DNA of 33,418 nucleotides. Origin: Bacteroidaceae bacterium (GTDB lineage: Bacteria > Bacteroidota > Bacteroidia > Bacteroidales > Bacteroidaceae). The stretch is taken from assembly GCA_017470525.1 (NCBI GenBank), contig JAFUYM010000026.1, forward strand, positions 1-33,418. Direction: 5' to 3'. A program made the translations under genes and the position numbers. The notes beneath the pieces were generated by a model that was given only the letters and a program-made list of their open reading frames with translations, was not told where the DNA came from and ran no database searches. Shown piece after piece: positions 1 through 33,418 of the stretch (positions are counted from its first letter, which is position 1; each line of letters begins with the position of its first letter).

Positions 1-118
1 GAAAAGTGAAAAGTGAAAAGTGAAAAATTTGCTACCATACTGATAGGGGGATGCATTTCATTCCTTTTAAGTGGAATGCGGCAGCAAATTTTTCACTTTT
101 CACTTTTCACTTTTCATT
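1..118. repeat. Inverted repeat made of GAAAAGT units, 32-bp perfect arms
   Basis: The left arm (2-33) and right arm (83-114) are perfect reverse complements. Each arm has three tandem 7-nt GAAAAGT units followed by GAAAAATTTGCT. A smaller hairpin, CATTCC/GGAATG (59-64 with 73-78), lies in the loop. A 29-nt stretch (8-36) recurs exactly at 19592-19620. The right arm ends 12 bp before the polA -7 box, so it covers the polA -33 position. The element may extend left of the window. It looks like an interspersed palindromic element; no coding is apparent. Confidence 0.85.
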
Positions 119-126
119 TAATTTTG

Positions 127-134
127 TACCTTTG
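127..134 (+). promoter_or_regulatory. polA promoter, -7 element TACCTTTG
   Basis: TACCTTTG matches the Bacteroidota sigma-ABfr -7 consensus TAnnTTTG. No clear TTTG -33 box is seen, because that position falls in the right arm of the upstream inverted repeat. The expected transcription start near 140 lies downstream of the in-frame GTG at 134, so polA must start at the ATG at 155. Confidence 0.7.
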
Positions 135-154
135 TGACTCAATCCAACAAAGAC

Positions 155-3046
155 ATGAAAAAATTGTTCCTTCTCGATGCATACGCATTGATTTACAGAG
201 CCTACTACGGTTTCATCAAGAATCCACGCATCAACAGCAAAGGCGAAAACACTTCGGCTGTGCTGGGTTTCGTGAACACTTTGGAAGAGATTCTCACTAA
301 AGAGAACCCCGACTACATCGGTGTGGCGTTCGACCCACATGGTCCTACGTTCCGTCACGAGGCATTCACTGAGTATAAAGCCCAGCGCGAAGAGACACCG
401 GAAGGCATCCGTTTCGCTGTACCCATTATTAAAGATGTGTTGAAGGCATACCGCATTCCTGTGCTGGAGGTGCAAGGATTTGAGGCAGACGATGTGATTG
501 GCACTTTGGCAAAACAGAGCGAATCCATCGGGGAACTTGACACATACATGATGACTCCCGACAAGGATTACGGGCAACTGGTGGCAAGGAACGTGAAGAT
601 GTATAAACCACGATTCGATGGTGGTTTTGACATCTTAGGCGAAGCGGAGGTGAAGGCAAAATATGGCATCAGCGATGTGAAACAAGTGATTGACCTGTTG
701 GGATTGATGGGCGACTCGTCCGACAACTATCCTGGATGCCCAGGCGTAGGTGAAAAGACTGCGGTGAAACTGATTAACGAGTTTGGCAGCATCGAAGGAT
801 TGCTGGCAGGCACGGAACAATTGAAGGGTGCCATCAAGAAGAAGGTGGAGGAGCATGTGGAGGACATCAAGATGTCGAAGTTCTTGGCTGCCATCAGGAC
901 AGACGTGCCCATCACGCTCGACTTGGAAAATCTGAAACGAGAACCCATCGATGAAGAAGCACTGAGAGAAATTTTTGAGCGGTTGGAGTTTCGGACATTG
1001 TTGAGGAAAAAGTTGGGAGGAAATGAAACAGGGGCACCCTCCCCTGCCGGAGGTTCGGTGACAGAATCACCGAAAACAAAAAAAGGGCAAATGGGAGATC
1101 TGTTCAGTGGTGATTTGTTCGGTGAGGTGACTCCGAAGGCAAAAACCACCGATTCGGGGGCAAAAAATGAGGCAAAATTTGCGACCGAGGAGGCGGACGG
1201 TCTATTTTTTTCAAATCTCAGCGACTTGAGTAACACACCCCACGATTACCAACTGATTGATTCAGAGGAAAAAATCGAAAAATTAGTTGCAAAAATATTG
1301 ACTTTCGATTTTGTCAGTTTAGACACAGAAACCACTTCTGTGGATGCTGTATCGGCAAAATTGGTCGGTTTGAGTTTCTCTGTCAAGGAAGGCGAAGCAT
1401 TTTACGTGCCTGTGCCCCAACATGAGAAGTGGGAAGGTGACGATTTTGAAAAAGCGTTAAGAATTGTTAATAAGTTCAGATGCGTGTATGAAGAGCCCCG
1501 AATTTTGAAAATCGGGCAAAACATCAAATACGACATGATGGTGCTCGCCAACTATGGCATCCACCTCGAAGGTCAGTTCTTCGACACGATGATTGCACAT
1601 TACATCCTTGCCCCAGAGTTGCGACACGGCATGGATTATCTCGCTGAGGTCTATCTGAAATATCGAACCATCCATATCGATGCCCTGATTGGGTCGGGCA
1701 AGAAACAGCGGAGCATGAGCGAACTCGACCCGAAGGACGTGTATGAATATGCAGCGGAAGATGCCGACGTGACCCTCAAACTGAAAAACCTGCTGGAAAA
1801 AGAACTGCACGAGAAGGGGCTTTGGAAACTCTTTGCCGAAGTGGAGATGCCCCTCGTCCCGGTGTTGGCACGTATGGAGATGAACGGTGCCCGCATCGAC
1901 GAGGCATCATTGGCAGAAACCTCCAAGGTGTTCACCGAGCGCATGGATGCCATCGAGAGAGAGATTCGTGAAGTGGCAGGGGCAGCACTCAACATCAGTT
2001 CGCCCAAACAGATTGGCGAATTGCTGTTCGACCAACTGAAGATTGACTCCCATCCCAAGAAGACCAAGACGGGGCAATACGTGACCGACGAAGCCACCCT
2101 GCTCACCCTGAAAAGCAAACACCCGATTGTGGAGAAGATTCTCGATTATCGGGGCTACAAGAAACTTCTGAGCACTTATATTGACACGCTGCCGAAGTTG
2201 GTGAACCCACGAACGGGACACATCCACACCTCTTACAATCAGGCGGTTACAGCCACAGGACGACTCTCCTCCAGCAACCCCAATTTGCAGAACATCCCTA
2301 TCCGCGACGAGAACGGCAAGGAAGTGCGCAAAGCCTTCATCCCCGACGAAGGCGAACTCTTCTTCTCTGCCGACTACAGCCAGATAGAACTGCGCCTGAT
2401 GGCACACCTCAGCCAAGACCCCAACATGGTGGCAGACTTCAATTCGGGACACGACATCCACCAAGCCACCGCCGCCAAAATCTTCAAGGTGCCCCTACAA
2501 GAAGTGACCAGCGACATGAGACGGAAAGCCAAAACCGCCAATTTCGGCATCATCTACGGCATCTCCGCCTTTGGATTGGCTGAACGCATGGAAGTGAGCC
2601 GAGGCGAAGCGAGACAACTCATCGACGACTATTTTGCCACCTATCCAGGGGTGAAGCAGTATATGGACAAGAGCATTGAAAAAGCGCGGCAAATGGGCTA
2701 TACGGAAACCCTCTTAGGTCGCCGCTGCCAACTGCCCGACATCAACTCCCGCAACGCGGTGGTGCGTGGTTATGCCGAACGCAATGCCATCAACGCCCCC
2801 ATCCAGGGCACGGCAGCCGACATCATCAAAGTCGCCATGATCCACATTGATAAAAGAATGCGGGAAGAAGGGCTACGCTCCAAGATGATACTGCAAGTAC
2901 ACGACGAACTCAATTTCTCCGTCCTGCCCGAAGAGAAAGAACGGCTGCAAGAGTTGGTCATCAACGAGATGCAGAATGCCATCCAACTCTCCGTCCCCCT
3001 CCTTGCCGACAGCGGCTGGGGCGACAACTGGCTGGCAGCACACTAA
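155..3046 (+). CDS. polA: DNA polymerase I
   Basis: This is a 963-aa, full-length, three-domain repair and Okazaki-fragment polymerase. The N-terminal 5'-3' exonuclease (about 1-290) begins KKLFLLDAYALIYRAYYGF and has the acidic motifs GFEADDVIG and GLMGDSSDNYPG. A variable charged linker follows (about 295-370). The 3'-5' proofreading domain keeps its catalytic residues: DTET, the Asn/Asp motif in GQNIKYD, and the Tyr/Asp motif in YEYAAEDAD. The polymerase domain has motif A (DYSQIELRLMAHLS), motif B (RRKAKTANFGIIYGIS) and motif C (QVHDEL). The ATG at 155 is preferred over an in-frame GTG at 134, because the GTG overlaps the -7 promoter box. The next gene begins 35 bp after the stop. Confidence 0.98.
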   Translation: MKKLFLLDAYALIYRAYYGFIKNPRINSKGENTSAVLGFVNTLEEILTKENPDYIGVAFDPHGPTFRHEAFTEYKAQREETPEGIRFAVPIIKDVLKAYRIPVLEVQGFEADDVIGTLAKQSESIGELDTYMMTPDKDYGQLVARNVKMYKPRFDGGFDILGEAEVKAKYGISDVKQVIDLLGLMGDSSDNYPGCPGVGEKTAVKLINEFGSIEGLLAGTEQLKGAIKKKVEEHVEDIKMSKFLAAIRTDVPITLDLENLKREPIDEEALREIFERLEFRTLLRKKLGGNETGAPSPAGGSVTESPKTKKGQMGDLFSGDLFGEVTPKAKTTDSGAKNEAKFATEEADGLFFSNLSDLSNTPHDYQLIDSEEKIEKLVAKILTFDFVSLDTETTSVDAVSAKLVGLSFSVKEGEAFYVPVPQHEKWEGDDFEKALRIVNKFRCVYEEPRILKIGQNIKYDMMVLANYGIHLEGQFFDTMIAHYILAPELRHGMDYLAEVYLKYRTIHIDALIGSGKKQRSMSELDPKDVYEYAAEDADVTLKLKNLLEKELHEKGLWKLFAEVEMPLVPVLARMEMNGARIDEASLAETSKVFTERMDAIEREIREVAGAALNISSPKQIGELLFDQLKIDSHPKKTKTGQYVTDEATLLTLKSKHPIVEKILDYRGYKKLLSTYIDTLPKLVNPRTGHIHTSYNQAVTATGRLSSSNPNLQNIPIRDENGKEVRKAFIPDEGELFFSADYSQIELRLMAHLSQDPNMVADFNSGHDIHQATAAKIFKVPLQEVTSDMRRKAKTANFGIIYGISAFGLAERMEVSRGEARQLIDDYFATYPGVKQYMDKSIEKARQMGYTETLLGRRCQLPDINSRNAVVRGYAERNAINAPIQGTAADIIKVAMIHIDKRMREEGLRSKMILQVHDELNFSVLPEEKERLQELVINEMQNAIQLSVPLLADSGWGDNWLAAH

Positions 3047-3081
3047 GATTGAAAGAAAACCATAGATTCAACAGATTTCCC

Positions 3082-4032
3082 ATGCACCCAAGTGCCGCCA
3101 TCGTTCTTCTATTATTGATGTACGCATGCGGAGGGAGGGCACAAGAGACCTTCACCGTAATGTCCTACAACATCGAGAATGCTTTCGACACCATTCACGA
3201 TGCAGGAAAGAATGACCTTGAATATTGTGCTGACGGAGAGAGAAAATGGAGCACTTCACGACTCTACAAAAAGTTGAAAGGGGTGAGTAAAGTGATTGCC
3301 GCTGCCGATGAAAAAAGACCCCTCGATTTGATTGGATTGTGCGAAGTGGAAAACGACACGGTGATGGAATATCTCACACACCGCACTCCCCTCTCCAATA
3401 TGGGTTATCAGTATGTCATGACCCAATCCGACGATGAGCGAGGCATTGATGTCGCCCTACTCTACTCCCCTTTCACTTTCCATCCCATAGAAATTCAACA
3501 GATTAAGCCCAACATACACAAGCATACCACACGCGATATCCTGCACGTCGCAGGCACCCTTGCCAACCACGACACCCTCGATGTTTATGTCCTTCACCTG
3601 CCCTCCAAACGAGGAGGCAGCGAGGCACAAAACCTGAGCATGAGCATCTGCCAGCAACTCAAGGCAAACACCGACTCTGTGCGGCAACACCGCCAACACC
3701 CCAACCTCCTCATCATGGGCGACTTCAACGCCGAAACCCGCTCTCCCCAACTCAAACTCCTCACCCGTAGCCACCACCTCATCGACCGCACCGCCCGCCT
3801 CACTCCTGGCACCTACAAATACCAAGGCGAGTGGTCCACTCTCGACCACATCCTCACCCACACCACTACCCTATCCCATCAACAAACCCGCATCTTGAAC
3901 CTACCTTTCCTCATGGAAACCGACAAGACAAATGGAGGCGAGAAGCCCTACCGCACCTATCTCGGACCCATTTACCAAGGCGGTATCAGCGACCACCTGC
4001 CCGTAGTCACACGCTTCACGCTCCAACACTGA
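3082..4032 (+). CDS. Secreted endonuclease/exonuclease/phosphatase family protein
   Basis: This 316-aa protein belongs to the DNase I-like metal-dependent phosphoesterase superfamily. Visible family motifs in order are MSYNIENAF, LIGLCEVEND (metal-binding Glu), RGIDVALLY, LLIMGDFNAE (catalytic Asp/Asn), STLDHIL and ISDHLPVV (catalytic Asp-His). Its substrate cannot be told from sequence. The ATG at 3082 gives a hydrophobic leader ending LLLLMYACGGRAQ, which is either a signal peptidase I site after GRA or a weak lipobox at Cys. An in-frame TTG at 3049 would add 11 residues encoded by an ACAGATT-rich stretch that resembles the short spacer after this gene, so I prefer the ATG. It lies 35 bp after polA and may share its transcript, and it converges with the regulator, with a 38-bp gap. 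Confidence 0.9.
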   Translation: MHPSAAIVLLLLMYACGGRAQETFTVMSYNIENAFDTIHDAGKNDLEYCADGERKWSTSRLYKKLKGVSKVIAAADEKRPLDLIGLCEVENDTVMEYLTHRTPLSNMGYQYVMTQSDDERGIDVALLYSPFTFHPIEIQQIKPNIHKHTTRDILHVAGTLANHDTLDVYVLHLPSKRGGSEAQNLSMSICQQLKANTDSVRQHRQHPNLLIMGDFNAETRSPQLKLLTRSHHLIDRTARLTPGTYKYQGEWSTLDHILTHTTTLSHQQTRILNLPFLMETDKTNGGEKPYRTYLGPIYQGGISDHLPVVTRFTLQH

Positions 4033-4070
4033 TTTTCAAGCACAGATTGGCAGATTTCCCCATACAGAAT

Positions 4071-6509
4071 CTATGCCATCAAATCCAAATCTGCTGCCAG
4101 GCGTCGGAAGGCAGACAACATGAGGGTCGTGTCCAATTCAACGCCATCAGCAGAAGTGAAAATGCAGATGCGCTCCTCTGTGTCGAGACGGGTGATGTAG
4201 TTGATATTCACCAAAGTACTGCGGTCAGCCCGCACGAAATTATCTCCCTTGAGCATCGCCGCCAAGGTGCTGATGCCCATCGTCACGATTTCCGAACCCC
4301 TGAATGTTGCCAACTCCGTGTAGTTCCTGTTCGCTTTCAGATAGACAATGTCAGCCGGTTTCACCACCAACATTCCACTTGTCGTGTGCAGTGTCAACTG
4401 ATCCTCCGTTTCCACCTTGTCCGTCATCTTCACAATGTCCTGTGCCAACTCCGTCTGTTGGGCATTCATCGCCTCCTCACGGATGGTACGAATCAACTGT
4501 TCCCGTTCGTGCTTCTCATGCAGCAGCCTTATCATCTTTCTGCGGTGACGACGCTTCTCGTACGCACGGGTCAGCCACCACACGGCAGCCACCAGCAGCC
4601 CCAAAGCCACGGCATACACCCACCAGTGCTGCCACCAGCGCAAAGGCGGACGAACAATCGTGTCGGCTCTACCTTCAGCCACCAATGCCGCTGGTTGCAG
4701 AGAGGTCATCCCCTCCACTCCACACATCCACACCGTTCCATCGGCAGCCTCAGTCATGCGCGCCTTCAGCGGTTCAATCATGGTGAAGCCATTCGTGTGG
4801 TCAAAGAAACACACGTCACTGAGGCGGTAGTCGCCACTGACACGGCACACAAAAAGCCCGTCAATCGCTGCCACCAGCAGATAGCCCCGTGGCGACACAT
4901 GCAGCGAACGCACCTCATGCCCCTCCAGTTCCGGCATCTGGCTGTTCAGTTCCATCACCTCCCCCTTTCGGATGAGAAAAAGCGAGTCGCCCGAAGCGAA
5001 AAACACAGCCCCACGACCATCAGCCTCCATCGTGGTGACAATCAACTTCTGCTGATGGAAGTCGTACTTCTCCACAGCAGCATGACCGCCTCCATTTTTC
5101 GACCCTCCGCGATGCCACGGCAAGGCATACAGACCAAACGTGCTGCCCACCCACAAGCGTCCTTCGCCATCGGCGGCGGCACACCACGGATGTGGCACCT
5201 CCTCTGTCAGCACCTTCGTCTTTCCTGTCTTCGGGTCGTAGTCAGCAATCTGCTGGCGTGTCACCAGAATCAGATGCCCGTCTGCCTCGACGATGTACTG
5301 GTATCGCTCGTATGGCAGCCCCAACCAACTCACCGTCGTGTCGCTGATGCAAGCCACATCGTTCCTGCCAGCCAAATAGACACAACCCTCCACCTTGGCA
5401 GCGCTGGGAATAAAGAAATTGTCGGGGTCGTCCACCACCGTCTGCCCGCCAACAATGATTTTCCCGTTGAGTGTACCCATCACGACACGTCCGCTGGCAT
5501 CGGTGACAAGGGCACGTGCGATGTCGTTCTCATCCGTCAGCAGATGGTTGGTGAAATGCCTTCCAAAGAAACAATACAAACCCTGATAAGTAGCCACCCA
5601 AAGCCGTCCCCAACGGTCGATGAACATGTCCTTAATCAGATTTGCCCCACCGAGCAACTTGCTGACCTCATGCCCATCGAAGGCATAACAGCAATGCTCG
5701 TCGGCAATCAGCAATTCCTTGCCCGCATCCCTCACAATCAGTCCATAACCCGTCTGCCAGACGTCGAAAGGCGTGTGCATCTTCACACTGTCACCCACCA
5801 CCCGATAGATGCCATCTTGGGCAAAGGCATAAAGCACCTTTCCCCAGCGGTGGAGTGCGTAGAAACTGTCATTCTTCGAGATTCGTTCAGCCTTTCCTCC
5901 CTTCATGCTCACCCGTTCCAGCCCTCGGTCAGTAGGAATATACACCCATGCGGAATCCACATACAACCTGCGGTCGGGAGTCATGCGGTCAAAGTCATCA
6001 TGTGCCATGAGCCGCTCCACCGTCACCTCATCGCCCTTGGCTGGAACCATCCGTCCCAACCATCGGTGCGCCTCCTGCTCATCCTCCATCAGCACCCATC
6101 CTTCAGGCAGGTCGCCACTGTTGAAGTTGTTCAGCAGCCACTTCCCTCCAGGAGTCAACTCCCCTTGCTCCACATCATCCTGCCCCACCAGCCATCGGTG
6201 ACGGAAATCGAGTGCCCACGTCCGTCGTTCCACCTCGGCAAATCCGACAATATTGTAACGTTTCCCCTTCAGGAAAGGTGTGAACGACGCTCCGTCGTAG
6301 CGCACCAGCCCCGACAGTGTTCCCATGTAGATGTACCCCCACGAGTCCTGCCACACACGCTCCACTTGCATCTGCGGCAGTCCGTCCTGTGTGGTGTATC
6401 TTCTGAAGGCTGGGCTGCTGCTCACCTGTGCCCCGAGTGGAAATATTGCTATCCCAACCATCACGATGGCAGTTGCCATCCGTGTCCATTTTGTCAAATT
6501 CAATTTCAT
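4071..6509 (-). CDS. Membrane-anchored LytTR regulator with periplasmic beta-propeller-like sensor
   Basis: This 812-aa protein starts with a signal or anchor segment (MKLNLTKWTRM then a hydrophobic stretch to about residue 26). A large periplasmic region (about 30-615) has repeated short motifs like those of two-component-regulator propellers, for example TTQDGLPQMQVERVWQDSWG and the DxxGxLWVAT type seen in DRWGRLWVATYQGLYCF. A single transmembrane helix (about 629-646) is followed by a basic, probably coiled-coil linker. The C-terminal LytTR domain is at about 704-805 (DIVYLKANRNYTEL, FVRADRSTLVNINYITRLD). There is no histidine kinase, no receiver domain and no recognisable Y_Y_Y domain, so sensing is joined directly to DNA binding. 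I chose the ATG at 6509 because the -7 box lies at 6543-6550; an ATG at 6527 would leave a leader of only about 10 nt. The likely target is the divergent giant-protein operon at 7286. Confidence 0.92.
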   Translation of the reverse strand: MKLNLTKWTRMATAIVMVGIAIFPLGAQVSSSPAFRRYTTQDGLPQMQVERVWQDSWGYIYMGTLSGLVRYDGASFTPFLKGKRYNIVGFAEVERRTWALDFRHRWLVGQDDVEQGELTPGGKWLLNNFNSGDLPEGWVLMEDEQEAHRWLGRMVPAKGDEVTVERLMAHDDFDRMTPDRRLYVDSAWVYIPTDRGLERVSMKGGKAERISKNDSFYALHRWGKVLYAFAQDGIYRVVGDSVKMHTPFDVWQTGYGLIVRDAGKELLIADEHCCYAFDGHEVSKLLGGANLIKDMFIDRWGRLWVATYQGLYCFFGRHFTNHLLTDENDIARALVTDASGRVVMGTLNGKIIVGGQTVVDDPDNFFIPSAAKVEGCVYLAGRNDVACISDTTVSWLGLPYERYQYIVEADGHLILVTRQQIADYDPKTGKTKVLTEEVPHPWCAAADGEGRLWVGSTFGLYALPWHRGGSKNGGGHAAVEKYDFHQQKLIVTTMEADGRGAVFFASGDSLFLIRKGEVMELNSQMPELEGHEVRSLHVSPRGYLLVAAIDGLFVCRVSGDYRLSDVCFFDHTNGFTMIEPLKARMTEAADGTVWMCGVEGMTSLQPAALVAEGRADTIVRPPLRWWQHWWVYAVALGLLVAAVWWLTRAYEKRRHRRKMIRLLHEKHEREQLIRTIREEAMNAQQTELAQDIVKMTDKVETEDQLTLHTTSGMLVVKPADIVYLKANRNYTELATFRGSEIVTMGISTLAAMLKGDNFVRADRSTLVNINYITRLDTEERICIFTSADGVELDTTLMLSAFRRLAADLDLMA

Positions 6510-6542
6510 GATAAGTCTATTTGCCATCGAAAATTTCGACCA

Positions 6543-6574
6543 CAAAAGTACATGAAAGTTACAAAAAAAGCAAA
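6543..6574 (-). promoter_or_regulatory. Promoter of the LytTR regulator gene
   Basis: On the minus strand a -33 TTTG (6574-6571) and a -7 TACTTTTG (6550-6543) are separated by 20 bp, a good match to the Bacteroidota promoter pattern. The expected start of transcription is near 6537. The nearer half of the 33-bp direct-repeat box lies 32 bp upstream of the -33 element. Confidence 0.75.
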
Positions 6575-6606
6575 CAAAAGTGAAAAAAAGCGTCCAAACC
6601 CTTTTC

Positions 6607-6639
6607 GTTCGTCCAAAAAAAGGGGGTGTTCGTCCAAAA
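6607..6639 (+). promoter_or_regulatory. Direct-repeat box 1, putative LytTR operator
   Basis: Two copies of GTTCGTCCAAAA start at 6607 and 6628, exactly 21 bp apart, separated by an A/G-rich spacer. The whole 33-nt box differs at one base from box 2 at 7161-7193. LytTR proteins such as AgrA bind 9-bp direct repeats two helical turns apart with a core of GTTN(A/G)(T/G), and GTTCGT fits that core. A third partial copy (CGTCCAAA) lies at 6591. Assignment to the adjacent LytTR regulator is inference. Confidence 0.6.
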
Positions 6640-6673
6640 TGAAAAAAAGTAGTGCCTAAAGTTCCGGAAAATA

Positions 6674-6702
6674 TTTTCGCCTTTGGCGGACGAAGGCGAA
6701 AA
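6674..6702. repeat. Hairpin, 10-bp perfect stem, in the control region
   Basis: TTTTCGCCTT (6674-6683) and AAGGCGAAAA (6693-6702) are perfect reverse complements around a 9-nt loop. It lies about 130 bp upstream of the regulator promoter. No T-tract makes it an obvious terminator for either strand. Apart from this hairpin I see nothing recognisable between 6640 and 6834. Confidence 0.6.
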
Positions 6703-6834
6703 CCACACACCAATAGGACAAAATTATCTTTTCTTAAAAAGAGATTGCACAAAATGTGATGAAAAGGTCGATTTCTCGTCTTTTCATCAAAAAGCATGTA
6801 ATTGTTTTAATGATAGATGCTTGCAGAAAAACGG

Positions 6835-6912
6835 GCACTCAGCACGAAATGACAGGCGCTGGGTGCTCGTAATTTTATCCGCTGAGTGCGCCAAATCATA
6901 CGCGCTGGGTGC
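6835..6912. repeat. Four GCTGRGTGC sites at exact 23-nt spacing
   Basis: The 9-mer occurs as GCACTCAGC (6835, inverted), GCTGGGTGC (6858), GCTGAGTGC (6881) and GCTGGGTGC (6904). Centres at 6839, 6862, 6885 and 6908 are exactly 23 nt apart. The first is the exact reverse complement of the third. The DNA between sites is AT-rich and not conserved. It lies midway between the regulator and the giant-protein operon; function unknown. Confidence 0.75.
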
Positions 6913-6968
6913 GCATATAGGAAAATATTGACATCGATGATTCTATCCCGAACCATCCATAAAAAATA

Positions 6969-7001
6969 TTCATGAATTCAACTTTCGGAAGTTCATGAAT
7001 T
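6969..7001. repeat. Paired TTCATGAATT elements 23 nt apart
   Basis: TTCATGAATT occurs at 6969-6978 and 6992-7001. Between them AACTT and AAGTT can form a small stem around TCGG. The spacing equals that of the array just upstream. Confidence 0.55.
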
Positions 7002-7089
7002 TTATCTCAATTTATCATAATAATTGGCTACAGCAAACAAAAACGTGTGCATTTTGTTTAAGATTATACACATAAAAAGGCTGTGAAAC

Positions 7090-7151
7090 AAAACTTTCAA
7101 TTTTGAAACATTGCCCTCTCCCATGACAAAAAACTTTCAATTTTGAAACAT
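7090..7151. repeat. Two 22-nt direct repeats carrying TTTCAA-TT-TTGAAA palindromes
   Basis: A 22-nt sequence at 7090-7111 recurs at 7130-7151, starts 40 bp apart. Each copy contains the 14-bp operator-like palindrome TTTCAATTTTGAAA (6-bp arms, 2-nt centre). The second copy ends 9 bp before box 2, so both lie in the likely control region of the giant-protein operon. Confidence 0.65.
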
Positions 7152-7160
7152 CGTCATTTG

Positions 7161-7193
7161 GTTCGTCCAAAAAAGGGGGGTGTTCGTCCAAAA
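7161..7193 (+). promoter_or_regulatory. Direct-repeat box 2, putative LytTR operator of the giant-protein operon
   Basis: GTTCGTCC occurs at 7161-7168 and 7182-7189, 21 bp apart, and the 33-nt box matches box 1 at 32 of 33 positions. It ends about 25 bp upstream of the -33 element (7218-7221), with a run of T between. That placement suits an activator site. It is read in the same direction as the operon, whereas box 1 is inverted relative to the regulator gene. Confidence 0.6.
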
Positions 7194-7217
7194 GTGCAAA
7201 TTTTTTTTCAAATTCCT

Positions 7218-7248
7218 TTTGATTTATTCGACAAATGTTATAACTTTG
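7218..7248 (+). promoter_or_regulatory. Promoter of the giant secreted-protein operon
   Basis: A TTTG -33 element (7218-7221) and a TAACTTTG -7 element (7241-7248) are separated by 19 bp, a strong match to the Bacteroidota consensus. The leader to the ATG at 7286 is about 32 nt. The presence of this promoter in front of the signal-peptide start supports 7286 as the true gene start despite the frame change downstream. Confidence 0.8.
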
Positions 7249-7285
7249 GGGCGAAAAATATAATCAATGTAAAAATCATACTAAC

Positions 7286-10200
7286 ATGAAAAAACTAAAA
7301 CTTTTGCTAACCCTCATGGTTCTCTGCACCACAACCATCGTTTGGGCAGACGACGTCAAGATTCCGACCACCGAGGGGGAACCCCTTCGACTTGACGAAG
7401 GGTGTGGTCACCAGCGAAGACACCCACCAGCACTTCACCAGCAACGGCTTGGAGTGGATGCGTGACGGCGATTACATCACCTTCACCTTGCAGAACGAGC
7501 AGGATGTTGATGACTATGCCGTGACAATGAATGCCGACACAGGCAACAACGGCGTAACCATCGACTTCAACCTGAAGAACCAACAGGGTGTCACTGTGGT
7601 TGACACCACTTTCGCTATCGAACGCAAGGGATGGTACAGCACCAAGTCTTATCTCATCAAGCCGCTGGCGATGGCGAAAGGGAAATACACCCTGACCCTC
7701 ACCTTCCACTCCAGCCCTGGCAACACCACGGGCAACATCAAGAGCATCAATTTCAAGCATCTTGAGTCCGTTGCCATTCCGACGGATGATGACCATCTCT
7801 TCGACTTGACAAAGGGTTTCTTTATCAGCAGCAACTCCCGCGAGAAATTCACCGACAACGGTGTGGAGTACATGTACAACAATGACCTGCTGGAATACAT
7901 CGTGCAGAACGAGCAGGATGCCGACATCTACAACTTCTACGTGGAAGCCGCCAACGGTGGCGGAACCGCCACACTCGACCTCAGCCTGAAGCGTGCAGAT
8001 GGCACCACCGTGGCAGACACCACCTTCGCCATCGCCAACAATGGCTGGAGCAACTATTCCATGTATTCCATGCGGATACGGGCGATGAAGAAAGGTAAAT
8101 ATACCCTGACCTTCACCTTCCACCAACTCACAAACACCTCTTGGAGTGCCGTCAACATCAAGAGCATCAGTTTCAAGAAGCCATTGAGCCTGAAACCTGG
8201 CGATGACGTGGAGATAGCGAACCCAGAGTTTGACGACGGATCGAACGGCTGGACACGTGAGAACGGGCTTGGAAACGGCACTTATAGCCTGTTCGACAAC
8301 AACCTCTCGCTCATGTACTTCAATTACGGCAAGGGCTCGCTCTCTCAAACCCTCTACAACCTGCCCGATGGTCTCTACCTGCTGCGTCTGAACGCCTACG
8401 ACAGTTCACCTGGATGGAACGGCATCGACCCCAAAGAGACAGATTTCTACGTCTTTCTGAACAACCGCATGGTGCCGATGAAGACAGCCTACGACGATGC
8501 CGTGAGTTACCGCAACATCTACCGTCTGCAAGACGGCGTGACCAACACAACCAATGGTGACTACCGTCGCCTTCCCGACGGACGCTGGGCACCCACCCAC
8601 CAAGTGGAGTGGAACGAGGCACTTGCCATGAAGGAGCGGCTTTACGAGAACTGTGTGGTGGTTGCCATCACCAACGGACAAGCCACCTTCGGATGGAAGA
8701 AGACCATCGACCGAGGTGCTCGCATCCCCTGCGACCACGCCCGTCTGACCTACCTTTCGGAGAGCACCGACCTCAATGCCTATGCAAAGACCATCCAAGC
8801 CACTATTATAAATAATGAGGACATCTCTGCCGCCATCGAGCACACCACGCTGACCAACGACCTCAAGGAGCGGCTTTCCTCTCAGGAGCAGGCGATACGC
8901 ACGGAACTTGCCGCCAAACGGGCACATGCTCCAGAGGCCATCGCCGCAGCCAATGCCTTCATCAACACAGACTTGGCCTATCAGACCGACGGCGAACTTA
9001 TTGATGCCATCCTCCATGCCGAGCACCTCATGCAACGCCTACTGCTGCCGTTCTACGAGCTGACGCTTTCCTCGTCTGCCACACTTGCCAGCTTCATCGA
9101 GGCGCAGGGCATCCAGACCACCGACAGCATCAGCCTGAAACTGAACGGCACACCCAGCAGCGACGACCTCGCCACCCTGAAGACCCTCACCAAACTTACC
9201 GAACTCGACCTGAGCGAAACCACGCTCACCACCCTACCCAACCAGGCGTTTGCCGACATGAAGTTCCTCACATGGGTGACCCTGCCTGCCAAACTGGAAG
9301 CCATCGGCAACCGAACCTTCCTTTCCTGCTGGCGATTGCGCGACATGACAGTGCCCACCACCCTCAAAAGCATCGATGAATATGCCTTTTGGACTTGCAT
9401 CAGTCTCGACCATGCCATCCTCCCAGAAGGGGTGACAGTGGGCAGCGGCGTTTACAGCGGTTCCGGCGTCAAGTCTGTCGTGCTGCCCAAGTCAATGACA
9501 GAAATTCCCTATAACATCTTTTCCAACTGCAACGAACTTGCCCACATCCAATTCTCGAAGCAGGAGATCATCGGTGAGTCGGCCTTCGAAAATTGCCGTT
9601 CCCTCACCACCATCACCCTGCCCGAAGGCGTGAAACGGATGAACGACTTTTGCTTCGGCTCATGCACAGGACTGACATCCGCCAACCTGCCCAGCACGCT
9701 GACACTGGTGTTACGTCCTTTCGGCAACTGCAAGAACCTGAAAGAACTGACCTGCCTCACCTTTGCGCCACCCTATCCCAATGGGGTAACCATCGCAGGC
9801 GACTTCTATGGCAACGTCGATGCCACCCTCCGTGTGCCCAAACTATCTGTGGCATCCTACCAAGAGGCAGTACGGTGGAAAGAGTTCGACGTGGTGGGCA
9901 TCGACACCTTGCCTTCCTTCATCAACATCATCTCGCCCCTCACCTTCGACACCTCCATCGGGCTGCCTGCCGACTACAAGCCCAACCTCACCTTCTCAGG
10001 ACTCTATTCCTACTGGGGCGGCAATGTCAATTTCATTGCCACCCGTGGCACACTCACCGTCGAAGGTTCCACCATGCTCTCCACCAAACGGTTCACCCAA
10101 TACTATACCCCCTTCGCTCAACGGTCGATGGCGAACCGAGGTGCATGGGGCCCTGGCTACACCTCGCTCATCAACAACGGACAGTTGCGTGCCGACACCG

Positions 10201-11444
10201 TCACCATCGACCTCTGCCTCTACGAGAACTGCTGGGAGTTCCTCTCCTTCCCCTTCGATGTGCGGGTGGGCGACATCCGCTACCGCTTCGCCGATGTGCC
10301 TTTGGCCATCTACGGCTACGATGCCCAGAAACGTGCAGAGGGCAAACAGAGCGAGGCATGGGTGGAGATGACTGCCGATAGCATCCTGCATGCCGGCAGA
10401 GGCTACATCTGGCAAACCACCATCCCTCAGAACCAAGTGGCATGGCGTTCCGAAACATACGGTGGCAACTTCAACTACCAGTATAACAACTTCTATATCG
10501 ATGCCATGCAGAACGCCACCAAGCCGCTCTTCTTCCGCACAGGCGACGTGGAGGTGACGCTCGAGAAGCACCATTCCGAATACGCTCACGACCGCTCGTG
10601 GAACTTCATCGGCAACCCCTATCCTTGCTACTTCGACATCCGTTGCATCGAGACCACGGCACCCCTCATCGTGTGGACCTTCACTGGTTCTAACTCTGGC
10701 AGATACCAAGCCTACTCACCGCTTGACGATGACCTCATCCTCTTCCCCGGTCAGGCATTCTTCATGCAGTGCCCACTCGAACAGGACAAGGTGGTCTTCC
10801 TGAAGGAAGGGCGTCAACACGACCTCGCCATACACTATGAAACACCAGAGAGTTCTGCTCGTAGACGTGCCAAGGCGATGATGCCTCAGCGTCAGGTGTT
10901 CAACCTGCTGCTGGGCGGAACGTCAGAAGAACAAGCAACCCCAAAGACTCTCGACCGCACCCGTTTCGTCATCAACCCTCAGGCTACCCTCGACTATGAG
11001 CCAGGACGCGATGCCAGCAAGTTCTTCAGCCTCAACGCTGGCACCGCCCACCTCTACACCCATGAGCGTGGGGTACGCTATGCCATCGACGAGCGACCCC
11101 TTGCCGACGGCACTGTACAACTCGGCTTGCAGTTGCCCGCTACCGGCACCTACACCTTGCAACTTGACACCAAGGCGAACGAGGCAGTCACCCTCATCGA
11201 CCAGACCACTGGCAAGGAGACCCGTCTGGACGGCGACTCCAAGGGCTACACCTTCCAAGCCAACGCTGGCACCAGCGATGACCGCTTCATCCTCTACTTA
11301 GGCGATGCCGCCACTGGCATCCGTGAAACCGCAACATCCCCACAGCAAAGAGAACAGCAGTTCTACGACCTGCAAGGTCGCCCCGTCAGCCATCCGCAGA
11401 AGGGCATCTATATTCAGAACAACAAAAAAGTCATCATCAAATAA
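7286..11444 (+). CDS. Giant secreted BspA-type leucine-rich-repeat protein, with apparent 1-nt frameshift
   Basis: The ATG at 7286 encodes a clear signal peptide (MKKLKLLLTLMVLCTTTIV-WA), but its frame hits a stop after about 56 codons. The main frame is open from about 7311 to 11444 but has no signal peptide. Removing one G from the GGGGG run at 7375-7379 joins them and restores IPTTEGNPFDLTKG, which aligns with IPTDDDHLFDLTKG in the second repeat. The repaired protein would be 1385 aa. It has two related beta domains (about 25-305), a beta-sandwich-like region (about 308-490), a helical stretch, BspA/LRR_5-type leucine-rich repeats (about 630-830), a long beta region, and a C-terminal tail with YDLQGRPV and KKVIIK typical of exported Prevotella proteins. 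It probably acts at the cell surface in adhesion or glycan contact; substrate unknown. The next gene starts 9 bp downstream. Confidence 0.85.
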
Positions 11445-11453
11445 GCGAAAACC

Positions 11454-14400
11454 ATGAAGAAACTATTCAGTATATGCATCGTGCTGCTTTGCCAGATGGC
11501 AGCCTTCGCCCAGAGCGAAAACACGAAACACACCATCACCATCCTTGCCGACCCCGAAGGCTCGTCCACCGTTTACTACAGTTGGAAATACGTTTCTTCC
11601 ATCGAGAAGGAGACAGGCGAGCAGGTGGTCCTTACGGTAGACCCCAGCACAGGTTACGTGCTGGACACGCTCGTGTCAGCAGAGATTGACACCAAGAACG
11701 TCAGCAATTACGACAATCAATGGACGATTTCGTTCACCATGCCCGACAAAGACGTGACCATTACCGCTCACGCTCACTATGCCCCTGAACTGCCCGCCAA
11801 CCCCAACGAGAGTGGATGGGACGAAGGGACGGGGAGTATCGTCGTCAATCACTTCGCGCCTGGTGGATTGTATGATGCCATCTACAACACCCTCTACAAC
11901 CCCGAAACCTACAATGCCGACCTCTCGAAGGTGACCGCCATCACGGCGGTGGGAACCATCACGGAAGGTGACTGGCGGAGCATCCTCCTTTACAACTATT
12001 TCGAGAACCTCACCTACCTCGACCTAAGCCGAACCGTAGGCTTGAGCGAACTGGGCATCAGGTACTACAATCCGGGCAGTAGAGACAACGAGACGCTGAC
12101 CACACTGCTGCTCCCTGCCACCATCGACAGCATAGGAAACTATGCCTACCTTGACAGGCTCAAGGCACTCAAAAGCCTCACCATCTATGCCACCACACCC
12201 CCCAAGTTAATCACAGACGATTTGGAGCAACTGCCGGCAGATATGGTTCTCTATGTCCCTGCCGAATCGCTGCCCCTCTATATGGAGGCAGACGGATGGA
12301 AAGATTTAGAGATACAACCCATCACCCAAGGTGTACACTCGCTCACGGTGAACTTGCCACAAGGCACCACTGCCAGCAGTTTCAAGGATATGTTCCTCGA
12401 ACTGGTCAACACCCAGACGGCACGTGTGCAACGCTACGTGATGACCAGCAGCACCCAATACACCTTCCCCAACCTCATCAACGATACACATTATAATATA
12501 TACATCAGGAATGCGCAAGGCGACATCCTTGCCCGCATGGAAGGAGTCGATGTGAAGAGACAAAACGTGAGCGTGACCCTCAGCAACGTGACCACCCCAC
12601 AAGACATCACCCTGCAACTCATCACCCCCGATGGGAAGGACGTGACCGACCAAGCCACCACCACGTGGACCGACCAGCGCGGCAACTACATCGCCACAGG
12701 CAACACCCTCGGCAGTCAGATGAACGGCACCCAGGTGCGATTCAGCGTGAAACTGCCCGAAGCACTGGGCATCCTGTATCAGTTGCCTGCCGACTCGCTC
12801 ATCACCGTGGGAGGAAACGCCACACTCTCCGTTCGCTTGCAGCCATTGCCCAAGGTGGAACTGAGCGGCACCGTGACAGCCGAAGCCACGGGTTCTCCCA
12901 TCCGCAACGCCAACATCGCGGTGACCCAACTGCTCAACGGACGCTATTCGCAAACGCTGACCACCACCACCGATGCCAACGGCAATTGGACACTCACCGT
13001 CCCCGACGCCCCTGCCACCATTACGGCTGCTGCCACCGACTACGTGTCCTCCATCCTTGCGGTCGAGGCGTTCTCCGCCTTGACGGAATCTGTGTCCTTC
13101 GCCCTGCGTGACCTCACAGGCACCCGGCTCTATCTGAACATCTACTATCGCCCAGCCGTGCGAGAAGGCGAGATGATGGATGGCGACGAGGCCTATGCCG
13201 ACTATCAGGGCATCAGTTATACCGTCTATGACGAGACCCACCAACGGGCACTCCCGAACCTCAAGGTACAGTACCCCTACATGGTGCTGCAAGACGAGGA
13301 ACTGGCGGAGGGTACACAACTGCGTGTGACCGCCACCAGTTCGACAGGGGCGTTCATGCCTGTGACTGCCACCTGCCTGGTGAAGGCTGACGACAGCACC
13401 ATCGTCACGCTGCCCATCACACAGTTAGGGCAGTTGAAGGCGACCTTCAGCCAGACAGACAACCTTGCCGTGGTGGGTCTGCTCTACGATGGGGATGGTA
13501 ACTTGAGGGGCACCTACAGTTACGACGAGGCACAACTGACCCTCACCGACATCCCCGATGGTGACTACACCCTCGTCACCATGGGCGAAAGCCGCCTCTT
13601 CAATGGCATCAACACCCTCGACGGTCTCACGGAGATGGGGCTTGAAGCAGGTCGTGAGTACGTGAGCAACACGGTAAGCATCGAAAGCGGACGCATCGAC
13701 AGTCTGCACAACCAAGTGATACCCTCGTTTGACGAAACCATCTTCTCCTACACGACCGACGAAACCCTCTTTTCTGCCAACAAGACACAGGTCACCGTGG
13801 GCAACTACGTGACCCTGCGGACGCAGGTGGCATACAAGAGCAGCGTGACCCCTCGTAAGGTGAAGATGTTCTTCGACCTGCCCGAAGGATGCTCTCTGGT
13901 GGAGGGTTCCGTGATGGCTGGCAGCAGCCTGGCGACCTACAGCATGGACGGCAACCGACTGACCGTGCCACTCACCAACGCCACCGACATTGTACGGTTC
14001 TGCGTCGTGCCTACCAAGGAGGGCTACTATGAGACACAGGCGAGCGTCACCTTCACCAGTGCAGCCCGAGAGCGGATTCAGCCCCTCGGCTCTGTCGGCA
14101 TCACTGCAGATGCACTCAGCATCAGCGTACCTCAGCGGTCGGGAAGCGGCATCGTGCCCGTCAGCGGCACAGCCATCGGCGGCTCGCAGGTACAAATCTA
14201 CGATGATGAAGTGCTCATCGGTCAGACCGAAGCAAGTCCTGCTGGCTATTGGAAGGTGCAGTGCGCCCTCAACAACCCCTACAACCTGAGCGAGCACACT
14301 ATTTACGCCCTCATCACCACCCCCGAAGGGGTGCAGATGCAAACAGCAGCCAGCACCGTCACCATCAGCCACGGAACACTGAAACCTGTGGTGACAGGAA

Positions 14401-17400
14401 GGTTCTACAACAAGTATCATGGGGAAACGTGGAACATCAAGTGGGATTTACGCAATGCCACTGTCAATCCCACCAGTTACGGCTGGCCTACGGACGACGA
14501 CAACGTACCTTTCACATTCTTGATTGATTTCATGGATGAAGAAGATGTCGTAGCAAACGATACGACAGTCATATCAAATGTCATACTTTATGTTCTGCTC
14601 AAGGACAACAGCGTTATCCAACTCAACAGCACATACAGCAAGAACAGATGGGTTGCACAACACAGTTTCAACCACGACGCAACACCGATGAACGTGTATG
14701 TGGAGTATGTACAGGATGAGAAGTTGCTTGCTGACCTCCAACAAAAAGATGATTTAATCGCTGAGGTTGAAGCCCACTTAGCCGAAGGGCAACAGTTGGC
14801 AAGGGAAATCCATGCCCTTTTCGACGAACCCGTGGATTTTGAAGGGAAAGAAATGTTCGATGAACTTAAACAATTGCTTGCTATTGAAGAACCCGACGAG
14901 AAAACGACAGCCCGCATCGACAGTCTTCTCGTAGAAATTGTAGGGCAGGAAGCCATTGACAACGTTGTACTGGAAGAGCAAGCAGATATTGATGAACTGA
15001 ACAATCTTCTGGCAATTCCTGTTGAAGAAGCCACACTCGAAACAGAAATGCGCATCGAAGAACTGGTGAACAGCATCATGGCTGTAAAACAACCCGAAAA
15101 ATCCGAACTCGTCACTCTGATGGACACCCTAAACGCACAAAGAGAGGAATGGCGTGAGCAAATGCTTGACATGCTTTCCATCATGTATTTGACCGATACC
15201 ACTACTTTGGTGAAGCCTGATGGCGACATGGAATTCGATGATGATACAAACAAGCACTATACCACCTGCAAACTCGAGAGCGTCAATGCTGAAGAATTGT
15301 TAGCACAAGGTTATGAAGAGTATTCAACGACCGACGGGTACACCATCTATTACCTAAGGACAGACAATCAGATTAGTTACGTTGACACCCGCGATGCCAT
15401 TCTTTACACGGTGGAACTGGATGAGGAGACTATGGCAAAAGCACGTCGAGCGGCTAATAATGGTCTTGGTGGCATTCTAAAAACGTTCCTCTTTGATGAG
15501 CAATGCAGGACAAACGCAGAGGATTTCGCGCTGAACTTTGAAAAGTTAGTAGCCCAGTGGGCATTATATTCCCCAGATAACGATGCCTTTATCAACAACA
15601 CTGTAACCACAGGAATGGGTATTGCGAAAGCTTTTATTCCTGTATTGCAGTGCCTATGGAAATCTGGATTAGATAACTTACTGAAGGGCGTTGGTGATGC
15701 ATATACCAAATTTACAACAGAAATCAAAGAAAAAGCCTGGAATAAAGTCGAGAATGACTACCAGAAGGCTACAGAAGACTTGGCAAAAGCCACCAAACAG
15801 CGTTCAGCACGAGAGTGGACAAAGGCAGAGTTGACAGGGCATAAGATGCAACTTGAGGCTCAACTTTTGTATGCGTCGTCGGAAAGGGCAGAAGAACTGA
15901 GGGGAATGCTTGACATCAATCAGCGCGAACTGAATGCTGTTAAAGATGGATTGAAAGAAACTTACAAGTGGGTGGATGATGCTACGAATGCGCTGAACAT
16001 CGCCAAGAGCAATAAGAAATTTATTGAGGGCGTCATTAAGGAGACTGAAAAGATTTATAACACCGTCAACGGATTCCTAAAATCACTGCCTAAAGTTATC
16101 AATGGCATCGACAAGATGCACAGTACGACCAAGTGGCTTGCTAAGTTCGGAGGTACAGCCATCGGTGCTTTACTGCAAGTTTACCCATTATGTTGTGTTG
16201 TTCAAGAGGTTATTACTGACGTAGAAGCATGGCTTAAAACATACCAAGCCATCAGGGCGAAAATCCCATGTGAAGGCAATCCAGATGAGGCTCTTGCAAT
16301 CTACGTTGAGACTTTGGCCAAATTCTATCTGTATGCTAATGCTGGCTTTAACCAGATAAAACTGGATGCAGGTTCGCTGGCTCTTGATATTGTTTCGTTG
16401 ACAGGTGTCACAGTAACATGGTACGTTTCAGTGATTATGGATGTTGTATCTGTACTCCATGCAGTATTTCGTCCTGGCATGTCGCAAAGTGCTCGAAAGA
16501 AACTCGATGCTCGCATCAGGGCACTTGACTGTACACCAAAGAAGAAACCACAAAAAGATGCCATGTTGGGTAGTTACTACAAGAACCTGATTACTACAGG
16601 AGATCCCTTCCCACCCAGCACAAACTCCACCTCTGTCTATGACCCGTCTGGCTTCGTCTATGAGGCTGTGAACTCGAACCGTCTGGAGGGTGTGACCGCC
16701 ACTTGCTACTACAAGGAGACGGTGGAAGATATGTATGGCGACCTGCACGAGAACATCGTGGTTTGGGATGCCGAGAACTATGCACAGGAGAATCCGCTCT
16801 TCACCGACAGTGAAGGCAAGTACGCTTGGGATGTGCCACAGGGCTTGTGGCAGGTGAAGTTCGAGAAGGAAGGTTACGAGACCACCCGCTCGGAGTGGTT
16901 GCCTGTGCCACCGCCACAACTGGAGGTGAACGTGGGTATGACCCAACTGCGCCAACCCGTGGTGAGCCGCGTGAAGGCATACCCAGAGGGCATCGACATC
17001 ACGTTTGACAAGTACATGCGCCCCCAGACACTGACGGCGGAGAATATCTTCGTGACCAAGGGCGGACAGACGATTGGCGGCAAGATGGAATTGCTCAACT
17101 CGGACAGTGGCTATGAGACACCCGACTCCGTATATGCTTCGAAGGTGCGCTTCGTGCCTTCCACACCGCTGACAGCGAACGACAAGGTGCAACTGACCGT
17201 GAGGAAGACCGTGGAGAGTTATGCCGGCATCCAGATGGAAAGCGACTACACCCAGCAGTTTGACGTGGAACTGCGTGTGCTGAGCATTGAGACGGATTCG
17301 TTGCTCTACTTGGCTGACGATGCAACACAATCGCTCACCGTACAGGCACTGCCCGTCGAGGCTGCCAAGGGCAAGAGCCTCAGCGTTGCCACGATGAATC

Positions 17401-17993
17401 CCGACGTGGTTGACCTGAGTGCGGAGGCATTGACATTGGATGCCAACGGTCAAGCCCAAGTGACCCTCACCGCCACGGGTCTCGGCACCAGTGCCGTCAA
17501 ATTCTCCTTGACGGACGACGACCTCACTGCCTCCACCCTCGTACTTGTGGCAGATGCCGAGAGCATGATGGTGGATGAACCGACCGCTTCGCGCATGAGC
17601 GGCACGGAAATCTACCGTGGCACGGAAATCAAACTGACCTGCCAGACGGCGGGTGCCACCATCCTCTACACGCTGGATGGTTCCTGCCCCTGCGATGCCG
17701 ACTCGAAGAGCGTACGAACCTACACGGGTCCGATTGTGGCAACAGGCGACAACCTCATCATCCGTGCGATGGCTGTGGCTAATGGCATGGGCGAGAGCGA
17801 TGTGGTAGAATACCGCTATAAGGTAATAGACCTCCCTGTCGTTATTGAAACGGTGACGACAGACGATGGCATCGAAATGAGGGTGCCTGTGGCATACTAC
17901 CGCTTGGATGGTCGCCGCATGAGCAAACTCGGACGTGGCATCAACATCGTGCGCCATGCTGACGGACGGGTGGAGAAAGTTCTTATTAAGTAG
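11454..17993 (+). CDS. Giant secreted multidomain surface protein, 2179 aa
   Basis: A signal peptide (MKKLFSICIVLLCQMAAFA-Q) is followed by an InlB-like B-repeat domain (about 25-112, ending FTMPDKDVTITA), a short leucine-rich-repeat-like region (about 140-285), carboxypeptidase-regulatory-like beta domains (one at about 467-530), DUF11/Ig-like domains (about 775-985), and a long helical, coiled-coil module (about 1080-1705) with two hydrophobic stretches near 1563-1590 and 1644-1672. Then come a second carboxypeptidase-regulatory-like domain (YDPSGFVYEAV, about 1729), an SbsA-type Ig-like domain (about 1832-1940), a chitobiase-C-like domain (TILYTLDGSCP) and a tail, YYRLDGRRM ... EKVLIK, matching the tail type of the upstream protein. 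It is probably surface-exposed and co-transcribed with the preceding gene. The helical module is visibly richer in A/T than its flanks. Specific function not recognised. Confidence 0.9.
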   Translation: MKKLFSICIVLLCQMAAFAQSENTKHTITILADPEGSSTVYYSWKYVSSIEKETGEQVVLTVDPSTGYVLDTLVSAEIDTKNVSNYDNQWTISFTMPDKDVTITAHAHYAPELPANPNESGWDEGTGSIVVNHFAPGGLYDAIYNTLYNPETYNADLSKVTAITAVGTITEGDWRSILLYNYFENLTYLDLSRTVGLSELGIRYYNPGSRDNETLTTLLLPATIDSIGNYAYLDRLKALKSLTIYATTPPKLITDDLEQLPADMVLYVPAESLPLYMEADGWKDLEIQPITQGVHSLTVNLPQGTTASSFKDMFLELVNTQTARVQRYVMTSSTQYTFPNLINDTHYNIYIRNAQGDILARMEGVDVKRQNVSVTLSNVTTPQDITLQLITPDGKDVTDQATTTWTDQRGNYIATGNTLGSQMNGTQVRFSVKLPEALGILYQLPADSLITVGGNATLSVRLQPLPKVELSGTVTAEATGSPIRNANIAVTQLLNGRYSQTLTTTTDANGNWTLTVPDAPATITAAATDYVSSILAVEAFSALTESVSFALRDLTGTRLYLNIYYRPAVREGEMMDGDEAYADYQGISYTVYDETHQRALPNLKVQYPYMVLQDEELAEGTQLRVTATSSTGAFMPVTATCLVKADDSTIVTLPITQLGQLKATFSQTDNLAVVGLLYDGDGNLRGTYSYDEAQLTLTDIPDGDYTLVTMGESRLFNGINTLDGLTEMGLEAGREYVSNTVSIESGRIDSLHNQVIPSFDETIFSYTTDETLFSANKTQVTVGNYVTLRTQVAYKSSVTPRKVKMFFDLPEGCSLVEGSVMAGSSLATYSMDGNRLTVPLTNATDIVRFCVVPTKEGYYETQASVTFTSAARERIQPLGSVGITADALSISVPQRSGSGIVPVSGTAIGGSQVQIYDDEVLIGQTEASPAGYWKVQCALNNPYNLSEHTIYALITTPEGVQMQTAASTVTISHGTLKPVVTGRFYNKYHGETWNIKWDLRNATVNPTSYGWPTDDDNVPFTFLIDFMDEEDVVANDTTVISNVILYVLLKDNSVIQLNSTYSKNRWVAQHSFNHDATPMNVYVEYVQDEKLLADLQQKDDLIAEVEAHLAEGQQLAREIHALFDEPVDFEGKEMFDELKQLLAIEEPDEKTTARIDSLLVEIVGQEAIDNVVLEEQADIDELNNLLAIPVEEATLETEMRIEELVNSIMAVKQPEKSELVTLMDTLNAQREEWREQMLDMLSIMYLTDTTTLVKPDGDMEFDDDTNKHYTTCKLESVNAEELLAQGYEEYSTTDGYTIYYLRTDNQISYVDTRDAILYTVELDEETMAKARRAANNGLGGILKTFLFDEQCRTNAEDFALNFEKLVAQWALYSPDNDAFINNTVTTGMGIAKAFIPVLQCLWKSGLDNLLKGVGDAYTKFTTEIKEKAWNKVENDYQKATEDLAKATKQRSAREWTKAELTGHKMQLEAQLLYASSERAEELRGMLDINQRELNAVKDGLKETYKWVDDATNALNIAKSNKKFIEGVIKETEKIYNTVNGFLKSLPKVINGIDKMHSTTKWLAKFGGTAIGALLQVYPLCCVVQEVITDVEAWLKTYQAIRAKIPCEGNPDEALAIYVETLAKFYLYANAGFNQIKLDAGSLALDIVSLTGVTVTWYVSVIMDVVSVLHAVFRPGMSQSARKKLDARIRALDCTPKKKPQKDAMLGSYYKNLITTGDPFPPSTNSTSVYDPSGFVYEAVNSNRLEGVTATCYYKETVEDMYGDLHENIVVWDAENYAQENPLFTDSEGKYAWDVPQGLWQVKFEKEGYETTRSEWLPVPPPQLEVNVGMTQLRQPVVSRVKAYPEGIDITFDKYMRPQTLTAENIFVTKGGQTIGGKMELLNSDSGYETPDSVYASKVRFVPSTPLTANDKVQLTVRKTVESYAGIQMESDYTQQFDVELRVLSIETDSLLYLADDATQSLTVQALPVEAAKGKSLSVATMNPDVVDLSAEALTLDANGQAQVTLTATGLGTSAVKFSLTDDDLTASTLVLVADAESMMVDEPTASRMSGTEIYRGTEIKLTCQTAGATILYTLDGSCPCDADSKSVRTYTGPIVATGDNLIIRAMAVANGMGESDVVEYRYKVIDLPVVIETVTTDDGIEMRVPVAYYRLDGRRMSKLGRGINIVRHADGRVEKVLIK

Positions 17994-18158
17994 AACTTTC
18001 GTCCACCTGAGGTGCAGTGCTCGACTGGTGGAAAGGCAACAAAGGAAGCCCGAACCAGCGGACGCCAAGCACAAAGGTGGACAGGTGAACAAGGTGGTGG
18101 TGAAGTAAACCATTCTGCTCTGACAAAACTCTCATCCCTTGTTACTCCCTTCTCACAA
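17994..18158. other. Spacer after the giant-protein operon, nothing firmly recognised
   Basis: There is no convincing gene. GTCCACCT (18001-18008) is the reverse complement of AGGTGGAC (18075-18082). One frame ends VNKVVVK at a TAA (18106-18108), like the tails of exported Prevotella proteins, but upstream of it I see no matching domain. It may be debris of a lost neighbour or chance. Confidence 0.4.
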
Positions 18159-18239
18159 CCTCTAAACCGACATCGACGACATCGGTTGAGCGACATCGAC
18201 GACATCGACCAACCGACGTCGTCGATGTCGGTTTAGGGG
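18159..18239. repeat. Strong inverted repeat built from three 23-nt units
   Basis: Arms 18159-18188 and 18210-18239 are complementary at 28 of 30 positions. The core CGACATCGACGACATCG starts at 18168 and again at 18191, and its inverted form CGACGTCGTCGATGTCG starts at 18214, giving exact 23-nt spacing. The middle unit can compete with the first for pairing with the third, so two alternative hairpins are possible. No T-tract follows. It may end or stabilise the giant-protein transcript. From 18240 to 18422 I see only AT-rich leader sequence. Confidence 0.8.
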
Positions 18240-18422
18240 CGGTGGAAGCCCCTTCTGCGGAACTGCTTATGGAGGAAAGAAAGAACTACCACAAGTTCCT
18301 ACGTTGTTCATTTCAACACACGTGAGTGCCGTTTTTTCAATTCCTAGTGTTTTTTTGCACTTATTTGATGGAAAAATTAGTTAATATTCAGAAACAAACG
18401 GAATAGAAAAGGAAAAATGTTG

Positions 18423-18430
18423 TATCTTTG
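18423..18430 (+). promoter_or_regulatory. -7 element TATCTTTG for the GNAT-parE-coaD operon
   Basis: TATCTTTG matches TAnnTTTG. No clear -33 TTTG is visible about 20 bp upstream. It overlaps an in-frame TTG at 18428, which argues for the ATG at 18452 as the start of the first gene. Confidence 0.65.
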
Positions 18431-18451
18431 CCCCAAATTTGTGAAAGGAAG

Positions 18452-19600
18452 ATGGTTACAATCAAGAAAGTAGAGACAAAAAAGGAACTGAAGCAGTTCA
18501 TCCGTTTCAATTACGAACTATACAAAGATAATGCCTATTCGGTGCCAGACTTGTATGAGGATATGCTGAACACTTTCTCGGACAAGAATGCCGCGATGGA
18601 GTTTTGTGAGGCTGCCTATTTTCTGGCATACAAGGAAGGAAAACTGGTGGGAAGAGTGGCTGCCATCATCAACAAGAAGGCAAACAAGACATGGGGACTG
18701 AAAAACGTGAGGTTCGGATGGATTGACTTTATAGATGATGAGGAAGTGAGCGAGGCTCTGCTGAAGGCGGTGGAAGAGTGGGGCAAGGAGAGGGGCATGG
18801 ACACGATTCAGGGTCCATTAGGCTTCACAGACATGGATGCAGAGGGCATGCTGATTGAGGGGTTTGAGGAACTCTCCACCATGGCAACCATCTACAACTA
18901 CCCCTACTACCAGCATCACATTGAGCGGCTGGGCTTTGAGAAGGATGCCGACTGGATTGAGATGCTGATGACGGTGCCGAAGGAGACGGGCATCCCTGAA
19001 CGGTTGAGCCGCATTGCGGAGATTGTGATGAAGAAGTATGACCTGCGCATCAAGAAATACACGTCGGCAAAGAAGATTGCCAAGGAGTATGGTCAGGAGA
19101 TTTTCAGTGTCATCAACGAGGCGTTCAAACCGCTGTTTGGATATAGCGAATTGAGCCAAAAGCAGATAGACCAATATGTGAGGATGTATCTGCCTGTGCT
19201 CGACCTGAAGTTGGTGAGCCTCATCACGGAGGCAAACGGGCGACTGGTGGCTGTGGGCATTTCGATGCCGTCGATGTCGAAAGCCCTCCAAAAGGCGAAG
19301 GGAAAGTTGACTCCTTTCGGTTGGTGGCATCTGCTGAAGGCACTCAAAATCAAGAAGCCGAAGACCCTTGACTTGATGTTGGTGGGTGTGTTGCCCGAAT
19401 ACCAAAGCAAGGGTGTCAATTCCATCCTTTTCTACGACCTCCTGCCTATCTATATTTCGGAGGGGTACGACTATGTGGAAACCAATCCTGAACTGGAATC
19501 GAACGACAAGGTGCAACAGCAATGGATTTACTTTGAGAGAAGACAGCACAAACGCCGCCGTTGCTACAAGAAGGAAATAGAAGTGAAGAATGAAAAGTGA
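18452..19600 (+). CDS. GNAT-fold N-acetyltransferase-like protein
   Basis: This 382-aa protein is predicted to be soluble. The N-terminal half (about 1-190) has GNAT-like sequence (KEGKLVGRVAAIINKKAN). The C-terminal half holds the better acetyl-CoA-binding-like motif, LMLVGVLPEYQSKGVNSILF (about 310-330), followed by a Y-x-x-V-E-T-N stretch. It resembles a family of large GNAT proteins common in Bacteroidota; the acceptor substrate is unknown. The ATG at 18452 is chosen because the promoter -7 box sits at 18423-18430. The last codons and the TGA stop lie within or next to a GAAAAGT repeat, so the final residues (NEK) are repeat-encoded. parE begins 31 bp downstream, probably on the same transcript. 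Confidence 0.85.
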   Translation: MVTIKKVETKKELKQFIRFNYELYKDNAYSVPDLYEDMLNTFSDKNAAMEFCEAAYFLAYKEGKLVGRVAAIINKKANKTWGLKNVRFGWIDFIDDEEVSEALLKAVEEWGKERGMDTIQGPLGFTDMDAEGMLIEGFEELSTMATIYNYPYYQHHIERLGFEKDADWIEMLMTVPKETGIPERLSRIAEIVMKKYDLRIKKYTSAKKIAKEYGQEIFSVINEAFKPLFGYSELSQKQIDQYVRMYLPVLDLKLVSLITEANGRLVAVGISMPSMSKALQKAKGKLTPFGWWHLLKALKIKKPKTLDLMLVGVLPEYQSKGVNSILFYDLLPIYISEGYDYVETNPELESNDKVQQQWIYFERRQHKRRRCYKKEIEVKNEK

Positions 19601-19620
19601 AAAGTGAAAAATTTGCTACC
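19592..19620 (+). repeat. Single-arm copy of the GAAAAGT repeat
   Basis: This 29-nt sequence is identical to 8-36. Unlike the copy at the start of the window it has no inverted partner. It supplies the TGA stop of the GNAT gene and ends 11 bp before the parE start, so it may have inserted or expanded between two co-transcribed genes. Confidence 0.85.
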
Positions 19621-19631
19621 GCAAAGAAACA

Positions 19632-21599
19632 ATGGAAGAACTGAACCTAAACAACAATACCCCCCAAGTTGATTATGATGATGCGAACATCATCACGCTG
19701 ACTGGCGTGGAGCATATCCGTCTGCGTCCGGGCATGTACATCGGTCGGTTGGGCGATGGCAGCCATGCAGAGGATGGCATCTATGTGTTGCTGAAAGAGA
19801 TTATCGACAACAGCATCGACGAGTTCAAGATGCAGGCTGGCAAGCGCATTGAGGTGGATGTGAAGGATAATCTTGCGGTGACGGTGCGCGACTATGGCCG
19901 TGGCATTCCTCAGGGAAAGATGATTGAGGCGGTGTCTATCCTCAACACGGGTGGCAAATACGACTCGAAGGCGTTTCAGAAGTCGATTGGCTTGAATGGT
20001 GTGGGTACGAAGGCTGTGAATGCGCTTTCGGCTCATTTCGAGGTGAGCAGTTACCGCGACGGAGTGGTGAGAAAGGCTGTGTTTGAGAAGGGAAAACTGG
20101 TGGATGACCAGACGGAGAAGACGAAGGAGGAAAACGGTACGCTGATTTATTTTAAGCCTGACGAATCGCTGTTTCTGAACTATCAGTTTCAGGATGAGTT
20201 TGTGAGCAACATGCTGCGCAACTACACCTACCTGAACACAGGGTTGGAGATTTACTACAACGGCAGCCGCATCGTGAGCCGCAACGGACTGAAAGACCTC
20301 TTGAAGGACACGATGGACACGACTCCGCTGTATGAGATTATCCACCTGAAGGGGGATGACATTGAGATTGCTTTCACACACACGAATCAGCAATATGGTG
20401 AGGAGTACCATTCGTTTGTGAATGGTCAGCACACGATTCAGGGAGGTACGCATCAGAGTGCCTTCAAGGAGCACATTGCCCGCACCATCAAGGAGTTTTA
20501 CGGCAAAAACTATGAGTACAGCGACATCCGTTCGGGCATCATCGCTGCCATTGCCATCAATGTGCAGGAGCCGCAGTTTGAATCGCAAACGAAGATTAAG
20601 TTGGGTTCGTTGACGATGGAACCCAACGGGGGCATCAGCGTGAACAAGTTTGTGGGCGACTTCATCAAGACAGAGGTGGATAACTACCTGCACAAGAACC
20701 TGGAGGTGGCTGAAATCATCGAGGACAAAATCAGGGCTAACGAACGCGACCGCAAAGCCATTGCCGGTGTGACGAAACTGGCACGTGAACGGGCTAAGAA
20801 AGCCAACCTGCACAACCGAAAACTGCGTGACTGCAAGATTCACCTCAACGATGCGAAAGGCGAACTGAAAGAAGAAAGTTCCATTTTCATCACCGAGGGT
20901 GACTCTGCCAGCGGCAGCATCACGAAGAGCCGCGATGTGATGACCCAGGCTGTGTTCTCGCTGAGAGGAAAACCACTCAACTCATACGGGTTGACCAAGA
21001 AGGTGGTGTATGAGAACGAGGAGTTCAACCTGCTGCAAGCCGCGCTTAACATAGAAGATGGCATTGACGGGTTGCGCTACAATAAAGTGATTGTCGCCAC
21101 CGATGCGGATGTGGACGGCATGCACATCCGACTGCTGATGATTACGTTCTTCTTGCAGTTCTTCCCCGAACTGATTAAGACGGGGCATGTGTATATCTTG
21201 CAGACTCCGCTGTTCCGTGTTAGAAACAGGAAGAAGCGCATCAGGAAGACTGCCTTGGAGCAATACATGAAGGAGCATCCCGACAGCAAGGGAGATTTCA
21301 TCACCCTGTATTGCTACAGTGAGGAGGAACGGCTGAAGGCGATTGAAATGCTGGGTCCTGAGCCAGAAATCACCCGATTCAAGGGATTGGGTGAGATTTC
21401 GCCCGACGAGTTCAAGAACTTCATTGGTCCCGACATGCGTCTGGAGTCTGTGACTCTGCGCAAGACTGACCAGGTGAAGGAACTGCTGGAGTACTACATG
21501 GGCAAGAACACCATGCAAAGGCAGAACTTCATCATCAATAACCTGGTGATTGAGGAGGATAAACCTGAAGAGGAGATGGTGGAGGTGGAAAATGAATAG
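19632..21599 (+). CDS. parE: DNA topoisomerase IV subunit B
   Basis: This 655-aa ATPase subunit of a type IIA topoisomerase would decatenate daughter chromosomes with ParC. The GHKL ATPase domain has EIIDNSIDE (N box), DYGRGIPQG (G1 box) and [14 protein letters not shown] (ATP lid). The TOPRIM domain has [17 protein letters not shown] and [13 protein letters not shown]. It is called ParE rather than GyrB from the N-terminal [20 protein letters not shown], as in Bacteroidota ParE; GyrB usually has a YIGD-type motif there. parC is not in the window. The gene ends 8 nt inside coaD, so translation of the two is probably coupled. Confidence 0.95.
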
Positions 21600-22035
21600 A
21601 GTGGCTTTGTTTGCTGGCAGTTTCGACCCTTTCACGAAAGGGCATCAGAACATCGTTGACCGCGCCTTGCAGTGTGTGGCTGACGAGGTGGTGATTGCTA
21701 TCGGCATCAACTATGAAAAGAAATATATGTTCACGCTGGAGGAACGGCTGCAAGCCATCCGAAACGTGTATGAGGGGAATGACCGTGTGCGTATTGAGAC
21801 CTACGAAGGCTTGACCACAGATTATGCCAAGAGGGTAGGGGCAAGTTTCCTGCTGCGAGGTGTGAGAAGTGTGAAAGACTATGAGTTTGAACGCGACATG
21901 GCAGAGGTGAACAAACGGCTGACGGGCATTGAAACCTTGCTGATGTTCACCGACCCAGAACTTTCGTGTGTCAGTTCGAGCATTGTGCGCGAACTGATCT
22001 CTTATCACAAAAACGTAAACGATTTCTTACCCTGA
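21592..22035 (+). CDS. coaD: Pantetheine-phosphate adenylyltransferase
   Basis: This 147-aa cytoplasmic enzyme transfers AMP from ATP to 4'-phosphopantetheine, giving dephospho-CoA, the penultimate step of CoA synthesis. The nucleotidyltransferase signature is [19 protein letters not shown] (T-x-G-H type). Further family motifs are [17 protein letters not shown] and [10 protein letters not shown] near the end. The length is slightly below the usual 155-165 aa. The ATG at 21592 lies inside the end of parE and is the only start giving the canonical [14 protein letters not shown]-terminus. The S41 protease gene begins 2 bp after its stop. Confidence 0.96.
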
Positions 22036-22037
22036 AT

Positions 22038-23711
22038 ATGAAGCGAATAAAAGCAAGCATTGCATGGATGCTGGTGGTTTTTGCCATGCCTGTCATGGCG
22101 CAACAAAAGGCGCAATCTGAGTTGGACAATCAGATTCGCAAGTTCATCATTGCCCAAAGTGCCATCAATCAATTGTATGTAGATACCGTGAACATCAGCA
22201 AACTGACGGAAGATGCCATCCGTGGAATGCTGACGGAACTTGACCCTCATTCCACCTACACGACCGCCAAGGATGTGGAGTCGCTGAATGAGCCGCTGAA
22301 TGGTTCGTTCGATGGCATCGGTGTGCAGTTTAACATGAGTGAGGACACACTGGTGGTCATACAGCCCATCAGTGGCGGACCCTCGGAGAAAGAGGGCATC
22401 ATTGCCGGCGACATGATTGTGACGGTGAACGACACGACCATTGCCGGGGTGAAGATGTCACGCGAGGAAATCATGAAACGTCTGCGCGGTCCTAAAGGCA
22501 CGAAGGTGCATCTGGGCATCATCCGACACGGCATCAAAGGCATACAGAACTTTACGGTCACCCGCGACAAGATTCCTGTCTATACCATTGATGCCTATTA
22601 CATGGTGGATGAAGAAACGGGCTACATCCATGTGAGCAGTTTCGGCTCCACCACGAATGCCGAGTTCATCAAGGCTGCCACCAACCTGCTGTCAAGGGGC
22701 ATGAAGAACCTCATCATCGACCTGCAAGGCAATGGTGGCGGTTATCTGCAAGCCGCTGTGGATTTCTCCAACAACTTCCTTGACAATAATGAGATGATTG
22801 TTTATACGGAAGGTCGCAAGACGGGACGCCAAGAATATCATGCCACCAAGGGAAAGATGAATCTTAACAGAATCGTTGTGCTGGTGGATGGTTACACGGC
22901 TTCTGCTTCCGAGATTGTGTCAGGTGCTTTGCAGGACAACGACCGAGGCATCATCGTCGGTCGCCGCACTTTTGCCAAAGGTCTTGTGCAACGTCCGATT
23001 GAATTGCCCGATGGGTCTCTCATCCGTCTGACCATTGCCCACTATTACAGCCCTGTGGGTCGTTGTTTCCAAAAACCTTATGTGAAAGGCGACCGCAAGA
23101 AGTATGATATGGACATGCTCGACCGCTTGAACAGCGGAGAGTTGATGAGTGCCGACAGCATCCACTTCCCCGATTCTCTGAAATACACGACGAAGGGAGG
23201 TCGCATCGTCTATGGAGGCGGTGGCATCATGCCCGATGTATATGTGCCGCTCGACACCATCACCTACACCCGTCTGCACCGCGAAATGAATGCCAAAAGT
23301 TGCATCAACTTCACGATTCTGAAATGGCTTGACAAGCACCGCAAGCAGGTCATCAAGGAATACGAAGTGGATAAATACCGCAAGGCACGTTCACGACAGG
23401 CAAACAACAAAGACTTTGAACCAGCAGACCTCCGTGCGGGCTTTGAGCGTTTCAAGCAAGAGTTCACCATCACCCAAGACATGATGGATATCCTGCTCGA
23501 CAAGGTGAAAGAGGCGAAAATTGTTTACACAGATTCCACGCTTCAGGCTTCCATGCCATTGCTGAAGACACAGATGAAGGCTCTGGTGGCACGTGACATC
23601 TGGGATATGTCTGAATATTATGAGATAATCAATCCAACCAGCGAAATCTTCAAGAAAGGTTTGCAAGCCATCAAGGACGACGAACTTTTCAAGAACATAC
23701 ATCCGAACTGA
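22038..23711 (+). CDS. S41 family C-terminal processing protease
   Basis: This 557-aa exported serine protease is of the Ctp/Prc type. The signal peptide is MKRIKASIAWMLVVFAMPVMA-QQ. A PDZ domain (about 85-165) includes GIGVQFN and PSEKEGIIAGD. The S41 catalytic core has the Ser/Lys dyad at about Ser289 (SASE) and Lys314 (TFAKGLVQ), 25 residues apart as in E. coli Prc. A C-terminal extension of about 150 residues is helical. It probably trims or degrades envelope proteins in the periplasm. It starts 2 bp after coaD and ends 1 bp before ybeY. I believe the parE-coaD-S41 order is common in Bacteroidales. Confidence 0.93.
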   Translation: MKRIKASIAWMLVVFAMPVMAQQKAQSELDNQIRKFIIAQSAINQLYVDTVNISKLTEDAIRGMLTELDPHSTYTTAKDVESLNEPLNGSFDGIGVQFNMSEDTLVVIQPISGGPSEKEGIIAGDMIVTVNDTTIAGVKMSREEIMKRLRGPKGTKVHLGIIRHGIKGIQNFTVTRDKIPVYTIDAYYMVDEETGYIHVSSFGSTTNAEFIKAATNLLSRGMKNLIIDLQGNGGGYLQAAVDFSNNFLDNNEMIVYTEGRKTGRQEYHATKGKMNLNRIVVLVDGYTASASEIVSGALQDNDRGIIVGRRTFAKGLVQRPIELPDGSLIRLTIAHYYSPVGRCFQKPYVKGDRKKYDMDMLDRLNSGELMSADSIHFPDSLKYTTKGGRIVYGGGGIMPDVYVPLDTITYTRLHREMNAKSCINFTILKWLDKHRKQVIKEYEVDKYRKARSRQANNKDFEPADLRAGFERFKQEFTITQDMMDILLDKVKEAKIVYTDSTLQASMPLLKTQMKALVARDIWDMSEYYEIINPTSEIFKKGLQAIKDDELFKNIHPN

Positions 23712-23712
23712 T

Positions 23713-24147
23713 ATGATAAGTTACAATGTTGACGGTGTGAAAATGCCTGCCATCCGTCGCCGCGACACCAGCGCATGGATAAAGGCTGTTGCTGCCACAT
23801 ACGGCAAAAGGGTGGGGGACATCGCCTACATCTTCTGCGACGACGAGAAGATTCTGGAGGTCAATCGACAGTATCTCCAGCATGACTACTACACCGACAT
23901 CATCACTTTCGACTACTGCGACGATGCCCTCCTCACAGGCAAGAAAGACACCATCGCGGGCGACCTCTTCATCAGCCTCGACACCGTGCGTTCCAATGCT
24001 GAGCAACAAGGCACCACTTATGAAGAAGAACTGCACCGCGTCATCATCCACGGAGTGCTCCACCTCTGCGGCATCAACGACAAAGGTCCTGGCGAACGGG
24101 AAATTATGGAAGCAGCAGAGAACAAGGCACTCGCCATGCTCTCATAG
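23713..24147 (+). CDS. ybeY: Endoribonuclease YbeY (rRNA maturation factor)
   Basis: This 144-aa metal-dependent RNase acts in 16S rRNA 3'-end processing and ribosome quality control. Signature regions are LEVNRQYLQHDYYTDIITFDY and HGVLHLCGINDKGPGERE near the C-terminus. Two zinc-ligand histidines (HxxxH) are present. The third, His in E. coli HGMLHLLGYDH, aligns with Asp here; I recall similar sequences in other Bacteroidota YbeY, so this is probably a lineage trait rather than damage. The ATG lies 1 bp after the S41 protease stop. The gene ends the operon that starts near 18423 and is followed by a CTAG array. Confidence 0.93.
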   Translation: MISYNVDGVKMPAIRRRDTSAWIKAVAATYGKRVGDIAYIFCDDEKILEVNRQYLQHDYYTDIITFDYCDDALLTGKKDTIAGDLFISLDTVRSNAEQQGTTYEEELHRVIIHGVLHLCGINDKGPGEREIMEAAENKALAMLS

Positions 24148-24154
24148 AGAAATT

Positions 24155-24244
24155 CTAACTTTTCTAGCCTATCTAGAATAACTAGAATGACTAGTAGGGC
24201 TAGAAAGGCTAGAAAGGCTAAAAAGGCTAAAAGGATTAGACAAA
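24155..24244. repeat. CTAG array A, 10 units of exactly 9 nt
   Basis: CTAG or a one-base variant (CTAA, TTAG) starts at 24155, 24164, 24173, 24182, 24191, 24200, 24209, 24218, 24227 and 24236, without slippage. The 5-nt spacers are mixed at the left end (for example CCTAT) and mostly AAAGG at the right. The array fills most of the 127-bp gap between ybeY and argF', starting 8 bp after the ybeY stop. It ends in ACAAACAAC, nearly the same as the end of array B. Confidence 0.9.
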
Positions 24245-24274
24245 CAACAGAATAGATAAAAAACCACAAACAAT

Positions 24275-25303
24275 ATGAAAATCTTTCAACACGTTTCCGA
24301 TATCGGCGACCTCCGCAAAGCCCTCGACGAGGCTTTTGAAATCAAGGCTGACCGTTACAAGTATCAGCAGTTGGGTAAGAACAAAACTGCGATGCTCATT
24401 TTCTTCAATAACTCTCTCCGCACTCGCCTCTCCACCCAAAAGGCAGCCCTCAACCTCGGCATGAACGTCATCGTGCTCGATGTAAATCAAGGTGCTTGGA
24501 AATTGGAGACAGAGCGCGGTGTCATCATGGAAAGCGACAAGAGCGAACATCTCTTGGAAGCCATTCCTGTGATGGGGTGCTATTGCGACATCATCGGTGT
24601 GCGTTCCTTTGCCCGGTTTGAATCTCGCAAGGATGATTACGAAGAGAAGATTCTCAATCAGTTCATCCAGTACAGCGGTCGCCCCGTCTTCTTCATGGAG
24701 AGTGCCACCGTGCATCCTTTGCAGGCATTTGCCGACCTCATCACCATTGAGGAGTACAAGAACAAGACGCTGATTGAGCCAAATCCGTTGTTTGGTGGCA
24801 ATGCCATCCAACGCACTCCCAACCAGCGTCCGAAGGTGGTGCTCTCATGGGCACCGCATCCCAAGGCACTTCCACAGGCTGTGCCCAATTCCTTTGCAGA
24901 ATGGATGAATGCTGCCGACGTGGATTTCGTGGTCACACATCCTGAAGGCTACGAACTCGACCCGCAATTTGTGGGCGATGCCAAGGTGGAATACGACCAG
25001 ATGAAAGCATTCGAGGGAGCGGATTTCATCTATGCCAAGAACTGGAGTTGCCCGGGTGTGACCCGTCCTGAAGAGTATGGCAAGGTGTTGGGTGATTATC
25101 ATGATTACGCTGCATGGACCGTATCTGACCGCCAGATGGCAGTGACCAACAACGCTTTCTTCATGCATTGTCTGCCCGTACGCCGCAACATGATTGTGAC
25201 GGACGATGTGATTGAGGCACCCACCTCCATTGTGATTCCAGAGGCAGCCAACCGCGAGATTTCTGCAACGGTGGTGCTGAAACGGATGCTGGAAACGCTA
25301 TAA
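24275..25303 (+). CDS. argF': N-succinyl-L-ornithine carbamoyltransferase
   Basis: This 342-aa transcarbamylase forms N-succinyl-L-citrulline from carbamoyl phosphate and N-succinylornithine in the Bacteroides-type arginine pathway. The carbamoyl-phosphate motif is NNSLRTRLSTQKAA (SxRTR type). MHCLPVRRNMIVTDDVIE gives the HCLP motif. The sequence follows B. fragilis ArgF' closely where I recall it, but residue 90 is Ser (ESDKSEHLLEA) where B. fragilis has Pro90, the residue reported to set succinyl versus acetyl specificity. There are two extra loops, near 183-200 (after EEYKN) and after NWS near 255, so it is longer than the usual about 318 aa. It lies between CTAG arrays A and B; no TAnnTTTG promoter was seen upstream. 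Confidence 0.93.
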   Translation: MKIFQHVSDIGDLRKALDEAFEIKADRYKYQQLGKNKTAMLIFFNNSLRTRLSTQKAALNLGMNVIVLDVNQGAWKLETERGVIMESDKSEHLLEAIPVMGCYCDIIGVRSFARFESRKDDYEEKILNQFIQYSGRPVFFMESATVHPLQAFADLITIEEYKNKTLIEPNPLFGGNAIQRTPNQRPKVVLSWAPHPKALPQAVPNSFAEWMNAADVDFVVTHPEGYELDPQFVGDAKVEYDQMKAFEGADFIYAKNWSCPGVTRPEEYGKVLGDYHDYAAWTVSDRQMAVTNNAFFMHCLPVRRNMIVTDDVIEAPTSIVIPEAANREISATVVLKRMLETL

Positions 25304-25313
25304 GAGGTATTTT

Positions 25314-25385
25314 CTAGCCAAACTAGCCCTTCTAGCCCTACTAGAAATACTAGAAGGGCTAGATAAACTGGAAAGGCTAAACAAA
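25314..25385. repeat. CTAG array B, 8 units of 9 nt with a central hairpin
   Basis: CTAG starts at 25314, 25323, 25332, 25341, 25350 and 25359, then CTGG at 25368 and CTAA at 25377, all in 9-nt phase. Left units read CTAGCCNNN and right units mostly CTAGAANNN, so the halves are complementary: CTAGCCCTTCTAG (25323-25335) pairs perfectly with CTAGAAGGGCTAG (25350-25362). It begins 10 bp after the argF' stop and runs into the terminator at 25390. Confidence 0.9.
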
Positions 25386-25389
25386 CAAC

Positions 25390-25422
25390 AAAAAAGGCTG
25401 CAATCAACTTGCAGCCTTTTTT
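25390..25422. terminator. Bidirectional intrinsic terminator between argF' and lgt
   Basis: A 14-bp perfect stem, AAAAAAGGCTGCAA with TTGCAGCCTTTTTT, encloses a 5-nt loop TCAAC. It has a T run on both strands. The lgt stop codon (25404-25406) lies in the loop, so the hairpin overlaps the end of lgt. Confidence 0.93.
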
Positions 25423-26285
25423 GTTGCCCTTATCATGCACCACACGCCTAAGATGGCGAAGGGGATGCTGAGCAATTGTCCCATATCTAAGAACATGTTC
25501 TGCTCAAATTCCACCTGCTCTTTCTTCAGAAATTCGACAAAGAAGCGGAAGATGAAGATGGTGGCGAGGCAGAAACCGAAATAAAAGCCCGTTCCGACGG
25601 CTATGGGCGACGTTTGGCGCATGCCCTGTGCCTTGTACCAGTGCAGATAAATCAGGGTTCCTACGACAAAAATGATGAAGTAGGCAATGGCTTCATACAA
25701 TTGGGCAGGATGGCGAGGCACCAGTTCGCCGTTCACCATCGACTCATGGCTGTGGAAGATGAATGCCCAAGCCACATCGGTGGTCTTGCCCACAATCTCG
25801 GAATTCATCAGGTTGCCCAAACGAATCAGACAAGCCATCGGAGGCACGGCAATGGCAATGCAATCCATCACCACCCAAGGCTTCACCTTCGTCTTTTTCC
25901 AATAGAGCATCATGGCGATGATGAGACCGATGGTGCCGCCATGAGAAGCCAACCCTTCATATCCCGTGAATTTCCATCCGCCATCGGGCATCTGATGAAT
26001 CGGCAGGAGCATTTCGATGAAACCCTTCCAACTGGTCATGTAGTAACTCCACTCATAAAAGAGGCAATGTCCCAAGCGCGCCCCTATCAGCACACCCAAG
26101 AAACAATAGAAGAAGAGCGGTTCAAACTTCTCGTCCTTGATTTTCAGATGCTTATAGAGCCGCTGCACAATGAGGTATGCCACCAGAAAACCCAAACACC
26201 ACAACAAGCCATACCACCTGACGCTGTATGAGCCGATTGAGAAAGCCTCAACCGATGGCTGCCAATCAATAAAGAGAGTTTCCAT
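25404..26285 (-). CDS. lgt: Prolipoprotein diacylglyceryl transferase
   Basis: This 293-aa integral inner-membrane enzyme attaches diacylglycerol from phosphatidylglycerol to the lipobox Cys of lipoprotein precursors, the first step of lipoprotein maturation. It has about seven hydrophobic segments. Family motifs include VRWYGLLWCLGF, GARLGHCLFYE, ASHGGTIGLI (conserved His), CLIRLGNLMNSEIVG and PRHPAQLYEA. The ATG at 26285 is preferred to an upstream in-frame start because it gives the usual short N-terminus METLFIDW before the first membrane segment. It follows ychF by 48 bp on the same strand, with a 9-bp hairpin in the gap, and ends in the bidirectional terminator. Confidence 0.96.
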   Translation of the reverse strand: METLFIDWQPSVEAFSIGSYSVRWYGLLWCLGFLVAYLIVQRLYKHLKIKDEKFEPLFFYCFLGVLIGARLGHCLFYEWSYYMTSWKGFIEMLLPIHQMPDGGWKFTGYEGLASHGGTIGLIIAMMLYWKKTKVKPWVVMDCIAIAVPPMACLIRLGNLMNSEIVGKTTDVAWAFIFHSHESMVNGELVPRHPAQLYEAIAYFIIFVVGTLIYLHWYKAQGMRQTSPIAVGTGFYFGFCLATIFIFRFFVEFLKKEQVEFEQNMFLDMGQLLSIPFAILGVWCMIRATKKAAS

Positions 26286-26302
26286 TTTGCTATCCTTTGC
26301 AA

Positions 26303-26329
26303 GTGTGCTGCGACAGAATTGCAGCACAC
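26303..26329 (-). other. Hairpin between ychF and lgt
   Basis: GTGTGCTGC (26303-26311) and GCAGCACAC (26321-26329) form a perfect 9-bp stem with a 9-nt loop. On the minus strand it begins 5 nt after the ychF stop and ends 17 nt before the lgt ATG. No T run follows, so it is more likely an mRNA processing or stability element than a full terminator. Confidence 0.6.
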
Positions 26330-26333
26330 AGTT

Positions 26334-27437
26334 TTACACATTAAAGCGGAAGTGCATGATGTCGCCGTCCTGCACCACATAATCCTTTCCTTCCACACCC
26401 AACTTGCCTGCTTCGCGCACAGCGGCTTCACTGCCATACTTCACATAATCCTCGTACTTGATGACCTCAGCACGAATGAAGCCCTTCTCGAAATCGGTGT
26501 GAATCACACCTGCACACTGCGGTGCTTTCCATCCCTTCCTGAAGGTCCATGCCTTCACCTCCATTTCGCCAGCGGTGATGAAAGTTTGCAGGTTCAGCAG
26601 GGCATAAATCGCTTTAATCAGACGGTTGCAACCACTTTCCTCCAAACCCATATCTTCGAGGAACATCTGCTTCTCCTCATAACTTTCCAACTCAGCGATG
26701 TCGGCTTCGGTTTGCGCGCTGATGACAATGAGTTCTGCCTCCTCGCCCTTGATGGCTTCACGCACCCTATCCACGTAGGCATTGCCCGTTTTCGCACTGG
26801 CATCATCCACATTGCACACATACAGCACAGGCTTGGTGGTGAGCAGGAACATCTGCTTGGCTGCCTGTACTTCTTCCTCATTTTCAGGCACTACGACACG
26901 TGCCGAGAGTCCCTTCTCCAGTGCTTCCTTATAGCGAAGCAGCAAGCCATATTCCACCTTGGCAGCCTTGTCGTGACCCACATTGGCAAGTTTCTCGGTC
27001 TTCTTCAGGCGCATCTCCACCGTTTCCAAGTCCTTCAGTTGCAATTCCGTGTCAATAATTTCCTTATCGCGCACTGGGTCAACGCTGCCATCCACATGTA
27101 CGATGTTGCCGTTGTCAAAACAGCGCAACACATGGATAATCGCATCACACTCACGGATGTTGCCCAAGAACTGGTTGCCCAATCCTTCACCCTTGCTGGC
27201 ACCCTTCACCAGACCTGCAATATCCACAATGTCGCACACCGCTGGCACAATCCTGCCTGGATGCACCAGTTCCGCCAGTTTCGTCAGTCGTTCATCAGGC
27301 ACACTCACCTGTCCCAACTGCGCATCTATCGTACAAAAAGGAAAATTCGCTGCCTGCGCCTTTGCGCTCGACAAGCAATTAAAAAGTGTTGATTTGCCCA
27401 CATTCGGCAAACCTACAATACCTGCTTTCAAAGCCAT
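26334..27437 (-). CDS. ychF: Redox-regulated ATPase YchF (Obg-family)
   Basis: This 367-aa cytoplasmic P-loop NTPase of the TRAFAC/Obg family associates with ribosomes and prefers ATP. It has the Walker A GLPNVGKST, the effector stretch NFPFCTIDAQLG, a G3 motif DIAGLVKGASKGEGLGNQFL, and an altered G4, VCNVDD, in place of NKxD, consistent with the ATP preference. A coiled-coil insertion follows G3. The C-terminal TGS domain contains CAGVIHTDFEKGFIRAEV and YVVQDGDIMHFRFNV. The ATG at 27437 gives the canonical MALKAGIVGLPNVGKS start. Its -7 box is at 27478-27485. lgt lies 48 bp downstream. Confidence 0.96.
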   Translation of the reverse strand: MALKAGIVGLPNVGKSTLFNCLSSAKAQAANFPFCTIDAQLGQVSVPDERLTKLAELVHPGRIVPAVCDIVDIAGLVKGASKGEGLGNQFLGNIRECDAIIHVLRCFDNGNIVHVDGSVDPVRDKEIIDTELQLKDLETVEMRLKKTEKLANVGHDKAAKVEYGLLLRYKEALEKGLSARVVVPENEEEVQAAKQMFLLTTKPVLYVCNVDDASAKTGNAYVDRVREAIKGEEAELIVISAQTEADIAELESYEEKQMFLEDMGLEESGCNRLIKAIYALLNLQTFITAGEMEVKAWTFRKGWKAPQCAGVIHTDFEKGFIRAEVIKYEDYVKYGSEAAVREAGKLGVEGKDYVVQDGDIMHFRFNV

Positions 27438-27477
27438 TTCTTGTTTCTTTTCTAACCAACAATTTGTAAATCTGCTG

Positions 27478-27485
27478 CAAAGGTA
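27478..27485 (-). promoter_or_regulatory. -7 element TACCTTTG for ychF-lgt
   Basis: TACCTTTG on the minus strand matches TAnnTTTG and leaves a leader of about 35 nt to the ychF ATG. No good -33 TTTG is seen about 20 bp upstream. Confidence 0.65.
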
Positions 27486-27595
27486 CGGAATATTTTGGAA
27501 AGAAAGGGAAAACACCTGCACAAAATCTTTTCTTCGTGGGAGAAAAAGAGCCTACACGCTCCACCTCCGCGCCCCTGCTTCCACAACCTCTAAAG

Positions 27596-27825
27596 GGGAG
27601 AGAGTCTTACCCTTCCAAGGGAGAGAGTCTTACCCTTTAAGGGGTGAGAGTCACTCCCCTTTAGGGGTGCTGAAACAGCCCTGAAAAGGGTGATGGCAGA
27701 AACGGGAAAGTGGAGCACCCAGAAGCATTTGGGCGAGGAATGCAAAAGCAGGGCAATGGAGAACTTTGGGATAGGGTGGTGGAGAACTTTAGGGTAGGGT
27801 GGTGGAGAAGCCACCACGAATTGAA
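27596..27825. repeat. Degenerate tandem array of ten 23-nt units
   Basis: Units start at 27596, 27619, 27642, 27665, 27688, 27711, 27734, 27757, 27780 and 27803. Nine of the ten begin with a form of (G/T)GG(A/T)G; unit 7 (CGAGGA) diverges. Units 1 and 2 share the exact 19-mer GGGAGAGAGTCTTACCCTT; units 8 and 9 differ at two positions. The first three units are bounded by CCTCTAAAGGGG (27587) and CCCCTTTAGGGG (27656), a near-perfect inverted pair. It occupies half of the 503-bp space between ychF and purL. No convincing gene was seen there. Confidence 0.75.
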
Positions 27826-27865
27826 AAATGCACACAGAGAAAAAGGTTTTTTCAAGAAATAATGT

Positions 27866-27880
27866 AAGTTCGTAGAACTT
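27866..27880. promoter_or_regulatory. Palindrome next to the purL -33 element
   Basis: AAGTTC-GTA-GAACTT has 6-bp perfect arms and a 3-nt centre and ends 4 bp before the TTG at 27885. Position and form suit an operator for purL, but no regulator can be named. Confidence 0.45.
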
Positions 27881-27884
27881 TATA

Positions 27885-27915
27885 TTGGGGTTTCGGGGAA
27901 AATGTCGTACCTTTG
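27885..27915 (+). promoter_or_regulatory. purL promoter
   Basis: A TTG -33 element (27885-27887) and TACCTTTG -7 element (27908-27915) are separated by 20 bp. The -7 box overlaps an upstream in-frame ATG (27902), so translation must begin at the ATG at 27941. Confidence 0.75.
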
Positions 27916-27940
27916 CAGGAAAATTCACATCTGTTATTTT

Positions 27941-30900
27941 ATGATTTACTTTTTCAGAACACCAGCACAGAGCGTGATAGCCACTCAAGTGAACCATGAA
28001 CTCTCTGCTGATGAAACCCGTGAACTTTGCTGGCTGTATGGCGAGGCTCAACCCGAAAGTGAGAACAATTTGCAGGGATTCTTCGTAGGTCCTCGCCGTG
28101 AAATGATTACTCCTTGGAGCACCAATGCTGTGGAAATCACACAGAACATGGCGATTCAGGGTGTGCAGCGCATTGAGGAGTATTTCCCTGTGGAGAGTGA
28201 GGACGCAGAACATGACCCCATGCTGCAACGCATGTACAAGGGCTTGAATCAGGACATCTTTACGGTGAACATCGAACCTGCACCGATTCTGCATATTGAG
28301 AATCTCGAAGAATATAATGAGCAGGAGGGACTTGCTCTCTCGCCCGAGGAGATAGAATACCTGCACAAGGTGGAGGGTCAGTTGGGCAGAAAGTTGACCG
28401 ACTCCGAGGTGTTTGGTTTTGCGCAGATTAACTCCGAACATTGCCGCCACAAGATTTTCGGCGGCACGTTCATCATCGACGGCAAGGAGAAGGAGAGTTC
28501 ACTCTTCCAGATGATTAAGAAGACAACCCAAGAGAACCCCAACAAGATTCTCTCAGCATATAAAGACAACGTGGCGTTCAGTCAAGGTCCTGTGGTGGAG
28601 CAGTTTGCTCCTGCCGACCACTCGACGAGCGACTATTTTGAAGTGAAGGACATCGAGTCGGTGATTTCGCTGAAGGCTGAAACGCACAACTTCCCCACGA
28701 CGGTGGAGCCGTTCAACGGTGCTGCTACGGGTACGGGCGGTGAAATCCGTGACCGTATGGGTGGCGGTGTCGGCTCCTGGCCAATTGCTGGTACGGCGGT
28801 GTATATGACCAGTTACCCACGCAATGGGGTGGCTCCGAGTCAGCCACATAGTTATCCGAAGTGGACAAAGTCAGATAAGGAGGGCGACATCCGTCCTTGG
28901 GAAGAGATTCTGCCTATCAGAAAGTGGCTGTATCAGACTCCTGAGCAGATTCTGATTAAGGCATCGAACGGTGCCAGTGACTTTGGCAATAAGTTTGGTC
29001 AGCCGCTGATTTGTGGTTCTGTGCTCACGTTCGAGCATGCCGAACAGCAGGGCGACACGACAGAAGAATACGGCTACGACAAGGTGATTATGCTGGCTGG
29101 TGGTGTGGGTTACGGCACCAAGCGCGACTGCCTGAAGGGTACGCCTGAAAAGGGCAACAAGATTGTGGTGGTCGGTGGCGACAACTACCGCATCGGTCTC
29201 GGTGGCGGGTCTGTGTCTTCTGTAGATACGGGTCGCTATTCGTCGGGCATCGAGTTGAACGCTGTGCAACGTGCCAACCCCGAGATGCAGAAACGCGCCA
29301 ACAACCTCGTTCGCGCGCTGTGTGAGGAGGAGGTGAATCCTGTGGTGAGCATTCACGACCACGGCTCCGCAGGACACGTCAATTGCCTGTCTGAATTGGT
29401 GGAAGAATGTGGTGGTCTCATCGACATGACCAAGTTGCCAATTGGCGACCAAACACTCTCTTCGAAGGAGATTATTGCCAACGAGAGTCAGGAGCGCATG
29501 GGTCTTCTCATCGACGAAAAGCATATTGAGCACGTGCGTCAGATTGCAGAGCGTGAACGCGCACCGCTGTATGTGGTGGGTGAAACGACGGGCGATGCAC
29601 ACTTCGCCTTCCAACAGGGAGACGGTGTACGTCCGTTTGACTTGGATGTGGCACAGATGTTCGGTCATTCGCCCAAGACCTACATGAGGGATGAAACGGT
29701 GGAGAGGAAGTATGAGGATGTGGGTTATTCCTACAAGGAAATCGAGGCATATCTGGAGAACGTGCTGCAACTGGAGGCTGTGGCTTGTAAGGACTGGTTG
29801 ACCAACAAGGTGGACCGTTCGGTGACGGGTAAGATTGCCCGTCAGCAGTGCCAAGGCGAGATTCAGTTGCCACTCAGCGACTGCGGTGTGGTGGCATTGG
29901 ATTATCGGGGCGAGAAGGGTATCGCCACTGCCATCGGTCATGCACCACAGGCAGGTTTGGCAGACCCAGCAGCGGGCAGTGTGCTCTCTGTGGCTGAATC
30001 GCTCACGAATCTCGTGTGGGCACCCATGGCTGAAGGTCTTGACTCAGTGAGCCTGTCGGCAAACTGGATGTGGCCCTGCCGTTCGCAGAAGGGTGAGGAT
30101 GCACGTCTGTATCAGGGTGTGCAGGCATTGAGCGACTTCTGCTGTGCTTTGCAAGTGAATGTGCCGACAGGTAAGGATTCACTCTCCATGACACAGAAGT
30201 ATCCTGACGGCAGCAAGATTATCTCGCCGGGAACGGTGATTGTATCGTCAGGCGGTGAGGTGAGCGACGTGAAGAAAGTGGTTAGCCCTGTGTTGGTGAA
30301 CGATGCGAACACAACGCTTTATCATATCGACTTCTCGTTCGACAAACTGAGATTGGGCGGTTCTGCCTTTGCTCAGAGCCTTGGCAAAGTGGGTAGCGAT
30401 GTGCCGACGGTGAAGAACCCTGAGTATTTCAGAGATGCGTTCTTGGCTGTGCAGGAATTGGTGAAGGAGGAACTCCTTTTGGCGGGTCACGACATTAGTG
30501 CAGGTGGTTTGATTACGACGCTGCTGGAGATGACGTTTGCCAATCAGAAAGGCGGTATCAAGGCAGACTTGAACGGCATTGCAGAGAAAGACCCTGTGAA
30601 GTTGCTCTTTGCTGAGAACCCCGGGGTGGTGATTCAGGTGAAGAATGCAGACAAGCGAGATGTGGAGACGATTCTGAACAAGGCAGGTGTTGGTTTCGTG
30701 GAAATCGGACATCCTATTGAGGAACGCCAGATTGTGGTGAAGAAGGGTGGTCGCAACCGCTATTTCGACATCGACAAACTGCGCGATATTTGGTACAGCA
30801 CTTCTTACCGCCTCGACACAAAGCAGTCGTTCAACGGCATGGCAAAGGAGCGTTTTGAGAACTATAAAAAGCAACCGATTGAGCACAAGTTCCCTGCTTC

Positions 30901-31729
30901 CTTCACGGGCCAGTTGGCACAGTATGGCATCAGCGCTGACCGCCGCGAACGTACTGGCGTGAAGGCAGCCATCATCCGCGAGAAGGGTACGAACGGTGAG
31001 CGCGAAATGGCTTACTCGTTGTATCTGGCGGGCTTCGACGTGAAGGATGTGATGATGACCGACCTTGTGAGTGGTCGTGAGACCTTGGAGGACATCAACA
31101 TGATTGTATTCTGTGGTGGTTTCTCCAACTCCGACGTGCTGGGCAGTGCGAAGGGATGGGCAGGTGCCTTCCTGTTCAATCCGAAGGCAAAGGCAGCACT
31201 CGATGCGTTCTATGCCCGTGAGGACACGCTGTCATTAGGTATCTGCAACGGATGCCAGTTGATGGTGGAACTCGGTTTGATTAACAACAACCATGCGGTG
31301 ACGGACGCGAAGGATTATGCGCAGATGTTGCACAATGTGAGCCACAAGTTTGAGAGTGAGTTTGTGACCCTCCAGATTCCAGAGAACAAGTCTGTCATGT
31401 TCGGTTCGCTGAGTGGTAGCAAGTTAGGCTTGTGGGTGGCTCATGGTGAGGGCAACTTCCGTCTGCCAAAGGCTGAAAGCGACTACCATATCGTAGCCAA
31501 ATACAACTATTCTGGCTATCCAGCCAATCCTAACGGTTCTACCTATGATGTGGCTGGTATCGCATCGGCTGATGGTCGCCACTTGGCAATGATGCCGCAC
31601 CTCGAACGTGCTATCTTCCCATGGCAACAGGCAAACTACCCTGCTGACAGGAAGGGCGATGAGGTGACTCCTTGGATTGAAGCATTTGTGAACGCACGAA
31701 AGTGGGTGGAAAAAAAGAAGGGGCAATAG
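27941..31729 (+). CDS. purL: Phosphoribosylformylglycinamidine synthase, single-chain
   Basis: This 1262-aa cytoplasmic enzyme converts FGAR, glutamine and ATP to FGAM in purine synthesis. It is the large form, with all domains in one chain. An N-terminal PurS-like region is followed by a linker with FGFAQINSEHCRHKIFGGTF, ATP-grasp-like AIRS domains (SLKAETHNFPTTVEPFNGAA, GGEIRDRMGGG, NVPTGKDSLSM) and a class I glutamine amidotransferase domain from about residue 1004. The nucleophile is Cys1102 in LGICNGCQLM, and PHLERAIFPW is near the C-terminus. The ATG at 27941 (MIYFFRTPAQSV) is chosen because the promoter overlaps the earlier ATG. CTAG array C begins 6 bp after the stop. Confidence 0.97.
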   Translation: MIYFFRTPAQSVIATQVNHELSADETRELCWLYGEAQPESENNLQGFFVGPRREMITPWSTNAVEITQNMAIQGVQRIEEYFPVESEDAEHDPMLQRMYKGLNQDIFTVNIEPAPILHIENLEEYNEQEGLALSPEEIEYLHKVEGQLGRKLTDSEVFGFAQINSEHCRHKIFGGTFIIDGKEKESSLFQMIKKTTQENPNKILSAYKDNVAFSQGPVVEQFAPADHSTSDYFEVKDIESVISLKAETHNFPTTVEPFNGAATGTGGEIRDRMGGGVGSWPIAGTAVYMTSYPRNGVAPSQPHSYPKWTKSDKEGDIRPWEEILPIRKWLYQTPEQILIKASNGASDFGNKFGQPLICGSVLTFEHAEQQGDTTEEYGYDKVIMLAGGVGYGTKRDCLKGTPEKGNKIVVVGGDNYRIGLGGGSVSSVDTGRYSSGIELNAVQRANPEMQKRANNLVRALCEEEVNPVVSIHDHGSAGHVNCLSELVEECGGLIDMTKLPIGDQTLSSKEIIANESQERMGLLIDEKHIEHVRQIAERERAPLYVVGETTGDAHFAFQQGDGVRPFDLDVAQMFGHSPKTYMRDETVERKYEDVGYSYKEIEAYLENVLQLEAVACKDWLTNKVDRSVTGKIARQQCQGEIQLPLSDCGVVALDYRGEKGIATAIGHAPQAGLADPAAGSVLSVAESLTNLVWAPMAEGLDSVSLSANWMWPCRSQKGEDARLYQGVQALSDFCCALQVNVPTGKDSLSMTQKYPDGSKIISPGTVIVSSGGEVSDVKKVVSPVLVNDANTTLYHIDFSFDKLRLGGSAFAQSLGKVGSDVPTVKNPEYFRDAFLAVQELVKEELLLAGHDISAGGLITTLLEMTFANQKGGIKADLNGIAEKDPVKLLFAENPGVVIQVKNADKRDVETILNKAGVGFVEIGHPIEERQIVVKKGGRNRYFDIDKLRDIWYSTSYRLDTKQSFNGMAKERFENYKKQPIEHKFPASFTGQLAQYGISADRRERTGVKAAIIREKGTNGEREMAYSLYLAGFDVKDVMMTDLVSGRETLEDINMIVFCGGFSNSDVLGSAKGWAGAFLFNPKAKAALDAFYAREDTLSLGICNGCQLMVELGLINNNHAVTDAKDYAQMLHNVSHKFESEFVTLQIPENKSVMFGSLSGSKLGLWVAHGEGNFRLPKAESDYHIVAKYNYSGYPANPNGSTYDVAGIASADGRHLAMMPHLERAIFPWQQANYPADRKGDEVTPWIEAFVNARKWVEKKKGQ

Positions 31730-31735
31730 GATTTT

Positions 31736-31844
31736 CTAGCCCTTCTAGCCTCTCTAGCCCGACTAGAAAGACTAGAAAGACTAGATGTTACTAGAAAGGC
31801 TAGATATACTAGAAGGGCTAGAATGACTAGATAAACTAGAAAAA
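31736..31844. repeat. CTAG array C, 12 units of 9 nt with one 10-nt step
   Basis: Perfect CTAG starts at 31736, 31745, 31754, 31763, 31772, 31781, 31791, 31800, 31809, 31818, 31827 and 31836. All steps are 9 nt except 31781 to 31791. The first three units are CTAGCC(C/T) type, and the rest are CTAGA type. CTAGCCCTTCTAG (31736-31748) is the reverse complement of CTAGAAGGGCTAG (31809-31821), the same pair as in array B. It fills the gap between purL and the chrA pair. Confidence 0.92.
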
Positions 31845-31859
31845 GGAAACAAATAGCGC

Positions 31860-32393
31860 ATGGGCATCTACACCGACATCTTCCTCACATTCGCCAAAAT
31901 CGGTAGTTTCACCCTTGGGGGAGGCTACGCTATGGTGCAGATAATGGAGAAGGAAGTGGTGGATAAGAAGCACTGGTTGAGCCATGAGGAGTTTATGGAC
32001 ACGCTGGTGGTGGCACAGAGCACTCCTGGCCTCTTTGCCATCGACATGGCATCGCACATCGGCTTGAAACTGAAAGGTGTGACTGGAGGCGTTGTGGGAG
32101 CATTGGCTACCGCACTGCCTTCCATTATTGCGATACTCCTCATAGCCATGTTTTTCCAGACCTTTAAGGACAATATCTATGTGGAGAAAGTCTTTATGGG
32201 TGTGCGACCTTGTGTGGTGGCGTTGATTCTCGCTCCTTGCTTCACGATGGCGAGGAAGGCGAAACTGAATAAGTACAACTGGTGGATTCCTGTGGTGACG
32301 GCTGTGCTGATTGCAGCCTTCGGAGTGTCGCCCATCTGGTGCATCCTTGTGGCTGGCATTGGCGGATTCCTGTGGGGTAAATTGAAAGATTGA
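31860..32393 (+). CDS. chrA: Chromate transporter family protein, first short-chain half
   Basis: This 177-aa membrane protein equals one half of a ChrA (CHR family) transporter. The conserved N-terminal motif is FAKIGSFTLGGGYAMVQIMEKEVV, followed by VAQSTPGLFAIDMASHIG. Hydrophobic segments near 75-100, 115-130 and 140-165 suit several membrane helices. Short-chain CHR proteins usually occur as adjacent pairs that work together, as here. CHR proteins export chromate in some bacteria, but the substrate is unproven in most, so the name is a family label. It starts 15 bp after CTAG array C; the partner starts 15 bp downstream. Confidence 0.9.
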   Translation: MGIYTDIFLTFAKIGSFTLGGGYAMVQIMEKEVVDKKHWLSHEEFMDTLVVAQSTPGLFAIDMASHIGLKLKGVTGGVVGALATALPSIIAILLIAMFFQTFKDNIYVEKVFMGVRPCVVALILAPCFTMARKAKLNKYNWWIPVVTAVLIAAFGVSPIWCILVAGIGGFLWGKLKD

Positions 32394-32408
32394 AGTTTTA
32401 TTGAAGGA

Positions 32409-32981
32409 ATGATATTCTTAGAATTGTTTTACGTCTTCTCGAAAATCGGCATCTTCAACTTTGGAGGTGGCTATGCGATGTTGTCGCTGATTCAGGATGA
32501 AGTGGTGAACAAGCACCATTGGATGACGATTAACGAATTTACGGATATCGTGGCAGTCAGTCAATCAACCCCAGGACCTATCGGCATCAACTGCGCCACC
32601 TACACGGGTTACACGGCTGTGATTCATGAGGGTTATCCTACTTGGGCAGCGGTGTTAGGAGCGGTTTTGGCTTCGCTGAGCGTGATTTGGTTGCCGTTCA
32701 TCCTGATGGTGAGCATCAGCAAGTTCCTCATCAAGCACCATGATTCGAAGGCGGTGACCAGCATCTTTAGCACGTTGCGCCCTGTGATTGTGGGTTTGCT
32801 GGCTGCAGCGGCTCTGATGCTGATGTCGAAGGAGAACTTCGGTGACCCAACAGAGTCTCCGTTTGTGTTTGTGTTGAGCATCATCCTCTTTTTGTTCGCC
32901 TTTGTGGGGACAAGACTATATAAAGTGCATCCGATTGTGATGATTCTGTTGTGTGGATTGGCAGGATTGCTGATTTATTGA
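32409..32981 (+). CDS. chrA: Chromate transporter family protein, second short-chain half
   Basis: This 190-aa partner of the preceding gene has the same opening motif (FSKIGIFNFGGGYAMLSLIQDEVV) and AVSQSTPGPIGINCATYTGY, and at least four hydrophobic segments. The two halves differ enough that they are not a recent duplication. They would form a heterodimeric transporter in the inner membrane. Its TGA overlaps the ATG of the next gene by 1 nt, so the M16 protease is probably translated from the same mRNA. Confidence 0.9.
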   Translation: MIFLELFYVFSKIGIFNFGGGYAMLSLIQDEVVNKHHWMTINEFTDIVAVSQSTPGPIGINCATYTGYTAVIHEGYPTWAAVLGAVLASLSVIWLPFILMVSISKFLIKHHDSKAVTSIFSTLRPVIVGLLAAAALMLMSKENFGDPTESPFVFVLSIILFLFAFVGTRLYKVHPIVMILLCGLAGLLIY

Positions 32982-33418
32982 TGGGAAGCATGGAAGAACA
33001 AAAGCGCAAGGAAGAGAAGGGGAGCAAGGAAGGAGTGCGGACACACACCTTTGAGAACGGGTTGCGGTTGATACAGATAGCCTCCCCGACGAATGTGGCA
33101 TATTGTGGCATCAGCATCGATGCTGGCACAAGAGACGAAGAACGTGGGGAAGAGGGAATGGCGCACTTCTGCGAACACATGATGTTCAAAGGAACAGAAA
33201 AGCGCAAGGCATGGCACATTATCAACCGAATGGAAGCAGTGGGCGGCGACTTAAACGCCTACACGAACAAAGAAGAGACGGTGGTGTATGCCGCCTTTAT
33301 GAAGGAGCACTTTCAACGGGCAGCAGAACTCATCTTCGACATCGTGTTTCACAGCACTTTCCCACAGCACGAGATGGACAAGGAGTGTGAGGTGATTGTG
33401 GATGAAATCGAAAGTTAC
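32981..33418 (+). CDS. M16 family zinc peptidase, N-terminal part, cut by the window end
   Basis: The visible 146 codons show the inverted zinc motif HFCEH in EEGMAHFCEHMMFKGTEKR and the downstream conserved GGDLNAYTNKEETVVYAAF, both diagnostic of pitrilysin-type M16 peptidases. No signal peptide is visible, only a charged N-terminus (MEEQKRKEEKGSKEG), so it may act in the cytoplasm. The start is the ATG at 32981, overlapping the chrA stop, or the in-frame ATG at 32990. The remaining part lies beyond the window. Confidence 0.92.
   Translation, partial: MGSMEEQKRKEEKGSKEGVRTHTFENGLRLIQIASPTNVAYCGISIDAGTRDEERGEEGMAHFCEHMMFKGTEKRKAWHIINRMEAVGGDLNAYTNKEETVVYAAFMKEHFQRAAELIFDIVFHSTFPQHEMDKECEVIVDEIESY

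Follow-up and report, generated by a model that had tools for sequence, protein, structure and literature searches.

Background

Short palindromic sites that are repeated in tandem every ca. 8 bp and bound cooperatively are known from the operators of MetJ and TrpR, those of TrpR containing CTAG. In the REP/RAYT systems, according to excerpts of PMC3733652, REPs are palindromes of 20-40 bp, mostly GTAG-tagged, and RAYTs are tyrosine transposases whose genes are flanked by REPs. Excerpts of PMC10910872 deal with non-CRISPR hypervariable repeat-array systems, found with CRISPR-type finders, in which a protein gene lies beside arrays of conserved repeats and variable spacers; AddB-like and GGDEF systems are named there, and 23S rRNA intervening-sequence proteins (IVPs) appear in those excerpts only in the legend to a figure on CRISPR adaptation modules.

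The DNA studied here, a stretch of 33,418 nucleotides from a Bacteroidaceae bacterium (assembly GCA_017470525.1, contig JAFUYM010000026.1; hereafter the window), contains three intergenic arrays of CTAG on a 9-nt grid, which belong to a larger set of arrays that often lie beside genes of one protein family. As in the excerpts on REP/RAYT systems, dispersed extragenic repeats flank genes of a single family and some genomes have the repeats without the gene; however, the unit is here a core of 4-6 nt on a 9/10-nt grid instead of a 20-40 bp GTAG palindrome, and the partner is a TIGR04258/TIGR02436 four-helix bundle protein instead of a tyrosine (IS200/IS605-type) transposase. A protein gene next to a conserved repeat with variable spacers is also what the excerpts of PMC10910872 present, whereas CRISPR arrays have long repeats, longer unique spacers and cas genes, the cores and spacers found here being of 4-6 and 3-6 nt, respectively. 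The operators of MetJ and TrpR are few and lie upstream of promoters, but the present arrays are many, lie at gene 3' ends and go with an unrelated protein. The partner shares family and fold (2gsc, 2rld) with the 23S rRNA IVPs (PF05635, TIGR02436), but the genes examined encode the TIGR04258 suffix as well and are flanked by protein-coding genes, with tandem arrays next to them. With regard to Avd, of the diversity-generating retroelements, inspection by eye of the neighbours of 17 gene loci brought up neither a reverse transcriptase nor a template or variable repeat. The literature searched gave no description of CTAG arrays or of TIGR04258 biology, in keeping with the initial annotation, which had called the repeat family unrecognised; subscription papers and the full NCBI model notes were outside the scope of that search, so that a curator's remark on the repeats is possible.

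Results

Three arrays follow the stop codons of ybeY, argF' and purL in the window, at distances of 6-16 nt. Array A (24155..24244, plus strand) occupies the gap between ybeY (23713..24147, plus strand; rRNA maturation RNase, NCBIfam TIGR00043; TAG stop at 24145-24147) and argF' (24275..25303, plus strand), an N-acetylornithine carbamoyltransferase-like gene that matches NCBIfam NF003384 with 267 bits, below the cut-off of 288. It has six perfect CTAG at a 9-nt pitch (24164 to 24212) and degenerate units at both ends, with CTAA at 24155 and CTAA, CTAA and TTAG up to 24244, ten grid positions in total. Array B (25314..25380, plus strand) lies 3' of argF', which is convergent with lgt (25404..26183, minus strand; prolipoprotein diacylglyceryl transferase, NCBIfam TIGR00544), and consists of six perfect CTAG (25314-25362) plus CTGG and CTAA units; directly past it there is a hairpin with a T run, resembling an intrinsic terminator (25392..25420, plus strand). 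Array C (31736..31839, plus strand), 3' of purL (27902..31729, plus strand; phosphoribosylformylglycinamidine synthase, NCBIfam NF003672), has twelve CTAG, with a single 10-nt step from 31781 to 31791, and edges that read TTTTCTAGCC and CTAGAAAA. The ten CTAG or one-base-variant tetramers that the initial annotation had placed on a 9-nt grid after the ybeY stop were thus confirmed, as were the two further arrays after argF' and purL. Some 25 copies had been ascribed to the three spacers, with CTAG said to be scarce elsewhere: the window holds 25 CTAG, 24 in the arrays and one (18344) outside, against a trinucleotide expectation of ca. 38. The shuffled-sequence comparison on which that reading had been made to depend gave 21 window matches to CTAGN5CTAGN5CTAG with up to two mismatches, and a mean of 0.40 and a maximum of 2 in 100 dinucleotide shuffles. 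Other repeats present in the window include 7-nt tandem repeats at 1-26 and 90-116, the two copies forming an inverted pair, and two arrays of 23-nt tandem repeats upstream of purL (27593-27667 and 27757-27809).

CTAG is normally rare in bacterial DNA. In the genome to which the window belongs (G000; 3.24 Mb, 83 contigs, 83% complete), a search of the whole assembly, as originally suggested, rendered 35 four-copy CTAG grid matches and none for a reversed-pattern control. These counts include arrays A to C twice, since positions 1-8200 of contig C55, probably an assembly duplicate or a strain contig, repeat window positions 23739-31938 with one mismatch over 8,200 bases. In a non-random 359-kb sample of G000, made up of stretches of array-bearing contigs, 63 of the 92 CTAG lie inside 10 arrays and 29 outside, the trinucleotide expectation for all CTAG being 423; in 316 kb of G014, a genome of the same genus, 23 CTAG lie outside arrays, compared with 482 expected. 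The tetramer, presumed at the outset to be among the rarest, is indeed the second rarest 4-mer of the 359-kb sample, after AGCT. Homopolymers aside, the commonest exact four-copy 4-mer grid of this sample at pitches 5-15 was CTAG at 9 nt, and target-free 4-mer grid searches were dominated by CTAG in both genome samples. It was also observed that GATC is rare and AGCT rarer than CTAG in the two samples, several palindromic 4-mers being depleted.

A six-copy scan over the genomes of 84,980 species detected at least 115 loci. Judged by title, the matches listed comprise 95 from Bacteroidota (93 placed in Bacteroidales), 4 from bacteria without a phylum label and 16 from other phyla, including rumen or gut Victivallales, Lentisphaeria, Kiritimatiellae and Verrucomicrobia; isolates among the matches listed are Prevotellamassilia timonensis and Prevotella sp. 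tc2-28. Within the genus of the window, four-copy arrays were found in 26 of 45 genomes, with 0 to 117 matches per genome, and control matches in none. Across the order, a sample of 295 genomes (289 with a completeness of 90% or more and a contamination of 5% or less) included 11 with five-copy matches and 3 with matches to the reversed control. Array contigs with titles of the four non-Bacteroidota groups named above are L033, L070, L073, L087, L104, L114, L123, L125 and L143, many from rumen or gut. The arrays with other-phylum titles, among which L114 carries a TIGR04258 gene, could result from transfer, convergence or binning error. Viral contigs contain at least 119 stretches with five copies of CTAGN5.

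Steps from CTAG to CTAG within clusters, counted in 80 of the 115 matches, those heading the list (non-Bacteroidota included), were of 9 nt in 663 cases, 8 in 63, 18 in 19, 10 in 8 and 7 in 5, the rest being fewer, and the scan itself selected a pitch of 9; pitches of 7, 8 and 10 also occur in related genomes. Spacers had been described as varying while the CTAG grid is kept, and this holds widely: 188 distinct 5-nt words were found among the 427 nine-nt steps of 66 tandem-context arrays, a set drawn from the matches listed and the window (arrays A and C) after dropping 16 non-Bacteroidota loci and gaps longer than 500 nt. On the sense strand the spacers are A-rich (A 0.49, T 0.27, compared with 0.31 and 0.27 over the initial 60 nt in a set of 137 ordinary tandem gaps).

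Regarding position, 121 arrays from the window and the listed Bacteroidota or unlabelled loci were distributed as 70 tandem, 10 convergent, 1 divergent, 22 intragenic and 18 at locus edges. The possibility that arrays fall inside genes as often as between them, which the initial annotation had named as a sign against its reading, is at variance with the 22 intragenic cases among these 103 placeable arrays, given that called genes make up 82% of the DNA used. The position just past stop codons, which it had wanted tested for enrichment, was borne out, the median distance from the stop codon to the array start being 9 nt. Among gaps of 70-600 nt, in all listed loci plus the G000 and G014 stretches, 66 of the tandem ones carry an array and 301 do not, the corresponding numbers being 11 and 42 for convergent gaps and 1 and 66 for divergent gaps (p 1e-4). 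Gene calling with coding potential placed 139 arrays as 74 tandem, 13 convergent, 1 divergent, 25 inside genes, some of these possibly wrongly, and 26 at edges; it supersedes an ORF-only assignment (49 of 139 inside genes, 3 divergent) in which ORFs had been extended through arrays. CTAG arrays are, in short, a real, taxonomically wide and mostly intergenic repeat family of gut Bacteroidales.

A role of the array TAGs as back-up stop codons was considered and rejected, since the three frames were used 28, 23 and 23 times, with no preference, when the 14 arrays whose first CTAG provides the stop are left aside (11 other-phyla loci dropped and five kept). Stop codons were on the grid in 14 of 23 cases for TAG and 5 of 47 for other stops (non-Bacteroidota loci dropped), and in 13 of the 43 TIGR04258 genes the stop is a TAG that keeps the phase of the downstream array; no weight was placed on this, because it may only reflect that genes entering an array end at its first TAG.

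Conservation in related species, which the initial annotation had wanted tested, applies to a minority of them. Among genus loci with readable flanks, a CTAG array follows ybeY in 3 of 29 (window, G014 and G016) and argF' in 4 of 30 (window, G003, G013 and G014), the others having none, and the spacers are different in every one of these orthologous arrays. After argF', in the four species, the array is located between the stop codon and the terminator-like hairpin, which is kept in G003, G013 and G014, so that these arrays should be transcribed. A further pair of loci, L133 and L137, share both neighbours (92% and 76% identity) and have an array in both, again with different spacers; by our own reading, a grid CTAG within the gene end of L133 corresponds to TTTGG in L137, a synonymous Leu codon difference. 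Site and grid thus persist, or return, as spacers change, and comparison of these orthologous sites, though few in number, suggests that the grid is retained.

Predicted RNA folding was stable for the window's arrays: array A (24140-24262) gave -32 kcal/mol and a z of -4.7 relative to dinucleotide shuffles, array C a z of -6.5, and array B a z of -7.3, in part due to the terminator-like hairpin in the segment. When spacers were shuffled with CTAG fixed, the mean z over the 66 arrays was -0.95, with 18 below -2 and 48 not unusually stable. Many arrays are runs of CTAGAAAAT-type units, which are unable to pair outside the core, and the window's arrays, which fold well, end A-rich, with a separate terminator-like hairpin past array B and its three orthologues. 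RNA hairpins may add to function in the window's arrays.

Flanking genes were compared for the window and 104 of the 115 matches listed, 11 other-phyla loci having been dropped and five such kept. A single family was shared by 8 loci (L048, L049, L055, L071, L093, L096, L113 and L114; 7 without L114, which has a non-Bacteroidota title), and no other by more than two; the gene has arrays on both sides at four of these loci (L048, L055, L071 and L114). The family corresponds to NCBIfam TIGR04258 (four helix bundle suffix domain) together with TIGR02436 (four helix bundle). In four proteins scanned, the suffix scored 55-71 bits, the curated cut-off being 40 bits, TIGR02436 was above its cut-off and Pfam PF05635 matched below its own. 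Fold matches to 2gsc and 2rld point to a four-helix bundle of 2gsc/2rld/Avd type (23S rRNA IVP/Avd fold), to which the protein adds a coiled coil and the suffix, conserved over 49 residues. The four proteins gave no match at a meaningful score to a domain of transposases or reverse transcriptases, and PADLOC rendered no credible family for three proteins.

TIGR04258 is present in 28 of the 45 genomes of the genus (27 above cut-off) and in none of 14 control genomes. After dropping 7 fragments or hits with no clean ORF from 50, a 9/10-nt array (autocorrelation of at least 0.55 in 180-bp flanks) was detected beside 32 of 43 TIGR04258 genes, compared with 57 of 920 ordinary genes taken from the six genomes sampled (odds ratio 44), and at a stricter threshold of 0.62 beside 25 and 26, respectively; p values for this adjacency are overstated by near-duplicate loci (L382/L397, L367/L368 and L404/L405). 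The flanks of ybeY and argF were rejected as a control, being biased by containing the window's own array loci and by sampling one region repeatedly; with them, at 0.55, arrays of any pitch were found in 33 of 50 versus 21 of 57, and arrays with a best pitch of 9 or 10 in 32 versus 10. Neighbours were inspected at 17 loci, chosen for clade spread. Pfam restriction-modification domains, taken from one neighbour per locus, were confirmed at seven loci preselected for their restriction-modification look, namely Methylase_S (L363, L407), Eco57I (L371), T5orf172 with ResIII (L382), HSDR_N (L398) and N6_Mtase (L402, L369), and L380 looked alike by eye, an eighth locus among the 17; the TIGR04258 gene is thus often, not always, beside restriction-modification genes. 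At L403 (G047:C89) the TIGR04258 ORF begins with an SGQSGHSGQ-like N-terminus, as if a 9-nt array had been absorbed into the coding sequence.

CTAG is one of several cores, and the core of the adjoining array follows the clade of the TIGR04258 protein. Cores found beside these genes are CTAG at 9 nt, CCTAGG at 10, CTATAG at 9 and TCCTC at 10, as well as CTTAA/CTAA, TCAGA, TCYGGA, TCTCAT and GCCCAT at 9. On a tree of 34 proteins with nine core labels, assigned by eye, 9 changes are needed, compared with 16-24 in 300 label shuffles; the ten proteins of CTAG type group in a single clade (SH-aLRT 88) and the seven of CCTAGG type in another (95), and the six of CTATAG type are in three places near each other. 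A census of arrays in 1.58 Mb from six genomes, in which locally shuffled sequence gave none, detected 84. In G000 there are eight 9-nt rows (array C counted as two), all of CTAG, with no TIGR04258 gene. The CTAG arrays of G014 match its own gene, and its CCTAGG arrays, with 7 distal loci, match only a gene fragment, if that. A gene matching the array is present for the CCTAGG array of G059, the TCAGA-type array of G016 and the CTATAG arrays of G004, and other 9-nt arrays in G059, G015 and G004 have no known matching gene, several of those in G015 resembling coding repeats. Distal arrays were more numerous in genomes with the cognate gene (rank test, p 0.035 for CTAG, 0.021 for CTATAG and 0.002 for CCTAGG). 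A class of 7-nt tandem repeats (GAAAAGT/TTTTCAC, AATTGAN, GTAAATR) made up 38 of the 84 census arrays, 3 of 14 in G000 and 11 of 23 in G004.

In the 295-genome sample, TIGR04258 was found in 35 genomes (above cut-off in 32), which include 6 of the 11 with CTAG arrays versus 29 of the remaining 284. Outside the genus, one gene locus was taken from each of 21 of the 35 genomes, and 12 of the 21 have a 9/10-nt array (at least 0.58 in 220-bp flanks), a measure passed by 57 of 916 ordinary genes, these comparison genes being from the genus and not from the outside genomes. Further cores appear there, AAGGGRTCC, AATTRGWCC, ACAAGTCTG and ACTAGTNNN among others, and in G261, outside the 12 of 21 count, ACTAGT recurs at pitch 8 on either side of the gene. 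In three genomes of one genus (G210, G283 and G340) the sole five-copy CTAG match lies ca. 0.45 kb from the suffix domain.

Some results go against the partnership. No TIGR04258 gene was found in G000 (83% complete) by TIGR04258 or profile A1, so that its arrays would be either leftovers or dependent on a gene that the assembly, being incomplete, lacks. Six other genus genomes with CTAG arrays, including G051 with 117 matches, also lack the gene, TIGR04258 was not found in G212 and G341, which have variable-spacer arrays, and the yes/no association between gene and CTAG arrays within the genus was not significant (p 0.07). Array-bearing genomes of this kind could be explained by assembly gaps, lost genes or another partner. 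In G341 and G212 (L481-L498), of a genus in which no TIGR04258 match was obtained, the arrays are CTAGTGNNN-like, several being located beside or between 7-nt TTAGAGN-type arrays.

Discussion

The arrays and the genes beside them look like an undescribed protein-plus-repeat system of Bacteroidales. The explanation that we put forward, with about an even chance of being right, is that CTAG arrays represent one of several types of a partnership between protein and repeat, with a REP/RAYT-like layout and an unrelated helix-bundle protein, the dispersed arrays being bound at gene 3' ends. From the associations above we infer that the TIGR04258 protein is probably a core-specific nucleic-acid binder. 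Grid arrays would then be a class in which a short core, in many cases a palindrome, recurs at a constant 9- or 10-nt pitch with variable spacers, mostly at gene 3' ends, each type going with one TIGR04258 clade. Acting as an oligomer, the protein would cooperatively recognise the successive copies of its own core, in either RNA or DNA; the array at its own locus could mediate autoregulation, and the dispersed ones could act on the transcript 3' end, with effects on transcript stability, on termination or on how the next gene is translated. Binding would select core and pitch, and spacers would drift. Of the roles suggested in the initial annotation, a protein-binding ladder fits best, and 3'-end RNA structure suits the window's arrays, which fold well, but does not hold in general. 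As a whole that annotation was right about a real repeat family, its grid and its position after stop codons, but it missed the other cores and the neighbouring TIGR04258 genes with their clade-matched core.

The main rival to binding by the TIGR04258 protein is selfish spread, which we regard as a possible but clearly less probable explanation: in a REP/RAYT-like manner, the helix-bundle protein, together with host enzymes or a reverse transcriptase, would copy or extend the arrays, dispersed ones would be jobless non-autonomous offspring, and gene 3' ends would simply be where insertions are tolerated. Genes flanked on both sides by their own repeats (e.g. L363-L365, L374, L395, L398 and L402), the rapid turnover seen after ybeY and argF', the wide range of matches per genome and the gene-less array genomes, which resemble relics, are all in line with such a process, but the four proteins scanned carry no transposase or reverse-transcriptase domain, spacers differ within and between arrays, unlike copies of one unit, and the same gene ends are occupied repeatedly in several species, the L133/L137 pair suggesting that the grid moves via point differences. 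Even less is to be expected of slippage-made 9-nt minisatellites, in which CTAG would be kept by recency and the gene link would be incidental. The arrays are tandem with ragged ends, and those of G128 and G171 have identical units, but near-identical whole units are not what the 188 distinct spacers in 427 steps present; CTAG is kept among them (CTAG was part of the search, and target-free grids are also CTAG-dominated), and the strong gene adjacency and the match of core to clade speak against this origin, which we consider very improbable.

Hairpins in the array transcripts could by themselves terminate or protect the mRNA and require no dedicated protein; we deem this explanation improbable. 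The z values of the window's arrays, the negative mean with CTAG fixed, the 18 arrays below -2 and the position at gene 3' ends support it; however, most arrays are not unusually stable, many have units that cannot pair outside the core, the array after argF' is followed in four species by a separate conserved terminator-like hairpin, and the link to a protein family and the clade-specific cores are left unexplained. As to the restriction-modification genes, the helix-bundle gene might be an accessory of such operons, the arrays marking or hiding enzyme sites. Pfam domains at seven loci, the palindromic nature of CTAG, CCTAGG and CTATAG and the depletion of CTAG elsewhere agree with this, but the seven loci were preselected, other neighbours (e.g. 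at L373, L374, L376, L404 and L408) are not restriction-modification-like, arrays follow housekeeping genes and cores such as TCAGA and TCTCAT are non-palindromic, which makes this the case only with very low probability.

Conclusions

Returning to binding by the TIGR04258 protein, there is a roughly balanced case for an undescribed class of elements in which each clade of Avd-like four-helix-bundle proteins reads, and perhaps writes, a short word of its own, set at gene 3' ends with a 9/10-nt spacing. If this is true, more than one such repeat code would operate side by side wherever a genome has several of these genes, either as genome-wide 3'-end regulons or as selfish repeat systems other than those based on transposases. 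An uncharacterised family of IVP/Avd-like proteins would gain a possible function, or a substrate at the least, and odd intergenic repeats of common gut and rumen bacteria would be accounted for. With the matched pairs of protein and core, recognition of nucleic acids by the IVP/Avd-like fold could be tested directly. Should the proteins spread the arrays, they would represent repeat propagation without a known transposase; if they regulate, the arrays would constitute a 3'-end regulon code of Bacteroidales.

What the first reader, a model, noticed from the sequence alone, without database searches (positions are those of the whole stretch)
24155..24244. CTAG-every-9-nt arrays: an unrecognised intergenic repeat family (array A)
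Ten consecutive CTAG or one-base-variant tetramers fall on an exact 9-nt grid directly after the ybeY stop. Two more such arrays occur after argF' and purL. CTAG is usually among the rarest tetranucleotides in bacterial genomes and looks scarce elsewhere in this window, so some 25 perfect copies in three short spacers is striking. Spacers vary while phase is kept, which suggests selection on the CTAG grid. Possible roles are a protein-binding ladder, mRNA 3'-end structure, or a repeat-spreading element.
Basis: partly seen in the sequence, partly recalled or inferred. Interest (0 to 1): 0.78.

Follow-up and report, generated by a model that had tools for sequence, protein, structure and literature searches.

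The report
CTAG-every-nine-bases arrays in gut bacteria
Short DNA arrays with the rare word CTAG every nine bases, separated by ever-changing five-base spacers, turn up between genes and, in frame, inside some essential enzymes of rumen and gut Bacteroidales; they are real, differ quickly between related species, and what makes them is not known.

Summary
In detail: 24 of the window's 25 CTAGs lie in three arrays on a 9-nt grid (one 10-nt step in array C). They are not purely intergenic gene-end signals. They are much denser between genes, but at least 14 lie in frame within Pfam-supported proteins such as IleS, AlaS, ValS and CarA, and some supply the preceding gene's stop codon. Spacer order hardly affects folding (145 arrays, mean z -0.06), so selection for an RNA hairpin is not supported. 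Close-species arrays gain or lose whole units and change less in CTAG than in spacers (8 of 196 versus 36 of 214 nt). Best reading: DNA-level arrays born locally by unit-wise duplication, tolerated where sequence is free, with CTAG kept by an unidentified genome-wide factor. Sister families exist (CCTAGG every 10; 7-nt arrays). Not seen in print in the searches named. Closest known: heptamer direct repeats and Rickettsia palindromic elements.

The parts
24155..24239 (.). Array A: ten 9-nt grid positions, six exact CTAG (24164-24212) flanked by CTAA before and CTAA, CTAA, TTAG after; between ybeY stop (24145-24147) and argF' start (24275)
25314..25380 (.). Array B: six exact CTAG (25314-25362), then CTGG and CTAA; between argF' stop and the convergent lgt gene
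25396..25422 (+). Separate intrinsic-terminator-like hairpin GGCTGCAATCAACTTGCAGCC plus T run just after array B; similar sequence seen after argF' in several relatives with and without an array
   Evidence: read by eye; relatives
31736..31839 (.). Array C: twelve exact CTAG, one 10-nt step (31781 to 31791), otherwise 9 nt; between purL stop (31727-31729) and a chromate-transporter gene (31860)
23713..24147 (+). ybeY (PF02130), upstream gene of array A
24275..25303 (+). argF'-like carbamoyltransferase (PF02729, PF00185), upstream gene of array B
27902..31729 (+). purL (FGAR-AT domains, GATase_5), upstream gene of array C

Best explanation
The arrays are short-period, CTAG-cored DNA arrays born in place by unit-wise tandem duplication (replication or repair slippage that re-anneals on the CTAG word), settling wherever 9-nt growth is tolerated: gene-to-gene spacers first, and protein loops when no TAG falls in frame (9 nt = 3 codons). 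CTAG stays uniform because something at the DNA level needs it: either a unit must carry CTAG to be copied, or a trans-acting CTAG-recognising factor present in some species selects for it. Spacers are free. Shown: resemblance of units within an array, whole-unit gains and losses, in-frame tolerance, decayed words at array edges, slower change of CTAG than spacer, presence and absence between related species. Inferred: slippage as the copying step, and a genome-wide CTAG-dependent factor (slippage alone does not explain why unrelated arrays in one genome share one core).
For: Units within an array resemble each other more than units of different arrays of the same genome or locus in 9 of 11 sets, e.g. 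0.424 vs 0.314 in the window's genome and 0.538 vs 0.333 in G014; lag-2 similarity (0.604) exceeds lag-1 (0.540). Three length differences inside aligned close-species arrays are whole units: 27 nt = 3x9 (L295/L296), 10 nt (L299/L300), 12 nt (L297/L298). The next grid word outside an array is often one base off CTAG (CTGG 18, ATAG 14, CTAT 13, CTAA 12, CCAG 12, TTAG 11 of 394 edges), while 1305 of 1343 internal words are CTAG in arrays chosen for at least four CTAG. In-frame cases: the window genome's own glycosyltransferase carries a four-CTAG array in a loop that is 21 aa longer than in 82%-identical relatives and 20 aa longer than in many at 75-76%; 14 Pfam-supported proteins. At one ValS spot G281 has a CTAG-9 array and its genus-mate G357 a 7-nt array (read by eye). 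Nine of 76 co-directional arrays begin with the upstream gene's stop codon as their own TAG. In the genus period 8 is absent (0 of 45) and period 10 occurs in 10 of 45, mostly as CCTAGG-N4.
Against: No enzyme or binding protein is identified. Slippage usually gives identical copies, but lag-1 spacer identity is close to binomial (7% of 731 pairs identical), so most spacer differences are present early or arise fast. Core constraint is only about two- to fourfold and rests on 11 hand-aligned segments; in L291/L292 core and spacer changed equally. Arrays of G013 and G333 after argF' aligned badly, with gaps that are not whole units, and were left out of the count. Array positions recur across species (purL 3' end in 8 of 30 genomes), which could also mean site-specific function. 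In 2 of 11 sets (L041, L123) units are no more alike within arrays than between.
Confidence: 0.42

Rival explanations
1. Protein-binding ladder: a dimeric DNA-binding protein binds the palindromic CTAG every 9 bp and the arrays have been selected as platforms (nucleoid anchoring, local silencing or regulation), so each CTAG is under purifying selection.
For: Palindromic core, fixed spacing, free spacers, CTAG changing less than spacer between close species, recurrence at the same gene ends in several species, and a sister family with a longer palindrome, CCTAGG every 10.
Against: 18 of 37 genomes of the genus have no four-unit array; some arrays sit inside essential genes. The Trp repressor family, a CTAG binder I recalled, is absent (0 of 45). 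Nine bp is not the helical pitch (recalled), so sites would rotate around the helix.
Confidence: 0.27
2. RNA device: the arrays form 3'-UTR hairpins acting as terminators, stabilisers or insulators between co-directional genes.
For: All three window arrays fold better than dinucleotide shuffles (z -5.2, -4.0, -5.4). Among 55 arrays of seven or more units the native spacer order folds slightly better than permuted order (mean z -0.28, sem 0.13). Arrays are few in divergent gaps (9 of 109 intergenic arrays; divergent gaps are 59 of 295 gaps of 60 nt or more's loci) and between co-directional genes start a median 13 nt after a stop.
Against: Over all 145 arrays permuting spacer order leaves the energy unchanged (mean z -0.06, sem 0.09; 100 intergenic -0.16, sem 0.11), and the window's runs score -1.4, 0.1, -1.8 and -0.4 (array C as two runs), so the low energies come mostly from the CTAG lattice. 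Arrays occur in coding regions. Array B has its own terminator-like hairpin.
Confidence: 0.1
3. Transposase footprints: an element with a 9-bp target duplication and a CTAG-centred target inserts and excises, each time leaving an extra 9-bp unit.
For: Unit length equals a common target-duplication length (recalled); palindromic centre; in-frame tolerance.
Against: Neighbouring spacers are rarely identical (7%); the same genus also has 7-, 8-, 10- and 11-nt arrays with other cores, which one transposase cannot explain. I did not search for transposases at arrays.
Confidence: 0.08
4. Ordinary old simple-sequence repeats that happen to contain CTAG, with no role for CTAG.
For: Tandem repeats of 5-11 nt are known in bacteria (PMC4679880, passages). 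In viral contigs CTAG-9 arrays are mostly uniform and in ORFs (98 of 135 uniform, 118 of 135 in ORFs), as ordinary coding repeats would be.
Against: Bacteroidales-type arrays are the opposite: 101 of 112 variable, 70 of 112 intergenic. CTAG is otherwise strongly avoided, the reversed word gives 0 matches in 61 genomes (though 7 of 295), and middle-unit integrity is 39 of 40.
Confidence: 0.1

Closest known systems
Heptamer direct repeats (TAACTGA arrays of Beggiatoaceae, cyanobacteria and five Bacteroidetes; MacGregor 2015, PMC4679880, passages read) and the STRR heptamers of cyanobacteria (recalled)
   Same: Short-unit direct repeats, mostly intergenic, patchy across phyla, function unknown; the window's relatives also carry 7-nt arrays
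   Different: One fixed heptamer repeated exactly; [quoted passage not shown] Here a 4-nt palindrome is fixed, five bases per unit vary, and the unit is 9 nt
Rickettsia palindromic elements (review PMC10969869, passage read)
   Same: Repetitive elements accepted in frame inside unrelated genes
   Different: RPEs are families of about 150 bp with a conserved peptide; CTAG arrays share no sequence beyond the grid and look locally made
REP/BIME and other interspersed palindromes (recalled)
   Same: Intergenic, palindromic, near gene ends, fold as hairpins
   Different: No family consensus outside CTAG; spacer order nearly irrelevant for folding
Conserved intergenic CTAG words of Salmonella and E. 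coli (PMC5337935, passages read)
   Same: Rare CTAG retained between genes despite very short patch repair
   Different: Concerns CTAG words in intergenic sequences; 'tandem' and 'array' do not occur in that text

Membership tests
Heptamer direct repeats (TAACTGA / STRR type) | Unit of 7 nt with one exact sequence | tested here: not met
   Unit 9 nt; adjacent spacers identical in 7% of 731 pairs
Heptamer direct repeats (TAACTGA / STRR type) | Mostly intergenic, patchy across taxa | tested here: met
   70 of 112 intergenic in 91%-ORF DNA; 19 of 37 genus genomes; 11 of 295 in the order, seven of them with counts no higher than the control reaches
Rickettsia palindromic elements | In-frame presence inside unrelated genes | tested here: met
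   14 of 19 ORFs scanned have Pfam matches across or on both sides of the array; loop 20-21 aa longer in the window genome's glycosyltransferase
Rickettsia palindromic elements | Element families sharing a sequence of about 150 bp and a conserved peptide | tested here: not met
   Spacer identity between arrays of one genome 0.31-0.34 in G000 and G014
Intrinsic terminators / 3'-UTR hairpins | Sequence arranged to favour a hairpin, followed by a T run | tested here: not met
   Spacer-permutation mean z -0.06 over 145 arrays, -0.28 for 55 longer ones; no T run after A or C (by eye)
REP/BIME elements | Shared palindromic consensus of tens of bases, dispersed copies | tested here: not met
Simple sequence repeats / microsatellites | Near-identical tandem units; length changes by whole units | tested here: inconclusive
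   Whole-unit indels seen, but units are not near-identical
Rfam RNA families | Match above a gathering score | tested here: not met
   No match in the window
Trp-repressor tandem operator | Trp repressor family protein in the genome | tested here: not met
   PF01371 in 0 of 45 genus genomes; found in 2 of 14 control genomes

The most novel reading that the evidence does not exclude
Some Bacteroidales carry a CTAG-specific activity (a polymerase-, nuclease- or repair-linked factor, possibly gained and lost between related species) that writes and re-writes arrays of CTAG plus five free bases into tolerant DNA, including protein loops: an endogenous array generator that diversifies spacers and adds in-frame peptide segments. 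Lineages differ in the core and period used (CTAG-9, CCTAGG-10, CCGG-9, 7-nt cores).
Probability: 0.22. Interest if true: 0.88.

Novelty: new variant of a known kind. Interest (0 to 1): 0.66.

Why it matters
If the reading is right, a common group of rumen and gut bacteria has a fast, word-specific way of making new intergenic DNA and new in-frame protein segments in essential enzymes, in genomes that otherwise purge the same word. That would give a natural system for studying how short arrays are born, how a sequence word is kept while its surroundings change, and which factor reads CTAG. Practically, such arrays can join reading frames or shift stop codons and so mislead gene calling, and they might serve as fast strain markers.

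Tried and rejected
RNA-hairpin selection: tested by permuting spacer order in 145 arrays and not supported as the general cause; a slight tendency remains in longer arrays (55, mean z -0.28, sem 0.13). The first impression from dinucleotide shuffles came mostly from the CTAG lattice.

Strong purifying selection on CTAG: I first inferred a more than fiftyfold constraint from within-array uniformity; close-species alignments gave about two- to fourfold, so I dropped it. I also first read the purL array of G333 as having spacers unrelated to G013; G336 shares spacers with G333, so that reading was dropped too.

Dropped from the count: the argF' and purL arrays of G013 versus G333 (badly alignable), units where neither species has CTAG, units lost in one species, and array ends beyond the aligned part.

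Ghost arrays in array-negative genomes (a genome-wide switch): near-CTAG runs of five or more were 2 in 157 kb of array-negative loci against 1.5 for the mean of four control palindromes, and 12 in 158 kb of array-positive loci against 1.5. Not supported, apart from single cases in G007 and G333 read by eye.

Trp repressor as reader: absent. Vsr as cause: in 39 of 45 genomes, with and without arrays; it may explain CTAG scarcity but not arrays. CTAG depletion does not track arrays: in called ORFs of the compared loci o/e is 0.06 in array-negative and 0.26 in array-positive genomes, the latter including CTAGs of arrays that overlap called ORFs.

Low counts in the order-wide scan (1-4 matches in seven genomes) are at the level of the reversed-word control (1-5 in 7 of 295); only 18, 35, 68 and 83 stand out.

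One protein search (GcvP region) returned nothing at the E-value limit I set, probably too strict for the region.

Full report
Observation. The window has 25 CTAGs, 24 of them in three arrays on a 9-nt grid after ybeY, an argF'-like gene and purL. Dinucleotide shuffles give 56 CTAGs on average, so the word is scarce outside the arrays. Array A is ten grid positions with six exact CTAGs; B has six exact, then CTGG and CTAA; C has twelve exact with one 10-nt step. Among all tetramers and periods 4-30 only CTAG and the overlapping TAGA at period 9 reach runs of six.

Spread. The window's genome (3.24 Mb in 83 contigs) has 50 exact three-unit matches and none to the reversed word; contig C55 repeats part of the window's contig C23 almost exactly, leaving ten distinct arrays. 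In the first relatives set 19 of 37 genomes of the genus (the window's own included) have four-unit matches, 1 to 117 each, and 0 of 24 from other families; the control is 0 of 61. In an even draw of the order 11 of 295 match; three besides the window's genome have high counts (18, 68, 83); the other seven have 1-4, no higher than the control, which hits 7 of 295 with 1-5. A few titles are isolates rather than metagenome bins, so assembly of metagenomes is not the cause.

Period and core. In the genus, four CTAGs at 8-nt spacing occur in 0 of 45 genomes and at 10-nt in 10 of 45, there mostly as the longer palindrome CCTAGG plus 4 nt. A search for any core-plus-spacer array in the genus loci finds, between called genes, 37 hits of period 9 (28 with CTAG), 45 of period 7 (28 without a palindromic core), 16 of period 10 (11 with CTAG), 11 of period 8 and 10 of period 11. 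Many of these loci were fetched because they hold CTAG arrays, and a long array can count twice. With a stricter rule in the sampled stretches, the window's genome gives five intergenic period-9 hits, all CTAG (four in the window, array C twice; one in L223), and G014 gives four, of which two are CTAG; three and nine further hits fall in called ORFs.

Where they sit. With a simple ORF caller of my own, 167 arrays in Bacteroidales-type loci fall between co-directional genes (76), at convergent ends (24), at divergent starts (9) or in ORFs (58); between co-directional genes they start a median 13 nt after the stop, and in nine of 76 the upstream stop codon is the array's own TAG. The caller is crude, so some in-ORF calls are false. 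I scanned 19 of them with Pfam (17 of the 59 in-ORF calls and two), picked because the translation looked like a known protein; 14 have Pfam matches across or on both sides of the array, among them IleS, AlaS, ValS, CarA, TruB, an ABC-F protein and a Mur ligase. PcrB and a deaminase domain are joined into one reading frame through an array (L079). GcvP2-type proteins of two Prevotellaceae genomes carry arrays at the same residues (L029, L127).

Empty and alternative sites. The window genome's glycosyltransferase (contig C77) has a four-CTAG array in a loop; relatives at 81-82% identity (P0003-P0005) have a loop 21 aa shorter, many at 75-76% one 20 aa shorter, and the closest (83%) has a degenerate grid there. 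At one ValS spot G281 has a CTAG-9 array and its genus-mate G357 a 7-nt array, both near the length of the other relatives, so there the array mostly replaced sequence rather than adding it (by eye). A CCTAGG array in G013 is absent from the matching place in the close relative G333.

Same places, new sequence. Downstream of purL, 8 of 30 genomes have an array with at least three CTAGs on a 9/10-nt grid (G000, G338, G336, G035, G016, G013, G033, G014), three more look degenerate (G003, G333, G006) and 19 have none (counted by eye; 30 of the 41 genomes with a match were fetched). Downstream of argF' there are four clear cases (G000, G003, G013, G014) plus a broken one (G333) of 30, and downstream of ybeY three of 30 (G000, G014, G016) (by eye). 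Spacers are mostly unrelated between these species; G338/G035 and G013/G336 at purL can be aligned. In three purL cases (G338, G035, G006) the gene's stop is the array's TAG; in two (G013, G336) the stop lies inside the array.

Rates. In 11 hand-aligned segments of orthologous arrays from close species, 8 of 196 core nucleotides and 36 of 214 spacer nucleotides differ (Fisher 2e-5; 0.011 if core changes are doubled because arrays were found by exact CTAG). Badly alignable arrays (G013/G333 after argF' and purL) were left out. Three length differences inside aligned arrays are whole units: 27, 10 and 12 nt. Within arrays, spacer identity is 0.54 at lag 1 and 0.60 at lag 2; in the window's genome it is 0.42 within arrays against 0.31 between arrays, and within exceeds between in 9 of 11 sets. 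So neighbours look related by duplication, yet they differ far more than alignable close-species orthologues do, which suggests that spacer variety arises early or by a process faster than background substitution. That is the oddest fact here and my explanation covers it only partly.

Structure. Each window array folds better than dinucleotide shuffles, but shuffling the order of spacers while keeping CTAG does not change the energy over 145 arrays (mean z -0.06); in the 55 longer ones there is a slight tendency (-0.28, sem 0.13).

Avoidance. CTAG is at 0.17 of expectation in 410 kb of the window's genome, and AGCT (0.04), GATC (0.09) and GGCC (0.09) are lower still. In called ORFs of the compared loci it is 0.26 in array-positive and 0.06 in array-negative members of the genus. 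Vsr, the enzyme of very short patch repair, a process said to eliminate CTAG (PMC5337935, passages), is in 39 of 45 genomes. So avoidance is general and does not track arrays.

Control. In the Bacteroidales-type loci 101 of 112 are variable and 70 of 112 intergenic.

Literature. Searches of the open-licence library listed no paper that I recognised as describing CTAG arrays in Bacteroidales; I saw listings, and passages of four papers only. Subscription papers and preprints are not in it. MacGregor 2015 (PMC4679880) describes exact TAACTGA heptamer repeats, and a MITE review (PMC10969869) describes in-frame Rickettsia palindromic elements.

Conclusion. Real, widespread, fast-changing, DNA-level arrays with a fixed palindromic word. 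Most likely locally duplicated and limited by tolerance, with CTAG kept by an unidentified factor. A binding ladder remains a serious rival.

Noticed in passing
L178 442-500, L287 2635-2710, L299 1998-2103, L302 2774-2847: Sister family: CCTAGG plus four free bases every 10 nt, in 10 of 45 genomes of the genus.
   Followed up: partly
window 1-26, 90-116, 19581-19610; L182, L269-L288: 7-nt arrays (GAAAAGT, TTTTCAC, AAGTGAA in the window; AATT-, TTAA- and other cores in relatives), mostly between genes.
   Followed up: partly
L301 about 2210-2290; L154 5953: Period-9 arrays with CCGG instead of CTAG in G333 (by eye) and G031.
   Followed up: no
L190 2548; L154 1013: Period-9 arrays with core ATAGGAC/ATAAGAC in G025 and G031; G025 has them at the places where the window has arrays A and B.
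   Followed up: no
window genome, 410 kb sample: Strong avoidance of AGCT (0.04), GATC (0.09), GGCC (0.09) and CCGG (0.27), as if several restriction systems act or acted.
   Followed up: no
L231, L232, L233, L236 (glycosyltransferase loop): A different, C/G-rich palindrome-like insert lies in frame in the same loop in G005, G333, G003 and G013, so that loop is a general landing place.
   Followed up: no
window 27593-27667 and 27757-27809: Two 23-nt tandem repeats upstream of purL.
   Followed up: no
L042 3972-4411; L055 5493-5916: Very long CTAG arrays: about 54 units of period 8 in an unnamed bacterium (RUG12186), and about 45 units, mainly of period 9, in a Verrucomicrobia MAG.
   Followed up: no
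G000 contig C55: C55 (10,166 nt) is a near-exact copy of part of contig C23, 1 mismatch in 9,680; probably an assembly duplicate.
   Followed up: no
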